From Bradyrhizobium prioriisuperbiae (lineage in GTDB: Bacteria; Pseudomonadota; Alphaproteobacteria; Rhizobiales; Xanthobacteraceae): a stretch of 64,000 nucleotides of DNA. Within the stretch, counting starts at the first letter, position 1. Every line of letters starts with the position of its first letter. Below, piece by piece: positions 1-64,000 of this stretch. Made by a program: the position numbers and the translations under genes. The stretch is taken from positions 4,638,501 to 4,702,500 of the forward strand of contig NZ_CP135921.1 of assembly GCF_032397745.1 (NCBI RefSeq). Reading direction: 5' to 3'. The notes beneath the pieces are model-generated. The model had not been told where the DNA came from, ran no database searches, and worked only from the letters and a program-made list of their open reading frames with translations.

Positions 1-2129
1 ACCGGCCCCAGCTCGCCGACGCCTGTCGGCTTTGCCTCGCTGTCGATGAAGCGCGTGGTCATCGTCGGCGTCTCCCACAGATGCAGCGGATCGAACCCAT
101 CGAAATTGGTTTCCTGCACCTCGCCGCCGCTGAACGTCACTTCCGTGCGTAGCCCGGACAGGCCCCACACCACGCCGCCTTCGATGTTGGAGGTCGCAAT
201 CCCTGGATCGAGCACACGCCCGATATCGACCGCGCTCCACACCTGGTGGCATTTGACCGCCTTGGTTTTGCCGTCGCCGGTCGCGACGGACAGCTCCACT
301 ACCTGGGCGATATAGCCGCCGAACGCCTTGGCCAGCGCCAGCCCCCGGGTGCGTCCGGCCGGCACGGTGCCGCCCCAGCCGCTCTGGGTGGCGACGCTCT
401 TCAGAACAGCGACGGCGCGGAGATCGCTCGCGGCCAGCGTGAGCCGATAGGCCAGCGGATCGCGCCCGGCGGCATGCGCCAGATCGTCGATGACGCTTTC
501 CAGCACGAAATTGTTCGGCCCGTGGCCGGTGGTGCGCCAGACCGAGACCGCCAGCGGCGTCTCCACCCGGTGCTGCTCCACGCGCGTGTTGGCGATGGCG
601 TAGGGCGGCGCGGCCACGCCCTCCACCGACATCTCGTCATAGGCCTGCGGCGGCGCGATCGGGCGGGTCCAGTCGCCGTCCGCCTGCAGCACGCCGCGCG
701 GAAAGATGTAGAGCATGTGCGAGGGCGACACCACGCGGTGGGTCATGGCGACGGGCAGGCCGTCGGTGCCCAGCGCCGCCGTCACCGCATGGGTCATCGG
801 CGGGCGATAGGCGTCGTAACGGAAATCCTCCTCGCGGCTCCAGATCACCTTCACCGGCTGGCCAACGGCTTTCGCGACAACGATCGCAATCTGCATGAAA
901 TCCGCGAGCAGCCGCCGGCCGAAGCCGCCGCCGAGCAGGGTGCGATGGAGGATGACGCGCTCGTCAGGCAACCCGGTGAGGCGTTTGGCGACGGCGTGGG
1001 CCATCTCGACCCCCTGGGTCGGGCACCACAGCTCGCAGCGCTCTGGAGTCACATGCGCCGTGCAGTTCATCGGCTCCATGGTGGCGTGGGCCTGGGCCGG
1101 AATCTCGAAGGTGGCGTGATAAGTCTTGCCGGCTGCCGCGAGGGCTGCCTCGCTGTCGCCGACCTTGGCGGTGACGTCGAAGGCCGCTGTCTTAAGCCGC
1201 GTGGCATGATCCGCACGCTGCGCTTCGGTGGAATAGTCGGCCAGCGGGCCGGGCGCAAAGATAAGCTCGGTCTGGTCGAGCGCGCGTTTCGCGGTCCAGT
1301 AATCCTGCGCCACCACCGCAAGGCCGGACGGAATCTCGACCACCGCCCGCACGCCCGGTCGCGCCTTGAGGGCGTCCCTGTCGAACGGCTTCAGCGTTGC
1401 CCCCGGCGAGGGGGCGCGACGAATGGCGGCCACCAGCATGCCCGGCAGCTTGACATCGATGCCGAACACGGCGGAGCCGTCGACCTTCGACGGGATATCG
1501 ATCCGCGGCTGCGACTTGCCGATCAGCTGCAAGGCGCTGTCGGGTTTGAGCTGAGGGGCCTTCGGCACGTCGCGTTTGGCCGCCTCAGTTGCGACGGCGC
1601 CAAATGACAGCTTGCGTTTTGTCGTGTCGTGAAAAATGCGGCCGGCCTCGACACGCAGGCTGTCGGGCGCGACGCCAAGCCTGACTGCTGCGGCTTCGAC
1701 CAGCAGGATGCGGGCCGCGGCGCCGATCGTGCGCATCATCGGAAAGAAGGTCGAAATCGACTCGCTGTTGCCGGTGAACATCCATTGATATTGCGGATGG
1801 CGATAGGCCGGATCGAAATCGCTCCATTCGAGCTTGACGCGTGGCCAGTCGGCGCCGAGTTCGTCGGCGAGCACCATCGGCAGCGTCGTGGCGATGCCCT
1901 GGCCCATCTCCGATTGCGCCAGCATGATGGTCACTGTGTCGTCAGGCGTGATGCGCAGCCAGGCGTCGACGGCGGCGCGGGTCGGTGGCTGGGCGGCTGC
2001 GGGTTGCGCCTGCGCCAGCGTGCGCCCGTGCAGCAGCGCCGCGGCGCCGGCCCCGGCGGCGAGCACTTGTCGGCGCGAGGGATGCTGGTGCGATGAGGGG
2101 CTGGAGTCGTCTTCGGCGGCGACTTTCAT
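1..2129 (-). CDS. Molybdopterin-binding subunit of a periplasmic xanthine-dehydrogenase-family oxidoreductase (isoquinoline 1-oxidoreductase beta type), 3' end cut off
   Basis: The minus frame is open for about 709 codons from an ATG at 2127-2129 to the window edge, close to the usual full length of this subunit, so only a short C-terminus is missing. Residues 19-32 carry a twin-arginine signal (RRQVLAAGAGAAAL), so the protein is probably exported folded with its cofactor. Family segments visible are SEMGQGIATTLP near residue 70, MEPMNCTAHV, a glycine-rich LGGGFGRR segment and VWRTTGHGPNNF. These enzymes hydroxylate N-heterocycles or oxidise aldehydes using a molybdopterin cofactor, with a [2Fe-2S] partner and often a cytochrome. 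The partner subunits would lie downstream, outside the window. The gene is divergent from a LysR regulator. The substrate cannot be told from sequence. Confidence 0.9.
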   Translation of the reverse strand, partial: MKVAAEDDSSPSSHQHPSRRQVLAAGAGAAALLHGRTLAQAQPAAAQPPTRAAVDAWLRITPDDTVTIMLAQSEMGQGIATTLPMVLADELGADWPRVKLEWSDFDPAYRHPQYQWMFTGNSESISTFFPMMRTIGAAARILLVEAAAVRLGVAPDSLRVEAGRIFHDTTKRKLSFGAVATEAAKRDVPKAPQLKPDSALQLIGKSQPRIDIPSKVDGSAVFGIDVKLPGMLVAAIRRAPSPGATLKPFDRDALKARPGVRAVVEIPSGLAVVAQDYWTAKRALDQTELIFAPGPLADYSTEAQRADHATRLKTAAFDVTAKVGDSEAALAAAGKTYHATFEIPAQAHATMEPMNCTAHVTPERCELWCPTQGVEMAHAVAKRLTGLPDERVILHRTLLGGGFGRRLLADFMQIAIVVAKAVGQPVKVIWSREEDFRYDAYRPPMTHAVTAALGTDGLPVAMTHRVVSPSHMLYIFPRGVLQADGDWTRPIAPPQAYDEMSVEGVAAPPYAIANTRVEQHRVETPLAVSVWRTTGHGPNNFVLESVIDDLAHAAGRDPLAYRLTLAASDLRAVAVLKSVATQSGWGGTVPAGRTRGLALAKAFGGYIAQVVELSVATGDGKTKAVKCHQVWSAVDIGRVLDPGIATSNIEGGVVWGLSGLRTEVTFSGGEVQETNFDGFDPLHLWETPTMTTRFIDSEAKPTGVGELGP

Positions 2130-2217
2130 GGGGACCGTCAGGCTCAAGGGGCGCCGCCGGCGGGAGCGCATGCCGTGGCCGACAAAGTGTCGCGTCCGGG
2201 GTACAAGGCGGCTATTA

Positions 2218-2231
2218 TTCATTCAAATGAA
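2218..2231. promoter_or_regulatory. Palindromic operator candidate in the divergent XDH/LysR intergenic region
   Basis: TTCATT-CA-AATGAA is a perfect inverted repeat with 6-base arms, in an AT-rich patch 17 nt before the LysR start. LysR proteins usually bind dyads in the region shared with their divergent target. Assigning it to this regulator is inference. Confidence 0.35.
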
Positions 2232-2248
2232 AACGCTGGATAAGCGAT

Positions 2249-3178
2249 ATGAACAAAATCGATATCGATCAGATCAAGCTGCGGCGGCTGGATTTTTCAA
2301 TGCTGATGATTTTTCGCGATCTGGTCCGGCTGCAGAAGACCACGGCGGTCGCCGCGCAGCTTCGCCTCAGCCAATCGGCGATCAGCCATGCGCTGGCGCG
2401 GCTGCGTGAGGTGTTCGCCGATCCGCTGTTCATGCGCCGGCCCAACGGCCTGGAACCGACATTCCGCGCCATGGAGCTGTTGCCCAAGGTGGAGACGATC
2501 CTGCGGATGGCGCAGGAGGCGCTCGATGTCCCGACGCAGTTCGACCCAACGTCATCCACCCGCTCGTTCCGGCTTGCCGGCAACGACCTGGTCGGCGGCG
2601 TGATCACCCCGCCGTTGCTTGGCCTGTTGCGGCGGGAGGCGCCGGGCTGCCGTGTCGCGTTCCAGTTCGCGGTCGGCGTCGAGAGCTTGAATGCGCTGAG
2701 GAGCAACGACCTCGACCTTGCGATCGGACGGATCTGGAATCTGCCCGATGATTTTCAGGCGACGCCGGTGTTCGAGGAAAGTTTCGTCGTTGTGGTGCGC
2801 AAACATCATCCGCTTGCGCGCGCCGGCAAACTGGGCCTGGAGGCCTATCTGGCGCTGGACCACATCCTGGTCTCGTTCCGCGGCGGCTACTGGGGCATGG
2901 TCGACCAGGCGCTGAAACGCCGCCGCCTGAAGCGGCGCGTGGTGGCGAGTGTGCCGATGTTCATGACGGCGATGACGGCGGTGGCGCAAAGCGATCTCGC
3001 CGCCACCGTGCCGGCACGGCTGGCCGCCAAATATGCCCCGCAGCTCGGGCTCAAGGTGTTCGAGGCGCCGGTGAAGATCGACGCCTTTACGATCAGCCTG
3101 GTGCGGCATGCGCGCTCGCTCGCCGATCCCGGGCTCGACTGGCTGGCCGGCAAGATCATGCAGGCCGAGCAGGGCTGA
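2249..3178 (+). CDS. LysR-family transcriptional regulator
   Basis: A 309-residue protein of typical LysR length. Residues 10-70 form the winged HTH (LQKTTAVAAQLRLSQSAISHALARLREVFADPLFMRR), close to the NodD/NahR-like subgroup in its DPLFMRRPNGLEPT stretch. The rest is a periplasmic-binding-protein-like effector domain (FRLAGNDLVGG... onwards). It is transcribed away from the molybdenum hydroxylase gene, the usual arrangement for a pathway-specific activator. The start at 2249 leaves room for a short palindrome just upstream. It converges on the beta-propeller gene, with only 24 nt between the two stop codons. The inducer is unknown. Confidence 0.9.
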   Translation: MNKIDIDQIKLRRLDFSMLMIFRDLVRLQKTTAVAAQLRLSQSAISHALARLREVFADPLFMRRPNGLEPTFRAMELLPKVETILRMAQEALDVPTQFDPTSSTRSFRLAGNDLVGGVITPPLLGLLRREAPGCRVAFQFAVGVESLNALRSNDLDLAIGRIWNLPDDFQATPVFEESFVVVVRKHHPLARAGKLGLEAYLALDHILVSFRGGYWGMVDQALKRRRLKRRVVASVPMFMTAMTAVAQSDLAATVPARLAAKYAPQLGLKVFEAPVKIDAFTISLVRHARSLADPGLDWLAGKIMQAEQG

Positions 3179-3202
3179 CGGACCCAAGCGGTCCACATGC
3201 GC

Positions 3203-5098
3203 TTACCGACTGATCCAGATCTCAAGGTCCGTATTTTCTATCGTCTTAACCATGACCGCACGCAACGGGCGGCCCGGGATACCTGCTGATCGCGCGCTGC
3301 TCGCCACGGCCGCAAGACGTTCGGCAAGCGCGCCGTCGCCACGCGGACCAAAACGGACCTCGTTCACATTTGCGGCCTCAGGACGTTGCTCGCCGCCTTG
3401 ATCTGCGCCCTGAATGTTCCAACCCGTCTGCAGCAGCGAGTCGGCAAATTGCACCATAACGGGGCGCTCAATGCTCCCGGCAAACCGGATCGTCACGTTG
3501 GGGCCGGCCGGAAGCATCGTCAGCTGCGGAGCTTGTTGGGGGGTGACCTGCTCAGTTGGCGGCGTGGTGCGCGGCGACGGTAGCGGCAGCGCCGCCGTGC
3601 TGGCGCAGCCTGGTCCGGTTGGAAGATCGGCAAATGGCAGGGCGGCGACGCGCCGCAGCGATGACAGATGATGAATGCGCACACGACCATCGAGGCTCGC
3701 GGCGGCGAGATATTGTTCGTTGTGTGAGACCGCGAGGCGGCTGATCGGTCCGCCATGGCCCCACAGCGTCGATGTCACGGAGATCGAAGGAATGCGTGTG
3801 GCCAAGCTGCTGGATCCCGCGAACATCGCGACGTTGCCGAGATCTATCTCCCTGATCGAACAGTCCTGTGCCGCCACGTAAAGTCGCGTCCCGAGCCGTG
3901 ACGACAGCGCCGATGCGGTGGCCTCAACATCAAGCGGCAGCCGTACCATGGTCATCGAGGGGGATGGCAAGGCAGCCGCGGGGCCGGTCAGGCCGCGCCT
4001 CTCCAGGCGCGCAACGTAGATGTCTCCGTTGGATGTGCGAACGGTCAGCAATCGACCGTCGTCCGACATCTCCAGGCTGTCGGGCGCCAGCAGAGGTGGG
4101 GGCGTGCCTTCGGGAAACAGAATGTCTTGCGATACGATCGCGCCCGAGGAGCGCGCCGGATACCAGGCCTTGATCGATCCGTCGCTGGCGGCTGAAGCGA
4201 GCTGTGCCCGGCTTTCATCCAGACTCCACGCCCCGGCAGTGGCGAGCGCCACCACCGCCGCCCCGTGGCTTCCTGCCCCTTTTCTGGCGGCAGTTTGTTC
4301 TGCACTCACGATTGGCGTGCGGTCCTCCCGGATGAAGGCGATGCGGCCATCGATGCCACCGACAGCGATCCGGCCTGGACTGGGGAGGGCAATCATCGCC
4401 GTCACCGTCGTATCCCAGGGCAGCGCAGGCTCGAAGCGCACGGGTTGCCTGGCTTGATCGGGCTGGGATTGTGCGTTGGAGGCCGATGTCCGCCAGACGG
4501 TTCGCGGGTCGGGTGCGATCGCCACGATGCCGCGTTCGTTGCTCCTGTCCGGATTGCGCAGGCGAGTTGCACCTGTGACATAGAGTGCACCGTCGTCGTC
4601 GACCACAGCCAGTCCGCCCGGTATCACGAGTTCGAACGAGGTCGTGCGGGCGACCAGGGCGCCATCGTCCGCCGGCTGCGCGATGGAGGCGGCGAGTTCG
4701 GCACGAGCACCCGTCAGAATGGGAGCCAGCGGCAGCGGAGCGGACCCGACAAAAGCGGATGACGAGGGAATGGTGCCGCTGGGCTGAACAAAGGTTGACG
4801 CTCTGCGATCATCCATAAACACGACGGCGGTGTCGTTCGCGAACCAATGCATCCCGCTCATTGCCGCCAGTCTTGTCCCTGGGGTGCGCGCGGCCAGTGG
4901 TGCGCTATCCGCGATCCACTGTTGCGACCATTGCGCGATCCACAACCCGCCGAGCAGGCCGACCACGCCCGCCGTCAGGATCGGCGCCCGCTTGACGATC
5001 ATGACCGCAAAAGTCGCATTGATGCGAAGGTGGGCGAGCGTGATGCCGATCAGCTCCGCCCAGCGTGGTCCGGAGGTGCGCGGGGTCACATCGGTCAT
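3203..5098 (-). CDS. Membrane-anchored beta-propeller (WD40-like) protein, last gene of the protease/MoxR locus
   Basis: 631 residues. One hydrophobic helix at about 38-56 anchors the protein, leaving a large non-cytoplasmic or peripheral domain. Repeats have WD40 character: GHGGPISRLAVSHNEQYLAAASLDGRVRIHHL at about 445-480 is a canonical blade, and SASDGSIKAWYP-like and VGGIDGRIAFI segments are weaker blades. The last 100 residues (VTIRFAGSIERPVMVQFADSLLQTGW to EIWISR) look like a separate alpha/beta domain of the LytR_C or SPOR-like sort. The start codon overlaps the stop of the 913-residue gene by 4 nt (ATGA), so the two are translationally coupled. Function is unknown. A scaffold or sensor role is inference from the fold. 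Confidence 0.75.
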   Translation of the reverse strand: MTDVTPRTSGPRWAELIGITLAHLRINATFAVMIVKRAPILTAGVVGLLGGLWIAQWSQQWIADSAPLAARTPGTRLAAMSGMHWFANDTAVVFMDDRRASTFVQPSGTIPSSSAFVGSAPLPLAPILTGARAELAASIAQPADDGALVARTTSFELVIPGGLAVVDDDGALYVTGATRLRNPDRSNERGIVAIAPDPRTVWRTSASNAQSQPDQARQPVRFEPALPWDTTVTAMIALPSPGRIAVGGIDGRIAFIREDRTPIVSAEQTAARKGAGSHGAAVVALATAGAWSLDESRAQLASAASDGSIKAWYPARSSGAIVSQDILFPEGTPPPLLAPDSLEMSDDGRLLTVRTSNGDIYVARLERRGLTGPAAALPSPSMTMVRLPLDVEATASALSSRLGTRLYVAAQDCSIREIDLGNVAMFAGSSSLATRIPSISVTSTLWGHGGPISRLAVSHNEQYLAAASLDGRVRIHHLSSLRRVAALPFADLPTGPGCASTAALPLPSPRTTPPTEQVTPQQAPQLTMLPAGPNVTIRFAGSIERPVMVQFADSLLQTGWNIQGADQGGEQRPEAANVNEVRFGPRGDGALAERLAAVASSARSAGIPGRPLRAVMVKTIENTDLEIWISR

Positions 5099-7836
5099 GC
5101 GGGCGGCCTTTCCGACGGTGATCCGGCGGGCGTTTCGGGCGTCTCCTCGCGGCGTTCGGTCTGGGACGTCTCGCGGGGGGGCGATTGCGATTCCGGCTCA
5201 CCGCTCGCTGCGGGCGGAGCGGGAGTGGATGACGTGTCCGACACGCCGGCAGGTCGCTGAGGTGACAGGGATGGAAGCAGCCTTGGCTGGTACGGCAGTG
5301 AACGGCGCAGCAGGATGCAAACGCCCGCGGTGACCAGGCAGAACAACACGAAGACGAACAGTGGAAACCAGGCTCCTATCGGATGCGGGCTGGTGCGGAA
5401 ATCGGGGACGAGCGATGCGGCGCCGATGCCGGCGCCGGCGATCAGCGCCGCGATGCCGGCTTCGCGCCGGAGAACGGCGCGGCCGGCGGCGGCGCGCAGC
5501 AAGGCTTCCCGCTCGGGTGTGACGGGGGGCGGTTCAAGATTCACGTTTCCGGCAAGAGCACGCACCATCACCGCGTCCGGAGGCAGCGCCAGCGCGCCGG
5601 TGCGCGGCCACCAGATCGCCAGCGGCCCCGGGGCTTCGCCTGTCCGCGGTGTGAACAGCGCGCGAATGACCTCGCAGGCGCGCTTGAGGTCATCCCCGTC
5701 GATCGCGGCCAACACTTCGCGGCGCAGCCATTCGGGCATGCGTCCGGTGCGGAACCAGGGCAGCGTGGTCAGGCGTTCGAAAATGCGGCGGTCGCCCGGC
5801 GTGTCGCGGAACACCATCGGTGCTTCCGGGTGAGGGCCGGCGCGAAGATGCATGCCGATATGCTGCGTCAAGTCGAAGCGCAGTTGCGGATAGATCGCGC
5901 AACCCGCATGCCAGAGAAATCCTTTTGGCCCAAGCCAGCGTCGCAGGTCGCTGATGATCTCGGCGATGCTCTCGGGCGACGGCGCGAGATCGGTGACGAG
6001 CAGCACCCTGTCGGGCAACAGATGCGGGCCATACGAAACCCTGGCGCCGGAGCCAAACTTGTCCGCAATGGCCTTCCACCAGACGTCGAGCTTTGCCAGC
6101 CCGATGACGCCGCGGGCGCGTTGAAGTGCGAGGCGGTGGCTGGCGCGCCCATAGGGTAGCCGGAAGCCCTGTGCAAGATCGGCCGTCATGTCCTGTGTCG
6201 TGCGGCCGAGCGGGACGTTGAGGTCGCGCGACATCGCAAACTCCACCTCACCCCAGTCGCCGACGGGCACAGGCGTCAGCACCATCCGTTCCTCCCAGAA
6301 CGACAAGCCCTTGCCGACGGCTTCGCGCACCCGTCCGGTGATGCGCTCGACGAGGTCTCTCCCGTCCGTCACCAGGATTAGGCGCGCATTGGGATGCAGA
6401 TCGCGAAGCGAGGGCAAGGCGAGCAATTCCTCCCGTCCGTTCAGCCCGCCGACGTGGGCCCGCGTCTGCGCCGCCACCACCCGGCGGACGAACAGCGGGT
6501 CGCGTTCGTAATCGTAGATGCTCATCGACAGGCCGCGTTTGGCCATCGTTTCCATGACGCGGCGGACACGCAGGCGCTCATGGTCATGCGGCTGCCAGCG
6601 CTGGATGATGACCAGATAATCGACCATGCGCTGGACGCGCCGCATCACCGGCTCGGCGTAGCCAGCCTGGCGCAGCACGGCGGTGACGCTGCGGCGCGCA
6701 TCGAGACGGCGCCCGGCCACGGGCCGGTAGCGCATCAGTGCACGCAAGCTGTCCCGCGTGATGAATGGCTCCGGCGCGCGGCTGTCGACGGCGCCGCTGG
6801 CCTGCCGGATGCCTTCCAGCGCCGGGGGGCCGCCCAGCGCCCGCATCTCCTCATCCTTCCAACGTTCGAGCACGTCGTTGGTGCGGCGGCGAAACCTGAA
6901 CGGCGCATAGAAAATGAACAGCAGCAGCGGCAGGCCCGCGAGCAGGAGCCACGCCCGCGACCAGGGGAGCGGCGCCGCTGCAGTGGATGCAGGCGTCGTG
7001 CCGGTCGCCACGGCGAGACTGCCGGGCTGCAGCGCCTTGTCGTCCGCGACGATGCGGCTTTCGAACAGGACGCGCGGCAAGTTCGCAGACATCGCGGCGA
7101 TTTCGGCGGTCAGCCGTTTGAGACTGGTAATGCCGCGGGCGTCGGCGGTCAGCGCATCGTCGGGCGGCAGCGGCCATCCGCGCAGCATAGCGACCAGGAG
7201 CGTATCTGACGTGCCGAGTTGCGGTGTCCGGCCGGCATGTGCGGCGGCCAACAGGCGCGGCGTTACGCCGCTCTGCGTTGCAGCGCGAGTGTCGAGAAGT
7301 TGGCGGGTGGTCGCCATGGCACGGTCGTAGGCTTCGGCAGCTCGCTTGTCCAAATCTGCCGTCGGCGGCGGGGACGGTCGAAGCACAGGAACGATGATCC
7401 GCCGCGAGTTCTTGATCGGGTCGGGTACGGCTTCGATGATGGGTGTGGAATGCATGACGACGGCCAGGGATAACGCGCCCGCGGCGGCCATGCGGACCAG
7501 CCTCCAGATGCTGGTCGGTTCCGGCGGTTCCGGTGGCTGAGGCGCGGGCGGTTCGGGCGCGAAGCCGGCGAGAACGTCCGCCAGCAGGCGCCGTGCGGCG
7601 CCGTTTTCGGCGAGGATGGGGGCGAGATAATTGATCCAGACCTCAGGGCTGGCGCCATGTTCCGCAATGCCGCCGGGACTTCGCAGGTCGGTGATGAGAC
7701 GATGTAGGTCGATGCGCTGGCCGGGCGTCATGCGCCATGCGCGGTCGCCGCTCTCGCTCAGCCGCCGCGCAGTCTCGTACACCACGATGAGCTCGTCGGG
7801 ATTGATCGCGATGGGGGCAGCGGCCGCGTCGGACAT
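5095..7836 (-). CDS. Large membrane protein with degenerate vWA-like central domain, partner of the MoxR ATPase
   Basis: 913 residues. Residues 13-93 are helical and could be a death-like adaptor domain. A proline-rich linker (94-108) precedes a membrane helix at 113-129. A second helix lies at about 288-308, and one or two more near 800-850 before a Pro/Ser/Glu-rich tail. The central soluble part has an alternating strand/helix pattern with VDYLVIIQR, LSMSIYDYERDP and ARLILVTDG, which recalls a von Willebrand A fold but lacks the DxSxS metal site. It starts 4 nt after the MoxR stop and overlaps the next gene by 4 nt. MoxR ATPases commonly pair with vWA proteins, which supports the reading, but the domain call needs structure prediction. 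Confidence 0.7.
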   Translation of the reverse strand: MSDAAAAPIAINPDELIVVYETARRLSESGDRAWRMTPGQRIDLHRLITDLRSPGGIAEHGASPEVWINYLAPILAENGAARRLLADVLAGFAPEPPAPQPPEPPEPTSIWRLVRMAAAGALSLAVVMHSTPIIEAVPDPIKNSRRIIVPVLRPSPPPTADLDKRAAEAYDRAMATTRQLLDTRAATQSGVTPRLLAAAHAGRTPQLGTSDTLLVAMLRGWPLPPDDALTADARGITSLKRLTAEIAAMSANLPRVLFESRIVADDKALQPGSLAVATGTTPASTAAAPLPWSRAWLLLAGLPLLLFIFYAPFRFRRRTNDVLERWKDEEMRALGGPPALEGIRQASGAVDSRAPEPFITRDSLRALMRYRPVAGRRLDARRSVTAVLRQAGYAEPVMRRVQRMVDYLVIIQRWQPHDHERLRVRRVMETMAKRGLSMSIYDYERDPLFVRRVVAAQTRAHVGGLNGREELLALPSLRDLHPNARLILVTDGRDLVERITGRVREAVGKGLSFWEERMVLTPVPVGDWGEVEFAMSRDLNVPLGRTTQDMTADLAQGFRLPYGRASHRLALQRARGVIGLAKLDVWWKAIADKFGSGARVSYGPHLLPDRVLLVTDLAPSPESIAEIISDLRRWLGPKGFLWHAGCAIYPQLRFDLTQHIGMHLRAGPHPEAPMVFRDTPGDRRIFERLTTLPWFRTGRMPEWLRREVLAAIDGDDLKRACEVIRALFTPRTGEAPGPLAIWWPRTGALALPPDAVMVRALAGNVNLEPPPVTPEREALLRAAAGRAVLRREAGIAALIAGAGIGAASLVPDFRTSPHPIGAWFPLFVFVLFCLVTAGVCILLRRSLPYQPRLLPSLSPQRPAGVSDTSSTPAPPAASGEPESQSPPRETSQTERREETPETPAGSPSERPPA

Positions 7837-7840
7837 GTGG

Positions 7841-8905
7841 TCACGTCGTCATGACGGCCACGCGGGGCGGCGCGGCGGGCAGGGCATCGAGGGCGACCTT
7901 GAAGACCGGCAGGTCCGATTTGAGTTTGATGAGTGCGGGGGCAAGCCGCGGCATCCAGGCCGCGAGCGTCATTTCGTAAGGACGTGCCGCCACGATGCGG
8001 CCGGCATCGATCAGTTCGGCGATACCGGGATCTTTTTGCATGCCGCTTTTGCGCAGTGTGCCGAACAAAGTCAGCAGTGTGCCGCGCTCGACCTCCGGAA
8101 ACGGACCGTCGCGGCCCGATGAGCCGAAGTGGAGATCGAGTATCTCCTTCAGAACGTTGGGTTCGGGAAACTCGATCGCGAGGAACACGCAGCGCCGCAA
8201 AAACGCATCCGGCATCTGGCTTTCTTCATTTGATGTCGCGATGACGATCGGCCAGCGGTCGGTGGGTATCTTATCACCAGGCGGCGTCGCGTCGCGCTCG
8301 CCGGCCCTGTTTCCGAGCTCGGGAACTCGGAAACTCATATCCTCGATCTCCCGCAGCAGATCGTTAGTGAAGTCGCGCGGTGCCTTGTCGATCTCGTCGA
8401 TGATCACGACGGATCGTCGCGGCTGGTTGGGCGATGCCGCATGTCCCGAGCCTTTCAGCAGATCCTTCACTTGGTCTCGCGGATGGGCGTCCAGGATGGC
8501 CCGGCCGAGCCCCTGATAATGGATGAAGTCGCCGGACGTCATTTGCGGCGCTGCCGCCCGCTCTTCCGGTGTTCTGGTCGCGTTCAGTTGCGCTTCGCGA
8601 AACCGCCCGACCGCATCGTAGGTGTAGAAAAGCTCGCGGGCTTCCGATGACGATTTGGTCGAGAAGAAGTACAGCGACCCGATGCCGAGCCGCCGCGCGA
8701 CGGCGTAGCCGAGTTCGGTTTTTCCGCATCCCGGTTCACCGGCGACGAGTAGCGGTCTCTTCAATCCGATCGCCACATCGACCGCCGCCTCGATGGCCGG
8801 CGTGAACCGATAGATGCGGCCCTTTTCCGAGGGGTCGTCGTTATCGAGCAACTGCGAACTGCTGATGTCGGAAGGGCTGGACGAGAGCTCCATGAAGATC
8901 GTCAT
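7841..8905 (-). CDS. MoxR-family AAA+ ATPase
   Basis: 354 residues. Walker A is GEPGCGKT at 56-63. Walker B is VVIIDE at 166-171, followed by IDKAPRDFTNDLLREIE, typical of MoxR. Sensor 1 is IATSN at 222-226, and the arginine-finger region is AFLRRC near 235-239. MoxR proteins are chaperone-like remodelling ATPases that act on a vWA partner. Here the partner candidate is encoded immediately downstream. The start overlaps the stop of the upstream protease gene by 4 nt (ATGA). The first 28 residues are a disordered acidic/serine stretch. Family assignment is firm; the substrate is unknown. Confidence 0.92.
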   Translation of the reverse strand: MTIFMELSSSPSDISSSQLLDNDDPSEKGRIYRFTPAIEAAVDVAIGLKRPLLVAGEPGCGKTELGYAVARRLGIGSLYFFSTKSSSEARELFYTYDAVGRFREAQLNATRTPEERAAAPQMTSGDFIHYQGLGRAILDAHPRDQVKDLLKGSGHAASPNQPRRSVVIIDEIDKAPRDFTNDLLREIEDMSFRVPELGNRAGERDATPPGDKIPTDRWPIVIATSNEESQMPDAFLRRCVFLAIEFPEPNVLKEILDLHFGSSGRDGPFPEVERGTLLTLFGTLRKSGMQKDPGIAELIDAGRIVAARPYEMTLAAWMPRLAPALIKLKSDLPVFKVALDALPAAPPRVAVMTT

Positions 8906-10695
8906 GGCGTGTTCATCTCCGTTTCGCTGCGGATCTGGGCAATGGCGGCGTTAGTGATCGGTCCTTTGAGCATGGCGATCACCTCGGCCATGTAGAATTT
9001 GTCTCCGGGATTGAACCCGGCGGGGATTTCAATCGGCGTGTTGCTTTTCTTCCAGGCGGTGTTGATGTTCGTTCGCCACGCTTCGATGTCGTTGCGCGTC
9101 ACTTTCGGCAGCGCGAAGCTCGCGCCGCAGTGGCGCGGAGGCATTTGCGTCCACAATGGTGCGATCCGGCCGAGATCGACCTGGACCACCGGCAAATGCT
9201 CGTAGACCACGAGGGCCTGAAGCGCCTGCCAGGCGTTCGCCGTATGGATTTTCTTTTCAAGAATATATTTTGCACACTCCTCGCCGAGGATTTCCATGTA
9301 CATCCTCTCTTCGTCCGGCGAACGCTCGGCGAGATCACTCACTGTGTACACGAGAAGCGTTCGTTCGGCGATCGCCCAGGATCCGAACTCATTCGCGATC
9401 TCCTCGCGCGCCTGCTGCGGCGGCGTATTGGGGGCGGGCCAGTTCAATCCAAAGCTCCTCCAGGGCGGAGCCGCGCCTTCAGTCTCCTTCGATCCGCCGA
9501 GATAACGCGCGATGAAGTCCGGCGCGCTCTTCGCTTCTGCCTGCACCACGCCGATCATGATACGTTCGATGAACTCTTTGACTTGATCGTCGTTCTGCCG
9601 GCACAAGACGTGATTCACATGAACGGTCGCGGGACCGTTTCCGCGGAGCTTGGCCTGGATCAGGTTATTCTGCTTGTCGCGATCGATCAGACTTACGGCG
9701 GCCATGACGCGTTGGTCGATCGCGCTCTGGGTGCAGCTACTCAGTTGTTGCCCCGCGTCCATCCGGCGGACTTCGATGGGTGGCGGTTCGCTGCCGATAA
9801 GTTTGGCATGAAGCGCCGGCGATGTGACGGCGAGGTCCGCAAGGATGCGGTCGATCGGGATGAACTGGTTGTTGGTGTTGCCACCATTCTCTTTCCCGGC
9901 ATTGTGCAGTCCGACCAGCGTCGTGTCGTCGAAGACGGGAGAGCCGGAGGATCCCCTGCCTGTCGATGCGCCGTACTTCATGCGCAGGCCGTTCGCAATG
10001 AGCTCTGACTCCTTGGTGTCCGATGTCTGTAATGATTGCTGGCTGAACCCACCGCCTGTTCCGATGCGCTCCGGAAACTGGAAAACCGTGAACTTCCGAT
10101 TGGCAAGGTCCGTGCGGTTCTCTTTCATCATGATCCAGCCAAGCGGCCGGACCTCCGGATTTAGGGGCGTTTGCCCCGCATACTTTCCGACGGGTGAGGT
10201 CAATTTCAGAATGGCGTAGTCGAACAAAGGCTTTCTCGTCACGGGATCGAGGTATCTGTCGTCGTCATCGAGACCGAAATCCACGTCGCCGGCGGCGGTG
10301 GGGCTCAGCGCGACGAAGGCCTCCTTCTCGCTTTGCGGCAGGGCGATCCAGTTATGCTCGTCGTCTTCATACTGACCATCCGTGAAGAAATTGAAGCGGC
10401 ATTTGATCAGGCTGGGCGCGAACAATTTGCCGTCCTTGTCGGACACCACGTGATAGTTGGTCATGACCAGATCTTCCGCGATCAGGAATCCGCTGCCGCG
10501 GCCTGAGCTGCCAACCACGATGGAGCAAACGCAGGCGAACCGCCGGGCTTCGAGCGTTTCGCGTTCGGAGGCTGCAACAAACCTGCTTTTTGGATTGAGG
10601 GCCTGCAGGTTGTTCTGTTTGTCCTTTGGCGCGCTCTGCTGGCCGGACCAGGCAGATCTCAACGGTGCCAGGAGTTGTGAAAGCCCAAGCGGCAT
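8902..10695 (-). CDS. Trypsin-like serine protease with C-terminal inactive-STAND-like domain
   Basis: 597 residues. The protease domain spans about 48-300, with the triad readable as H82 (TNYHVV), D159 (FDYAIL) and S250 (GRGSSGSP). No signal peptide or membrane helix is seen, so it is probably cytoplasmic. Residues 310-590 are a separate alpha/beta region beginning RVMAAVSLIDRDKQ, which resembles the start of inactive STAND modules that follow proteases in bacterial conflict proteins. The string DKQNNL occurs twice, at 25-30 and 340-345. It is the first gene of a tightly packed four-gene unit and is divergent from a second protease. Protease assignment is firm; the C-terminal assignment is inference. 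Confidence 0.85.
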   Translation of the reverse strand: MPLGLSQLLAPLRSAWSGQQSAPKDKQNNLQALNPKSRFVAASERETLEARRFACVCSIVVGSSGRGSGFLIAEDLVMTNYHVVSDKDGKLFAPSLIKCRFNFFTDGQYEDDEHNWIALPQSEKEAFVALSPTAAGDVDFGLDDDDRYLDPVTRKPLFDYAILKLTSPVGKYAGQTPLNPEVRPLGWIMMKENRTDLANRKFTVFQFPERIGTGGGFSQQSLQTSDTKESELIANGLRMKYGASTGRGSSGSPVFDDTTLVGLHNAGKENGGNTNNQFIPIDRILADLAVTSPALHAKLIGSEPPPIEVRRMDAGQQLSSCTQSAIDQRVMAAVSLIDRDKQNNLIQAKLRGNGPATVHVNHVLCRQNDDQVKEFIERIMIGVVQAEAKSAPDFIARYLGGSKETEGAAPPWRSFGLNWPAPNTPPQQAREEIANEFGSWAIAERTLLVYTVSDLAERSPDEERMYMEILGEECAKYILEKKIHTANAWQALQALVVYEHLPVVQVDLGRIAPLWTQMPPRHCGASFALPKVTRNDIEAWRTNINTAWKKSNTPIEIPAGFNPGDKFYMAEVIAMLKGPITNAAIAQIRSETEMNTP

Positions 10696-10948
10696 CAGAG
10701 CGCTCCACCGCCGGGCGCTTGACTATAAGTGCACTGAAGTCGGACAGACCTGAACGGCGAGGCGGTGATTGGCCTACCCTCGCTCTGAAACTGCGGCTCG
10801 AACGGTTCGAGCCGATGGAACGTCTGCCCGCTTCCAACCATTTTTCCGCCGGATCGAATTTTATCAAAGGTTGATGAACGGAGAATTTACACGTCGCTCA
10901 AAGCAGTGCAATCTCAAAGGTGCACGGCTTCAAATGAGGGGTGGTCAG
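10696..10948. promoter_or_regulatory. Divergent promoter region between the two protease genes
   Basis: About 250 nt separate the start codons of the two divergent proteases. No conserved operator was recognised. An AT-richer patch around 10845-10870 is the most likely core promoter for the rightward gene. The rightward frame is open back to 10769, but the start at 10949 is preferred because of its ribosome binding site. Confidence 0.4.
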
Positions 10949-12169
10949 ATGAGCAGCAGTTCAGCTGGGAAATTCCGCCGCATTGGCACGCTTGCCACCA
11001 TCAACCGGTCGCGCGCCGAGAGCGGAGTGGAGACGACCGGTGCGACAGAAGCAATCGAGGCGGAGGCGGTCGGCGCAGACGTCGTGAATGCCTCGGTCTC
11101 CGCGCTTCAGGATCATATCGCGCGTGTCCGCGGCGGCAGCGGACAAATGACCGATAGCGATCGTGCCTTGATCGAGACCGGCCGCCGTGCCGGCGAAAAA
11201 CTCGTGGCCGAAGGAGCGACCGCACATTTGTCCCCTTCGGAGGAAGCCGCGCTTGAAGCGATCGCGGTGGCTGATGGCAGCCGGCCCGCACTCCTCCTGC
11301 GCGACGATACGTTCGATCCTCATGATGCAACGATCGGGGACTGGTCGAAAAAGCTTCAGGGCATTTCGGACGCGCTCAAGGCCGCGTCGCAAAGCGTTGG
11401 GCGTGTCAATCTTGGTGGGGAGCATCTCGGCACGGGCTGGATTGTCCGCCCGGGTTATGCTGTCACCAATCGACATGTCGCGCAGGAGTTGTGCAAGAAT
11501 CCGCAGGAAAAGAAATTGACCTTCGGTCCGCCCAAGGGGGCGACCATCAGTTTCGGCCATCAGACCGGCGAAGCGGTGCCGCGTCCGGCTCATTCGATCG
11601 AAGCCATCGTGTTTGCGGGCGAGGATTACATCGATCCTTTCGGCGATAACAAGGCCAAACTCGACCTCGCGATCCTGAGACTCGCGCGAGCACCGGACGA
11701 GGCGCTGCCCCCACCTCTGCCATCCTTCTTGTTGCCGGCGGAACAGACGGTCGCGGGAAGGGACGTTTTCGTGATCGGTTATCCGGGGCCGGCGTTCCCT
11801 CGATCCGATCTGCCGGAAAGCGTCGTTCTGAGTCTGATCGGCTCCGCCGTGAGCCTCAAACGCCTGTCGCCCGGCGAAATCGCGCTGCCGGCCGGCACGG
11901 TCGCCGGTGACACGAAATCCCGGACGATTGCGCACGACGCAACGACACTTGGCGGGAGTTCGGGGTCGGCGATCCTGGGCTTCGATCAGGCGAAGAAGCC
12001 ATTGATGCTTGGACTCCATTTTGGCGGTTACGAGGTCAAATATGGTCCGGGTGGCGTCATCAAGCGTCGTGGTCGCAATTTCGCGCACAGCTTTGCGGCG
12101 ATGCAGGACGTCATCGCCGCCGTTGACGCAGCTATCGCGAAAGACCGGACCGAGCAGAAGCTCGCGTGA
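10949..12169 (+). CDS. Second trypsin-like serine protease of the locus
   Basis: 406 residues from the ATG at 10949, chosen because GAGGGG ends about 9 nt upstream; in-frame starts at 10874 and 10934 are possible. The triad is H176 (TNRHVA), D239 (LDLAIL) and S338 (GGSSGSA). The first 120 residues are mainly helical and charged, with no signal peptide. This part could be an inhibitory propeptide or an adaptor domain. It differs from the divergent protease in having its extra domain at the N-terminus. It ends at a hairpin (12177-12196). Family is firm. A role as effector or as target of the neighbouring protease is inference. Confidence 0.85.
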   Translation: MSSSSAGKFRRIGTLATINRSRAESGVETTGATEAIEAEAVGADVVNASVSALQDHIARVRGGSGQMTDSDRALIETGRRAGEKLVAEGATAHLSPSEEAALEAIAVADGSRPALLLRDDTFDPHDATIGDWSKKLQGISDALKAASQSVGRVNLGGEHLGTGWIVRPGYAVTNRHVAQELCKNPQEKKLTFGPPKGATISFGHQTGEAVPRPAHSIEAIVFAGEDYIDPFGDNKAKLDLAILRLARAPDEALPPPLPSFLLPAEQTVAGRDVFVIGYPGPAFPRSDLPESVVLSLIGSAVSLKRLSPGEIALPAGTVAGDTKSRTIAHDATTLGGSSGSAILGFDQAKKPLMLGLHFGGYEVKYGPGGVIKRRGRNFAHSFAAMQDVIAAVDAAIAKDRTEQKLA

Positions 12170-12176
12170 GCACGAT

Positions 12177-12196
12177 GATCGCGCGGGAGCGCGATC
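12177..12196 (+). terminator. Hairpin after the second protease gene
   Basis: GATCGCGC-GGGA-GCGCGATC is a perfect 8-bp stem with a 4-nt loop, 8 nt after the stop codon. No T-run follows, so it may serve as a bidirectional weak terminator between convergent genes. Confidence 0.5.
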
Positions 12197-12205
12197 CTTC
12201 GCGCG

Positions 12206-12517
12206 CTACTTCTTCTCCAGCATCCGGTTGGCGCGCTCGCGGATCATGGTCTGGGCGCCGTGCGCGATGCCGGCCAGCAGCCACGGCAGCACCACCTCGA
12301 GGCGGACATGATCGTCGGCGACATCGAGGGTGCCGCTGGCCTGCTGGTTCAGCGCGGTGATGCGGAACGCCAGCCGGTCGCCGCTCCAGATCTCCTCATT
12401 GACCTGCAGCACCTTGCCGTACTGCGACTTGATGCTGCCGAGCCCGGCCTTCATGCGGCGGGTGGCCTCTTCCTTGCCGAGCTTGTGGGGAATCGAGACG
12501 ATGAAGGGCTGGGCCAT
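12206..12517 (-). CDS. Polyhydroxyalkanoic acid system family protein (PHA_gran_rgn)
   Basis: 103 residues beginning MAQPFIVSIPHKLGKEEATRRM, the hallmark start of the small PHA granule-system family, and ending with ANRMLEKK. Family members are found in PHA-producing proteobacteria and resemble polyketide cyclase/SRPBCC-type small proteins. The biochemical role is unclear. The neighbour just upstream (12524-12742) is a small secreted protein. Size and conservation agree with a full-length gene. Confidence 0.8.
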   Translation of the reverse strand: MAQPFIVSIPHKLGKEEATRRMKAGLGSIKSQYGKVLQVNEEIWSGDRLAFRITALNQQASGTLDVADDHVRLEVVLPWLLAGIAHGAQTMIRERANRMLEKK

Positions 12518-12523
12518 GACGCG

Positions 12524-12742
12524 TTACCTGCGCGCCTTGCGCTTGCGGTGATGCCTGCGGTCGCCCGGATATGGCGAGGGCGGCTGCAGATAGGGCTGCG
12601 TCGCCTCCTGCGCGGGGCGCCGGGATTCCTGCAGCCGGCGATCGTAACCGGGCGAGGTGGTGGTGGTCGGCGGCCGGGCGAATGCCATGGTGGTCGAAAC
12701 GAGGATCAAAAGTGCGGCGGTGGCGTATGTCTGTCGGCGCAT
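12524..12742 (-). CDS. Small secreted protein of unknown function, basic C-terminus
   Basis: 72 residues. Residues 1-22 are a classic signal peptide (MRRQTYATAALLILVSTTMAFA). The mature part is rich in proline, threonine and arginine and ends RRHHRKRKARR. It starts with a clean ATG and ends 6 nt before the start of the PHA-related gene on the same strand, suggesting co-transcription. No family was recognised. The signal peptide is the main reason to accept it. Confidence 0.55.
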   Translation of the reverse strand: MRRQTYATAALLILVSTTMAFARPPTTTTSPGYDRRLQESRRPAQEATQPYLQPPSPYPGDRRHHRKRKARR

Positions 12743-12812
12743 GTCAACGGCTCCTGCGGTCTTTCAGGCTATCACGAAAGCGCCGTTGGGAAGACGGGGC
12801 GCTAAAACGGAA

Positions 12813-12836
12813 ATGGCCGGGTTTGAGCCCGGCCAT
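12813..12836 (-). terminator. Intrinsic-terminator-like hairpin downstream of the TAXI-TRAP operon
   Basis: ATGGCCGGG-N6-CCCGGCCAT forms a perfect 9-bp stem, 42 nt past the TAXI stop codon. Read leftwards it is followed by TTTCCGTTTTAG, a broken T-run. Confidence 0.65.
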
Positions 12837-12877
12837 CACGCAGAAGTGTGAGACGTCGCGACGGAACCAATCGCCGT

Positions 12878-13843
12878 TCAGCCGCCGATGCCCTTTTCCT
12901 TGAAGTACTTCAGCGCGCCGGGGTGGAACGGGATCGGCGAGCGGGCCTGGATCTGGTTGTCCAGCGAGAAGCTTTCGGCTTCCTTGTGCACGGCGACGAT
13001 GTCGGCCTTCTTCTCCACCAGGGTCTTGACGATGGCGTAGGCGTCGTCGTTGCTCATCTTGTCGCCAGTGACGATGATGTTCCAGACTTCCGCGATCGAG
13101 TTGTCCTTGTCGGTGCCCGGATAGGCGCCGGCCTTGATCTTGGAGGCCGTGTAGAGCGGGCCATATTTGGCGTTCATCTTCTCGACCACGTCGCCATGAT
13201 CGACCAGCTTCATCTTCAGGCCGGGGGTGGCCGCGAGGTCGGTCACCGCCGCGGTCGGAATGCCGCCGACCCAAAAGAACGCATCGATCTTGCGGTCCTT
13301 GATGGCGTTGACGGACTCGGCGACGCCGAGCCGCTCGCGCTTCATGTCCTTGTCCTTGTCGAGGCCGGCCGCTTCGATGACACGGAACGCCATCACTTCG
13401 GTGGCGCCGCCCGGCGATCCCGTGGAGACGCGCTTGCCTTTGAGGTCTGACATCTTCTCGATGCCGGTGCCTTCCACCGTCACCACATGCATGCGGTTGG
13501 GATAGACCACCAGCAGGGTCTGCAGCGGCACCTTGCCGCTTTTGAATTTGTCCCGGCCCTGCAAGGCGTCGAGCGCCGCATCGGCCATGGTGAAGCCCAT
13601 CTCGCTCTGGCCCGAGGCGATCAGCTTGAGATTGTCGACCGAGCCGCCGGTGACTTCGGCTGTGGCCTGCACATTGGGCAGGTTCTTCGACAGCACGTTG
13701 GCGACGGCGCCGCCGAGCGGATAATAGACGCCGCCGGTGCCGCCGGTGCCGATCGACATGGTCTTCTGCTGCGCAATGGCAGCGCCGGCCAGTCCGGCCG
13801 CGACCACAAGCGCGACGGCGGTTCTTGTCAGTTTGGTCAGCAT
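12878..13843 (-). CDS. TAXI-family TRAP transporter solute-binding protein
   Basis: 321 residues with a signal peptide (residues 1-24, LVVAAGLAGAAIA). The first mature segment MSIGTGGTGGVYYPLGGAVANVL is the signature of TAXI solute receptors. The segments QSEMGFTMADAALDALQG and VSTGSPGGATEVMAFRVIEAAG are also typical. It captures a carboxylate-type solute in the periplasm and hands it to the fused permease encoded immediately upstream in the same operon (16 nt gap). The ligand cannot be predicted; glutamate and C4-dicarboxylates are known for the family. Confidence 0.92.
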   Translation of the reverse strand: MLTKLTRTAVALVVAAGLAGAAIAQQKTMSIGTGGTGGVYYPLGGAVANVLSKNLPNVQATAEVTGGSVDNLKLIASGQSEMGFTMADAALDALQGRDKFKSGKVPLQTLLVVYPNRMHVVTVEGTGIEKMSDLKGKRVSTGSPGGATEVMAFRVIEAAGLDKDKDMKRERLGVAESVNAIKDRKIDAFFWVGGIPTAAVTDLAATPGLKMKLVDHGDVVEKMNAKYGPLYTASKIKAGAYPGTDKDNSIAEVWNIIVTGDKMSNDDAYAIVKTLVEKKADIVAVHKEAESFSLDNQIQARSPIPFHPGALKYFKEKGIGG

Positions 13844-13859
13844 CGGTTCACTCCCTCAT

Positions 13860-15881
13860 TCATGTTGTCACCGGTCGTGTCGGCGCCGGCGTTTTCAATT
13901 GCCACAGGACCACGCCGAGACCGATGATCAGGCCCGGCAGATAAGTGTAGCTGATGTCGCGCCCTATGATCGCTTCCAGCAGCGCCTCGATCAAGCTCGG
14001 AAACACCAATAGCAGACCCGACAAAAGCAGTAGTCCGCGTTCGATCAGGGTATTTTGTCGCAGTGCCCAGTTCTGGGCGAAGGCAGCGAGCGCCAGCAGG
14101 CCGAAGGTGGTCTTGATGGTGATCTCCACGATGTCGACCCACGAGCCGCCCTTGGGGATCGCCAGCAGCAATCCAGGCCCCTGCGGATCGAGCACGAACA
14201 CGAACGGCACCAGGAACGCGGGCAGGGTGTATTTCCACGACTGCAGCGTGGTGCGGTAGGGGTCGCCGCCGGTGATGGCGGCGGCCGCGAACGGGGAGAG
14301 CGCAGTGGGCGGCGAGACCTCGGAGAGCACCGCATAATAGAAGATGAACATGTGCGCGGCGTAATCAGGCACGCCCAGCTTGATCAGCGCGGGCGCGGCG
14401 ATCACCGCGCAGATGATGTAGGACGCGGTCACCGGCACCGCGAGGCCGATGATCCAGACGATCAGCGAGGTGTAGATCGCGGTGAGCAGGAGGCTGCCAC
14501 CGGCGTACGCGATCACGATGGAAGAGAACTTCAGTCCGAGTCCGGTCAGCGTCACCACGCCCACCACGATGCCGGCGCAGGCGCAGGTGGTGGCGGCATT
14601 GAGCGCGCCGATCGAGCCGTCGGCCAGCGCCTTCACCAGCTTGCTGGGAACCAGCGCCGTGTCCTTGCGCAGGAACGACAGCGCGAAGGTGACCACGATG
14701 GCGTAGAACACCGACAGCGACGGCGAATAGCCGATCAGCATGAACACCACGACCGCGAGCAGCGAGATGAAATGGAAGCCGTAGCGGCGTGTCATCTCCC
14801 ACAGCGACAGCTCCTGCTTGAAGGAGACGTCCTGGGCGCCGAAGCGCTTGGCATCGAGCTCCACCATGAACAGCAGCGACATGTAATAAAGGCAGGTCGG
14901 AATGGTCGCCATCCAGATCACGTCGAGGTAGCTGATCTTGAGGAACTCGGCGATCAGGAACGCCGCCGCCCCCAGCACCGGTGGCGACAGGATGGCGCCG
15001 AGCCCGCCGGCCGCCAGCAATCCGCCGGCGGCATTCTTTTCGAAGCCGGCCTTGGCCAGCATCGGGGCCGCGACGGTGCCGATCATCACCGTGGTGGCGA
15101 CGCCGGAGCCTGAGGGTCCGCCGAGCAGGAACGAGGACAGCACCACGGTGCGTCCCGCGCTGTTCGGCTTGCCGCCCATCAGCGCCAGCGAGAAATCGAT
15201 GAAGAACTTGCCGGCGCCGGACTGCTGCAGGAAGGCGCCGTAGATCGTGAACAGGATGATCAGCGTGGCCGACACGTCGACCGCGACGCCGAAGATGCCT
15301 TCCAGCGTGATGAACAGATGGCCGACCATGCGCGCCAGGTCATAGCCGCGGTGGGTCCACGGCGCCGGCAGATGCGGGCCGAGCATGGCGTAGGCGATGA
15401 AGAACAGCGACACCACCGGCATGATCGGCCCGGTGGTGCGGCGTGTCGCTTCCAGCACCAGCACGATGAAGGCGATGCCGACGATCACGTCCCAGTGGTC
15501 GGGAACGGTGGCGCGATCGAGGAAATCGTCGCCGCCCCACAGCGCGTAGGTGATGGTTGCAATCGCGACGATGCCGGGGACGATGTCCCACCAGCGCACC
15601 CGGTTGCGGAACCGTGCCGCCACCGGAAACAGCAGGAAGCTCAGCACCAAAGTGAACGCCACATGGGTGTAGCGCAACTCCTGGGTCGGCACGATGGCGT
15701 AGGCCGCGTAGAGGTGGAACAGGCTCATGACCACGGCGATTGCCGTCGAGATCCGTCCGGCCCAACCCATCAGCCGATTGGTTGCGCCTTCTTCGGCCTG
15801 GACGAATTCCTCGGCCTTGCGCAGCGCCTCGTCCGAAACCGCAACGGTTTCGTCACCGCGCGGTGATGAATCTGCCGTCAT
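13860..15881 (-). CDS. TRAP transporter fused permease (DctQ-DctM type)
   Basis: 673 residues from the ATG at 15881, which follows a GGGGG ribosome site; the frame is open further upstream, but that part reads as non-coding. Multiple membrane helices span the protein. The N-terminal third corresponds to the small 4TM subunit, and the remainder to the 12TM DctM subunit with GPSGSGVATTVMIGTVAAPML and LSEVSPPTALSPFAAAAITGGDP. Such fusions always pair with TAXI receptors, and one follows by 16 nt. It is a sodium- or proton-coupled secondary importer in the inner membrane. Confidence 0.92.
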   Translation of the reverse strand: MTADSSPRGDETVAVSDEALRKAEEFVQAEEGATNRLMGWAGRISTAIAVVMSLFHLYAAYAIVPTQELRYTHVAFTLVLSFLLFPVAARFRNRVRWWDIVPGIVAIATITYALWGGDDFLDRATVPDHWDVIVGIAFIVLVLEATRRTTGPIMPVVSLFFIAYAMLGPHLPAPWTHRGYDLARMVGHLFITLEGIFGVAVDVSATLIILFTIYGAFLQQSGAGKFFIDFSLALMGGKPNSAGRTVVLSSFLLGGPSGSGVATTVMIGTVAAPMLAKAGFEKNAAGGLLAAGGLGAILSPPVLGAAAFLIAEFLKISYLDVIWMATIPTCLYYMSLLFMVELDAKRFGAQDVSFKQELSLWEMTRRYGFHFISLLAVVVFMLIGYSPSLSVFYAIVVTFALSFLRKDTALVPSKLVKALADGSIGALNAATTCACAGIVVGVVTLTGLGLKFSSIVIAYAGGSLLLTAIYTSLIVWIIGLAVPVTASYIICAVIAAPALIKLGVPDYAAHMFIFYYAVLSEVSPPTALSPFAAAAITGGDPYRTTLQSWKYTLPAFLVPFVFVLDPQGPGLLLAIPKGGSWVDIVEITIKTTFGLLALAAFAQNWALRQNTLIERGLLLLSGLLLVFPSLIEALLEAIIGRDISYTYLPGLIIGLGVVLWQLKTPAPTRPVTT

Positions 15882-16284
15882 GAAATATCCCCCAGAAGTC
15901 GTATTTTCTTGTTGTGCGTGATGGCATGCCGGTCCGGCAAATTGCGCCGTATGATGCGGATTTGACGGGGCATGGCAAGCTTTAAACGGGTCATTCTCCC
16001 GGCTTGCCCGTCTAAAGAGTCGTGGATTTCGAGCGGTGCCGCTTTGATGCTGAGACGATGATTCTCTGCTCCCTCCCCCCTTGTGGGGGAGGGCTGGGGA
16101 GGGGGGTACCCAGCATTCCGAAATCAAGACGAGTCACGCGAAGCATCCGATCCGATGCGCTGCGGAGTTATCATCACCCCCCTCCCTAACCCTCCCCCAC
16201 AAGGGGGGAGGGAACGATCAAACGAACTGCTGGAGCAAGTTCGCCGGGAATCTCCGGACTAACGATGTGTGAAGGCGACAATTC
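15882..16284. other. Intergenic region holding one palindromic repeat
   Basis: 403 nt between the TRAP permease start and the hydrolase stop. It contains the GC-rich palindromic repeat at 16069-16213 and presumably the TRAP operon promoter. No credible reading frame was found. Confidence 0.6.
16069..16213. repeat. GC-rich palindromic repeat, intact copy
   Basis: The outer arms are CTCCCTCCCCCCTTGTGGGG and its inverse, enclosing a core of about 75 nt with CCGAAATCAAGA. A second copy lies at 17905-19338, interrupted by an insertion sequence. The ends can fold into a long stem. This repeat type is common in Bradyrhizobium-group genomes and behaves like a non-autonomous palindromic element. Confidence 0.8.
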
Positions 16285-17118
16285 CTACTTGAGCCTGATG
16301 TCGATCCAGCGCCCGATGCCGTCGATCACCTCGGCTTCGATGCCATAGTAGCCGTGCGGTGTCAGCGATCCGCAGTCCCGGCGCGACCTGTCGATGCCGC
16401 CGCTGACATACAACACGTCGACCTTGGGCGAGGCCGTCATCGCCGCGGCGATGCGCGGCGCATCTTCGGGCCGGGCAACATCGCAGCGGTCGTCGCGATT
16501 GGCGACCACCAGCGCCGGCACGCGCACCGCCTCGGGGCTGGCGCTGAACACCGTCTCGTGGCTGCCGCCCATCCGCGACACGGATTCGGTGAGGATCACG
16601 CCTGCGATCAGGCCGGCCGGCGCATGGGCCGCGCCATTCATGGCCGCGATCGAGCCCTGGCTGGTGCCGAGCAGGAACACCGGGGCCTTGGCTTGCACGG
16701 CCGCGAACCGGGCGAGATCGCCGACCAGCGCCGCATATTGCGGCGAGCTGCGCAGCCCACGAAGGTTGGTGCGATCGATGGTGTCCGGAATCACCACTGC
16801 ATAGCCGCGTGCCACCCAGAGCGCGCGGGTGCGGACCACGAAGTTGTGGCCGTGGCGCAGGTCGCCGTCATCGTCGAGGCCGACATCGCCGGCGCCGCCG
16901 GGCAGCATCACCACCGTCGCGCGCGGGTGCGCCGGTGCGGCGTAGAGCACGCGCTGGGTCAGGCCATCCGCCAGCGGCAGATCGATGGTGCGTTCGCCCG
17001 GCACACCGGGCGCGGTGGTGGCCGCATCCACCGGTTGCGGATCGGCTTTCGCTGATCCCTGAAGGAGGAGGGCGGTGAGCAGCACTGCGCTCCCCGCCAA
17101 CGAAATGAACTTTATCAT
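16285..17118 (-). CDS. Secreted alpha/beta hydrolase
   Basis: 277 residues with signal peptide 1-25 (MIKFISLAGSAVLLTALLLQG). The nucleophile elbow is GTSQGS (serine near residue 150). Candidate acid and histidine are in VVANRDDRCD and LTPHGYYGIEAEV. The fold matches dienelactone-hydrolase or esterase-like secreted hydrolases of proteobacteria. It is divergent from the enoyl-CoA hydratase gene. The substrate is unknown. Confidence 0.8.
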   Translation of the reverse strand: MIKFISLAGSAVLLTALLLQGSAKADPQPVDAATTAPGVPGERTIDLPLADGLTQRVLYAAPAHPRATVVMLPGGAGDVGLDDDGDLRHGHNFVVRTRALWVARGYAVVIPDTIDRTNLRGLRSSPQYAALVGDLARFAAVQAKAPVFLLGTSQGSIAAMNGAAHAPAGLIAGVILTESVSRMGGSHETVFSASPEAVRVPALVVANRDDRCDVARPEDAPRIAAAMTASPKVDVLYVSGGIDRSRRDCGSLTPHGYYGIEAEVIDGIGRWIDIRLK

Positions 17119-17182
17119 CCCGGCAAGCGTCCGTTACAAACAAGGCAGCCGCAAGACCGCAATCCGATGATTGGAGCCATTC

Positions 17183-17878
17183 ATGATCGCAATCGACCAG
17201 CAATCCGATGTGACACTCGTCACCCTGGCGCGGCCGCCGGTCAATGCGCTGGACCTGCCGATGATCGAAGAACTGGATGCGACCTTCACCCGTCTCGCGG
17301 TCACGCCGGCGCGGGCCGTTGTGCTCACCGGGGCGGGCCAGGCGTTTTGCGCCGGCGTCGATACCAAGGCATTCATGTCCTGTGACGGCGCCACGCGGAA
17401 GCAGACGGTGCTGGCCATCACCCGCATGACGGCGGCGCTGCTGGCGCTGCCGTGTCCGCTGGTGGCCGCGGTCAATGGCCATGCGCTGGGCGGCGGTTTC
17501 ATCCTGATGCTCTGTTGCGACCATCGTCTGGCGGTCGATGACGGCGCGGCGCGCCTCGGTCTCACCGAAGCGCGCGCCGGTGTGCCGTTTCCGGCAGGAC
17601 CAGTGGCGATCATGAAACACGAGGTGCCGGCGGGGCTGCTGCGGCAACTGACGCTCTCCAGCCGTGTTTTGAGTCCGCAGGACCTGGTTGCGCATGCGGT
17701 GATCGATGGAGTGGTCGAGCGCGGCACCATCGTCGAAACTGCAGTCACCATCGCGCGCGATCTCGCTGCGCAACCGGCCTTCGCCGTGGTCAAGCAGCAG
17801 CTGCGTGGGGCCCTGGCCGCCGAGGTGCGAGCGTTGGCTGCGTCGGAGAGCGATCCATTCTTGTCGGCGTTCGGCTAG
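17183..17878 (+). CDS. Enoyl-CoA hydratase/isomerase family protein
   Basis: 231 residues from the ATG at 17183, preceded by TTGGAG. The crotonase fold signatures are visible: GAGQAFCAGVDTKAF (first oxyanion-hole segment) and VAAVNGHALGGGFILMLCCDHRLA (second). The usual catalytic glutamate positions in the following helix are not clearly conserved (ARLGLTEARAGVPFP keeps one Glu), so isomerase or hydrolase activity is as likely as hydration. It lies alone between a divergent hydrolase and the repeat/IS. The length is slightly short of the 255-260 typical of the family. Confidence 0.85.
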   Translation: MIAIDQQSDVTLVTLARPPVNALDLPMIEELDATFTRLAVTPARAVVLTGAGQAFCAGVDTKAFMSCDGATRKQTVLAITRMTAALLALPCPLVAAVNGHALGGGFILMLCCDHRLAVDDGAARLGLTEARAGVPFPAGPVAIMKHEVPAGLLRQLTLSSRVLSPQDLVAHAVIDGVVERGTIVETAVTIARDLAAQPAFAVVKQQLRGALAAEVRALAASESDPFLSAFG

Positions 17879-17922
17879 CCTTTGCTGCAACGACAATCTT
17901 TCGGCTCCCTCCCCCCTTGTGG

Positions 17923-19209
17923 CAGGGCTGTCCCGGGAATGATTCACTATGCCGCAGCGCATGCCCGGCGACTCCAGCGTGAACCGGATACTTTCTGGTT
18001 GTCGAGACACAGAAAAGGGCCGGGCATGCAATACGTGAATAGCATCTTTGGGGAGCTCCTCAAACCGATTGATCGACGACAATTTCGGGAAATCGTCGAG
18101 CGACATAACGGTAATGCCTACGACAAGACGTTCAAAAGCTGGGATCATCTTGTGGCGATGGTGGGCGCCCAATTGGGCGGGGTCACGAGCCTGCGCGCTG
18201 TGGAAGCGACCTCTAAGGCAAACTCCCATCAGCATTATCATTTGGGTGTAGGCAAGACCCCTCGCTCGACACTCTCGCGTGCGAATGCACGTCGTCCGGT
18301 GAGTATTTTCGCGGAAACTTTCGCGATGCTGGCAAAGAAGGCCGATCGACACACGCGGGTGGAAGGGGCCGAGATGGTTCGGTTGATCGACTCGAGCCCG
18401 GTGCCGTTGGGCAAGATGTGCGAATGGGCCGAATGGAATGGCCGTATCCGCGGCCTGAAGATGCACGTCGTCTATCATCCAGGGAACGATGTCCCGCGTT
18501 GTGTCGAGATTACGCCGGCGACCGTCAATGACGTCGAGATCGGCCGTCAAACGGAGCTGGAAGCCGGTGCGACCTACGTTTTCGACAAGGGCTATTATCA
18601 CTTTGGCTGGTGGAAGAAGATCAATGCTGCCAAGGCTTTCTTCGTCACCCGCGTCAAGGTGAACACGCGCTTGCGCATGACAAAGTCCCGGTACGTGCGC
18701 AAGACCATAGGCGACGGCTTCAGAGTCATCGCCGATGCCAATGTCTCGCTCGCCAGCAAGGGCGATTCCAGTCTGCCGATCCCATTGCGACGCATCAAGG
18801 TCAGGCGTGACAAAGGGGGAATGATCACTCTCATCACCAACGATCTCGAACGCACGGCAGTCGAGATTGCGGCTCTCTACAAGAGCCGCTGGCAGATCGA
18901 GCTCCTGTTCCGCTGGATCAAGCAGCATCTCAACCTCCACAAGTTCATGGGCAAGAACGACAACGCCATTCGGCTGCAAATCATAGCCGCGATGATCGCC
19001 TATCTGCTCCTGCGCCTCGCGCGGCGTCTGAATTCCTTGCCGATGCTGCAGCTACGTTTCGCTGAGCTCGTTTGCCAACGCCTGTTCATGCGAAAACCGA
19101 TCGCAGAAATTGACACCCCGCCACCCGTCAATCCGAGCAGGCCAAAACCCAGGTTCTCTCCCGATCAGCTGGGGTTCACCTATGCGTGATTTTTCCCGGG
19201 ACAGCCCTG
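17923..19209 (+). mobile_element. IS4-family insertion sequence, complete, 1287 bp
   Basis: The ends are inverted repeats sharing CAGGGCTGTCCCGGGAA (17 bp identical, with further partial matching). The flanks carry a 9-bp direct duplication CCCTTGTGG at 17914-17922 and 19210-19218. One intact transposase gene fills the element. Perfect flanks and an undamaged reading frame point to a fairly recent insertion. Confidence 0.95.
18026..19189 (+). CDS. IS4-family DDE transposase
   Basis: 387 residues from the ATG at 18026. The N-terminal 70 residues (FGELLKPIDRRQFREIVERHNG...FKSWDHLVAMVGAQL) match the DUF4372 domain of IS4 transposases. First catalytic Asp is in VRLIDSSPVPL, the second in TYVFDKGYYHF. 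The Y-(2)-R-(3)-E-(6)-K signature is YKSRWQIELLFRWIK, giving the catalytic Glu. No frameshift or internal stop, so the protein should be active. Base composition is less GC-rich than the neighbouring genes. Confidence 0.95.
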   Translation: MQYVNSIFGELLKPIDRRQFREIVERHNGNAYDKTFKSWDHLVAMVGAQLGGVTSLRAVEATSKANSHQHYHLGVGKTPRSTLSRANARRPVSIFAETFAMLAKKADRHTRVEGAEMVRLIDSSPVPLGKMCEWAEWNGRIRGLKMHVVYHPGNDVPRCVEITPATVNDVEIGRQTELEAGATYVFDKGYYHFGWWKKINAAKAFFVTRVKVNTRLRMTKSRYVRKTIGDGFRVIADANVSLASKGDSSLPIPLRRIKVRRDKGGMITLITNDLERTAVEIAALYKSRWQIELLFRWIKQHLNLHKFMGKNDNAIRLQIIAAMIAYLLLRLARRLNSLPMLQLRFAELVCQRLFMRKPIAEIDTPPPVNPSRPKPRFSPDQLGFTYA

Positions 19210-19404
19210 CCCTTGTGGGGGAGGGTCGGGGAGGGGGGTATCCCGGATTCCGAAATCAAGATCATTCACGGGGCGCAGCTGAACCGACACGCTACGGAGC
19301 CACATCACCCCCCTCCCTACCCCACAAGGGGGGAGGGAACAGCTCATCGTCGCGACGAGATGTCGGAGGATAATTGCGAGTGAAGTGTGCGTGCGTCGAA
19401 GCCG

Positions 19405-20811
19405 CTACTTCGACGGCTCGAACGACAGCGGCGCCTGTTCGATCTCGGGCAGCTCGATCTTCACCTTGGAGGTGTCGATCACGGTCTTGTCGAGCCAGTA
19501 GGTCACCGAGCTCGGCCAGGCGATCACCACGATCACCAGGATGATCTGCATGAACACCCAGGGGATCGCGCCCCAGTAGATGTCGGAGCTCTTCACTTCC
19601 GGGGGCGCGATGCCGCGCAAATAGAACAGCGCGAAACCGAACGGCGGATGCATGAACGAGGTCTGCATGTTGACGCAGAGCAGCACGCCGAACCAGACGA
19701 GGTCGATCCCCAGTTTGCTGGCGACCGGCGCCAACAGCGGGATGATGATGAAGGCGATCTCGAAGAAATCGAGGAAGAACGCCAGGAAGAACACGAAGAT
19801 GTTGACGAAGATCAGGAAGCCGACCACGCCGCCCGGCAAGCCGGTGAGCAGGTGCTCGATCCAGCGCGCGCCGTCCATGCCCTGGAACACCAGGCTGAAG
19901 CAGGTCGAGCCGATCAGGATGAACACCACCATCGAGGTGATGCGCATGGTGGAGGTCATGGCTTGCTCGACCAGCGGCCAGGTCAGCCGGCGGTGCATCG
20001 CCGCCAGCACCATGGCGCCGACCGCGCCCATCGCGCCGGCCTCAGTGGGGGTGGCGAGGCCGAGGCCGATGGTGCCGAGCACCAGGAAGATCAGCACGAT
20101 CGAGGGAATCATGCCCCACAGCACCCGGCTGACCAGTTTCCAGGTCATCGGCTCGCGATCGCTCTCGGGGATCGGCGGCATCGCGTTGGGCCGCGCGATC
20201 GACAGGAATACGATGTAGAGTAGGAAGATCACCACCTGCAGCATCGAGGGGCCGATGGCGCCGAGATACATGTCGCCGACCGAGCGTCCGAGCTGGTCGG
20301 CAAGCACGATCAGCACCAGGGATGGCGGGATCAATTGCGTAATGGTGCCGGACGCCGCGATCACGCCGGTGGCGAGCTTCATATCGTAGCCATAGCGCAT
20401 CATGATCGGCAGCGAGATCACGCCCATGGCGATCACCGAGGCCGCCACGGTGCCGGTGATGGCGCCGAGAATGGCGCCGACGATGATCACTGCGTAGGCC
20501 AAGCCGCCCGGAATCTTGCCGAACAATTGCCCGGTGCCTTCCAGCAGGTCTTCCGCAAGGCCGCAGCGCTCCAGGATCGCGCCCATGAAGGTAAAAAATG
20601 GAATCGACAGCAGCAGGTCGTTGGAAATGATGCCGTAGAAGCGGAACGGCAGCGCCTGCAGGAAGGCCGGATCGAAATGTCCGGTGGCGATGCCCAAGAT
20701 GCCGAAGAACAGGCCGACGGCGGCGAGCGAGAAGGCCACCGGAAACCCGATCAGCATGAACAAGACCATGGTCCCGAACATGAGCGGGGGCATGATGCCG
20801 TGCGAAAACAT
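19405..20811 (-). CDS. TRAP transporter large permease (DctM type)
   Basis: 468 residues with about 12 hydrophobic helices. MVLFMLIGFPVAFSLAAVGLFFG at the start and GTVAASVIAMGVISLPIMMRYGYD and SGTITQLIPPSLVLIVLADQLG are DctM hallmarks. It is the transport subunit of a tripartite ATP-independent importer. The partner small subunit is encoded 33 nt upstream on the same strand. No DctP receptor gene is adjacent, so the receptor must be elsewhere or lost. Confidence 0.92.
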   Translation of the reverse strand: MFSHGIMPPLMFGTMVLFMLIGFPVAFSLAAVGLFFGILGIATGHFDPAFLQALPFRFYGIISNDLLLSIPFFTFMGAILERCGLAEDLLEGTGQLFGKIPGGLAYAVIIVGAILGAITGTVAASVIAMGVISLPIMMRYGYDMKLATGVIAASGTITQLIPPSLVLIVLADQLGRSVGDMYLGAIGPSMLQVVIFLLYIVFLSIARPNAMPPIPESDREPMTWKLVSRVLWGMIPSIVLIFLVLGTIGLGLATPTEAGAMGAVGAMVLAAMHRRLTWPLVEQAMTSTMRITSMVVFILIGSTCFSLVFQGMDGARWIEHLLTGLPGGVVGFLIFVNIFVFFLAFFLDFFEIAFIIIPLLAPVASKLGIDLVWFGVLLCVNMQTSFMHPPFGFALFYLRGIAPPEVKSSDIYWGAIPWVFMQIILVIVVIAWPSSVTYWLDKTVIDTSKVKIELPEIEQAPLSFEPSK

Positions 20812-20844
20812 AGAGCGTATCCTGTCCCCGAGGAAAGCGGCGCC

Positions 20845-21384
20845 TTACTGCAGTGGCGCTTCGTAGTGCGTGTCGATCTTGACGACCCCGATCAGGGCCG
20901 CGACGCGTTTGATCAGTTCGGCCAATCCCTGCAGCCACAGCAGCGCGAAGCCGAGCGGCAGGATCGCCTTGGCCGGCCACAGGATCAAACCGCCGGCGTT
21001 CGACGAGCTCTCCTGCAGCCGGAACGACTGCAGGAAGAACGGCCAGGTCAGCTCGACCAGATAGGTGGTGACGGGCAGCAGGAAGATGGAGAAGCCGACA
21101 ATGTCGATCCATAGCCGGGTGCGGTCGGAGACCGAGGAATACAGCAGGTCGACCCGGACATGCTCATTGAGACGCAGCGTCTGCGCCGCGCCCAGCAGCA
21201 CGATGCCGCCGAACATGTACCACTGGATTTCCAGCCAGCTGTTGGACGAGTAGCTGAACAGATAACGAATGCTGGCATTGCCGGCGCTGACCAGGCAGGC
21301 CAGAAGCACCAGCCATTTGGCGATGAAGCCGGCGACATCGCCGATACGGTCGATGACGCTGGTCAGTTTGAGCAGAAATTGCAC
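20845..21384 (-). CDS. TRAP transporter small permease (DctQ type)
   Basis: 179 residues with four membrane helices. NSWLEIQWYMFGGIVLLGAAQTLRLNEHVRVDLLYSS is the conserved DctQ central segment. It lies 33 nt upstream of the large permease gene and forms an operon with it. The region upstream (21385-22006) contains no receptor gene. Confidence 0.9.
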   Translation of the reverse strand: MQFLLKLTSVIDRIGDVAGFIAKWLVLLACLVSAGNASIRYLFSYSSNSWLEIQWYMFGGIVLLGAAQTLRLNEHVRVDLLYSSVSDRTRLWIDIVGFSIFLLPVTTYLVELTWPFFLQSFRLQESSSNAGGLILWPAKAILPLGFALLWLQGLAELIKRVAALIGVVKIDTHYEAPLQ

Positions 21385-22006
21385 TTAATCCGTCCCTGGT
21401 GTGAGCGATTGTGCCGGGTTTTTACGGTTCTTGTTGTTCACTGGTCGAAAGCGCCAGACGGCAGCCGTGAAAGGCAGCCTAAAGTCGCATAAACGATCCA
21501 TAATCGTGTCCGCACATCGCATAAATTGGTCATAAAAACAACACCTCGTGGCCACTCTGGCGGGCTCGTGACCCCAACCAAAGTATCATCCAGGGCAGGC
21601 GCGAAAGTGGGCAGATCGCATCGCGTTGCAACCTCGCGCAAGACGAGCATGGGCGGTGAACCGGTTCCGACAATTATGATGGTATACTGATGAAATTTGC
21701 CGAAGCTGTCAAACGGCAACGCAAGCGGGACGAGAGCGAAGAGGATCGTCCGACGGGCGGGCGGTCCTCCTCAATGGATCTTGTCCGTCGCTGCCGAACG
21801 GGCGCGTGATATGGAAACCGGATCCGGAAACCATGGGTTTCGAAAACCTCTCCCTTGCCGCACCGGTATCCGCGATTAAGTACTGACCAATCAAGGCGTT
21901 CTCCCTCTCCTTATCGATCTCGCAGCGCCGTCGCGCTCTCCTGCGCGGCGCGACTGGCGATGTCGATGAGGTCGGCGCGGGCGCAGTCACAATGGGAATC
22001 TAGAGG
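21385..22006. other. Gene-free region between DctQ and the flavin monooxygenase
   Basis: 622 nt with lower GC in its middle part (21490-21700). Short frames exist on both strands but none has a recognisable product or convincing start. It must hold two divergent promoters. TATGATGGTATACT at about 21677-21690 is AT-rich and could be a -10 region. Confidence 0.5.
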
Positions 22007-23038
22007 ATGTCACAGCAACTGGAATTCGGCCTCGATACCTTCGGCGATGTCACCCGCGATGCCGGCGGGCAACTGCTGCCGCACGCCCAGGTGATCCGCA
22101 ACGTGATCGCGGAAGGCGTGCTGGCCGACGAATTGGGCATCGACTTCATCGGGCTTGGTGAGCACCACCGCGCCGATTTCGCGATTTCGTCGCCGGAGAC
22201 GGTGCTGGCGGCGATCGCGGCACGCACCAGGACCATCAAGCTGGGCTCCGCGGTGACGGTGCTGAGCTCCGACGATCCGATCCGCGTGTTCCAGCGGTTT
22301 TCCACCGTGGACGCGGCCTCGAACGGACGCGCCGAGGTGATCCTCGGCCGCGGCTCGTTCACCGAATCCTTTCCGCTGTTCGGCTTCGACCTGCGCCAGT
22401 ACGAGGCGCTGTTCGAGGAGAAGCTCGATCTGTTTGTCGCACTGCTGAGCCAGGAGCCGGTGACCTGGGAAGGCAAGCTGCGCCCGCCGCTGAAGAACCA
22501 GCTTGTGTTTCCGCCGATCGAAAACGGCACCTTGAAAACCTGGATCGGTGTCGGCGGCAGCCCGGAATCGGTGGTGCGCGCCGCGCATTACGATCTGCCG
22601 CTGATGCTCGCCATCATCGGCGGCGATCCCAAGCGTTTTGCGCCTTATGTCGATCTCTACAAGCGCGCGTTTACGGAGTTCAAGCGGCCGGTGAAGCCGA
22701 TCGGCGTGCACTCGCCGGGTTATGTCGCCGACACCGATGCGCAGGCGCGCGAGGAACTGTGGCCCGACTACAAGAGCATGCGCGATCGCATCGGCGAGGA
22801 ACGCGGCTGGCCGCCGATGGGGCGCGACGAGTTCGTCCAGGAGGCCGACCACGGCTCGCTCTATGTCGGCTCGCCGGAGACCGTGGCGCGCAAGATCGCG
22901 GCGACCGTGAAGGCGCTCGGCGCCGCGCGCTTCCAGCTCAAATACAGCGCGGGGCCGCTGCCGCACGCCAAGCTGATGCGCAGCATCGAACTCTACGGCA
23001 CCAGGGTGGTGCCGCTGGTGCGGGAGTTGCTGGGGTAG
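22007..23038 (+). CDS. LLM-class flavin-dependent oxidoreductase (luciferase-like)
   Basis: 343 residues. The TIM-barrel features of bacterial luciferase-like monooxygenases are present: ADELGIDFIGLGEHHRADFAISSPETVLAAIAARTRTIKLGSAVTVLSSDDPIRVFQRFSTVDAASNGRAEVILGRGSFTESF, then IGVGGSPESVVRAA and VGSPETVARKIA. It probably uses FMNH2 with a partner reductase, or acts as an FMN oxidoreductase. It is a single gene with an AGAGG ribosome site and is followed by a perfect 16-bp hairpin 140 nt downstream. Confidence 0.9.
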   Translation: MSQQLEFGLDTFGDVTRDAGGQLLPHAQVIRNVIAEGVLADELGIDFIGLGEHHRADFAISSPETVLAAIAARTRTIKLGSAVTVLSSDDPIRVFQRFSTVDAASNGRAEVILGRGSFTESFPLFGFDLRQYEALFEEKLDLFVALLSQEPVTWEGKLRPPLKNQLVFPPIENGTLKTWIGVGGSPESVVRAAHYDLPLMLAIIGGDPKRFAPYVDLYKRAFTEFKRPVKPIGVHSPGYVADTDAQAREELWPDYKSMRDRIGEERGWPPMGRDEFVQEADHGSLYVGSPETVARKIAATVKALGAARFQLKYSAGPLPHAKLMRSIELYGTRVVPLVRELLG

Positions 23039-23177
23039 GGCTTAGATTGTAACCCGGGTGAGCGATAGCGACACCCGGGACCGCAGATACCGTCGCTCCC
23101 GGATATCGCGCTGCGTGCTCATTCGGGCTGCGGCTTGCTGAAATTCTTCTTCTGTGTGCCGAGGCGTTTCAACATTT

Positions 23178-23215
23178 CGGTGTCATCGTCCGGGCTTGAC
23201 CGGACGATGACACCG
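23178..23215. repeat. Perfect 16-bp stem hairpin of the GTCCGGGCTTGACCGGAC type
   Basis: CGGTGTCATCGTCCGG, a 6-nt loop GCTTGA, then the exact inverse at 23200-23215. This short repeat type is abundant between genes in Bradyrhizobium-group genomes. It may also terminate transcription of the upstream monooxygenase gene. Confidence 0.75.
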
Positions 23216-23244
23216 AGAGGGGCGAGATGCCTCACTCTTGGCGG

Positions 23245-23351
23245 CTAGAGCCTTTTCCGTTCTGGTTGAATCACAACAGAGGCTCTAGCTTTTTGTTTTG
23301 ACGCGTTTTCTTCACGCGAACCGGTATCCACTTCGCTCGAAAACGCTCTAG
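23245..23351. repeat. Composite palindromic intergenic repeat
   Basis: It starts CTAGAGCC and ends GCTCTAG. An inner stem pairs 23245-23252 with 23281-23288 (CTAGAGCC/GGCTCTAG). The second half contains GCGAACCGGTATCCACTTCG, a string recurrent in Bradyrhizobium, Nitrobacter and Afipia intergenic regions. Confidence 0.75.
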
Positions 23352-23763
23352 CGACGCGCGATCCGTCATCTCCGCCCGCGCCACTCGCTCGGCGAACACT
23401 CGAACCGCATCCGGAAACGCCGCGCGAAAGGTGTCGGGCAGCCATGACCTGTGTTTCACCGATCCGGAGCGCCTTGCGAAGGCGCTGATGGAGGCGGGAC
23501 GGGACTGAAGGGATCACCATGACGGCGTGCCGCGCGCCGTCATGGTTGTCCCCATTCGGAACGCAGCCTCAACGCGTTGAGGCCTTGCGGCCACAGGCAA
23601 CAGAAACCCGCAGACTGTCCTTGGGTTTTTGATTGATCTCCTGCTGGAAAAACACTTTTCACACCCTTTGATCCATTCCAAAAGCAATGGTGGCGCGGTT
23701 GGCTCCTCACGGTCGCCGCAATACGATCCTAATCAGGCGTTTTCGGAATGGGGAAATCACACA

Positions 23764-24093
23764 ATGGGTTGTCGCGGGTTTGACCTGGGTCCAGACTTGG
23801 GTCGAAGGCTGGATCGAGGGCTGTCCAATATCCTCGCCGGTCTGTCGGTTGCGTTTGTCCTGGGCGCTTCGGGAGCGGCGTTCGCTCAGAACCAGGGAAC
23901 GTTCGAACAGCAGGAGGCCTGCAAGCCCGACGTGTTTCGTCTCTGCGGCAACTACATCCCCGACGCGGACCGCATCACCGCGTGCCTGCGGGACAACGAA
24001 CCGCAACTGAGCCCGCCCTGCCACGACGTCTTCTTCCCGCCCCAGGCGGAAGAGCCGAAGAAGAAGTCGAAGGCGCCACGCCGGGAGCGCTAG
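23764..24093 (+). CDS. Secreted cysteine-containing small protein, function unknown
   Basis: 109 residues from the ATG at 23764, behind GGGGA. A signal-like segment (LAGLSVAFVLGASGAAFAQ) ends near residue 42, after an unusually long N-region; a start inside would be more typical. The mature part EACKPDVFRLCGNYIPDADRITACLRDNEPQLSPPC has four cysteines in a pattern shared by many small Bradyrhizobium periplasmic proteins of unknown role, and then a Lys/Arg-rich tail. It is followed by a second secreted protein on the same strand. Confidence 0.65.
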   Translation: MGCRGFDLGPDLGRRLDRGLSNILAGLSVAFVLGASGAAFAQNQGTFEQQEACKPDVFRLCGNYIPDADRITACLRDNEPQLSPPCHDVFFPPQAEEPKKKSKAPRRER

Positions 24094-24262
24094 GCCTGCC
24101 GAGTGCGGCGTCCTCATGCGTGGGGACGGCGCAACTGCGCCTCCTCACCAGAAGGAGATCGGCAACTGAACCCCCTGATATCGGGCGTCCGCCATTTCCA
24201 GCGGCTTGACTTCCGTTCGTCGCCGACGACAGTGCGGGCGGGGAATTTTTCAGGGGCTGGGG

Positions 24263-25018
24263 ATGTTTTTTCGTATTTTGACGACAGGTTGTATTTTTCT
24301 TGGTCTGCATGCGAGCGCTTTTGCGCAGTCCGTGCCGGCGACACAGCTCGGCGGATGGAGCTCCGCCTATCCCGGCGCGGTGTATGTCTCGCCGCAGGAT
24401 TCGTCCTTTGTCGCGCCGGGGATTTACCGCTCGCTGGCACCGGCGGCCCGCGTCGTCAGCCCGATGGAGATCACCCAGATCTGCACCCGCGATTTCCGCG
24501 AAACCCAGGCGCTGAACACGCTGTTCTCCCGGGAGAGCGAGGCTGCCGGCCTCACCGACGTGGTGCACAAGGATTTCGCCGCCAAGGTCGCCGGCCTCGA
24601 CCTGAAATATGTCAGCCTCGGCGCCAATCTGGAATTCAAGGACGAGGCCGCGTTCTCGGCGACGCCGCTGCATGTGGTCTCCGCCGATGACGACGTGGCG
24701 CAGACCGTGCTGGCGAACATCGGCGCCGGCTGCAAGACCATCATCGCCGGCCACCTGAAGCAGGGCCGCGCGGTGTTCGTCGCCGGCAAGGTGATCCAGG
24801 CCAAAAGCTTCAGCGTATCCTTCAGCATCGGCCCCAAGGGTGACGCCAGCGTCTCCTGCAGCATTCCGATTTTCTGCAACAGCGGCACCGGCGCCTCGGT
24901 CAGCGGCGATGGGCAGCGGGTGATGACGCGCTCGTCGGTGCAGACTGTCACCTTCGCGATGGTGCCGGCGGAGGTCGCCGACGGCCGCCGCGAGTTGCGC
25001 GCCACCGACCTGCAGTAG
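24263..25018 (+). CDS. Secreted protein of unknown function
   Basis: 251 residues from the ATG at 24263, chosen because CAGGGGCTGGGG lies just upstream and a signal peptide then starts at residue 1 (MFFRILTTGCIFLGLHASAFAQ). The mature protein has no recognised domain. Two cysteine pairs are possible (ICTRDF, GAGCKTI, SCSIPIFCNSG). Even codon bias along its length supports a real gene. It may be a periplasmic or surface protein of limited phylogenetic spread. Confidence 0.7.
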   Translation: MFFRILTTGCIFLGLHASAFAQSVPATQLGGWSSAYPGAVYVSPQDSSFVAPGIYRSLAPAARVVSPMEITQICTRDFRETQALNTLFSRESEAAGLTDVVHKDFAAKVAGLDLKYVSLGANLEFKDEAAFSATPLHVVSADDDVAQTVLANIGAGCKTIIAGHLKQGRAVFVAGKVIQAKSFSVSFSIGPKGDASVSCSIPIFCNSGTGASVSGDGQRVMTRSSVQTVTFAMVPAEVADGRRELRATDLQ

Positions 25019-25214
25019 GGGCGAGGCGAGGCATCGGCGCGGGTTTCCATTTTGAAACTTGCCGAAGTGATGCGACAATCGCAAAATTGTTTGAACCTTT
25101 TCGCCGGACCGCCAGACCCATTTATCGCTGGGGGATTGCGATGCTCAGCTCATTCCGTGGCGCTGTCGGGCGAAGATACTCCGCCGGGCAGCGCCATGCG
25201 TTTTTGGGGTCTGC

Positions 25215-26120
25215 TCACACCGCCGCGCGCGTATTGAGATAAATGGAATACAGCGACGTTTGCCCGCAGATGTAGAGCCGGTTGCGCCGCGGGCCGCCGA
25301 AGCAGACATTGGCGACGATTTCGCCGATCGGAATGGTGCCGATGTGGGTGCCGTCCGCGGCAAAGCAGAACACGTTTTCGCCGGCCGAGGTCCAGATGTT
25401 GCCGTGGATGTCGCAGCGGAAGCCGTCGAAGAAACCGTCGGTACAGGTGGCGAAGGTCGATGACGCACCGAGCGAGCGGCCGTCGGGGTTCACCTGGTAG
25501 GCGGTGATGGTCACCGGCAGATCCCTGATGTGAGAGCGTCCGGTGTCGGCCACGTAGAGGATGCGCTCATCCGGCGAGAACGCCAGGCCGTTCGGCTGCA
25601 CCCGGTCGGTGATGACGGCCGCGAGTGCGCCGGTGGCGGGATCGAGCCTGTAGACATTGGAGCGGCCGATCTCCGACGTCGCCATCAGGCCCTCATAATC
25701 GCTGTCGATGCCGTAGGTCGGATCGCTGAACCACACGGAATCGTCCGACTTGACCACGACATCGTTCGGCGAATTGAAGCGCTTGCCCTCGAAGGCGTCC
25801 GCCAGCACGGTGATGGAACCGTCATGTTCGGTGCGGGTTACGCGTCGCGTCAGGTGTTCGCAGCTGATCAGGCGTCCCTGCCGGTCGGTGGTGTTGCCGT
25901 TGGAGTTCTGGCTCGGCTGGCGGAACACCGACACCGATCCGTCGGTCTCGTCCAGGCGCATGATGCGGTCGTTGGGAATGTCGGACCAGACCAGATAACG
26001 CCCGGCCGCGAAATAGGCCGGGCCTTCCGCCCAGCGGCAGCCGGTCGCCAGCTTCTCCAGATTGACGTGGCCGATCAGGCGCGCGGCAAACCGCGCATCA
26101 TGGACAACGAATGGCTTCAT
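25215..26120 (-). CDS. SMP-30/gluconolactonase family lactonase
   Basis: 301 residues from the ATG at 26120, preceded by AAGGAG. The six-bladed propeller signatures are CRWAEGPAYF (metal-binding Glu), NSPNDVVVKSDDSVWFSDPTYG (metal-binding Asn) and NGLAFSPDERILYVADTG (metal-binding Asp region). These enzymes hydrolyse sugar lactones in the cytoplasm. Its start overlaps the stop of the cytochrome b561-like gene by 4 nt. A LacI-type operator lies ahead of the operon, which ties it to the ABC transporter locus at 47-51 kb. Confidence 0.92.
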   Translation of the reverse strand: MKPFVVHDARFAARLIGHVNLEKLATGCRWAEGPAYFAAGRYLVWSDIPNDRIMRLDETDGSVSVFRQPSQNSNGNTTDRQGRLISCEHLTRRVTRTEHDGSITVLADAFEGKRFNSPNDVVVKSDDSVWFSDPTYGIDSDYEGLMATSEIGRSNVYRLDPATGALAAVITDRVQPNGLAFSPDERILYVADTGRSHIRDLPVTITAYQVNPDGRSLGASSTFATCTDGFFDGFRCDIHGNIWTSAGENVFCFAADGTHIGTIPIGEIVANVCFGGPRRNRLYICGQTSLYSIYLNTRAAV

Positions 26121-26878
26121 GACGGTCTCCTTGAGGGATCCGGCGCCGGGAGAGCGGCGCCGGCATTCGGTGAGGGTTCGTGCGCCGCGGGCGCGGCGTG
26201 GCCCCAGATCGCACGATAAGTGTCGACCCATCGCCCCGCATGGGCCAAGCGAAAAATCGCCAAGAGGTGCGCGCCGATCAGGACACCTAGCGCGACCAGA
26301 ACGAGATCGGGCGCGTCGGTAAACACCGCACCCGACACCAGCGCCGCGCAGGCGAGGCCGAGCGTGATCCAGCCGATCGTCTTGTGCAGCGCCTCGAACA
26401 GCAGCCGGCGGCGGGTCATGTCATAATGGTCGCCGCGCAGCGTGGTATCGGTCGGGCCGCCCATGGTCCCGCGCAGCAGCGCAGCCGCGATCTGCAGCCA
26501 TCCCAGCAGCAGCACGCTTGCGCCGATCCGGCTGTGCCAATTGGCAAAACCGCTGGTGCCTGTCACATGCACCACCAGCGCACCGAGCGTGGCCAGCCCC
26601 ATGCCGGCGATCTGGAACAGGCGATGCGAATTCCACCAGAAACGATTGTCGGTCTCGCGCGGAAAATCCTGGTCGCGCGTCACCTTGAAGTAGCGCGCAA
26701 CGATGCTGCCGACCGGCAGCAGGATACCCCAGGCATAGATCATCAGCCCGGCATGAACAGCATGAGCCGGCGAGAATGCCCCGGCCGCCGCGAAGCCGAG
26801 GCCGGCTGCGAGCAGGGCGCCGCCCACGGCGACCAGCGCTATGATCCGTCGCCTGTGCCAAGCGGCGCGCTGGTCCAC
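26117..26878 (-). CDS. Cytochrome b561-like membrane protein
   Basis: 253 residues with about six membrane helices. Paired histidines in AHAVHAGLMIYAWGILLPVGSIVARY, WNSHRLFQIAGM, VVHVTG and NWHSRIGASVLLLGWLQ, together with LHKTIGWITLGLA, match the b561/ferric-reductase transmembrane fold that binds two haems. It is the first gene of a two-gene operon with the lactonase, with an identical-to-47.5-kb palindrome 37 nt ahead of its start. It may take electrons from a sugar dehydrogenase; this is inference. Confidence 0.75.
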   Translation of the reverse strand: MDQRAAWHRRRIIALVAVGGALLAAGLGFAAAGAFSPAHAVHAGLMIYAWGILLPVGSIVARYFKVTRDQDFPRETDNRFWWNSHRLFQIAGMGLATLGALVVHVTGTSGFANWHSRIGASVLLLGWLQIAAALLRGTMGGPTDTTLRGDHYDMTRRRLLFEALHKTIGWITLGLACAALVSGAVFTDAPDLVLVALGVLIGAHLLAIFRLAHAGRWVDTYRAIWGHAAPAAHEPSPNAGAALPAPDPSRRPS

Positions 26879-26914
26879 GGCTTGCCGCTCCCGCTTCGTC
26901 CCGGATGTGATCTT

Positions 26915-26930
26915 ATGTTATCGATAACAT
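26915..26930. promoter_or_regulatory. LacI-type operator of the lactonase operon
   Basis: ATGTTATCGATAACAT is a perfect 16-bp palindrome with a central CG, typical of LacI/GalR operators. The same 16 bp occur at 47466-47481, beside the LacI-family gene. It lies 37 nt upstream of the b561 start, in promoter position. Confidence 0.85.
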
Positions 26931-27070
26931 CGTATACGGCGCGAGGGGCGCTGCGCAACCGGTTTATGATCGGGATATTGAACCTGTCGATCTAAAAATG
27001 CGTCGGTGGATGCCTGCACCAATCCCGCTGCGTCATAGACAAACTCAATCCTCATCCTGAGGAGACAGCA

Positions 27071-28048
27071 CTATGGCGCAGCAGGGTTGGCGTGTTGAAC
27101 GCGGGCGGTGTGAAAAGTGCCGACTGCCGGCGCCTCCATCGACCAGCTGATCACCGTCGCCGTGGTCCGATAACGCGGCAGGTGATCCTCCATCGCATAG
27201 GCCACGCACAGCGCGAGGCTGGACCACACCGCCAGGCTGAAATACAGCGACATCCAGGCAATCTCGCCCTTCCATGCGGCGAGGTCGTGCGCCACCACCC
27301 AGCGGGTGCTGACGTCGCGCAGGCCTTCGAGCGGCGTGAGCGGCGTGCTGCCGTCGGTGACGTCGGCGCGCCAGCGGCTCAGATACATCGGGACGTCGAC
27401 GGTCATCAGAAACGCCAGATAACCGGCGATCCCGACGATGGTGACGATGAGGGCTGCGCGCACGGCGCCATCGAACTCCGGCAGCAGCCGGCAAAGGCCG
27501 ATCCCGGCGATAAAGAAGGTCACGGCCCAGATCGAATTCTCGATGGCGTTGCCGATGTATTTGGTGGTCAGTACCGCATGCCATGAAAAACATTCCGCGA
27601 TCAGGATCAGCGGCACGATCATCCACGCGGCGTTCACGGTGGTGTCCGCCCCCGTGATGGTGCCGAGCCGATGCAGGATCATCGCCCACTGCGCCGCAAA
27701 GCAGACCTCGGCCACGGTCGCGACGGAACGGCCGACCACCACGCTCGACAGCCAGGTGTCGAACAGGCAGATCCGCTGCACGTCCGCGCGCGGCAGGAAC
27801 GAGCGGAAGGCGCAACCGAACACATAAGCCGCGCAGAGCAGCAGCATGAGTTCGATGCCGGGGGTGCCGGTGAGGCTGCCCGTCGCCGGTTCGGAGAACC
27901 GGCGGTACAGCAGGACCCAGACCGCGATGTTGATGCCGCTGACCAGTGTCAGCAGGCTCCACCACCAGGCCAGGGGATTGGACCAGGCAAGAGAGCTTGC
28001 CTGGGAGCTTGCTCGCGAGCTCGACTGCGCCCGCCATTCCAGACTCAT
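27071..28048 (-). CDS. Polytopic membrane protein of unknown function
   Basis: 325 residues, start supported by CGGAG 6 nt upstream. About eight membrane helices are seen: PLAWWWSLLTLVSGINIAVWVLLY, IELMLLLCAAYVFGCAFRSFL, MIVPLILIAECFSW, SIWAVTFFIAGIGLC, AALIVTIVGIAGYLAFLM and IAWMSLYFSLAVWSSLALCVAYAM among them. No family motif was recognised. The C-terminal 50 residues are soluble. It is transcribed alone, with a dyad just upstream. Confidence 0.7.
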   Translation of the reverse strand: MSLEWRAQSSSRASSQASSLAWSNPLAWWWSLLTLVSGINIAVWVLLYRRFSEPATGSLTGTPGIELMLLLCAAYVFGCAFRSFLPRADVQRICLFDTWLSSVVVGRSVATVAEVCFAAQWAMILHRLGTITGADTTVNAAWMIVPLILIAECFSWHAVLTTKYIGNAIENSIWAVTFFIAGIGLCRLLPEFDGAVRAALIVTIVGIAGYLAFLMTVDVPMYLSRWRADVTDGSTPLTPLEGLRDVSTRWVVAHDLAAWKGEIAWMSLYFSLAVWSSLALCVAYAMEDHLPRYRTTATVISWSMEAPAVGTFHTARVQHANPAAP

Positions 28049-28070
28049 GGATCGCTCCGTGTAACCAAAC

Positions 28071-28088
28071 TGATATGTTTCCGTATCA
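28071..28088. promoter_or_regulatory. Dyad upstream of the membrane protein gene
   Basis: TGATA-N8-TATCA, 23 nt before the start codon, with the partially symmetric centre expected of TetR-type sites. No candidate regulator is adjacent. Confidence 0.3.
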
Positions 28089-28249
28089 ATTCTGTCACAA
28101 ATCGCGAGGCAGTCACGACAAAAATCTGTGCGTGGCGACCCGAGCCGCGATGGCGGCGGGATGCACCGATGTTTTTGGGCAGGTCAGAACGCCGGATGAA
28201 TCGAAGTACAGATACCGCTCACGGGCGCGGCATGGCGGCGCCCGTGCCG

Positions 28250-29329
28250 TCAGGGCCGCAGCACCGTCATCTTGAACGGTCCGCCATGGCTTGCGGCATG
28301 GGTGACCGCCTCGTTTGCGCGATCGAGGTCGAAGATGGTGGTCTCGAACTGGTCCAGCGACAGCAGCCCGGCGCGGACCAGCCCCGCCAGACGGATCGCG
28401 GCGTCGGGCGGATACATGAAGACGCCGCGGATGGTGATGCAGTTTCGCATGATCCAGGGATAGGCCAGCTCGAGGCCCGGTCCGCCGGACATCCCGACGC
28501 CGCCCATCAGCACCACCCGCCCATAGGGCCGCACCGCCATGATCGCCGCCCGCACCACGTTCGGGCTGACGCCGGGCGGCAGGATATCGAACACGCAATC
28601 GATCGGTCCCGGCGCCGCCTGCTTCATGCGTTCGCGGTCGATGTCTTCTTCGCCGCTGAGTGTTTGCGTCCGCACCCGCGGGCCGAAACGGCGAACGAGA
28701 TCGGCCAGCACCGTCTCGTTGCGGCCGGTCGCGATCACGCAGCCGGCGCCCATCGCCAGCGCCACGGCCACCGCGGCGCTGCCGAAATTTCCGGTGGCGC
28801 CGCTGACCAGCACCGTCTCTCCCGCCTTCAGATCCGCGGCCAGCCATCCGCCATAGGGCACCAGCAGGGTGCCGAGCGCGCACCACTGGGTGGCGTCGGC
28901 CTCGCTCAGTTCGCCGATCCGGATCGCGTTCTCGGTCGGCACGCGTGTCCGTTCGGCCCACGAGCCGTGATGGAAGTGCTTCTGCAGCCGCAGCCCGCCG
29001 TCGCCGCCCGCGCTCCAGCCCTGCAGCGTGATATCGGGCGAGCGCGCATCGTCGCGCGAGCGGAACGTCGGATCGCAATAGACCCAGTCGCCTTGCTTGA
29101 GATGCGTGGCGTCCGGCCCGAACGCGCGCACCCGGCCGATCGCGCCGGGGCCGGGAATGGCGGGCAGGTTCAGCAGGTAGTTGCGCGCGCCGCTGAACAC
29201 TTCGTCGGCATAGGACAGCACGCGGGTGGCAACCACATCGACGATCACTTCGCCGGTGCCGAGGACGGGATCGTCGACCTGCTCGATCGACAGTGGCGTT
29301 CCGAATGCCTTCAACAGTGCAGCCTTCAT
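28250..29329 (-). CDS. Zinc-type alcohol dehydrogenase-like (MDR) oxidoreductase
   Basis: 359 residues. The GroES-like N-terminal half carries PAIPGPGAIGRVRAFGPDA. The Rossmann half carries VLVSGATGNFGSAAVAVALAMGAGCVIATGRNE, an NAD(P)-binding loop of quinone-reductase style. The usual catalytic cysteine and structural four-Cys zinc loop are not seen, so it is more likely a zinc-independent MDR enzyme. It is divergent from an MmyB-type regulator, which probably controls it. Confidence 0.85.
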   Translation of the reverse strand: MKAALLKAFGTPLSIEQVDDPVLGTGEVIVDVVATRVLSYADEVFSGARNYLLNLPAIPGPGAIGRVRAFGPDATHLKQGDWVYCDPTFRSRDDARSPDITLQGWSAGGDGGLRLQKHFHHGSWAERTRVPTENAIRIGELSEADATQWCALGTLLVPYGGWLAADLKAGETVLVSGATGNFGSAAVAVALAMGAGCVIATGRNETVLADLVRRFGPRVRTQTLSGEEDIDRERMKQAAPGPIDCVFDILPPGVSPNVVRAAIMAVRPYGRVVLMGGVGMSGGPGLELAYPWIMRNCITIRGVFMYPPDAAIRLAGLVRAGLLSLDQFETTIFDLDRANEAVTHAASHGGPFKMTVLRP

Positions 29330-29368
29330 TGATCTTCTCCCTTGAGGAGACCATCATGCCGTGGCTGG

Positions 29369-29404
29369 CCAGGATTAATCAGGACTGGTATTATCCTGGG
29401 ATAA
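29369..29404. promoter_or_regulatory. Operator-like dyads between the MDR gene and its regulator
   Basis: CCAGGAT (29369-29375) is inverted as ATCCTGG (29393-29399), and TTATCC-TG-GGATAA (29391-29404) is a second nested palindrome. Both lie 30-65 nt ahead of the regulator start. Confidence 0.45.
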
Positions 29405-29434
29405 AGCCACCCACCTTGAACGGGATCGAACGCC

Positions 29435-30211
29435 ATGATGGATCCGCGGCGCAGTGAGCTCGGCAATTTCCTGCGCTCGCGCCGGCAAAAATTGACGCCC
29501 AAGGCAGTGGGCCTTGCCGACGGGCGGCGCCGGCGCACGCCCGGCCTGCGCCGCGAGGAAGTGGCCGAGCTCGCCGGCATCGGGGTCGACTGGTACATCC
29601 GGCTCGAGCAGGGCCGCAGCGTCAGCCCGTCGGTCACGACCATCGACGCATTGGCGCGCGCGCTGCGCCTCAGCAAGATCGAACACAAGCATCTGCGCGA
29701 ACTGACACTCAGCGCCGATCGTCGTGCCTTCGTGCGCGAAACCGTCCCCGATAATTTGCGTTGCCTGATCGAAAGCCTCAACCAGCCAGCCTACATCACC
29801 GGCCGGCGGCTGGATATCCTGGCATGGAATACGGCTGCCGATGACATCTTTGCGTTCAGCAAACTGCCCGAACAGGATCGCAATTCGCTTCTCAACATGC
29901 TGCTCAATCCCGCCACCCGCCGCCTGCTGGGGCCGGCGTGGGCCGAGCAGGCCAAACGCATGGTGGCGCAGTTTCGCGCCACCCACGATTTGTGGGCCGG
30001 CGATCCGGCCTTTCTCGATCTGCTGGCGCGGCTGCGCGCCGGCTGTCCGGATTTTGCCGGATGGTGGGACTCGCACGACATCCGCGGCGCCCCGTCCGGC
30101 GAAAAGGTGCTGCGGCATCCGACGAAGGGCCTGTTGCGCTACGTCTATGCGAGCTTCCAGTCCAATGACGACCCCGCCTTGAAACTCGCGATCTACGCGC
30201 CTGTGAGTTAG
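29435..30211 (+). CDS. XRE-family regulator with MmyB-like ligand-binding domain
   Basis: 258 residues. The HTH is at about 30-75 (RTPGLRREEVAELAGIGVDWYIRLEQGRSVSPSVTTIDALARAL), the diagnostic GLRREEVA...WY.RLEQGR pattern. Residues 105-255 form the PAS-like MmyB domain, with PAYITGRRLDILAWNTAADDIF and LRYVYASFQSNDDP. Such proteins often repress a divergent oxidoreductase gene, which is the arrangement here. Full length for the family. Confidence 0.92.
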   Translation: MMDPRRSELGNFLRSRRQKLTPKAVGLADGRRRRTPGLRREEVAELAGIGVDWYIRLEQGRSVSPSVTTIDALARALRLSKIEHKHLRELTLSADRRAFVRETVPDNLRCLIESLNQPAYITGRRLDILAWNTAADDIFAFSKLPEQDRNSLLNMLLNPATRRLLGPAWAEQAKRMVAQFRATHDLWAGDPAFLDLLARLRAGCPDFAGWWDSHDIRGAPSGEKVLRHPTKGLLRYVYASFQSNDDPALKLAIYAPVS

Positions 30212-30903
30212 CGGGGATGAGCCGGACGAGCCGAAAATTCGGCGGCTTCCGCCGGAGCGCGTCGCGGGCCGATCCCCGGCGTTGGCGCCAGGCCGTCGGC
30301 AGTGCATCACGCTGTTTGGGCTCGGGCTCGGCCGCTGCGTCTGCCGCCCTGACGACCTATCAGGATGCCAAGGTCCAGATCGCCACCATCGGCGCTGCCG
30401 TCAATCAATGTTCGCCCAATCCACCTCAGGTGCTGTCCGCGTCCGAGACGAATGTCTTGAATCCGCTGATCGGCGGAGCGCATGCCTTCGAGCATACGGT
30501 GAACCTGCTCAGTCTCGACGATGGCAAATTTGTATTGCAACGACTGGGCGCATGCCCCGCGCGAATGCCGAAGCCCTGGCGAAGGGAAAGGCCGGCGCGC
30601 GTGTCGCGCGAGAGGATCTGAAAGATGCGTCGCGCCTGACGGGGGGAAATCTCCGCGAATGGGTCATTCCCAACACCGCGCTGCAGGACGGCCTGATCGA
30701 TCCGGGGTCGTGGGTGATCCGGGAGATTCCCCGTCCATCAATCTCCTGCGGGCTCGTCGACTTTTGCAATGAGGCCCGAACGCACCTGTTGCGCGGAGGT
30801 TGCCGACGGGCCGGCAAGGATGATCGTCGCGATGGTGGCGAGAATTATCTGGATTGTCTTCGTGGTTATTTCGTTGTCGTTCGCCCCGATGCCTGTTGGT
30901 GTT
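30212..30903. other. Gene-poor region, possibly a decayed gene
   Basis: 692 nt between the regulator and chrA stops. A plus-strand frame reads sensibly from about 30330 (ALTTYQDAKVQIATIGAAVN to LSLDDGKFVLQRL) and another from about 30565 (RANAEALAKGKAGARVARED to PNTALQDGLIDPGSWVIREI). They are in different frames, as would follow from a frameshift near 30550. No family was recognised. Confidence 0.3.
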
Positions 30904-32313
30904 TCAGATGGCGCCGGCCGCACGCAGCAGCAGGCCGGCGCAGCATGACGCTGCGAGGACCGTGAGCATCCCCACATTGAAGCGGAATACCGCGGTGGCG
31001 GCCGCCACCGCCAAAGCAAGCGCGACAAGGTCGATGCTTGCTGGGATGGGCGCATCGAGCGAGAGCCCGAACGATCGCACCGGAAAGGTTTGGCGAAACA
31101 GCGTGTGAAGTGCAAACCAGATCGACAGATTGAGGATGACGCCGACCACGGCAGCGGTGATCGCGGACAGAGCTCCGGCCAGCGCCTTGTTGCCGCGCAT
31201 CACCTCGATGAAAGGCGCGCCGAGAAAGATCCAGAGGAAGCACGGGATGAATGTCACCCAGGTTGCCAGCAGGCCACCGAGCGTGCCCGCCATCATCGGC
31301 GACAGCGTGCCCGGATCGCGGTAGGCGGCCATGAATCCCACGAACTGCAGCACCATGATCAGCGGTCCCGGCGTCGTCTCCGCCATGCCGAGGCCGTCGA
31401 GCATTTCGCGCGGCTGCACCCAATGATAATGCTCGACGGCCTGTTGCGCGACATAAGCCAGCACCGCGTAGGCGCCGCCGAATGTCACCATCGCCATTTT
31501 GCTGAAGAATATCGCGATCTGGCTGAACACATTGGCCTGGCCGAACATCGCGAGCAGGATGGCCACCGGGGTGAGCCACAGCAGCAGCCAGATCACGCTG
31601 ACCTTCAATGCGCGCGCGACGGTCGGGCGCGCGTGCTCTGGCAACTGGTCGCCGAGCATGCTGTCGACGGCGGCTTCCGTCCTGTTGCCTGCGGCATGCA
31701 CGACCGCTGCGAACTCCGGCCGACCGAGCCGAGCGCCCGCGAATCCGATCATGCCGGCGGTGATGATGATGATCGGAAACGGGATATTGAAAAAGAAGAT
31801 CGCGACGAATGCCACTGCGGCAAGGCCGATCATGACCGGATTGCGCAGGGCGCGCTTGCCGACGCGGACGACGGCTTGAATCACGATGGCAAGGACGGCG
31901 GCCTTCAGCCCAAAAAACAGCGCCGCCACAAAGCCGACATTGCCGAACGCGGCGTAGATGTAACTCAGCCCCATGATCGCGATGATGCCCGGCACGATGA
32001 ACAGCCCGCCCGCCATGATGCCGCCGGCGGTGCGATGCAGAAGCCACCCGACATAGGTGGCGAGCTGTTGCGCCTCGGGTCCGGGCAGCAGCATGCAGTA
32101 ATTGAGCGCATGCAGGAATCGACTCTCGGAAATCCAGTTCTTGTCCTCGACCAGGATGCGATGCATCACGGCGATCTGTCCGGCCGGGCCGCCGAAACTC
32201 AGCAGCGCGATGCGCGTCCAGACCAGAAACGCCTCCCGGAAGGAGATGCCGTGTCCGGCATCTCCTTTGACCGCTGCTCGGTTGACGACGACGTCGCTCA
32301 TGGCTTCGTTCAT
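30904..32313 (-). CDS. chrA: Chromate efflux transporter ChrA
   Basis: 469 residues from the ATG at 32313; ATG 32301 or a GTG at 32325 overlapping the upstream stop are alternatives. The protein has the two homologous CHR halves. FGGPAGQIAVMHR and PGPEAQQLATYVGWL mark the first, and FGGAYAVLAYVAQQAVEHYHWV and ETTPGPLIMVLQFVGFMAAYR mark the second. It exports chromate across the inner membrane. It follows the rhodanese/ChrB gene closely and presumably shares its transcript. Confidence 0.92.
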   Translation of the reverse strand: MNEAMSDVVVNRAAVKGDAGHGISFREAFLVWTRIALLSFGGPAGQIAVMHRILVEDKNWISESRFLHALNYCMLLPGPEAQQLATYVGWLLHRTAGGIMAGGLFIVPGIIAIMGLSYIYAAFGNVGFVAALFFGLKAAVLAIVIQAVVRVGKRALRNPVMIGLAAVAFVAIFFFNIPFPIIIITAGMIGFAGARLGRPEFAAVVHAAGNRTEAAVDSMLGDQLPEHARPTVARALKVSVIWLLLWLTPVAILLAMFGQANVFSQIAIFFSKMAMVTFGGAYAVLAYVAQQAVEHYHWVQPREMLDGLGMAETTPGPLIMVLQFVGFMAAYRDPGTLSPMMAGTLGGLLATWVTFIPCFLWIFLGAPFIEVMRGNKALAGALSAITAAVVGVILNLSIWFALHTLFRQTFPVRSFGLSLDAPIPASIDLVALALAVAAATAVFRFNVGMLTVLAASCCAGLLLRAAGAI

Positions 32314-32321
32314 GGCTTCGC

Positions 32322-33140
32322 TCACGATTTGGCCTTGGAGGTCGGCCAGTTGTGGGTTTCGCCGGTGGCGTCCCTGCACCAGCGATAGAACGCGTCATAG
32401 AGCGCGATTCCGGCGTCGAGCTGCCTGAGATCGTCGTCGTACATGCGTGACAGGCCGAGGGAGGCCGCCAGCAGGCCCGGCGCTTCCGGCGACAAGTTGA
32501 GGCGTCCGGTATCGGCGGCGCGGACCATGGTCGCCAGCCGAAGCAGGGGCGGCGTGGCCAGGCCGAGTTCTTCGATCAGGATATCGAAGGTGCAGAGTTC
32601 GCCGCGATGGCTCCAGAATGTGTTCTCGATGTCGAACGGTACGGCATTGAAACGCTCGCCGACGGCGGAGACCTCCGAAGGCGCCACGAACAGGAACACC
32701 GCGTCGGGATCGACAAAACGCCGGATCAGCCAGGGGCAGGCGATGCGATCGATTTTCGGTCGCGAGCGGGTGACCCAGACGGTGCGACCGGAAGAATCCC
32801 GCTCGGGCAGTTTGGCTGTAGGGACGAGCGGCAGCTTTGCGGCTTTCCAGCCTTCGAAGCCGCCCTCCAGAGTTTCGGCCGCAACGCCCGTGTGGCGGAG
32901 CCATGCCGCGGTGCCTTCGGCGAGCTTCGCGCCTCTTTGGCAGATCACGATCACCGAACGGCCGGCCATGGTCGCCGACCACTGGGCCACGGTCTCGTGC
33001 GAAGCCCTGGCGGCACCGGGGATCAGCCGCGGGTCCGCGGCAAAATCCTCGCTGGTGCGCACATCGACAAGCACAGGCGTATTCGCCGTGCCGATGAGCC
33101 GTGACAATTTTTCAGATGAGATAGAGGTATAGGATGACAT
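32322..33140 (-). CDS. Rhodanese-ChrB fusion, chromate resistance protein
   Basis: 272 residues from the ATG at 33140. Residues 1-105 are a rhodanese domain (VLVDVRTSEDFAADPRLIPGA), with the active-site loop CQRGAKLAEG. Residues 120-272 match the ChrB C-terminal domain (TVWVTRSRPKIDRIACPWLIRRFVDPDAVFLFV, FDIENTFWSHRGELCTFD). ChrB proteins sense or help process chromate and regulate chrA. Here the usual N-terminal part of ChrB is replaced by rhodanese. chrA follows within 10 nt. Confidence 0.88.
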   Translation of the reverse strand: MSSYTSISSEKLSRLIGTANTPVLVDVRTSEDFAADPRLIPGAARASHETVAQWSATMAGRSVIVICQRGAKLAEGTAAWLRHTGVAAETLEGGFEGWKAAKLPLVPTAKLPERDSSGRTVWVTRSRPKIDRIACPWLIRRFVDPDAVFLFVAPSEVSAVGERFNAVPFDIENTFWSHRGELCTFDILIEELGLATPPLLRLATMVRAADTGRLNLSPEAPGLLAASLGLSRMYDDDLRQLDAGIALYDAFYRWCRDATGETHNWPTSKAKS

Positions 33141-33265
33141 GCGGGCGCCCTCGTGGGAAACGGGACGCGATACTTGGGCATGTCGCCTCGTGGGGGGATC
33201 GCAGGCCCCCATATGCGAGAGCTAAGGCGAATGGCGGTGGTCTGTCAAGCCGCCTTCAGGGGCGC

Positions 33266-34603
33266 TCAAGGCCATTTGGGATGAAGGTCATCGATCACAA
33301 ACGAGTGCGCGTGAGCGGCTGGTTGCCCGCGCATATGTGGGTGGTCCGATGGCAGCTCGGGATGGTGATGCTGGATGACATCGGAACTTTCTCTGGGCCA
33401 CAATCGGGTGGCCAGCGCCGCACCGGCAAACGCGATGGTCGCCAGAACCAGGAGCGTGGCCGGAACTCCGGCGGCAATGGCGAGCCATCCCGCCAGCGGA
33501 TAGGTCAGAAGCCAGCATCCATGCGACAGCGCGAACTGCGCGGCAAAGACGGCCGGCCGGTCGGCGGGCTGTGCGGAGCGGCGGAGCAAGCGGCCGGACG
33601 GCGTCATCACCGCTGAATAGCAGATGCCGAGCAGCGCCCATGTCAGCAGCAGCGCTCCCCAGACAAGGTTTGAGCCGGAAGGTCCCCATCCCAGAACGGC
33701 GATAACGGATGCAAGGCAAAGCAGTGTGACGCCGAGCGCCGCGGCTGCGGGCAGTATGACGGCACGGTCGGAAATCCGCTCGAGCATGCGCGGCAGCAGC
33801 AGTGCTGCCGCCATGGACCCGCCGCCGAAACAGGCCAGCGCAATGGCAACATTGCTGTCGGTCCCGCCGAGCAGGCCCCGCACCACGACCACGGTGTTGA
33901 CGATCACCATCGCGCCCGCCGCCGCGACCGACAGGTTGAGGGCCAGAAGCCCCCTCAAGCGCGGCGTCGCGAGATAGATGCGCAGGCCGCGCGTGGTGTT
34001 TTCGTAGATGCCGCCCATGCGGTCCGCGGCTGGAGGCTGGGGAATCGTAACGGAAAGAACCAGGGCCGCGGAACAGAAGAACCCGATGACCGTGCCGAAG
34101 AAAAGCCAGTTGAAGCTGATCAGGGTCAGCAAGGCGGCTGCCAGTGTCGGGCTGAGCAGGCTTTCCATGTCATAGGCCAGTCGCGAGAGTGACAGGGCCC
34201 TGGTGTAGTCGCCCTCGTCGGGCAATACGTCCGGAATCGTGGCCTGGAACGTCGGCGTGAAGGCCGCCGATGCCGACTGCAGCACGAAAATCAGAACATA
34301 CACCTGCCAGACCTGATTGACGAACGGCAACGCGACGGCGATGGCGGCGCGCGTGAGGTCCATCGAGACCAGGAAAGCGCGGCGCGGCAGATAATTGGCG
34401 AACCCGCTGACCACCGGTGCCACTCCGACATAGGCGATCATCTTGATGGCCAGGGCGGTGCCGAGCACGGCTCCCGCCTTGGCGCCCGCGATCCTGAAGG
34501 CCAGCAGGCCGAGCGCGACGGTCATCATTCCCGTGCCGATCAGCGCGATGACCTGCGCGGCGAACAGGTGCCGATACGTTCGGTTGGCGAGCACGGACAG
34601 CAT
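33266..34603 (-). CDS. MFS exporter with histidine-rich C-terminus, metal efflux operon
   Basis: 445 residues, start behind GGAGG. Twelve hydrophobic segments and MFS loops (FANYLPRRAFLVSMDLTRAAIAV) indicate an exporter. The last 45 residues carry a histidine cluster (IQHHHPELPSDHPHMRG, AAHAHSF) of the sort that binds Ni, Co or Zn. It is the last gene of the CsoR-like/adaptor/RND operon, 17 nt after the RND stop. It probably moves metal across the inner membrane to complement the RND pump. Confidence 0.85.
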   Translation of the reverse strand: MLSVLANRTYRHLFAAQVIALIGTGMMTVALGLLAFRIAGAKAGAVLGTALAIKMIAYVGVAPVVSGFANYLPRRAFLVSMDLTRAAIAVALPFVNQVWQVYVLIFVLQSASAAFTPTFQATIPDVLPDEGDYTRALSLSRLAYDMESLLSPTLAAALLTLISFNWLFFGTVIGFFCSAALVLSVTIPQPPAADRMGGIYENTTRGLRIYLATPRLRGLLALNLSVAAAGAMVIVNTVVVVRGLLGGTDSNVAIALACFGGGSMAAALLLPRMLERISDRAVILPAAAALGVTLLCLASVIAVLGWGPSGSNLVWGALLLTWALLGICYSAVMTPSGRLLRRSAQPADRPAVFAAQFALSHGCWLLTYPLAGWLAIAAGVPATLLVLATIAFAGAALATRLWPRESSDVIQHHHPELPSDHPHMRGQPAAHAHSFVIDDLHPKWP

Positions 34604-34620
34604 TGGCGACCTCCGACCGG

Positions 34621-37600
34621 TTACTCCGCGGCACGCCGGGAGAGGAATTCGTCGGACTGGCGATCAGAATTCCCCTGTCGATGTGTCGTTGCGAAATGGG
34701 AATACAGCGCGGGCAGCACCAGAAGCGTGAGCAGGGTTGCGCTGATGAGGCCGCCGATCACCACGGTTGCCAGGGGCTTCTGCACCTCGGCGCCGGTTCC
34801 TGTCGCAAGCGCCATCGGCACGAAACCCAGCGAGGCGACGAGCGCCGTCATGATGACCGGGCGAAACCGGGTGAGGGCGCCCTGGCTGATGGCCGGATGG
34901 ATGTCGATGCCTTCGGAGATCAATTTTCGAATCTGGCTCAGCATCACCAGCCCGTTCAGGACGGCGACCCCGGACAAGGCGATGAAGCCGACCGCGGCCG
35001 AAATCGAAAACGGCATGCCGCGCAGCCAGAGCGCGGCGATGCCGCCAGTCAGCGCAAGCGGGACCGCGCTGAAGACCAGAAGCGCATCCCGCGCCGACCC
35101 CAGCGCGCCGAGCAACAGCAGGAAGATCAGGAGGAAACAACCCGGCACCACGAACATCAGGCGCTGCCTGGCCACCGAGAAGTTCTCGAACTGGCCGCCC
35201 CAGGACAGCCAGGTGCCCGGCGCCAGCTTGATCTTTTCGCTCACCGCCGCCTGCGCCTCCGCCACCAGCGAGCCGATGTCCCGGCCGCGGATTTCGGCTG
35301 TGGTGACGACGCGCCGCTTGCCGTTCTCGCGGCTGATCTGGTTGGCGCCTTCGGTCTGTTCGAACATGGCCAGGGTTCGCAGCGGGACAGAGGCCGCCGG
35401 CGCGTTGTCGCTGAGTCGGGGCAATTGCACCGGCAGGTTTTCCAGCGCCGCGATGTCGTTGCGCAACGTGTCGTTCAGCCGGACGATGATCTGGAACCGG
35501 CGGTCGCCTTCGAACACGAGGCCGGCAACCTTGCCGCCGATGGCGGCTTCGATCACGTCCTGGATTGCCAGCAGGCTGAGGCCTCGCCGGGCGATCTCGG
35601 CCTTGTCGATCTTGATCTCCAGGAAAGGCAGCCCGGTGGTTTCCTCGACGCGGACGCTCTCGGCGCCGTCGATGCGCCGCAGGGTGTTGGCGATGCGTCC
35701 GGCCGTTCGCTGCATCTCCTCGAAATCGTCGCCAAATACCTTGACCGCCAGGTCCTCCCGCACGCCAGCAACCAACTCGTTGAACCGCATCTCGATCGGC
35801 TGGGAGAAGCCCACCTTGTTGCCGGGCAGCTTGGTGGCTTCCGCTTCGATCTGCTTGATCAGGTCTTCCTTCGATTGACTCGGGTCGGGCCACTCGTTCT
35901 GCGGCTTGACGATGATGTAGGTGTCGGACGAACTTGGCGGCATCGGGTCGGCCGCAAGGTCCGGCGTGCCGGTGCGGGAGAACACGAATGCGACCTGGGG
36001 AAACTTGCTGATCGCATTTTCGATCAGAAGCTGCATCGCCTGCGCCTGCGACAACGATGTGCTGGGGACGCGCTTCACCTCCATGACGATATTCTTTTCG
36101 TCGAGGGTCGGCGTGAACTCCTGCCCCAGCCGGGTGAGCAGCAAGGCCGCGGCGGCGAACAGCAGCGTCGCGCCGGCGATGACGGGCAGCGGCGAGGCGA
36201 TGACGCGAGACAGCAGCGGCTCATAACCCGCCTTGAGTTTGCGGATGATGGCGTTCTCCTGCTCGTTGACCGGCCTGGTCACGGTCAGGCCGATCATGGC
36301 GGGAACGAACGTCAGCGACACGACAAAGGCCACCACCAGCGCGATGATCACCGTCAGCGCCATGGGTTCGAAGGTCTTGCCTTCGACGCCGGTGAAGGTC
36401 AGCAGGGGAACGTAGACCAGGATGATGATGAGCTGGCCGTAGACCGTCGGCCGGATCATCTCGCTGGCGGACTCGGTGACGGTGCGCAGCCGTTCCTCCA
36501 GCGACAGCGCGCGACCATATTCGCGCTGGCGTTCGGCCAGATGGCGAAGGCTGTTTTCGGCGATGATCACTGCACCATCGACAATCAGCCCGAAATCCAG
36601 GGCGCCCAGGCTCATAAGGTTGGCGCTGATCCTGCCCTGCAGCATGCCCGAGGCCGTCACCAGCATGGTGACGGGGATGACGCAAGCGGTCACCAGCGCG
36701 GCGCGCAGGTTGCCCAGCAGCACGAACAGCACGACGATGACGAGCAGGGCGCCTTCCGCCAGATTCTTGGCGACCGTCTCGATGGTGGCATCGACCAGTT
36801 GGGTGCGGTTCAGCACGGTATGCGCGTAGATGCCGGGCGGCAGCGTCCGGCTGATCTCCTTGATTTTGGCATCGGCTGCCGCTGCGACTGTGCGGCTGTT
36901 GCCGCCGATCAGCATCAGCGCCGTTCCCAGCACGACCTCCCGGCCGTTGACGCTGGCGCTGCCGGTGCGCAACTCCCTGCCAATTGTGACCTCGGCCACA
37001 TCCTTGACGCGAACCGGCACGCCGGCTCGCGTCGCCACCACGATCTGCGAAATGTCCTCGCTGCTTTCCACGCGACCACTGGCCCGGACCACATAGCCTT
37101 CGCCGTTCTGCTCGATGTAGTTGGCGCCGCGGCTGACATTGTTGGCCTCGATCGCGCCGATGACTTGGTTGAGCGACAGCCCGAAACTGATCAGCCGCAA
37201 CGGATCGGGCTGGACCTGGAACTGCTTGACGAAACCGCCGATGGCGTCAGCGCCGGCAACGCCCGGCACCGTCTTCATCTGCGGGCGCACGATCCAGTCC
37301 TGCACGGTGCGCAGATACACGGTGCGCTGGAAGTCGTCGGTCAGGCGCTCGCCCTCGGGGGTGAGATAACTGCCGTCGGTTTGCCATCCCGGCTGGCCGT
37401 CGCGCGCAGGTGCGATTTCGCCAGGTTCGGCGTATTCGACGGCCCACCAGTAGATCTCGCCAAGTCCGGTCGAGATCGGCCCCAGTTTCACCTCGACGCC
37501 GGGTGGAAGGCTGGCCTTGGCTTCGTTGATGCGTTCAGACACCTGCTGACGGGCGAAATAGATGTTGGTGCGGTCGGTGAAGACGGCTGTGATCTGGGCG

Positions 37601-37869
37601 AAGCCGTTGCGCGAGAATGAGCGTGTCGATTCCAGGCCGGGTGTGCCGGCCAGCACTGTCTCCAGCGCCACCGTGACTTGTTTTTCGATCTCGACCGGGG
37701 TCAGGGCGGGTGCGACGGCGTTGACCTGCACCTGGACGTTGGTGACGTCAGGAACGGCGTCGATCGGAAGCCTTGTCAGCGACCAGAGGCCCGACACCGC
37801 GGCCGCTATCGCGATCAGCAGAATCAGCCACCGGCGCCGCACCGAGAAATCGACGATGCTCTCGATCAT
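34621..37869 (-). CDS. Heavy-metal efflux RND pump (CzcA/CnrA type)
   Basis: 1082 residues, full length. The proton-relay helix reads DFGLIVDGAVIIAEN (Asp, Asp, Glu), the pattern of the divalent-cation pumps (Co, Ni, Zn, Cd) rather than the copper/silver pump CusA. Two repeated halves, each with a large periplasmic loop, can be followed (IDAVPDVTNVQVQVNAVAPALTPVEIE and GLPFLEIKIDKAEIARRGL). It starts 3 nt after the adaptor stop. It would need an outer-membrane factor, which is not encoded in this operon. Confidence 0.93.
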   Translation of the reverse strand: MIESIVDFSVRRRWLILLIAIAAAVSGLWSLTRLPIDAVPDVTNVQVQVNAVAPALTPVEIEKQVTVALETVLAGTPGLESTRSFSRNGFAQITAVFTDRTNIYFARQQVSERINEAKASLPPGVEVKLGPISTGLGEIYWWAVEYAEPGEIAPARDGQPGWQTDGSYLTPEGERLTDDFQRTVYLRTVQDWIVRPQMKTVPGVAGADAIGGFVKQFQVQPDPLRLISFGLSLNQVIGAIEANNVSRGANYIEQNGEGYVVRASGRVESSEDISQIVVATRAGVPVRVKDVAEVTIGRELRTGSASVNGREVVLGTALMLIGGNSRTVAAAADAKIKEISRTLPPGIYAHTVLNRTQLVDATIETVAKNLAEGALLVIVVLFVLLGNLRAALVTACVIPVTMLVTASGMLQGRISANLMSLGALDFGLIVDGAVIIAENSLRHLAERQREYGRALSLEERLRTVTESASEMIRPTVYGQLIIILVYVPLLTFTGVEGKTFEPMALTVIIALVVAFVVSLTFVPAMIGLTVTRPVNEQENAIIRKLKAGYEPLLSRVIASPLPVIAGATLLFAAAALLLTRLGQEFTPTLDEKNIVMEVKRVPSTSLSQAQAMQLLIENAISKFPQVAFVFSRTGTPDLAADPMPPSSSDTYIIVKPQNEWPDPSQSKEDLIKQIEAEATKLPGNKVGFSQPIEMRFNELVAGVREDLAVKVFGDDFEEMQRTAGRIANTLRRIDGAESVRVEETTGLPFLEIKIDKAEIARRGLSLLAIQDVIEAAIGGKVAGLVFEGDRRFQIIVRLNDTLRNDIAALENLPVQLPRLSDNAPAASVPLRTLAMFEQTEGANQISRENGKRRVVTTAEIRGRDIGSLVAEAQAAVSEKIKLAPGTWLSWGGQFENFSVARQRLMFVVPGCFLLIFLLLLGALGSARDALLVFSAVPLALTGGIAALWLRGMPFSISAAVGFIALSGVAVLNGLVMLSQIRKLISEGIDIHPAISQGALTRFRPVIMTALVASLGFVPMALATGTGAEVQKPLATVVIGGLISATLLTLLVLPALYSHFATTHRQGNSDRQSDEFLSRRAAE

Positions 37870-37872
37870 CGC

Positions 37873-39093
37873 TCAATCCTCGTCCTTCGGCTTCGCAAGC
37901 TCCGCCTTGAGCGAGAACGTATTGGTGACGGCGATGGTGTCGCCGGGCATCAAGCCGGAGACGATTTCGACGGTCTCGTCTTCCCTTTGGCCGAGCACGA
38001 CATCGCGCTTTTCAAAGCCGTCTTTGGTGCGGACGAACACGATGGGGCGGCCGTCCAGTTTCTGAATCGCCGATATCGGGGCGACGACGGCGGCATCGCG
38101 TTCGTTGAGTGCGATCGCCGCGGTGACGAACGAGCCTGGGCGCCAGCGCGCGTCGGTATTCGGAATTTCGGCGACGACCCGCGCCGTTCGTGTATCCTTG
38201 TCGACCAGCGGGCTGACGAAGATGATCTTGCCGGTGACCGTCTCCGAAAGGCCTCTTGCCGAAATCCTGACCGGCTGGCCTTCCTTGATCGATGGCAGAT
38301 CGGCGGACGCCACCGACAGCTCCACCCAGACCCGGCTCAGGTCGACAACGACAAACAGCTCCGTTTCGAGGCTGTCGCGGCCGACGGCCGTTCCCAGCTC
38401 GACCTTGCGTTCGACCAGTCGTCCCGAGATCGGCGCCCGGACGTCTTGGCGGCGCAACGACGCTTCGGGGGCCTTGGGCAGCGCAACGATCTCGCTGTCC
38501 TGAAGGCCCAACGCGAGAAGTTTCTGCCGCGCGATGTTGAGGCGCATGTCGGTCTGCGCCGCCGTGGTGCGGGAGCGAAGAAACTGCTGCTCCGTCGAGA
38601 CCCGGCTATCCCAAAGCATCTTGTCGCGCACAAACAATTCCCGCTGCAGTTCGTCCGTCAGCCGGGCGGCGAGATATTCGCTCTTGGCGTCGGCCACTTC
38701 GCGACTTTCGAGCACGGCGATGACCTCGTCCTTGACCACATCGTTGCCGATGTTCTTGCGCAGCTCCGCGACCGTCCCGGACAGCTTGACCGACACATGC
38801 GCGATCCGGTTGGCGCTGGGAACGATGGTGCCGGGCACGACCAGGCGCTTGGCAATGGTTGCGGGACCGACACCGGCCTGCTCGATCTGGGCCAGCTTGA
38901 TCCGCTCGTCATCCATCGGGATGACGGATGTTTTCGTCTCTGCCGCTTCCGGCTTGGCCGCACTCTGTGCGGCTTTTTTATCCGCACCAAAACCGACCGC
39001 GCGCTGCAACGTGGTGGACAGTCCCGGTGCCAGGGCGACAAGGGCTGCGCCCGCTGCGAAGGCAACCAGGACGGGGAACAGGCGGCGTGCCAT
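37873..39093 (-). CDS. RND periplasmic adaptor (CzcB/CnrB type)
   Basis: 406 residues from the ATG at 39093, which places a signal/anchor (RLFPVLVAFAAGAALVALAPG) at the N-terminus. The upstream extension of the frame overlaps the repressor gene and is not used. The lipoyl-like halves (VVPGTIVPSANRIAHVSVKLSGTVAEL and VRAPISGRLVERKVELGTAVG), a coiled hairpin between them, and the barrel domain (VWVELSVASADLPSIKEGQPVRI) are in normal order. No histidine-rich N-terminal metal site is seen. Confidence 0.92.
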   Translation of the reverse strand: MARRLFPVLVAFAAGAALVALAPGLSTTLQRAVGFGADKKAAQSAAKPEAAETKTSVIPMDDERIKLAQIEQAGVGPATIAKRLVVPGTIVPSANRIAHVSVKLSGTVAELRKNIGNDVVKDEVIAVLESREVADAKSEYLAARLTDELQRELFVRDKMLWDSRVSTEQQFLRSRTTAAQTDMRLNIARQKLLALGLQDSEIVALPKAPEASLRRQDVRAPISGRLVERKVELGTAVGRDSLETELFVVVDLSRVWVELSVASADLPSIKEGQPVRISARGLSETVTGKIIFVSPLVDKDTRTARVVAEIPNTDARWRPGSFVTAAIALNERDAAVVAPISAIQKLDGRPIVFVRTKDGFEKRDVVLGQREDETVEIVSGLMPGDTIAVTNTFSLKAELAKPKDED

Positions 39094-39160
39094 CAGGCAC
39101 CTCTTCTGAATGAGCCGCATTTTCCAGAACGCAAACGCGCGCAAGCGGTGGTGTGCATTG

Positions 39161-39439
39161 TCACAGGTATTTCGAGATCGCTTTGAATTCGGCGAGCACG
39201 GCCTTGGTGGCTTTGCCGGGCCCGTTCGCGGCGGCGTCCAGGCAATGATCGACATGGTCGTGGATCAGGGTCCGCTTGGCCTCGGAGATCGCCTTCTCGA
39301 CGGCATGCAATTGCTGCGCGAGATCGAGGCACGAGCGCCCCTCGCCAAACATCTCGATGACGCGGCGAAGATGCCCGTCAGCACGCTGCAGCCGTTTGAC
39401 GATGTCGGGATGGGTTTCGTGGATGTGATCATGAGCCAT
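39161..39439 (-). CDS. CsoR/RcnR-family metal-sensing repressor
   Basis: 92 residues, all-helical DUF156 family. The metal-site positions read C37 (RSCLDLAQQL), H62 and C66 (HDHVDHC), the Cys-His-Cys arrangement of copper sensor CsoR and nickel sensor InrS. Four histidines at residues 3, 5, 7 and 10 recall nickel/cobalt sensors. The gene heads the operon with the adaptor, RND pump and His-tailed MFS protein. A G-tract palindrome lies 11 nt before its start, in a position for autorepression. The context favours Ni/Co or Zn over Cu. Confidence 0.9.
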   Translation of the reverse strand: MAHDHIHETHPDIVKRLQRADGHLRRVIEMFGEGRSCLDLAQQLHAVEKAISEAKRTLIHDHVDHCLDAAANGPGKATKAVLAEFKAISKYL

Positions 39440-39449
39440 GGCATAAACC

Positions 39450-39468
39450 TATCCCCCTGGAGGGGATA
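39450..39468. promoter_or_regulatory. CsoR/RcnR-type operator
   Basis: TATCCCC-N5-GGGGATA, a G/C-tract inverted repeat as used by CsoR, RcnR and FrmR proteins. It lies 11 nt upstream of the repressor start, so binding would block the whole metal-efflux operon. Confidence 0.75.
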
Positions 39469-39571
39469 TGGCAACGGCTGTTTTGTCGCGGAAAGCAATG
39501 GGGAGTGACGTTTCTGCGCACCGTTGCCGGGGGGCCCGGAACGGCACAAAAGCGGGCGACTGCGTTTGAAA

Positions 39572-39860
39572 TCAGCTGCCCTTATCCTGCTCGGCATACC
39601 CCAGCAGGTTCAGCAGCAGCGTTCCCGTTTCGCGGCCGATGCGCCCGCCGTCGACGGCGGTGGTGAGCGCCGGCAGGCAGTAGCGCGAGATCTCGAAACC
39701 GCCGAAGCCGATGACGGCGGGTTGTCCGGTCACGCTGAGGCCTATGGCCTGGGCTTCGGTGAGCGCGCCGAATGCGCAGGGGTCGGACACGCACATGATG
39801 GCATCGATGTCGGGCCCGCGCTTCGGCATCTGCGGCAGCGCCACGTGCAAGCCGGCGCGT
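39572..39860 (-). pseudogene. Truncated LacI-family regulator, C-terminal fragment 1
   Basis: The fragment encodes LPQMPKRGPDIDAIMCVSDP to GRETGTLLLNLLGYAEQD, nearly the same as the intact LacI protein at 46342-47385. It lacks the DNA-binding domain, the first half of the ligand domain and the last 20 residues. A one-codon deletion (LTTAVDGG against LTTTAVDGG) and several substitutions mark decay. It is a relic of a duplicated gene. Confidence 0.85.
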
Positions 39861-39933
39861 GCTGGCTGGACTGCTGGCCGAGCTGCCGCCGATGCGTGTA
39901 TCATGCAGCCAGACCCGGTAGGCAGGAGAACAC

Positions 39934-40275
39934 ATGGCCGGCGGAATATCCATTCATGCGGTCGATGTCGCGAGCGGGCGTCCGGCCCAGGGCTTGCGTG
40001 TTGAGATCTGGCGAACCGAAGGCGCGCCGACGCAGATCGCCGAAGGCCGTCTTGGCGCCAATGGCCAGCTCGACCATCCCATCGTCGGCGGATCGGGCAT
40101 CGAAGCCGGCGAGTATGAAGTTCGCTTTTATCTTCGAGAATTCTTCGCGGGAGGCGACGGTGCGAGCTTCCTCACTGTCGCGCCATTTCGATTCAGGATC
40201 GAGCAGGTGGACGAGCATTTTCATCTGCCGCTGAAGTTCACCCGCTGGGGGTACTCCCTGTTTCGGGGCGCGTGA
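39934..40275 (+). CDS. uraH: 5-Hydroxyisourate hydrolase (transthyretin-like protein)
   Basis: 113 residues, standard length. The N-terminal ISIHAVDVASGRPAQGL holds active-site H8. Later motifs are GQLDHPI, YEVRFYLREFF and DEHFHLPLKFTRWGYS. The protein hydrolyses the uricase product 5-hydroxyisourate in purine breakdown. The C-terminal tetrapeptide, normally YRGS, reads FRGA here, an unusual change at active-site positions. No uricase or OHCU decarboxylase gene is adjacent. It converges on the ABC transporter operon. Confidence 0.9.
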   Translation: MAGGISIHAVDVASGRPAQGLRVEIWRTEGAPTQIAEGRLGANGQLDHPIVGGSGIEAGEYEVRFYLREFFAGGDGASFLTVAPFRFRIEQVDEHFHLPLKFTRWGYSLFRGA

Positions 40276-40279
40276 GGCG

Positions 40280-41095
40280 TTAGCTCGTCAATCGTTTCGA
40301 CAGCCCGGTGGCCCGCTCCATGATCGCCATCAGCGCCACCGTGGCGATGATCAGGACCCCCGACAATGCGGCGATGGTCACGTCGAGCTTGCCCTCGAGG
40401 TCCTGCCACATCCGGATCGGCAGCATGTCGGTGGCCGCATCGCGCAGGAACAGCGACACCGGCACATTGTCGAACGACGACATGAACGCAATGAAGGCGC
40501 CCGCGATCACGCCCGGACGGATCAGCGGCAACACGATCCGCCTGAATGTGTAGGTGCGGCTGGCGCCGAGAATGCTCGAGCTTTCCAGCAGGGTCGGCTC
40601 GAGCTGGGCGAGCGACGCCACCGTGTTGCGCACCACATAGGGAACGCAGACCACGGTGTGGCCGATCACCAGAGTGAGTGCGGACACCGGCAAACCGATC
40701 AGCGAGAACAGCATCAAGGCGGACAGCCCGAAGGCGAGGGCGGGAAGCACCAGCGGCGACATGAACAGCGAGTCCAGGATGCGCGCCGACAGTTTCGGTG
40801 ACCGCGCAATGGCCAAGGCCGCGGCAACACCGAGAACGATCGACAGGCCAGTCGACCACATCGCCACGACAAAACTGTTGCGCGCGGCAAAATGCAATTG
40901 CCACGCATTCCATAGCTCGGCATACCAGCGCGCTGAATAACCCGGCGGCGGGAACTTGAGCGAGAACCCGTTGGTGAAGGAGACGATCAGGACGACCAGC
41001 GACGGCGCGATGATGACGACCAGTGCGATCAGCGCGATCGCTGTCAAAACGACCTCGAAGCTGATGGCCTCCCAGGTGCGTTTGCGGCCGCCCAT
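40280..41095 (-). CDS. ABC transporter permease (PotC-like)
   Basis: 271 residues with six membrane helices. The EAA loop reads EPTLLESSSILGASRTYTFRRIVLPLIRPG. Class: binding-protein-dependent permease of the spermidine/putrescine type. It follows the other permease with a 3-nt gap and is the last gene of a GntR-controlled operon (GntR, ATPase, binding protein, two permeases). Confidence 0.9.
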   Translation of the reverse strand: MGGRKRTWEAISFEVVLTAIALIALVVIIAPSLVVLIVSFTNGFSLKFPPPGYSARWYAELWNAWQLHFAARNSFVVAMWSTGLSIVLGVAAALAIARSPKLSARILDSLFMSPLVLPALAFGLSALMLFSLIGLPVSALTLVIGHTVVCVPYVVRNTVASLAQLEPTLLESSSILGASRTYTFRRIVLPLIRPGVIAGAFIAFMSSFDNVPVSLFLRDAATDMLPIRMWQDLEGKLDVTIAALSGVLIIATVALMAIMERATGLSKRLTS

Positions 41096-41098
41096 CGC

Positions 41099-41959
41099 TC
41101 AGGCTCCGCCGTAGCCGCGGGACAGCCGGCCCAGCAAACCGAACACGCTCACCACGGCGAGAACCGCCAGCAGGAAGATGATCGAGATCGCGGAGGCGAA
41201 CGGCCAGTTCTGCAGGGTCGAAGCCTGCTGGTAGAGATACATCGGCATGAACAGCATTTGCCCGCCGCCGACCAGCGACTGGGTGATGAAGGCCGTGATG
41301 GCGGCCGCATAGGTGAGCGTGCAACCGGCGATCACGCCCGGCAGCGACAGCGGCAGTATGACTTTCCAGAAGGTGCGCCAGCTTCCGGCGCCCAGCGAAC
41401 AGGAGGCATCCTCGAGGTTGCTGTCGATGCGTCCGAGCGCCGTGATCAGCGGCAATGTCATCAGCGGCATCTGCACCTGGGCGAGAGCGAGCACCACCCC
41501 GAGCTGGGTGTAGAGCAGCCGAATCGGGGTGTCGATCACGCCGATGGATTGCAGTGTCGCGTTGATGATGCCCTGGCGCCCCAGGATGACGATCCAGGCA
41601 AAGGTGCGGACGACCACACTTGTCAGCAGCGGCAACAGCACGATCAGGATGATCAGTGTCTGGGCCCGCGATCCGACCCGGTGGTAGAGCCAGGCGATCG
41701 GAAAGCCCAGCACCAGGCACAAGGCGGTGACTTCAGCGCCCAGCAGCAGCGTCGAGCCGAGCACGCTCAGGCTGAACGGGTCGGTCAGGAAATGGACGTA
41801 TTGGCCGAAACCCCAGGCGGCACCGGCCGTATCGTTGTGCAGTGACAGCACCAGGAGCTGGACCAGTGGCGCGACGAAGAACACCAGGAAGAACAGGGCC
41901 AGCGGCGCGGCCAGCCCCAGGCTGTAGGATGTCACGTCGCGCGGCACCGATGCAGCCAT
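41099..41959 (-). CDS. ABC transporter permease (PotB-like)
   Basis: 286 residues, six membrane helices. The EAA loop is DSNLEDASCSLGAGSWRTFWKVILPLSLPG. It is the second permease subunit of the polyamine-type importer and begins 8 nt after the binding-protein gene ends. Confidence 0.9.
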   Translation of the reverse strand: MAASVPRDVTSYSLGLAAPLALFFLVFFVAPLVQLLVLSLHNDTAGAAWGFGQYVHFLTDPFSLSVLGSTLLLGAEVTALCLVLGFPIAWLYHRVGSRAQTLIILIVLLPLLTSVVVRTFAWIVILGRQGIINATLQSIGVIDTPIRLLYTQLGVVLALAQVQMPLMTLPLITALGRIDSNLEDASCSLGAGSWRTFWKVILPLSLPGVIAGCTLTYAAAITAFITQSLVGGGQMLFMPMYLYQQASTLQNWPFASAISIIFLLAVLAVVSVFGLLGRLSRGYGGA

Positions 41960-41967
41960 CGCGATTC

Positions 41968-43011
41968 TCAGAGCTTGATTTCGCGGTTGAACCGTTCGAT
42001 CCAGGCGGACCGCTGCTCGTTGATTTTTTTCCAGTCCTGGAACACGAACTTCTTTTTCAACTCCGCGGTGTCTTTCGCCAGCACGCTCGCGATCTCGCCG
42101 CCCATGGCGACCTTGGAGTTGGTCGGGACGATCAGATAGGGCGAATTCATCAAGGTGGTCTGCACCTGCGGTGAGAGGGCCGCTTCGATCAGCTTGAAGG
42201 CGAGGTCCTTGTTCGGCGAGTTCTTGACGACATGGATCGTGGTCTTGAAGGCGATCGCGCCTTCTTTTGGCGCCACGAATTCAACGGGAACGCCGCGCGC
42301 CTTGAGAATCTGGATGGCATTGAAATTGCCGGGCGAGATGTCGATCTGGCCCTGCTGGAACAGCGTTGCCAGCGCACCCGGATTGGCCGCGACCGCCGCC
42401 AGATTGGGTTTCAGCGCCTCCAGCGCCTTGAAGCCGGGATCGACATTGGCCTCCGAGCCGCCATGCATCCGGGCAACCTCCACAAGCCATCCGGTGCCCA
42501 GGGTCGAATTGAGATTGGTGATGCCGACACGCCCCTTGAATTCCGGCTTCCAGAGGTCGGCCCAGGAGGTCGGCGGCGTCTTGATGGTCTCGGGATTGTA
42601 GGTGAGGCCAACGACCTGGAAGAACGGCGCCGGTCCCATCGGCTCCTGCGCTTCGGTGATGAGGTCCTTGTAATAAGTGCTCTTCTCGACCGGGAAGGGC
42701 TCGACGATGTCCTGACCGATGGCCACCAGCGCCGGGCCCGGATCGTGCAGCATCACGTCGATCGGCGGATTGGCGCGGGCCGCGTTGACCTTTGCGATCT
42801 GGTCGACGGACAGCATCGGGTCGAGCACGATCGACGCGTCGGCGTTGGCCTTGCGGAAGGCCGGGACCAGCACCGCCTTGTGGGCCTCTTCCCAGCTTCC
42901 GGTGAAGGTGGCGAACACCAGCGGGCGGGCCTGGGCATAGCTCAGGCCGGGGAACGCTCTCATGGCCCCAAGTGTCAATGCGGTCGTTAGAAGTGTTCTG
43001 CGATGGATCAT
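41968..43011 (-). CDS. ABC transporter solute-binding protein (PotD-like)
   Basis: 347 residues with signal peptide 1-26 (MIHRRTLLTTALTLGAMRAFPGLSYA). The mature part shows the PotD/2-aminoethylphosphonate-type layout: FATFTGSWEEAHKAVLVPAFRKA, PPTSWADLWKPEFKGRVGI and an aromatic-rich hinge. It binds a small cationic or zwitterionic solute in the periplasm. The ligand is unknown. The neighbouring HIU hydrolase hints at purine or ureide metabolism, but this is weak. Confidence 0.88.
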   Translation of the reverse strand: MIHRRTLLTTALTLGAMRAFPGLSYAQARPLVFATFTGSWEEAHKAVLVPAFRKANADASIVLDPMLSVDQIAKVNAARANPPIDVMLHDPGPALVAIGQDIVEPFPVEKSTYYKDLITEAQEPMGPAPFFQVVGLTYNPETIKTPPTSWADLWKPEFKGRVGITNLNSTLGTGWLVEVARMHGGSEANVDPGFKALEALKPNLAAVAANPGALATLFQQGQIDISPGNFNAIQILKARGVPVEFVAPKEGAIAFKTTIHVVKNSPNKDLAFKLIEAALSPQVQTTLMNSPYLIVPTNSKVAMGGEIASVLAKDTAELKKKFVFQDWKKINEQRSAWIERFNREIKL

Positions 43012-43047
43012 CAGGTTTGTCTCCCGCTGGTAATATTGACGCTGTGC

Positions 43048-44142
43048 TCAAAGTGATGCTGGAAAAACGGTGGCGAGGGCCGGCGCAAGCGGTGCAACGC
43101 GCACCGCAAGACCACTCTCCAGCAGGCGCGTCTCGCCGAAGCGCGCCTGGGATATTTTCACGCCGGAGCCGTCGGCGGTCGTGACTTCATGCACGACGGT
43201 TGCGCCGAGGGGCAGCGCCATTCCGACCACGCCGGCAAAGCCGGACTCGTCGCTGACGAACTGCAGGTGTTCCGGCCGAATACACACGGTGACGCGTCCG
43301 CCGTCCGCCATCGATTTCGACGCCGGCCGGGCGATGATCTCGGCGCCGGCGTCGAGGCGGACTTTCGCACCGGTCGGATCGCTCGATACCAGCGTGCCCG
43401 GCATGCGGTTGGTCGACCCGACGAATGTGTTGACGAACAATGTCTGCGGACGATCGTAGACGTCGGAGGGAGAGCCGAACTGTTCCAGCCGGCCCTGGCT
43501 GAGAACGGCGACACGGTCGGCCATCGACAGCGCTTCTTCCTGGTCATGCGTCACGATCAGCGTCGTGATTCCGGACACACGTTGCAGCCGCTTGATTTCG
43601 ATCTGCATGTCCAGCCGCAGGTTCTTGTCCAGCGCCGCGAAGGGCTCGTCGAGCAGCAGGATCGATGGCTTGATCGCCAGTGCGCGCGCCAGCGCCACGC
43701 GTTGCTGCTGGCCGCCGGAGAGCTGGCGTGGCAACCGCTCGCCCATCGCGGGAAGCTGGACGAGTTCGAGCAGGCGCTGCGCCTCGCGCCGCCGTGTCGC
43801 CGTGTCGACGCCGCGTGCGGCGAGGCCATAGGCGACATTCTCGGTGATGGTCAGGTGCGGAAACAGGGCGTAGTTCTGGAACACGATGCCGACCGCGCGC
43901 CGGTTCGGCGGCAACCGGTCGACGATGTCGTCGCCGATGATGATCCGCCCCTCGGTCTGGGCGATAAATCCCGCAACGATGCGCAGCAGCGTGGTCTTGC
44001 CGCAGCCCGATGGCCCGAGCAATGCGATGATCTCGCCGCCCTTGATGTCGAGATTGATGTTCTCCACCGCGATCGCACCGCCGGGATAGCGGTGCGTGAT
44101 CCCGTCAACGACCAGCGAACGACCGCCCTTTGCGTCACTCAT
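43048..44142 (-). CDS. ABC transporter ATP-binding protein (PotA-like)
   Basis: 364 residues from the ATG at 44142. Walker A GPSGCGKTT, signature LSGGQQQRVALARAL, Walker B ILLLDEPFAALD, then an H-loop THDQEEALS. The last 110 residues form the OB/TOBE regulatory domain. Its start overlaps the end of the GntR gene by 8 nt, so the regulator and transporter are one operon. Confidence 0.93.
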   Translation of the reverse strand: MSDAKGGRSLVVDGITHRYPGGAIAVENINLDIKGGEIIALLGPSGCGKTTLLRIVAGFIAQTEGRIIIGDDIVDRLPPNRRAVGIVFQNYALFPHLTITENVAYGLAARGVDTATRRREAQRLLELVQLPAMGERLPRQLSGGQQQRVALARALAIKPSILLLDEPFAALDKNLRLDMQIEIKRLQRVSGITTLIVTHDQEEALSMADRVAVLSQGRLEQFGSPSDVYDRPQTLFVNTFVGSTNRMPGTLVSSDPTGAKVRLDAGAEIIARPASKSMADGGRVTVCIRPEHLQFVSDESGFAGVVGMALPLGATVVHEVTTADGSGVKISQARFGETRLLESGLAVRVAPLAPALATVFPASL

Positions 44143-44923
44143 GGAGAGCTCCCTCCCGGATCGTTGGGAAAGCGTTGCGATGGTCGCGGCGGGCCCCCGG
44201 CTTCTTGAGCGTGGTTTTGGCCAGCACCTCCAGCAGCGCCGTGCCGGTGCGCTGCACGTGCGCCGAGAGCAGGCGCCCGGCCGCTGCGCCGTCGCGGGCC
44301 TCGAGCGCGGCAAGAATGCCCGAGTGCTCGTCGACGGAATTGCTCCAGCGCCGGTCCGCACCGAGCGCCAGATAGCGGGCGCGCTCCGCCCGCGACAGCA
44401 GCGTTTCGTGCGCCTCGCGCAGCGGCGCATTGCGCGCTGCGCGGACGATCAGGCCGTGGATCTCGCCATTGATGGCGAAATAGTCGTTCAGCTTGCCGTC
44501 CCGGTGATGCTTCTCCATGCGCGTCTGCAGCAGGCGCAGGCGCTGCAGGTCGCGCGCGGTGGCGCGCCTGGCCGCGAGTTCGGCCGCGAGCCGCTCGATC
44601 CCCGCCAGCGCTTCGAACAACTCGATGATGCGATCCGGTTCGATATCCGCGATCCGCGGGCTGCGGTTGGGTCTCAGCTCCACGAGTCCCTCGGCGGCCA
44701 GCAGCTTCATGGCTTCGCGCAACGGCGTGCGGGACACGCCGAGCGCGCTGGAGAGCCTGGTTTCCTGCATCGACGCACCCGGCGCCAGTTCGCCGTGAAT
44801 GATCATGGCGCGCATCCGCGCCGCGGCGCGCTCATGCAGGCCCGCTCGCTTGAGCTGGAGTGTCTTGCGCCCCGCACCTTCGTCCGTCGGTTTCTGCACG
44901 CATCCGCCTCGCTGGAGGTCCAT
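44135..44923 (-). CDS. GntR-family regulator (FCD domain)
   Basis: 262 residues from the ATG at 44923. A GTG at 44899 has a better ribosome site (GAGGCGGA) and would give 254 residues. The wHTH spans about 28-90 (IHGELAPGASMQETRLSSALGVSRTPLREAMKLLAAEGLVELRPNRS), followed by the helical FCD domain with metal-ligand candidates (Asp and His in NDYFAINGEIHGLIV and VDEHSGIL). It is the first gene of the ABC operon and probably represses it until the substrate binds. Confidence 0.9.
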   Translation of the reverse strand: MDLQRGGCVQKPTDEGAGRKTLQLKRAGLHERAAARMRAMIIHGELAPGASMQETRLSSALGVSRTPLREAMKLLAAEGLVELRPNRSPRIADIEPDRIIELFEALAGIERLAAELAARRATARDLQRLRLLQTRMEKHHRDGKLNDYFAINGEIHGLIVRAARNAPLREAHETLLSRAERARYLALGADRRWSNSVDEHSGILAALEARDGAAAGRLLSAHVQRTGTALLEVLAKTTLKKPGARRDHRNAFPTIREGALHE

Positions 44924-45152
44924 GCTAGCCGGGATGGATGTCAGGCGTTGCCCAAATTTATTCCGTATCCGGATGAAAACAAAAGCATTTTGAACAAAGT
45001 GCATGCAGTGTGCAGGAATTCGGTGCGGCGAAGGCGTCAGGGACGGGTGGTTGAAACGAGCCGATGCTGTTGCGATCGGGGGCTGCCGAACTGCTGGCGA
45101 GGGCGCGGCCGCCACGCCGTAACGCCTGCCAAAGGTGATGGATCTCTCGCGC

Positions 45153-45310
45153 CTAATCCGCGCGCGTGGTGCCGCGCGGCGTCAAGTGCACGTCGATCTT
45201 GATGCGCTGGCTGGTCTTGCCGTCACTGATATCACCGCTCTCATCCTGCTCGGCATGTCCCAGCACATTCAGCAGCAGCGTTCGGGTCTCGCGGCCGATG
45301 CGGCCGAGCG
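45153..45310 (-). pseudogene. Truncated LacI-family regulator, C-terminal fragment 2
   Basis: It encodes GRIGRETRTLLLNVLGHAEQD, ISDGKTSQRIKIDVHLTPRG and TTRAD-stop, matching the last 50 residues of the intact LacI protein at 46342-47385. Nothing upstream of that part remains. It overlaps fragment 1 (39572-39860) only in the GRIGRET...AEQD part. Confidence 0.85.
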
Positions 45311-45542
45311 CCACCGAATATCACCTCTCCCACGACAACGATTTTGCTCCTGTTGGCCCCGGCGCATCGGATCGCAGGGAATCGTGGATTTGGCGGAGTT
45401 GGCGCAGCACGGTCGATGAAGATGGGCACCATAGCTTCGCCGCGGCGCCGTAACGAGTTGCGATAGCGCACGCCGAGGCAATCGGGAATGCGACGCAAGG
45501 TGCCGGAGTCGCTACGCCAGGCTCGTGCTTTTCCCTTGTGAG

Positions 45543-45560
45543 TATCTCAAAATTGAGATA
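45543..45560. promoter_or_regulatory. Toxin-antitoxin operator
   Basis: TATCTCAA-AA-TTGAGATA, 8-base arms, 9 nt before the toxin start. Position and symmetry fit autorepression by the HTH antitoxin. Confidence 0.7.
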
Positions 45561-45569
45561 TATTGGATT

Positions 45570-45893
45570 GTGCCTTGGCGTGTCGAAATCCTCAACGAAA
45601 CCGTTGTCGCGGAGATCGCCGCCCTTCCGCCCGATATGCAGGCGCGCTTTCTGCGGCTTGCGGAGCGTATTGCCTCGGCCGGGCTGGAAAGCCTGAGCGA
45701 ACCTCACGTCAAGCACCTTGAGGGGAAGCTCTGGGAGTTGCGGCTGACGGGCCGCGACGGAATTGCTCGCGCCCTTTACATCACGGCGATCGGCCGGAGG
45801 GTCGTCGTGGTCCGAGCATTCGTTAAGAAAACTCAGAAGACGCCGCGTGTCGAGATCGAACTTGCGTTACGGCGAGCGAAGGAGATTACATGA
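45570..45893 (+). CDS. HigB/RelE-type toxin (phage Gp49-like)
   Basis: 107 residues from a GTG at 45570, the first start after the operator. The conserved block is HLEGKLWELRLTGRDGIARALYITAIGRRVVVVRAFVKKTQKTPRVEIELALRRAKE, the signature of Gp49-like RelE/ParE toxins that cleave mRNA on the ribosome. The gene precedes and overlaps the antitoxin by 4 nt (ATGA), the toxin-first order of higBA loci. Confidence 0.9.
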   Translation: MPWRVEILNETVVAEIAALPPDMQARFLRLAERIASAGLESLSEPHVKHLEGKLWELRLTGRDGIARALYITAIGRRVVVVRAFVKKTQKTPRVEIELALRRAKEIT

Positions 45894-46171
45894 CAATCCC
45901 ATTCGAGAAGCTCAAGGCTCGTCTCATGGCCAACCCCAAAGTCAAGGCCGAGTATGACGCGCTAGCTCCAGAATTCGAGATCGCCGCTGAATTGCTCAGG
46001 GCTCGCTTGCGGGCTGGCCTCTCGCAGTCCGAATTGGCTGCCCGAATGGGCACCAGCCAGTCTACGATCGCTCGACTTGAAAGCGGACAAACCCTGCCGA
46101 GCACGAAGACGCTACTGCGTTATGCCGAAGCGACCGGCAGCAAGTTCCATGTGCGGCTCTCGGCGGCCTGA
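45890..46171 (+). CDS. HigA-type HTH antitoxin
   Basis: 93 residues. The XRE HTH is at about 40-90 (LRAGLSQSELAARMGTSQSTIARLESGQTLPSTKTLLRYAEATGSKFHVRL). The N-terminal segment (MTIPFEKLKARLMANPKVKAEYDALAPEFEIAAEL) is the usual toxin-binding part of this family. It is translationally coupled to the toxin and probably binds the palindrome at 45543-45560. Confidence 0.9.
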   Translation: MTIPFEKLKARLMANPKVKAEYDALAPEFEIAAELLRARLRAGLSQSELAARMGTSQSTIARLESGQTLPSTKTLLRYAEATGSKFHVRLSAA

Positions 46172-46219
46172 TGCGGCGCTTGCGCGCGATCGGCAACGGC
46201 ATCGAACAAAATCGCGAAC

Positions 46220-46262
46220 TGGCGTGCCCGAAGAGATTCGAACTTGTGACCTTTTCTGATCT
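46220..46262 (-). pseudogene. Partial tRNA remnant (3' half, Arg-like)
   Basis: Read on the minus strand, the segment ends CGGGCAC-G-CCA and contains the T-loop GTTCGAATC preceded by AGAAAAGGTC, as in the 3' half of alphaproteobacterial tRNA-Arg genes. The T-stem has mismatches and no 5' half follows, so it cannot be a working tRNA. It resembles an attachment-site scar. Confidence 0.45.
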
Positions 46263-46341
46263 GGCCTTGCCCGATGTCCGACTTGAGGCCGGGATGCGCA
46301 CCAAAGCGGACGGGCTCCCACGCCTCTGATGGGTTCATGCC

Positions 46342-47385
46342 CTAATCCCCCCGCGTCGTCCCGCGCGGCGTCAAATGCACCTCAATCTTGATGCGCTGGC
46401 TGGTCTTGCCATCACTGATATCACTGCTCTCATCCTGCTCCGCATACCCCAGCAGATTCAGCAGCAGCATTCCGGTTTCGCGGCCGATGCGCCCGCCGTC
46501 GACGGCGGTCGTGGTGAGTGCCGGCAGGCAGCAGCGCGACACCTCGAAATCGCCGAAGCCGATGACGGCGAGCTGCGATGGCACATCGATGCCCATGGCC
46601 TGGGCTTCGGTGAGCACGCCGAATGCGCCGGGGTCGGATACACACATGATGGCGTCGATGTCGGGCCAGCGCTTCAGCATCTGCGGCAGTGCGGCGCGGC
46701 CCTGCAGCATGCTGATCGGTGGGGGGCACTGATCGTGCAGGCGCACCGGGCCGAGCTTGAGCTCCTTGACGGCGCGCACGAAACCCTGCCGGCGGCGGGC
46801 GCCGCGGGTGCCCTGGTCGTTGATCTCGCCGAGATAGGCGAGGCGGCGATAGCCGCGCTCGGCGAGGTAACGCACCATGTTGACGGCGACGTCCTCATTG
46901 GAGAAGCCGACCACATGGCCGATTGGGCGGCTCGGCCAGTCCCAGATCTGCACCACGGGGATGCCCGCCTTGAGCAGCAGTTCGCGCGACTTGGCCGAAT
47001 GGCCGTCGGACACCAGCACCACGGCCTCCGGGCGGCGCTGCAGCAGCGCGGCGAGCAGCGGCTCCTCGCGTCTGGTTTCGTAATTGGTGTAGCCGATCAG
47101 GGTTTGCAGCCCGGCGGCCTGCAGCGTATCCGCCAGCGCGTGCGTCGTCTCGGCGAAATGCGGGTTGTTCAGCGACGGCACCAACAGCGCGATGAAGCCG
47201 GAGCGTTTGGACGACAGGCTGCCCGCGATCTGGTCCGGCACATAGCCGGTCTCCTTGATGATGCCCAGGATGCGGCGGCGCGTGGCGGGTGATACCGAGC
47301 TGTCGCGTTTCAGCGCGCGCGACACCGTCATGGCGGAAACGCCAGCCAATCGAGCGACATCGGCCATTTTAATGCGGCGCATCAT
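46342..47385 (-). CDS. LacI-family regulator, intact
   Basis: 347 residues. HTH and hinge occupy 7-60 (MADVARLAGVSAMTVSRALKRDSSVSPATRRRIL...GSLSSKRSGFIALLVPS). The rest is the sugar-binding-like core, closest in feel to the GntR/gluconate-type LacI members. It is divergent from the ABC transporter operon, with the 16-bp palindrome between them. The same palindrome precedes the lactonase operon at 26.9 kb, so it probably represses both. Two decayed copies of its 3' end lie 1 and 6.5 kb to the left. Confidence 0.93.
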   Translation of the reverse strand: MMRRIKMADVARLAGVSAMTVSRALKRDSSVSPATRRRILGIIKETGYVPDQIAGSLSSKRSGFIALLVPSLNNPHFAETTHALADTLQAAGLQTLIGYTNYETRREEPLLAALLQRRPEAVVLVSDGHSAKSRELLLKAGIPVVQIWDWPSRPIGHVVGFSNEDVAVNMVRYLAERGYRRLAYLGEINDQGTRGARRRQGFVRAVKELKLGPVRLHDQCPPPISMLQGRAALPQMLKRWPDIDAIMCVSDPGAFGVLTEAQAMGIDVPSQLAVIGFGDFEVSRCCLPALTTTAVDGGRIGRETGMLLLNLLGYAEQDESSDISDGKTSQRIKIEVHLTPRGTTRGD

Positions 47386-47465
47386 CGCTCCGGTCTGTGG
47401 TTGTTGTGCGCAAGTCCCGACTCCCTCGCTCCCAACGTGGCATTACTTGCGGGGAGCCGTCATCG

Positions 47466-47481
47466 ATGTTATCGATAACAT
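47466..47481. promoter_or_regulatory. LacI-type operator between lacI-like gene and ABC operon
   Basis: ATGTTATCGATAACAT, identical to 26915-26930, lies 80 nt from the regulator start and 89 nt from the transporter start, able to control both promoters. Confidence 0.9.
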
Positions 47482-47570
47482 AAACCAAAAAGCAGGGGCG
47501 ACTTTTGGATCGTCCCGTATGGCTGGACAACGCTGGCCGGCTGTTACGGCCGGGACAAGGGGAGGATGGC

Positions 47571-48914
47571 ATGAGAATTTCGCGTCGCGCGGCTCTTCAG
47601 GCGTCACTCGGATCGGCGGTCGCCGCCTTCGCATCGCCCTATGTGGCGCGGGGCGCCGAAACCGGCTGGGCCGGCCTCAAGGGCCAGTCCATCGTCATCA
47701 ACTGGCCGTCACATCCGCATTACGACGTCGCCAAGACGCTGATCCCGGAATTCACCGCGGCGACCGGCATCAAGGTCGAACTCGACGAGATGCAATACCT
47801 GCGGATGAAGGACGCCCAGGTGCTGCAGATGTCCAAACCACAAGGCGACTACGACGTCATTGTCTATGTCATCATGTGGAAAACCGAATACGTCCAGCGC
47901 AATTTCCTTAACGAGCTGACGCCGCTGTTCGCCGACGAACGGCTGGCGATGAAGGACTACAACAAGGACGGCATCATCAAGGCGTATTACGAAGGCCTTG
48001 GCCTGGTCGGCGGCCCGCGCGGTTATCTGCCGGGGCCGGGCGCGAAACTCTACGGCATTCCCTATGGCGCCGAATGCAGCGTGCTGGCTTATCGCAAGGA
48101 TATCTTCGCCAAGCACAATCTGACGCCGCCGCGCACCTATGACGAGATGCTGACCGCCGCGCGCGTCATCAAGGAGAAGGAGCCGGGCATGGGCGGCCTC
48201 GCGCAACGGGCGCAGACCGGCCACCAGGTCACGGCCGGCTGGCTGATCCATCTGACGCCGTTCAACGGCCAGGTGATCGACGACAAGTTCGTGCCGCAGG
48301 TCGCGGCGCCCGAGGCGATCAAGGCCACCGAAGTCTACAAGGAGTTCATCGACACCGGCCCCGCGGGCGCCGCCTCGTTCGATTTCGGCCAGAGCATGAA
48401 CGCGTTCCTGCAGGGGCAGGCGGCGATGTATTGCGATTCCATCTCGGTGTTCGGCCCGGCGCGCAATCCCGCGAAATCCAAGGTGGTCGACAGCGTCGGT
48501 TACCTGGTGCATCCGAAGGCCACGCGGTATTCCGGCGAGCTCGGCGGCTTTGGTCTTGCGATCCCGAAAAACTCGGCGCGGCGAGAGGCGGCGTTTGCCT
48601 TTATGCAGTGGATGACAGCGGCGCAGCAGGATATCCGGGTGACCGCGCAGGGCGGCCAGCCGACCCGCCTGGCCACGCTGGAGCATCCCGACGTCAAGAA
48701 GATCTATCCGGTCGACGTCTATCGCGAATGCCTGGAGATCGCCAATCCGGACTGGCGCCCGATCATCAACGAGTGGACCGAGATTTCCGAGAAGGTGCTG
48801 GGGCTGCGGCTGTCCGAGATCATCACCGGCAAGGCTCCGATCAAGCCGACCATGGAAACCGCGGCGACGGAGATCAAAACCGTGCTGACCCGCGCCGGCT
48901 ATTACAAGACCTGA
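47571..48914 (+). CDS. Sugar-type ABC transporter solute-binding protein
   Basis: 447 residues from the ATG at 47571, behind GGGGAGGA. The twin-arginine-like signal peptide spans residues 1-28 (MRISRRAALQASLGSAVAAFA). The mature protein matches the MalE/UgpB-type family: VINWPSHPHYDVAKTLIPEFTAATGIKVELDEM, GIPYGAECSVLAYRKDIFAKHNLTPPRTYDEML and MQWMTAAQQDI. It binds a carbohydrate or sugar acid. It heads an operon with two permeases and a cupin, downstream of the LacI operator. Confidence 0.92.
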   Translation: MRISRRAALQASLGSAVAAFASPYVARGAETGWAGLKGQSIVINWPSHPHYDVAKTLIPEFTAATGIKVELDEMQYLRMKDAQVLQMSKPQGDYDVIVYVIMWKTEYVQRNFLNELTPLFADERLAMKDYNKDGIIKAYYEGLGLVGGPRGYLPGPGAKLYGIPYGAECSVLAYRKDIFAKHNLTPPRTYDEMLTAARVIKEKEPGMGGLAQRAQTGHQVTAGWLIHLTPFNGQVIDDKFVPQVAAPEAIKATEVYKEFIDTGPAGAASFDFGQSMNAFLQGQAAMYCDSISVFGPARNPAKSKVVDSVGYLVHPKATRYSGELGGFGLAIPKNSARREAAFAFMQWMTAAQQDIRVTAQGGQPTRLATLEHPDVKKIYPVDVYRECLEIANPDWRPIINEWTEISEKVLGLRLSEIITGKAPIKPTMETAATEIKTVLTRAGYYKT

Positions 48915-48928
48915 ACCAGGGACGCGGC

Positions 48929-49819
48929 ATGTTGGGTCGCTGGGGATTCGATCGCAGGCTGGCGCCGTATGTATTTGCGGCGCCAGCGGTGCTGATCATG
49001 GCGGTCGGGCTGTTCTATCCGGTGGTCGAGGCGGTGCGGCTGTCGCTCTACGAGGTGCGTCTCGGCGAGCCGCCGACGCCGCAGGCGTTTCGCGGGCTGT
49101 CGATCCTGGCGGAAGCACTGGCGGATTCTTCCGTCCGCACCTCCATGGCGGTGACGCTGCAGTTCTCCGTGCTGGTGGTGGCGGTGGAGATGGTGCTGGG
49201 CGTGGCGCTGGCGCTTGCTTTGGAAAAGCCGCTGCGGGGCATGCGCGCCTTCCGCACTCTGTTCGTGCTGCCGATGATGATCGCGCCGATTTGTGTCGGC
49301 CTGATCTGGCGTTATATGTTCGATGTCAATGTCGGGCCGATCAATAGCTGGCTGGCGATGTTTCATGTGAAACCGGCCTGGCTCGCGGACCCCAGCCTGG
49401 CGTTTTTCACGCTGTGCGTCACCGACATCTGGCAGTTCACCCCGTTCGTGTTCATTCTCGCCTTGGCGGGGCTGCAAGGCATCGACCAGTCGGCGGTCGA
49501 GGCCGCCAAGATCGATGGCGCCTCGGTGCTGCAAACCATCCGCTACATCAAGATCCCGCTGCTGGCGCCGATCCTGATGATCACGATTTTGATGCGGCTG
49601 ATCGATGCGCTGCGCGGGCTGGAGGTGGTCTACGCCATGACCAATGGCGGCCCGGGGCTTTCGACCGAATTGTTTTCGCTGCACATCTACAAATCCGCCT
49701 TCGTCACCCAGCGCATGGGCCATTCCGCGGCGCTGTCAGTCTGCCTGCTGGTGGTGACCACGGCGCTCAGCGCGGCGCTGCTGATGTGGAGCAATCCCAT
49801 GCGCCGGAAGGGAGGCTGA
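48929..49819 (+). CDS. Sugar-type ABC transporter permease (MalF/UgpA-like)
   Basis: 296 residues from the ATG at 48929. Six membrane helices. The EAA loop is DQSAVEAAKIDGASVLQTIRYIKIPLLAP. It follows the binding-protein gene after 14 nt. Confidence 0.93.
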   Translation: MLGRWGFDRRLAPYVFAAPAVLIMAVGLFYPVVEAVRLSLYEVRLGEPPTPQAFRGLSILAEALADSSVRTSMAVTLQFSVLVVAVEMVLGVALALALEKPLRGMRAFRTLFVLPMMIAPICVGLIWRYMFDVNVGPINSWLAMFHVKPAWLADPSLAFFTLCVTDIWQFTPFVFILALAGLQGIDQSAVEAAKIDGASVLQTIRYIKIPLLAPILMITILMRLIDALRGLEVVYAMTNGGPGLSTELFSLHIYKSAFVTQRMGHSAALSVCLLVVTTALSAALLMWSNPMRRKGG

Positions 49820-49822
49820 GGC

Positions 49823-50743
49823 ATGCATCAGCCTCTTTTCAGTCAGCCTCGCGCCAGCCAGCCGCTTGTCACCCAGTCTCGCGTGAGTCACGTGCTCGCC
49901 GCCGCCGCGCCCGCTGCGGCCGAGTCTGGTGCAGACCGCGGCGGCCAAGGCCTGCGCTTCGGTGTCCTGGTATTGCTCGCGGCGCTCTCGGTGCTGCCGA
50001 TCCTGGTGATGCTGTCGACCTCGCTGAAGACCCAGCGCCAGATCTTGGGCGGAGACTTCTCGTTTTTCGTGATGCCGACCTTCGACAATTACCGCGGCGT
50101 GCTGGAGGGGCGCTTCCTCGGTTATCTCGGCAACAGCGTGATTGTCAGCATCTCAGCCACGCTGCTGACGCTGATCTTCGGCACCATGTGCGCCTACGCC
50201 ATCTCGCGGTTTCGCTTTGCCGGCCGCTCGCCGATCGCGATTGGCACGCTCTTGTTGCGCACGGTGCCGCCGGCGGTGCTGGCGATCCCGGCCTATTTCA
50301 TCCTGACGCCGCTGCATCTCGACGGCCTGACCGGCCTCGTGATCTCCTATGTCGCGCTGAACCTGCCATTCACGATCTGGCTGCTCTACGGCTTCATCGA
50401 GCAGGTGCCGACGGAGCTGGAAGAGGCGGCGACCGTCGACGGCTGCGGGCCGTACCGGCTGTTCTTCACGTTGATCCTGCCGCTGCTCAAGCCGGGGCTT
50501 GCGGCGGCCGCGATCTTCACCTTCCGGATCGGCTGGAACGAACTGGTGCTGGCCTCGATCCTGACCAACCGCACCAGCCGCACGCTGCCCTACGGCGTTT
50601 ATCTCTTCATCACCGATGTCGGCATCGACTGGGGACAGCTGATGGCCGCCGGCATGCTGGTGGCGCTGCCGCCGCTGATTTTCACCTTCATCGCCGCGCG
50701 CCAGATCATCACCGGCCTGACCGCCGGTGCGGTGAAGGGGTGA
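49823..50743 (+). CDS. Sugar-type ABC transporter permease (MalG/UgpE-like)
   Basis: 306 residues, six membrane helices after a 45-residue Ala/Ser/Gln-rich N-terminal tail unusual for the family. The EAA loop is PTELEEAATVDGCGPYRLFFTLILPLLKPG. It starts 3 nt after the first permease. No ATPase gene follows, so the transporter must borrow one from elsewhere. Confidence 0.92.
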   Translation: MHQPLFSQPRASQPLVTQSRVSHVLAAAAPAAAESGADRGGQGLRFGVLVLLAALSVLPILVMLSTSLKTQRQILGGDFSFFVMPTFDNYRGVLEGRFLGYLGNSVIVSISATLLTLIFGTMCAYAISRFRFAGRSPIAIGTLLLRTVPPAVLAIPAYFILTPLHLDGLTGLVISYVALNLPFTIWLLYGFIEQVPTELEEAATVDGCGPYRLFFTLILPLLKPGLAAAAIFTFRIGWNELVLASILTNRTSRTLPYGVYLFITDVGIDWGQLMAAGMLVALPPLIFTFIAARQIITGLTAGAVKG

Positions 50744-50784
50744 TCAATTCGAAATTCCGTCCTCCAACCACAAGGAACACAGCC

Positions 50785-51336
50785 ATGGACATCAAGGGGA
50801 CCCGCCAGGAAATCGCGGTGAATTACGACACCAGCATCGGCGCCTGGTTCGGCCGCTCGCTGCCGATCTCGCATGAGGAGATGCAGAGCCGGGTGTTCCG
50901 TTTCGGCGAACTGCCGTCCAGCGACACCGCTTTCATCGACGCGGCGATCCCCGGCCATAACAGAACATTGCTGGGCGCGCTCGGCCGCGGCACCGCGGAG
51001 GAGGACCTCAAGCATCAGGTCGAGAAGGCGGAGAATTATCACATCGATTACATCCGCGCCGATCCCGGCAACGGCGCGGCGCTGCACTCGCACGACACCG
51101 AAGAGACCTTCATCTGCATTACCGGCAAGTGGCGCGTCACCTGGGGCACCGACGGCGAGGAGAGCGTCGAGCTGAACTATCTCGACGGCATCTGCTGCCC
51201 GCCCGGCGTGATGCGTTCGTTCGAGAATCTCAGCGACCAGCCGGCACTCCTGATGGCCATCATCGGCGGCCGCGAACCCGGCAATGTGGTGTGGTCGCAG
51301 TCGATCCAGCAACGCATCGCTTCGGGCCAGCGCTAG
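50785..51336 (+). CDS. Cupin-domain protein
   Basis: 183 residues from the ATG at 50785, behind AAGGAAC. The cupin metal motif is HSHDTEETFICITGKWRV (His, His, Glu), with PPGVMRSFENLS as the second half motif. It is the last member of the LacI-controlled ABC operon. It may be an isomerase or dioxygenase acting on the imported compound; the reaction is unknown. Confidence 0.85.
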   Translation: MDIKGTRQEIAVNYDTSIGAWFGRSLPISHEEMQSRVFRFGELPSSDTAFIDAAIPGHNRTLLGALGRGTAEEDLKHQVEKAENYHIDYIRADPGNGAALHSHDTEETFICITGKWRVTWGTDGEESVELNYLDGICCPPGVMRSFENLSDQPALLMAIIGGREPGNVVWSQSIQQRIASGQR

Positions 51337-51364
51337 GACCTCGCTTCGATGAAGGACGTGCGCT

Positions 51365-51526
51365 GTGGCGCAGAGCCGAAAGAGCAGGGATGACGACGCG
51401 GTGAAAACCGCGCAGGCGCTGCGTCTGGTCAAGGCGTTTACGGCGCTGGACAGCCAGCCGGTCCGTGAAGCGCTGCTCACTCTCGCCGAAGCTCTTGCCG
51501 CCGCCAGCGAGGGGCGTCGGCAATAA
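51365..51526 (+). CDS. Small 53-residue protein of unknown function
   Basis: GTG start. Translation VAQSRKSRDDDAVKTAQALR continues LVKAFTALDSQPVREALLTLAEALAAA, an amphipathic helix pair that resembles the C-terminal tails of small HTH-regulated proteins in Bradyrhizobium. It lies 28 nt after the cupin gene on the same strand. No start better than GTG exists in frame. Confidence 0.45.
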   Translation: MAQSRKSRDDDAVKTAQALRLVKAFTALDSQPVREALLTLAEALAAASEGRRQ

Positions 51527-51704
51527 GGCGCCCGATTGCGCCGAGTTCCCGGCATCCTTCGCTCTCGCGGAGACTGAAACGCTTTTCCGTTTCGGCCGTA
51601 TCTGGAGCGGAGGCCGCTGACGTTCATCCCGCGGCGGCCTTCGGGCGGCCTCAACGACGCCCCCGGATTAAACCTCCAGCGTTGGGGCCGCTCCCTGCCG
51701 GACG

Positions 51705-52085
51705 TCAGGCCGCGCGCACCGGCGGCGGAGCCGCGTCCAGTTCGGCGGCTTCGGCGTCGGTGAAGACACGGCTGCGGGTCAGGAAACGCACGCCTTCCGG
51801 CGCCTCCAGCGAAAACCCCGAGCCGCGGCCGGGCACCGCGTCGATGATCAGCTGGGTGTGCTGCCAGTATTCGAACTGCGCCGCGCCGATATAGAATTTG
51901 CAGCCGGCGATCTCGCCGAGTAGCACATCCTGCGGGCCGACCCTGAAATCGCCCTGCGGATAACACATCGGCGCCGAGCCGTCGCAGCAGCCGCCGGACT
52001 GGTGGAACATCAGCGCCCCATGCTGCGCCTTCAGCCGCTCAACGATCTCCGCGGCGGCGGCGGTGATTTCGACACGATGGACCAC
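51705..52085 (-). CDS. DUF779-domain protein
   Basis: 126 residues with the family block FHQSGGCCDGSAPMCYPQGDF (three cysteines) and IGAAQFEYWQHTQLIIDAVPGRGSGFSLE. DUF779 proteins are small and mostly encoded beside NAD aldehyde dehydrogenases of the AcoD/ExaC kind, as here. The cysteine cluster could bind a metal. The gene is separated from the dehydrogenase by a double-hairpin repeat. Confidence 0.88.
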   Translation of the reverse strand: MVHRVEITAAAAEIVERLKAQHGALMFHQSGGCCDGSAPMCYPQGDFRVGPQDVLLGEIAGCKFYIGAAQFEYWQHTQLIIDAVPGRGSGFSLEAPEGVRFLTRSRVFTDAEAAELDAAPPPVRAA

Positions 52086-52126
52086 GTGGGTGTCCCTCCG
52101 TTTATTGCAACACGATACCCCTCCTT

Positions 52127-52219
52127 TGTCGTTGCCGGGCTTGTCCCGGCAACCTCGCTTGCGGACGCAGTGCGCCTCTAAGCGGGATCACCGGGAAAAC
52201 AAGCCCGGTGATGACGATG
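52127..52219. repeat. Double-hairpin intergenic repeat, copy A
   Basis: GTTGCCGGG-N5-CCCGGCAAC (52131-52153) and ATCACCGGG-N8-CCCGGTGAT (52187-52212), joined by a spacer containing TAAGCGGG. The same element occurs inverted at 57198-57286. This class is common in Bradyrhizobium-group genomes. Confidence 0.85.
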
Positions 52220-52250
52220 TTGGGTGAGGCGCCTTCGGAGTAACCCAGGC

Positions 52251-53771
52251 TCAGAAGAAGCCGAGCGCCTTGGTGCCGTAGCTGACCAGCACGTTCTTGG
52301 TCTGCTGGTAATGGTCGAGCATCATCTTGTGGGTTTCACGGCCGATGCCCGACTGCTTGTAACCGCCGAACGCCGCGTGCGCGGGATAGGCGTGGTAGCA
52401 GTTGGTCCAGACACGGCCGGCCTGGATGGCGCGGCCGAAGCGGTAGGCGCGGTTGCCGTTGCGGGTCCATACGCCGGCGCCCAGCCCATAGAGTGTGTCG
52501 TTGGCGATGGCGAGGGCGTCGGCTTCATCCTTGAACTTGGTCACCGACACCACCGGCCCGAAGATCTCTTCCTGGAACACCCGCATCTTGTTGTGTCCCT
52601 CGAAGATGGTCGGCTCGACATAATAGCCATCGGCGATCTCGCCGCCGAGCTGTGCGCGTTGGCCGCCGGTCAGCACCTTGGCGCCTTCCTGCTTGCCGAT
52701 GTCGAAATAGGACAGGATCTTCTCCAGCTGATCGTTGGAGGCCTGGGCGCCAATCATGGTGGAGGCGTCGAGCGGATGGCCCTGCTTGATCTTCTTGGTG
52801 CGCGCCACCGCGCGTTCCATGAAGCGGTCATAGACCGATTCCTGCACCAGTGCGCGGCTCGGGCAGGTGCAGACCTCGCCTTGATTGAGCGCAAACATGG
52901 CGAAGCCTTCCAGCGCCTTGTCGAAGAACTCGTCGTCAGCGTCGGCCACGTCGGCAAAGAAGATGTTGGGTGACTTGCCGCCGAGTTCGAGCGTCACCGG
53001 GATGATGTTGTCGGAGGCGTACTGCATGATCAGCCGCCCCGTGGTGGTTTCGCCTGTGAAGGCGATCTTGGCGATGCGCTTGTTCTGCGCCAGCGGCTTG
53101 CCGGCCTCGACGCCGAAGCCGTTGACCACGTTGACCACGCCGGGCGGCAGGATGTCGGCGATCAATTCCATCACCGTAAGGATGCCGAGCGGGGTCTGCT
53201 CCGCGGGCTTCAGCACCACGCAGTTGCCGGCGGCAAGCGCGGGCGCGAGCTTCCAGGTCGCCATCAGGATCGGGAAATTCCAGGGAATGATCTGGCCGAC
53301 CACGCCGAGCGGTTCGTGGTAATGATAGGCTACGGTGTCGTGGTCGATCTCCGAGATGCCGCCTTCCTGCGCCCGCACCACGCTTGCGAAATAACGCCAG
53401 TGGTCGACCACCAGCGGCATGTCGGCGTGCGTCGTCTCGCGGATCGGCTTGCCGTTGTCCAGCGTCTCCACCAGCGCCAGCAGGTCGAGATTGGCTTCCA
53501 GCTTGTCGGCGACCTTGTTGAGCAGGCGCGAGCGCTCCTGCACAGAGGTTTTGCCCCAGGCGTCCTTCGCCTTGTGGGCGGCGTCGAGTGCAAGCTCGAT
53601 GTCGGCGGCGGACGAGCGCGGCACCTGGCACAGCCGCTTGCCCGTGATCGGGCTGGGATTGTCGAAGGTGCGTCCCTCGACCGGCGCGACCCATTTGCCG
53701 CCGATGAAATTGTCGTAGCGCTCGCGGATGAGAAGCTGCTTGGAAACCTTATCGATGGCCTCTTGATACAT
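52251..53771 (-). CDS. NAD-dependent aldehyde dehydrogenase (AcoD/ExaC type)
   Basis: 506 residues. Cofactor segment [23 protein letters not shown], glutamate in [13 protein letters not shown], catalytic cysteine in [13 protein letters not shown] near residue 300, and the C-terminal [23 protein letters not shown]. It oxidises acetaldehyde or similar aldehydes to acids. The AcoD/ExaC assignment is supported by the DUF779 neighbour. A Mo-box-like palindrome lies 222 nt upstream. Confidence 0.93.
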
Positions 53772-54074
53772 GGCGTTCTCCTTGGTGTGTTGCGCCGTTC
53801 GGCGTCGTCATCTTGATTGCAACCGGGGAATGAGTGTTGCCGAAGGCTGTGCCTTTCTCTCGCTCACCGCGGTTCTCGATGTCGAATGAACATGTCGACA
53901 GCGCAAAATCCGTCGATCTCACGGCCGTTGTTCTCAGGCGCGACGGCAACCCCGGGGTGTGGAAATGTGCTCCCCGGCACCGGTTCCGTCAACGTTATAT
54001 TCATTAGAATATCACGACAGTTCCGTGTCGAAGCGACGCGGGAGCGCGATCGTCGCTGGAACCGGATCGCAGAG
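53772..54074. promoter_or_regulatory. Upstream region of the AcoD-type dehydrogenase with a Mo-box-like site
   Basis: 303 nt without a gene. It holds the palindrome at 53993-54016. No other recognisable element was found. The distance from site to start codon (222 nt) leaves room for a long leader or activator-dependent promoter. Confidence 0.5.
53993..54016. promoter_or_regulatory. Mo-box-like (ModE-type) palindrome, site A
   Basis: CGTTATATTC-N4-GAATATCACG, one mismatch between 10-base arms. It fits the CGnTATAT...ATATnACG layout recalled for ModE binding sites. Confidence 0.65.
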
Positions 54075-54662
54075 CTATTTGAGCGCTTCGCACACGCTGA
54101 TGTGATCCTGCAGCCCATGCGGCGATGTGGTGCGTCGCGATACCACGTGCCACCAGGCCTCGAGCGAGGGACGGTCGCAATGCAGCTTGACGCTCATGCC
54201 ATCGGAGAATTTGATCCAGTCGGCAAAGCGTTTGGCCGGCACCGCGACCACCACCGGGATGTCGGCACTCAGCGCACGCTCGATCACATCGACCAGGCCC
54301 TTGCCTTCGCTTTCCTGCCGGCCGAACCGGTTGACGATGACGAGATCGGCGCCATGGTCGATCGCGCCGGCGATCTTGTGGCCGGCTTCCAGCAGCCGGC
54401 CGATGTCGAGCCGGCAGCCCTGCGAACAGGCGCCGAAGTCCTGAAATAATCCCAGTTCTTCCCCGGTATGAATCAGCCGCGCCGAGAGTTGTGGTCGGTC
54501 GCTGCAATGCTGTCCAAGCTGCACCAGGCCGGCGACGCGGTTGCCGCTGTCGATCAGTTCCGCGCTGAAGGCGCTCAGCAGTGCGTCCGGATCTTCGTGG
54601 CGCTCATAAACGATGGCGGCGAGGTCGCACTGGGCGTCGAATGTCATGGCGTTGAAGGTCAT
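54075..54662 (-). CDS. DUF2478 protein (molybdenum-associated putative NTPase)
   Basis: 195 residues. Typical DUF2478 motifs are VNRFGRQESEGKGLVDVIERALSADIPVVVAVP and the Cys-containing GACSQGCRLDIGRLLEAGHKI. The family usually sits beside molybdate transport and cofactor genes; its role is unproven. Its start lies 19 nt after the ArsR stop, so the two form an operon. Confidence 0.85.
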   Translation of the reverse strand: MTFNAMTFDAQCDLAAIVYERHEDPDALLSAFSAELIDSGNRVAGLVQLGQHCSDRPQLSARLIHTGEELGLFQDFGACSQGCRLDIGRLLEAGHKIAGAIDHGADLVIVNRFGRQESEGKGLVDVIERALSADIPVVVAVPAKRFADWIKFSDGMSVKLHCDRPSLEAWWHVVSRRTTSPHGLQDHISVCEALK

Positions 54663-54681
54663 GGGCGCGAAGCTCTCGGAA

Positions 54682-55146
54682 TCAGACTTTCGGAATCAGG
54701 CCTTGCAGCGAGCGGATCAGTCTCGCGACTTGTGGGTCTTTGATCCGATAGTACAGCGTCTGCGCCTCCCGGCGAAAACTCACGAGACCGCCGTTGCGCA
54801 GCTTGGTCAGGTGTTGCGACAGCGCCGACTGGCTCAAGCCCACAGCGTGCACCAGGTCGCCGGCCTTCATCTCCCGCCGCCGCGTCAGGTGGGCGAGGAT
54901 CAGCAGCCGGTTGCCATTGGCCATCAGGGTCAGCAGCCGCGCGGTCTCAGCGGCCTGCGCCACCGAGGCCGGTGATGTGCCGGCGGTTGGGCGCAATGGC
55001 TGGCCGCGTCGCCCCGTCCGTCGCACCGGTTGCGGGGCGAGGGGATCGCGCAGGGCCGGCTCTGGGGCCGGCCGCAGCAGACGTGGTGAGGACCGTGCAA
55101 GCGCACGGTCCTCCTTGTAGAGCGGTTGAGGTTTAGCGAGCGGCAT
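54682..55146 (-). CDS. ArsR-family HTH regulator (start uncertain)
   Basis: 154 residues if begun at the ATG at 55146, which overlaps the end of the aldehyde dehydrogenase. Only the last 95 residues are the ArsR winged helix (AETARLLTLMANGNRLLILAHLTRRREMKAGDLVHAVGLSQSALSQHLTKLRNGGLVSFRREAQTLYYRI). The first 60 are low-complexity Arg/Pro and span a perfect hairpin. The true start is probably further in, at a GTG or TTG. No cysteine metal-sensing motif is visible in the recognition helix. Confidence 0.75.
   Translation of the reverse strand: MPLAKPQPLYKEDRALARSSPRLLRPAPEPALRDPLAPQPVRRTGRRGQPLRPTAGTSPASVAQAAETARLLTLMANGNRLLILAHLTRRREMKAGDLVHAVGLSQSALSQHLTKLRNGGLVSFRREAQTLYYRIKDPQVARLIRSLQGLIPKV
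55088..55113 (-). terminator. Hairpin after the second aldehyde dehydrogenase
   Basis: GAGGACCGTG-N6-CACGGTCCTC, a perfect 10-bp stem 20 nt past the dehydrogenase stop. It falls inside the longest ArsR frame, which argues for a later ArsR start. Confidence 0.6.
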
Positions 55147-56536
55147 TGATGATCTGGAGCTGGGTGAACTCGGCGAGGCCTTCTTCGGCGAATTCGGTGC
55201 CGATGCCGGACTGCTTGGCGCCACCGAACGGAATGTGCGGCGCCATGTCGAGATGCTTGTTGATCCACACGGTGCCGGCTTCCATCCGGCTCGCCACCTT
55301 GTGCGCACGCTCGGTGTCCGACGACCAGACCGAACCGCCGAGGCCGTAATTGGTGGCGTTGGCGCGGCGGATCACGTCCTCGGAGTCCGAATACTTGATC
55401 ACCGGCAGCACCGGCCCGAACTGCTCCTCGTCGACCAGCTTGGAGCCTTCCTTGATGTCGCGCACGATGGTCGGCTGGATGAAATAGCCGGGCCGGTCCA
55501 TCGCCGCACCACCGGCGATGATATTGCCGTCCTTGCGGGCGGCGTCGAGGAAGCCCTTCACCTTTTCATACTGCATCTTGTTCTGCAGCGGGCCGAGCTT
55601 GGTGCCCTGCTTGAGGCCGTCGTCGACCACCGCATTGTTGGCGAGTGTCGCAAGCTCCGCGCACAATTCGTCATAGATCGATTCATGCACATAGAGCCGC
55701 TTGATGGCGAGGCAGACCTGGCCGGAGTTCTGGAACGCACCCTCGAAGATGCCGGGCGCCACCTTCTTCGGATCGGCATCGTCGAGCACGATGCTGGCGT
55801 CGTTGCCTCCGAGTTCGAGGGTGATGCGCTTCAGGGTTGCTGCGGCGCTCGCCATCACCTTCTGGCCGGTCGCTGTCGAGCCGGTGAACGAGATCTTGCG
55901 GATGTCGGGATGCCTGGTCATGGCGTCGCCGAGATCGTTGGCGTCGGTGATGATGTTGAGCACGCCCTTGGGCAGGATGTCGACGATCAGTTCGGCGAAT
56001 TTCAAGGTCGACAGCGGGGTGGTCGGCGCCGGCTTGACGATCAGGGTGTTGCCGGCGAGCAGCGCCAGCGGCAATTTGAAGCTGAGGATCAGCAGCGGAT
56101 AATTCCAGGGGATGATGGCGCCGACCACGCCGAGCGGACGGCGGTGCGCCTCGACGCGGCGGTCGTTGCTGTCCTCGATCACCTTCATCGGCAGGTCGAG
56201 CGAGGCGAGGTAGCGGAAGAAGCCGGCCATGCCCATGACTTCGAAGGTGGCGTCGGCCAGCGGCTTGCCCTGTTCGGAGGTGAGCAGGCGGGCGAGGTCG
56301 CCGGAATTGGCCTCGATCACGTCGGCCATTTTCAGCACCAGCTTGCGCCTCGCCTCGATCGGCGTGGCCGCCCAGGCCGGAAAGGCCGCCTTCGCCGCGG
56401 CGACGGCCTGGTCGAGCTGCGCCTTGGAGGCGCGCGGGCACTGCGCCAGCACCTCTTCGGTCGCCGGATTGAGCACGGCCATGGTCTGGTCGCCATCGAC
56501 CATCTTGCCGTCGATCAAAAGCCTGTATTCGCTCAT
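55133..56536 (-). CDS. NAD(P)-dependent aldehyde dehydrogenase (succinate-semialdehyde dehydrogenase-like)
   Basis: 467 residues. VVGAIIPWNYPLLILSFKLPLALLAGN binds the cofactor. The catalytic glutamate is in ITLELGGNDASIV, the cysteine in FQNSGQVCLAIKRL, and PFGGAKQSGIGTEFAEEGLAEF ends the protein. It is closer to the GabD/AldA-like class than to the AcoD-type enzyme 1.4 kb away. A Mo-box-like palindrome lies 42 nt ahead of the start, and a divergent gene on the other side has its own. Confidence 0.92.
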   Translation of the reverse strand: MSEYRLLIDGKMVDGDQTMAVLNPATEEVLAQCPRASKAQLDQAVAAAKAAFPAWAATPIEARRKLVLKMADVIEANSGDLARLLTSEQGKPLADATFEVMGMAGFFRYLASLDLPMKVIEDSNDRRVEAHRRPLGVVGAIIPWNYPLLILSFKLPLALLAGNTLIVKPAPTTPLSTLKFAELIVDILPKGVLNIITDANDLGDAMTRHPDIRKISFTGSTATGQKVMASAAATLKRITLELGGNDASIVLDDADPKKVAPGIFEGAFQNSGQVCLAIKRLYVHESIYDELCAELATLANNAVVDDGLKQGTKLGPLQNKMQYEKVKGFLDAARKDGNIIAGGAAMDRPGYFIQPTIVRDIKEGSKLVDEEQFGPVLPVIKYSDSEDVIRRANATNYGLGGSVWSSDTERAHKVASRMEAGTVWINKHLDMAPHIPFGGAKQSGIGTEFAEEGLAEFTQLQIINAAR

Positions 56537-56577
56537 TGGATCGTCTTTCCCTGGGTTGCGGACCTTTGGACTGGTCT

Positions 56578-56601
56578 CGTTATATCTGTGTAAATATCAC
56601 G
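56578..56601. promoter_or_regulatory. Mo-box-like palindrome, site B
   Basis: CGTTATAT-N8-ATATCACG, 7 of 8 arm positions symmetric, 42 nt before the aldehyde dehydrogenase start. Confidence 0.65.
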
Positions 56602-56680
56602 AATAATGGAGCGATCATAGGGAGTGCCGGGGTCGTCATGGCTGCCGGTCGGGGAACCGGCTGGACGGGGTGGTCGTATC

Positions 56681-56704
56681 CGATATATTCTATGGAATAT
56701 AACG
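56681..56704. promoter_or_regulatory. Mo-box-like palindrome, site C
   Basis: CGATATATTC-N4-GAATATAACG, one mismatch in 10-base arms, 45 nt before the start of the 126-residue protein gene. Confidence 0.7.
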
Positions 56705-56748
56705 TGAGAGTCACGTAACGAAAGTATGACCGCGGCGGAGTTTGATAG

Positions 56749-57129
56749 ATGGAAATCGAAAGCCAGTCCCTGACCACATGCGAGGTGACCGCCGACGGAT
56801 CGGCGATCTCGCTGGGGTTCGTCGATGCCGCAGGCAGGGCTGCCGCGATCAATTTTCCGGTCGAGCAGGTCGGCGCGCTGGCGATGACATTGCCGGCCCT
56901 GATCGAGAAGGCGCTGCGGGCGCGGTTTCGCGACGACAGCCTGCGCTACACTTATCCGCTAGGCTCGTGGGCCTTCGAGCGCTCATCCGACCCCGCCACT
57001 TCCATCGTGACCCTGCGCACGGTCGACGGCTTCAGCGTCTGTTTCTCGATGCCGCGCGAACAGCAGAGCGAACTTGGCGAGGCGCTGGTGGCGGAGCCGG
57101 TGATCGAGACGGAACTGGTGGCGAATTAG
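56749..57129 (+). CDS. Conserved small protein of unknown function
   Basis: 126 residues, beginning MEIESQSLTTCEVTADGSAISLGFVD and ending PVIETELVAN. It is probably soluble and beta-rich, with no signal peptide or membrane helix. No family was recognised. Its promoter carries a Mo-box-like palindrome and it precedes the modA-like gene on the same strand, so a role in molybdenum handling is possible but unproven. Confidence 0.7.
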   Translation: MEIESQSLTTCEVTADGSAISLGFVDAAGRAAAINFPVEQVGALAMTLPALIEKALRARFRDDSLRYTYPLGSWAFERSSDPATSIVTLRTVDGFSVCFSMPREQQSELGEALVAEPVIETELVAN

Positions 57130-57197
57130 GACGTGTTCCGGACAAAGTAGCCGCGAGCGGCTTCGGTGGCGGTGGGAAAACGGCTCACCATATTCAG

Positions 57198-57286
57198 TGT
57201 CATCACCGGGCTTGTCCCGGTGATCCCGCTTAGGAGTGCAGTGCGTCCCTAAGCGAGGTTGCCGGGACAAGCCCGGCAACGACAAG
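57198..57286. repeat. Double-hairpin intergenic repeat, copy B (inverted)
   Basis: ATCACCGGG-N5-CCCGGTGAT, spacer with TAAGCGAGG, then GTTGCCGGG-N5-CCCGGCAAC. It is the reverse complement of the element at 52127-52219 with a few differences. Confidence 0.85.
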
Positions 57287-57341
57287 GGAGAGGTGGTGTC
57301 GCACACCTTGACCCTCTCTCCTATCTTTCCGAAAGTGCCGG

Positions 57342-58157
57342 ATGCGCAACTTATCCCGTCTCGCACTGGTGGCCCTCCTCATGACGCTCGCTGTCTCATC
57401 CGTGTCCGCATCCGATATCCGCGTGATGGCTGCGGGCAGCCTGAAGGATGCTTTGACTGCTGCGTTCGCCGATTACGGCAAGCAGCACGGCGCGACCTTC
57501 GTCCCGGTGTGGGGACCGTCCGGCGTGCTGCGTGAACGATTGCAGAAGGGCGAGGCGTTCGACGTGTTCGCTTCGGCCGCGCTGCCACACGCGCAGGCTT
57601 TGACGGACGCTGGAATCTCCGGCCCGAGCGTTCTGTTTGCGCGCAACGCCCTGTGCATCGTCACGTCGACAGACGCTCCGCTCGACGCGGGCAATCTTGT
57701 GGAGACCCTGCTGCGGCCAGAGATCCGCATCGGCACCTCGACGCCGGGAGCCGATCCGGGCGGCGACTACACCTGGGAGCTGTTTCGCCGCATCGATGCT
57801 CGCAAGGCCGGAGCCTTTGCGACGCTGTCGACCAAGGCGATGCAGTTGTTCGGCGGCGCCACCACCACCGCGCCGGTCGACGGACGTCATCGGTTGCTGG
57901 CTGCGCTGGATGACCGCGAGATCGACCTGTTCGTGTATTACTGCTCCAGCGCGCAATTCATGGTCGCCGCTGCGCCGGCCAAATACAAGATGATCACCTT
58001 GCCGCCGGAGTTGTCGGTCGGTCCCGAATACGGACTGACGGTGTCGAAAGCGGCCACCGCGGGAGCTGTGGATTTCGCCATGTACGTGCTGTCGCCGCAG
58101 GGACAACGCACCCTGAAAGCTTATGGCTTCATTCCCGTGGCGCTGCCGACCGATTGA
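57342..58157 (+). CDS. ModA-like molybdate-binding protein
   Basis: 271 residues with a signal peptide (residues 1-23, LSRLALVALLMTLAVSSVSA). The mature start IRVMAAGSLKDALTAAFADYGKQHG, then PSGVLRERLQKGEAFDVFASAALPHAQAL and LFARNALCIV follow the ModA template for oxyanion binding. It is slightly longer than ModA and lacks adjacent modB and modC genes, so it may serve a transporter encoded elsewhere or act as a sensor. It follows a double-hairpin repeat and is followed by a terminator. Confidence 0.85.
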   Translation: MRNLSRLALVALLMTLAVSSVSASDIRVMAAGSLKDALTAAFADYGKQHGATFVPVWGPSGVLRERLQKGEAFDVFASAALPHAQALTDAGISGPSVLFARNALCIVTSTDAPLDAGNLVETLLRPEIRIGTSTPGADPGGDYTWELFRRIDARKAGAFATLSTKAMQLFGGATTTAPVDGRHRLLAALDDREIDLFVYYCSSAQFMVAAAPAKYKMITLPPELSVGPEYGLTVSKAATAGAVDFAMYVLSPQGQRTLKAYGFIPVALPTD

Positions 58158-58200
58158 TATCTGCCCGCTGCGGCAGACTTCGTGGTTGAAAAAAGCCCGG

Positions 58201-58230
58201 GACCACCGCCCGAGGGGCGGAGCGGTGGTC
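58201..58230 (+). terminator. Hairpin after the modA-like gene
   Basis: GACCACCGC-N12-GCGGTGGTC, a perfect 9-bp stem with a nested inner stem, 43 nt after the stop codon, between convergent genes. Confidence 0.6.
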
Positions 58231-58336
58231 ACCGGGGTCTCTCCACGAGGCGGAGAGCCGCCGGGCAGGCCGGATGGGGTCCGGCTCAGTCCGGCGATCC
58301 GGATCGGAGCAAGCGATCCGAAGTCGTGTATTGCAG

Positions 58337-61300
58337 TTACGCGATCCGTTCGTCCTGCAGCGGGCCGTGCGCAGGCTGCGGCAAACGCACGATTCGCCCC
58401 GACGTATCCGGATCGCTGGCTTCCAACACGCGGTGATCGCGGGCGAGCAGCACATAGAATGTCGGCAGCACGAACAGCGTGAACAGGGTGCCGATCAGCA
58501 TGCCCATCACCACCACGATGCCGATGGCGAAGCGGCTGGCGGCGCCGGCGCCGTCGGCGAACAGCAGCGGCACGATGCCGGCGACCATGGCGGCGGTGGT
58601 CATCAGCACCGGTCGCATCCGCACCATCGCCGCCTTGCGGATGGCGGCGGCACGGTCGAGGCCCTCCTGGTGCTGGATCTCGTTGGCGAACGACACCATC
58701 AGGATGCCGTGCTTGGAGATCAGGCCGATCAGGGTGACGAGGCCGATCTGGGTGTAGATGTTGAGTGTCGTGAAGCCGAGATACAGCGGCAGCAGCGCGC
58801 CGCAGACCGCGAGCGGCACCGTCACCATGATCACCAGCGGATCGCGGAAGCTCTCATATTGCGCTGACAGCACCAGGAAGATCACAATCAGCGCCATGCC
58901 GAAGGACACCGTGAGGCGGTTGCCTTCCTTGACGAACTGGCGGCTGTCCGAAAGCCAGTCGACGGTGATCCCGGGCGACAGCGGCTGCGCCTGCATGAAG
59001 GCGACGGCCTGTCCCATGGTCACGCCGGGCTTCAGCACGGCGGAGAGCGTCGCCGAATTCATCTGGTTGAACTGCGGCAGGCGGTTGGGTTGCGGCGCGA
59101 CGTCGACCTTGATCACAGTGGAGAGCGGGATCATCTGGCCGGAGCGGGAGCGAACTTCGAAACGGCCGAGGCTGTCCGGGGTCAGGCGATCCTTCTGCCG
59201 GACCTGCGGGATCACGTCGTAGGAGCGCTCGAAGAAATTGAAGCGATTGACGTAGTTCTCGCCGACCAGCACCGCCAGCGTATCGGCGATGGTCTGCATG
59301 GTCAGGCCGACTTCGCCGGCCTTGGCCTGGTCGATGCTGATCCGCGCCGAGGGGCTGTCGAATGCCAGATCGTTGTCGACGAAGACGAACAACCCGCTTT
59401 TCCAGGCCGCCCATTTCAGTTTGTCGAGGTCCTGGTAGATGGTGTGGAAATCGGCGGCCGAGCGCAGCACCATCTGGAACGGCAGGCCACCGGTCGCGGC
59501 CGGCAGCGGCGCCGGTTCGAACGGTGATACCGTCACGCCGAGCACGCCGGCGCCCGCGCCATAGAGCTGCTTGAGGACATCGGTGGACGAGCGCTTGCGC
59601 TGCGACCAGTCGGTCATCATGATGCCGCCGAAGGCGTTGTTCTGCCCGTCGGATCCGTTGATCACGAAACTGCCCTCGTATTCGGGCATCGCGCGGTAGA
59701 TCTGCTCGACGGCATCGGTGTATCGCGCCGTATAATTGACATTGGCGTATTGCGGCGCGCGCGAGGCGGTGAACACATAGCCTTGGTCTTCCGGCGGCGC
59801 GAGCTCCTTCTGGCTGCCCAGGAACAGCACCGGGATTGCGATCAGCACGAAGATGGCGACGGTGAGCACCGCCGGACGCATGTGAAGGGTGCGTGCCAGC
59901 AGGCGGCCGTAGTTGTCCGCAAGCTTCCCGAGCGTATGCTCGACCATGCGTTCGAGCCGTCCCTGCTTGGCGCCTGCGGGAAGCAACTGTGCGCTCATCA
60001 TCGGTGACAGGGTCAGGGCGATGACGCCGGAGACGATCACGGAGCCGGCGAGGGTGAAGGCAAACTCGCGAAACAGGCTGCCGGTCAGGCCGCCCATCAA
60101 GCCGATGGGAGCATAGACGGCGGCGAGCGTGATGGTCATGGCGATGACGGGCCCGACGATTTCGCGGGCACCGGCAATCGCTGCATCCGTCGGGCTGAGG
60201 CCCTCTTCGATATGGCGATGGATGTTTTCCACCACCACGATGGCATCGTCGACCACGAGGCCGATCGCCAGCACCATGGCGAGCAGGGTCAAGAGATTGA
60301 TGGAGAACCCGAACGCCAGCATCAGTGCGGCGGTGCCGATCATCGACAGCGGGATTGTCACCACGGGGATCAGCACGGCGCGGAACGAGCCCAGGAACAG
60401 CAGGATCACGATCACCACGATCACGATCGCCTCGATCAGGGTGTGCTGCACTTCGGAAATCGAGGCATTGACGAACTTCACAACGTCGAAGCCGGATCGC
60501 ACCTCCAGCCCGGGAGGGGCCTGCTTGTTCAACTGCTTGATCATCTCGGTCGAGGCCTTGACGATCTCGATGGGGTTGCCATCGGGGGTCGGCTGCAGGC
60601 CGATGAACAGCGTGGGTCGGCCGTTGTCGCGGGCGCCGGAATCGTAGTTCTGGCCGCCAAGCTCAACCGTGGCGACATCGGCCAGGCGCACCAGGCCTTC
60701 GTTGCCGGTCTTGATCACCATCCGCCGGAAACCCTCGATATCGTTGAGGTCGGTGGCCGCGGTGATGTTGATCACCGTGGAATCGCCCTTCAGCTGGCCG
60801 GGTGCGGCCTGAACGTTGTTGCTGCGCAGGGCTGCTGCGATGTCGGCGGCGGTCAGGCCGCGGGCGGCGAGCTTGACCGGGTCGATCCAGACCCGCATCG
60901 CGAGCTGCTGCGCGCCGTAGAGGTCGGCGGAGGCGACGCCCGGGATCGAGGTCAGCAATGGCTGCGCCACACGGGTGGCGAAGTCGGTGATTTGCGGAAT
61001 ACCGAGGGTATCGCTGGTGAAGGCGATGTACTGCACTGCGGAGGCGCCGTCGGTGATCTTGCTGATCACCGGATCGAAAGCGCCGGGCGGCAGGCGGTAT
61101 TTGACCTGCTGCACTTTCGCCAGGATTTCGGTCATGGCGCGGTCGGCATTGGCGTTGAGCACGAGCTTGGCCTTGATCTGGCTCTTGCCCATGGTCGAGG
61201 TGGAGGTCAGGTATTCGATTCCGTTGGCAGTGGCGATCGACTGCGCAATCGGCGTGGTGACGAAGCCCTGCATCACATCCTGGGTGGCGCCGGGAAAACT

Positions 61301-61447
61301 GGTGTCCACCGTGATGGTCGCGCTTTCCAGGTTCGGATATTGCCGCACCGGCAGCGACACCAATGCGCTGGCGCCGACCAGCAGGATCAGCAGGCTGACG
61401 ACCGTCGCAAGGACGGGGCGGCGGATGAAGCGATCGGTAAAATGCAT
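58337..61447 (-). CDS. Multidrug efflux RND permease (HAE1 family)
   Basis: 1036 residues from the ATG at 61447. The N-terminus MHFTDRFIRRPVLATVVSLLILLVG is typical of MexI/MdtB-type pumps. The proton-relay helix has GLVVDDAIVVVEN. PTDAAIAGAREIVGPVIAMTITLAAVYAPIGLMGGLTGSLFREFAFTLAGSVIVSGVIALTLSPMM is a canonical central block. It starts 13 nt after the adaptor stop. The pair is divergent from soxR, suggesting induction by redox-active compounds. No outer-membrane factor gene is present. Confidence 0.93.
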   Translation of the reverse strand: MHFTDRFIRRPVLATVVSLLILLVGASALVSLPVRQYPNLESATITVDTSFPGATQDVMQGFVTTPIAQSIATANGIEYLTSTSTMGKSQIKAKLVLNANADRAMTEILAKVQQVKYRLPPGAFDPVISKITDGASAVQYIAFTSDTLGIPQITDFATRVAQPLLTSIPGVASADLYGAQQLAMRVWIDPVKLAARGLTAADIAAALRSNNVQAAPGQLKGDSTVINITAATDLNDIEGFRRMVIKTGNEGLVRLADVATVELGGQNYDSGARDNGRPTLFIGLQPTPDGNPIEIVKASTEMIKQLNKQAPPGLEVRSGFDVVKFVNASISEVQHTLIEAIVIVVIVILLFLGSFRAVLIPVVTIPLSMIGTAALMLAFGFSINLLTLLAMVLAIGLVVDDAIVVVENIHRHIEEGLSPTDAAIAGAREIVGPVIAMTITLAAVYAPIGLMGGLTGSLFREFAFTLAGSVIVSGVIALTLSPMMSAQLLPAGAKQGRLERMVEHTLGKLADNYGRLLARTLHMRPAVLTVAIFVLIAIPVLFLGSQKELAPPEDQGYVFTASRAPQYANVNYTARYTDAVEQIYRAMPEYEGSFVINGSDGQNNAFGGIMMTDWSQRKRSSTDVLKQLYGAGAGVLGVTVSPFEPAPLPAATGGLPFQMVLRSAADFHTIYQDLDKLKWAAWKSGLFVFVDNDLAFDSPSARISIDQAKAGEVGLTMQTIADTLAVLVGENYVNRFNFFERSYDVIPQVRQKDRLTPDSLGRFEVRSRSGQMIPLSTVIKVDVAPQPNRLPQFNQMNSATLSAVLKPGVTMGQAVAFMQAQPLSPGITVDWLSDSRQFVKEGNRLTVSFGMALIVIFLVLSAQYESFRDPLVIMVTVPLAVCGALLPLYLGFTTLNIYTQIGLVTLIGLISKHGILMVSFANEIQHQEGLDRAAAIRKAAMVRMRPVLMTTAAMVAGIVPLLFADGAGAASRFAIGIVVVMGMLIGTLFTLFVLPTFYVLLARDHRVLEASDPDTSGRIVRLPQPAHGPLQDERIA

Positions 61448-61460
61448 GGGACGGCCGCCG

Positions 61461-62564
61461 TTACTGGGACGCTGATGAACTGGCGACAGCGACCGGCGAT
61501 CCCGGCTGGACGCGCAACTGTCCGACCGTGATGATCTGGTCGCCGGCTGCGACGCCGCGCTCCACCACGACACGGTCGCCGATGCGCTGTCCGGTCACCA
61601 CCGGCACGGCGAGAGCCTTGCCGTCGCGCACCAGCATCACGCTGTCGCCGGAGGCCGTGGTCTGGATTGCGGTGGTGGGGATGACGATGGCATCCGGCCG
61701 CGGCGGCAGCTCGATATTGGCCGTCACATAAAGTCCCGGCCGCAGCAGCAGATCCGGATTGCTGAATTCGGCCTGGACCGTGACGTTGCGGGTGTCCTGC
61801 GCGACGATCGGCTCGATGGCGTTGATCCTGGCCTGGAACGTGCGGTCGGGAAAGGCGTCGGTTCGGAGCGTCACCGTGCCGCCGACATGCAGCCTGAACA
61901 ATTGCTGCTGTGGCACCGTGAAGTTGACATAGAGCCGGTCGAGCGCGGTCAGTGTGGCCAGTGTATCGCCGGCGTTGACATATTGCCCGAGGTTGACGCG
62001 GCGGATGCCGATCTGGCCGGCGAACGGCGCGCGGATGGCGCGCTGCGTGATCTGGGCGTCCAGCTGGTCGATCGCGGCCTTGGCCTGGATCAGCTCTTCC
62101 TCGCGCTGCTGGATCACCTCCTGGCTGACAAAGCCGGAGGGGGCGAGACCCTGCGAGCGCTTGCTCTGCAGTTGTGCGAAACGGCCGCGCGACAGCAGTG
62201 CGTCACGCTCCGCGCGCTGTGGCGCGTCGTAAAGCTGCACCAGCGGCGCGCCCTCGGCCACGTTCATGCCGGCTTCGAGATTGATCGCGACGACGCGGCC
62301 GGCCACTTCCGGCGACAGCGTCACCTGGCGCACCGCCTGCAGCGAGCCGATCGCCTCTATCGACTGCGGCAGGGTTTCCGGCCGCGCCATCATGGCCGAC
62401 ACCGGCGTCGGCGGATGGGGATAGGCGACGTTGGCCGCCGCCTGTCGCGCCGCACGCCAGGCATAGACGGCGGCGAACAGGCACAGCAGCGCGACGACGG
62501 CAATCGCCATCGGCCCAAGACGGCGAACGGAGGGGCGGTGATGCAGGGGAATGGCGGTGGGCAT
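61461..62564 (-). CDS. RND efflux periplasmic adaptor (MexH type)
   Basis: 367 residues from the ATG at 62564, behind CCGGAG. One anchor helix at about 20-37 (LGPMAIAVVALLCLFAAVYAW). Lipoyl halves are VTLSPEVAGRVVAINLEAGMNVAEGAPLVQLYD and IRAPFAGQIGIRRVNLGQYVNAGD, with a coiled hairpin between, then VNFTVPQQQLFRLHVGGTV as barrel. It is the first gene of a two-gene pump operon, and a SoxR box lies 71 nt upstream. Confidence 0.93.
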   Translation of the reverse strand: MPTAIPLHHRPSVRRLGPMAIAVVALLCLFAAVYAWRAARQAAANVAYPHPPTPVSAMMARPETLPQSIEAIGSLQAVRQVTLSPEVAGRVVAINLEAGMNVAEGAPLVQLYDAPQRAERDALLSRGRFAQLQSKRSQGLAPSGFVSQEVIQQREEELIQAKAAIDQLDAQITQRAIRAPFAGQIGIRRVNLGQYVNAGDTLATLTALDRLYVNFTVPQQQLFRLHVGGTVTLRTDAFPDRTFQARINAIEPIVAQDTRNVTVQAEFSNPDLLLRPGLYVTANIELPPRPDAIVIPTTAIQTTASGDSVMLVRDGKALAVPVVTGQRIGDRVVVERGVAAGDQIITVGQLRVQPGSPVAVASSSASQ

Positions 62565-62634
62565 ATCGGCTCCGGAACAAGGCTCCGCGCGGACGCGGAA
62601 AGCTTGCACCAGCAAGCCGACACACGATATACAA

Positions 62635-62652
62635 CCTCAAGCATAGTTGAGG
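62635..62652. promoter_or_regulatory. SoxR box
   Basis: CCTCAA-GCATAG-TTGAGG, the 18-bp SoxR operator with canonical 6-base arms. It lies 9 nt before the soxR start and 71 nt from the pump start. Confidence 0.9.
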
Positions 62653-62661
62653 TCAAGAGGG

Positions 62662-63159
62662 ATGGAGATCTCGCGGGATCTGTCGGTCGGCGAGGTGGCG
62701 GAACGCAGCGGCGTCGCCATCTCCACCCTGCATTTTTACGAAACCAAGGGGCTGATCGCGAGCCGGCGCACCAGCGGCAACCAGCGCCGTTATCCCCGCG
62801 GCATCCTGCGACGAATTGCCATCATCAAGATTGCCCAGCGGGCCGGAATTCCGCTGGCCGAAATCAGGAAGGCCTTTGTTGCCATTCCGCCGGACCAGAC
62901 CCCCAATGCGCGGGACTGGGCCCGCGCCATGAAGACCTGGACCGCGACATTGCAGGCCCGGATCGAGGATCTCACCGCCCTGCGCGACAAGCTCTATGGC
63001 TGCATCGGCTGCGGCTGCCTGTCGCTCAGGGATTGTCCGCTGCGCAATGCGGACGACCGGCTTGCCGCGGAAGGCGCCGGACCGCGCATTCTCATCAAGG
63101 CTGTCGGGAAGGCCAGCAAGGCGCGGCGACCGGGCGCATCCTTGTCCCGAATCCGCTAG
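62662..63159 (+). CDS. soxR: Redox-sensitive MerR-family activator SoxR
   Basis: 165 residues from the ATG at 62662. MerR-type HTH at 8-45 ([38 protein letters not shown]). The [2Fe-2S] cluster ligands are in [12 protein letters not shown] near 115-126 (C-x2-C-x-C-x5-C). SoxR responds to redox-cycling compounds and superoxide. Here it faces an RND pump with its operator between them, as in non-enteric bacteria where SoxR drives export genes rather than soxS. Confidence 0.95.
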
Positions 63160-63530
63160 CCGCGCGAAACCTTGCGGCGGCCGCCGATGTCGGAACGCAG
63201 CTCCACCAGGTCCTTGTGCGCGGCGCTGGTGGCGGCGCGTTCGATCCGCCGGTAGCGCTCGATCAGCGTCAGCCCGAACGGGGTGAGCGTCGCCCCGCCG
63301 CCGTGCTTGCCGCCGGTCTGCCGTTCCACCACCGGATTGCCGCAGATCCGGTTGATCTCGTCGACCAGGTCCCAGGCGCGCTTGTAGGACATGTCCATGG
63401 CGCGGCCCGCCGCCGAGATCGAGCCGCAGGCCTTGATCTGCTCCAGCAGTTCGATCTTGCCGGGGCCGATCCGCCCCTCGGAATCGAGGTCGATCCGCAC
63501 GCTGAGGGAGGGAAGGGCGGATTTCGGCAT
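63156..63530 (-). CDS. ModE-type HTH regulator without molybdate-binding domain
   Basis: 124 residues from the ATG at 63530; earlier in-frame starts (for example 63593) would add an unlikely low-complexity tail. The LysR-like ModE wHTH is complete: [76 protein letters not shown]. No C-terminal Mop/TOBE repeats follow, unlike E. coli ModE. Its stop overlaps the soxR stop by 4 nt. It is the candidate protein for the four Mo-box-like sites. Confidence 0.88.
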
Positions 63531-63713
63531 TGCGGGTCTCGCTGGTCGGCTGGCTTGGTCGTCGCACGGGGCGCTGGCTTGCTGCGCCATCATAGCCCGG
63601 AAGTGCGGTGGGGCGTAAGACGGCAAAGTCTCGTCGCGCAATAAAATCCACGGGAGCGCGGCCAACCGGGCCGCATTGCCGGGTATCCCGGCGTCTGTCG
63701 TGCGGGTGTTGAT

Positions 63714-63737
63714 CGATATATTCATATGTATATAACG
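63714..63737. promoter_or_regulatory. Mo-box-like palindrome, site D
   Basis: CGATATAT-N8-ATATAACG, 7 of 8 arm positions symmetric, 46 nt before the amidotransferase start and 184 nt from the modE-type start. Confidence 0.7.
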
Positions 63738-63782
63738 GTGCGTCGTCCGGGCTCAAAAAATAAATCACGGGAACAATCTGAC

Positions 63783-64000
63783 ATGCGTCGTCTGCAACGC
63801 ACTGCCGTCGCGCTCCGCCATGTGGCGTTCGAAGATCTGGGGCTGCTCGCACCGGTGCTCGATCGCGCCGGCTGGACGGTGTCATTCTGCGAGGCCGCGG
63901 TCGAGGACCTGTCGCACGCTTCGATCGTCAATGCGGACCTCCTGATCGTGCTGGGCGGCCCGATTGGTGCCTACGAGATCGACAAATATCCGTTCCTGTC
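63783..64000 (+). CDS. Class I glutamine amidotransferase-like protein, 3' end cut off
   Basis: 72 residues are visible: an N-terminal beta-alpha-beta unit with VALRHVAFEDLGLLAPVLDRAGW and DLLIVLGGPIGAYEIDKYPFL, the LGGP oxyanion-strand motif of GMP-synthase-like amidotransferases. The catalytic Cys and His would lie beyond the edge. A Mo-box-like site is at promoter distance, so its expression may depend on molybdenum. The reaction is unknown. Confidence 0.8.
   Translation, partial: MRRLQRTAVALRHVAFEDLGLLAPVLDRAGWTVSFCEAAVEDLSHASIVNADLLIVLGGPIGAYEIDKYPFL

Follow-up and report, generated by a model that had tools for sequence, protein, structure and literature searches.

A conserved four-gene peptidase–MoxR–vWA–WD40 operon of Bradyrhizobium prioriisuperbiae and its candidate relation to iSTAND-type MoxR–vWA conflict systems

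Genes for a trypsin-like peptidase, a MoxR-type ATPase, a large membrane protein and a WD40-like protein lie side by side in the genome of the soil bacterium Bradyrhizobium prioriisuperbiae (9.08 Mb, single contig), next to a second peptidase gene that points the other way. Do these genes form one system, does the second peptidase belong to it, and what might such a system do? We address these questions in a stretch of 64,000 nucleotides, called the window, whose numbering is used throughout.

The operon and its conservation

The minus strand carries, in the order of reading, the protease (8902..10695), the MoxR ATPase (7841..8905), a membrane protein of 913 residues (5095..7836) and the WD40 protein (3203..5098). 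The junctions consist of 4-nt overlaps at 8902-8905 and 5095-5098 and a 4-nt gap at 7837-7840. The divergent trypsin-like peptidase lies on the plus strand (10937..12169); it starts at the ATG at 10937 or at a TTG at 10769, and ends at 12169. Given the ATG start, the region between the operon and this gene (10696..10936) probably holds divergent promoters; a promoter scan of this region gave one weak promoter-like match (10840-10867) and no excess over shuffled sequences. The tight packing, order and coordinates of the four genes and the divergent second trypsin are all as the initial annotation had described them.

Full-length relatives of the 913-residue protein were found in 2 out of 391 genomes of the family, 3 out of 337 of the order and 2 out of 398 of the phylum; these counts each include the host, and for nearly all listed genomes scoring was confined to the top two candidates of a first look. 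Among the listed matches to this protein, the sources that are named are Bradyrhizobium. In the window and in 4 out of 4 other loci with such a relative and readable DNA, all four genes are present with order and strand kept; relatives from metagenomes and other sources are left out of this count. The five loci are the window, G084 (locus L035), G1037 (L080), G1170 (L118) and Bosea caraganae (L003); counted over the four genomes with told groups, the four-gene order extends to a minimum of four genera and three families. The four genes are one conserved unit. The divergent trypsin is linked to this unit but not obligate: it adjoins the operon in 2 of the 5 loci (window and G1037), has no homologue in the fetched flanks of the other three, and has relatives elsewhere.

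These relatives point to another affiliation for the fifth gene. The window copy contains a Trypsin_2 domain (5.7e-13) and, according to Pfam, no NucA domain; its homologue at the same position in G1037 (E 1.8e-21 to the window protein) is a trypsin-NucA protein (NucA 1.3e-30). Relatives occur in 9 of 296 family genomes, the host included, and none of the 8 other genomes is among the 4 of 391 family genomes with a vWA match. Seven fetched loci (G566, one of the 8 genomes, was left out) hold eight proteins of this type; seven were scanned, of which four carry NucA, two an S8 subtilase domain and one the trypsin alone. One such locus has as its neighbour a trypsin with EAD1, a combination described for 'System 3' in the consulted part of PMC7159879. 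Judged by these domains, the divergent trypsin belongs to another predicted conflict system, the trypsin/NucA 'System 3' (PMC7159879, as far as consulted), which it and its relatives resemble, although the window copy differs from it in having no NucA and in adjoining a MoxR operon.

The GC content of third codon positions (GC3) amounts to 0.72 in the WD40 gene, 0.80 in that of the 913-residue protein, 0.75 in MoxR, 0.74 in the protease gene and 0.67 in the divergent trypsin gene. The nearest clear neighbours reach 0.84, 0.94, 0.88 and 0.83. The lower values of the operon fit an origin by acquisition from elsewhere, with the reservation that some other predicted frames within the window are as low. 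The 64-kb window contains no tRNA, and by eye genes of transport and metabolism prevail in the rest of it. The matches do not support a plasmid or viral home of the operon: the 913-residue protein has one distant plasmid match (Azospirillum), the MoxR has relatives on 11 plasmid records, all below 60% identity, and the viral contigs searched contain no relative. Synteny of the flanking genes was uninformative (3 of 6 genomes, 35-37% identity).

Domain architecture of the four proteins

The trypsin-like part of the protease comprises approximately residues 45-300 (Trypsin_2, 7e-12), and its catalytic triad H82, D159 and S250 is conserved. The nature of the C-terminal domain (approximately 320-597) is less apparent. 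The iSTAND model PF19995 does not match the protease, and its best match in the host genome lies elsewhere, with an E-value of 1.93. In the predicted model the tail consists of alternating strands (E) and helices (H), i.e. E360-366, H372-387, E413-417, H426-440, E446-452, H460-480, E493-500, E523-528 and H534-547, and a Walker A motif is found in the tail of 0 out of 13 family members. When the family profile of the tail was compared by hhalign with 16 Pfam-confirmed iSTAND domains, the score was 39.1 (E 1.2e-4, 188 columns); it was 39.0 (E 1.6e-4) with the 13 of these that are without a trypsin fusion, and 55.2 (E 3.9e-7) when four unconfirmed sister sequences were added to the set. Among the controls, 60 column shuffles scored at most 19.0 and five real decoy profiles 9.6-29.0. 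The five nearest sister domains taken on their own gave 29.9 (E 0.0031), no better than the top decoy at 29.0, the cyanobacterial and Bacteroidia iSTANDs alone gave weak matches (E 0.056, 0.13 and 0.16), and an earlier iSTAND set without trypsin-fused members gave E 0.0027. The iSTAND set left out L055, which has stops inside, and the protease alignment (A1) left out the distant sequences P0028-P0030. With the full-length protease, all matches listed by Foldseek and VIA are to the protease domain. From the profile comparison it is likely, even if not proven, that the C-terminus is a divergent iSTAND domain which PF19995 misses.

The MoxR protein has intact Walker A (GEPGCGKT) and Walker B (VVIIDEID) motifs and matches AAA_5 (1e-10).

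The 913-residue protein is matched by no Pfam model, and an AlphaFold2 model (mean pLDDT 73.9) was used together with hydropathy and flanking charges, from which the membrane segments were read. The protein has four N-terminal helices (13-90), a probable membrane segment at about 110-135 that is below threshold in the window copy, a helical domain (159-274) that is probably periplasmic, a membrane segment at about 290-320, a cytosolic degenerate vWA core (about 356-560), a helical region (about 620-727) with the motif LPWFRxGxMPxWLR, and a C-terminal membrane hairpin (793-843). Its fold matches are to the vWA domains of NorD and midasin, which alone are not specific. By blastp (8.5e-24), residues 368-712 of the window protein are homologous to the vWA-type component encoded at an iSTAND locus of Anabaena, and this homology stops short of the N-terminal 4-helix part. 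The DxSxS MIDAS motif is absent from all 16 aligned rows, the window copy included (alignment A2, without P0005, which is fused to a transporter and possibly a chimera). The blastp and fold matches bear out the degenerate vWA-like core of the initial annotation and give the protein a homology-based identity.

The WD40 protein (Pfam WD40, 2.8e-8) has an N-terminal hydrophobic stretch at about residues 17-49, corresponding to one or two segments. The net flanking charge is greater on the N-terminal side in 5 out of 5 relatives, if by small margins, so that the protein is possibly oriented N-in/C-out, with a periplasmic propeller. A peptidoglycan-type domain is found neither in the window protein nor in that of L080. 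The relative in L035 carries PG_binding_1 (1.8e-12), which in L003 is below the cut-off (9.7e-4), as is SPOR in L118 (8.1e-4) and L003 (0.0082).

As to the third component of VMAP ternary systems, no VMAP-named family is among the Pfam matches with E up to 0.1; a VMAP model is presumably present in the Pfam library. The PADLOC library was compared as single protein models. IetA (7.7e-6) and others matched the MoxR, RT-Protease_XI (2.7e-6) the protease, HEAT-ARM_XIII (0.0021) the WD40 protein and PDLC03010 'nacht' (3.3e-29) the divergent trypsin; no model matched the 913-residue protein.

Relation to known MoxR–vWA systems

MoxR–vWA–iSTAND ternary conflict systems are a published class, for which the consulted parts of two papers (PMC7159879, PMC8195603) report trypsin–iSTAND fusions, CoxE-type 4-helix N-termini of the vWA protein, N-terminal membrane segments and peptidoglycan-associated domains. 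We consider, with a probability of about 0.6, that the operon is a divergent, membrane-embedded variant of this type. The assignment is drawn from the profile match of the protease tail described above, from the clade in which the MoxR is found, and from a vWA–WD40 fusion in a sister locus.

As sister loci we read 15 loci with a distant relative only of the 913-residue protein, detected by blastp (E up to 1e-3) or by a profile match (L001, L002, L066, L068, L081-L086 and L119-L123). The order third component–MoxR–vWA is present in 10 of them (L001, L081, L082, L084, L085, L086, L119, L120, L122 and L123). Of the remaining five, L083 and L121 are cut off by the contig end; neither L066, where the iSTAND frame contains stops, nor L068 gives a MoxR match; and the flank of L002 shows no third component. 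The third component passes the PF19995 cut-off in 6 of the 10 loci (L001, L086, L119, L120, L122, L123) and falls below it in L081 and L085; that of L082 matches the Anabaena iSTAND protein (blastp 6e-5), and that of L084 matches neither. The N-terminal modules of these proteins are trypsin (L081, L085, L086, L123), TIR (L082, L084, L119, L120), a nucleotide cyclase (L122) or none recognised (L001). Trypsin–iSTAND fusions are seen in L048 (a cyanobacterial genome), L086 and L123 (Azospirillum). The Bacteroidia locus L068 encodes a CHAT–iSTAND protein and, after it, a vWA-type membrane protein whose C-terminus is a WD40 propeller; the latter protein is a fused counterpart of genes three and four of the operon. 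A search of 289 genomes of the class with PF19995 gave no protein over the cut-off and sub-threshold matches in 7 genomes; single proteins over the cut-off do exist in the class (L086, L119, L120, L122, L123).

In the MoxR tree the five proteins of the four-gene loci form one clade (support 100/99). An enclosing clade (99/99) contains these, 10 MoxRs from sister loci (in 6 of which the iSTAND is confirmed by Pfam), that of L002 and a Rhizobium plasmid row. Seven MoxRs of other cyanobacterial iSTAND loci lie beside this clade (84/87), and 13 other MoxR-type rows fall outside. Several branches are long and the branching order within the 99/99 clade is not fixed; of 17 rows considered for comparison, 4 were left out, three for ORFs longer than 450 aa and one whose locus had no P-loop ORF.

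Among the described systems, comparison is closest at hand with iSTAND subsystem 2 (Kaur et al. 2020, PMC7159879, consulted in part). Shared are the MoxR, the vWA protein with membrane segments and a predicted 4-helix N-terminus, a third component upstream of MoxR that joins a peptidase to a (probable) iSTAND and, with one relative of the operon, peptidoglycan-associated domains; the vWA-type component follows MoxR directly, as in the Anabaena locus. The operon differs in that PF19995 misses its iSTAND-like domain, the vWA is without DxSxS MIDAS and has a C-terminal membrane hairpin, and the WD40 part, anchored to the membrane, is encoded by a gene of its own. In iSTAND2 and TERNS3 (PMC8195603, in part) the C-terminal sensor/effector part is likewise on a gene apart from the vWA, and iSTAND2 is associated with trypsin; the third component of the operon compares with iSTAND, the likeness to iSTAND2 and TERNS3 being one of description. 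The bpMoxR subsystem 4 (PF20030), according to the source text consulted, also combines MoxR, a divergent vWA, a beta-propeller and membrane segments. However, the propeller of the operon is unfused, its P-loop reads GEPGCGKT rather than GXXXTAKS, and it has a peptidase, whereas subsystem 4 is said to be without conventional effectors; membership was rejected given the separate propeller gene and a PF20030 score of 12.3 bits, below the cut-off of 27. Finally, the DGR-linked MoxR systems (PMC10907252, in part) share a MoxR that neighbours a protein without a recognised domain in its N-terminal part and, in their DGR 9, a trypsin-like peptidase, but by eye no reverse transcriptase or lectin-type gene is seen among the ORFs around the operon. 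The four-gene layout, with the WD40 part as a separate membrane protein, looks new: the parts of the literature on the class that were consulted do not describe it, and the source-data tables of the papers may list such loci. The locus had been called a candidate undescribed system, a label that can be kept for its layout but not for the class.

A possible switch and its alternatives

From these relationships we infer that the operon may serve in defence. In the published model, as given in the consulted text, the class is off until a signal arrives, upon which MoxR–vWA remodels the complex with ATP (PMC7159879, with passages of PMC8195603, PMC10907252 and PMC12839542), and we take the off-state and remodelling logic from there. 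At rest, the trypsin would be part of an inner-membrane complex in which the vWA protein and the iSTAND domain keep it inactive. The conformation of the vWA would change when the propeller and the helical domain in the periplasm register an envelope disturbance, or when the iSTAND domain binds an intruder; the MoxR ring would then remodel the complex at the expense of ATP, so that the trypsin is freed or activated. This might cut cytosolic targets, in some genomes possibly including the neighbouring divergent trypsin(–NucA), and lead to arrest or death of the infected cell. The WD40 protein would stand in for the C-terminal sensor/effector region that the vWA protein usually carries as a fusion. 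The likely output is that the protease is released or activated, since the trypsin is the only enzyme of the operon, besides the ATPase, with a complete active site, and the membrane topology together with the peptidoglycan-type domains of WD40 relatives suggests that the envelope is either monitored or acted on. An ATPase-driven, membrane-linked protease switch, as initially suggested, is still the best reading for one cytoplasmic protease; the second trypsin stands apart.

The signal may run in either direction. One reading is an outside-in immune switch, in which a peptidoglycan-linked periplasmic WD40 sensor would detect an envelope breach and signal through the vWA and MoxR to the cytosolic trypsin–iSTAND, some genomes firing a neighbouring trypsin/NucA cascade as well; in this specific form it is possible at best. 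Somewhat more doubtful is the reverse, in which the iSTAND senses an intracellular invader and the WD40/membrane part damages or seals the envelope. WD40, PG-binding and SPOR-type domains bind and are not enzymatic, and the complete active site, apart from the ATPase, is on the trypsin of the iSTAND-like protein, both of which speak against this direction. On the other hand, the consulted text of PMC7159879 assigns sensing to the iSTAND component and places the effectors on the C-terminal side of the vWA, counting peptidoglycan-associated domains among these effectors, and iSTAND has been proposed to sense an invader, e.g. nucleic acid (PMC8195603, in part).

The operon could also have nothing to do with immunity, and work in envelope stress or complex assembly like RavA-ViaA or NorQ-NorD, with the protease in quality control. 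Several characterised MoxR-vWA couples assist membrane complexes (PMC7159879, consulted part), the operon proteins have a membrane topology, the neighbours look metabolic by eye, and the NCBIfam model of the MadB-family ATPase matches the MoxR with E 4.7e-17, if at 62 bits against a cut-off of 475. The sporadic presence of full-length 913-residue relatives, a MoxR clade common to conflict-type loci and GC3 values below those of most clear neighbours make this unlikely. Even less probable is a single system of all five genes in which the divergent trypsin is a second effector and obligate. The gene adjoins the operon in two loci, that of the window and that of G1037, where it is a NucA fusion, but given that no homologue is found in the fetched flanks of the other three and that relatives occur in eight other family genomes, none with a vWA match, we rejected it as an obligate part. 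A chance neighbourhood of unrelated genes hardly deserves consideration, being refuted for the four genes by the 4-nt overlaps and an order conserved in five genomes.

The MoxR–vWA–iSTAND class was predicted from sequence, and the consulted parts of the literature on it describe no experiment. This compact alphaproteobacterial four-gene variant, with a membrane-spanning partner and a protease whose active site is complete, would be a tractable test case for the class, and would illustrate how a cytosolic protease might be linked to envelope sensing.

Linkage of two predicted conflict systems

In one other genome with all four genes of the operon (G1037, locus L080), the divergent gene adjoining the operon encodes a trypsin-NucA protein (12061-14397, plus strand). 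Two predicted conflict systems, the MoxR ternary system and the trypsin/NucA 'System 3' (PMC7159879), are thus physically linked at this locus via the trypsin-NucA gene. In the window, the divergent trypsin (10937-12169) matches the PADLOC candidate model 'nacht' (PDLC03010, E 3.3e-29), and a NACHT domain is absent from its Pfam matches. The MoxR of the window (7841-8905) matches an NCBIfam model of MadB-family ATPases (E 4.7e-17), with a score of 62 bits that is far below the cut-off of 475.

Fused and long vWA components

In locus L068 (2803-8360), the gene for a CHAT-iSTAND protein precedes that for a membrane protein in which vWA and WD40 parts are fused, and no MoxR match adjoins these genes. 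A separate contig of the same genome carries a MoxR-vWA pair (L002), in the flank of which no third component was detected. Long vWA components are found in L086 (6900-11099), where the protein has 18 hydrophobic stretches above threshold, and in L123 on Azospirillum plasmid AZO_p2 (7323-11558), where it is annotated as an O-antigen polymerase; a Trypco2-type gene lies upstream in both. The 1492-residue relative P0005 joins a protein of the 913-residue type to a transporter-type protein (PF00083/PF07690), which is either a true fusion or a chimera.

Further MoxR loci

On Rhizobium etli plasmid pRetIE4771e (L117), MoxR is accompanied by hypothetical genes, an MBL-fold hydrolase, an HNH endonuclease and an S8 peptidase, and this is possibly a further MoxR conflict locus. 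Locus L084 of genome G825 (2450-10916) encodes a TIR protein, MoxR and a degenerate-vWA-FGE protein. Also present at this locus are a reverse transcriptase (RVT_1, 1.7e-21), a gene resembling bAvd (3.3e-14) and another FGE gene. In PMC10907252, DGR-linked MoxR targets are described with an N-terminal extension that is left without a name there; this extension may be a degenerate vWA as in L084.
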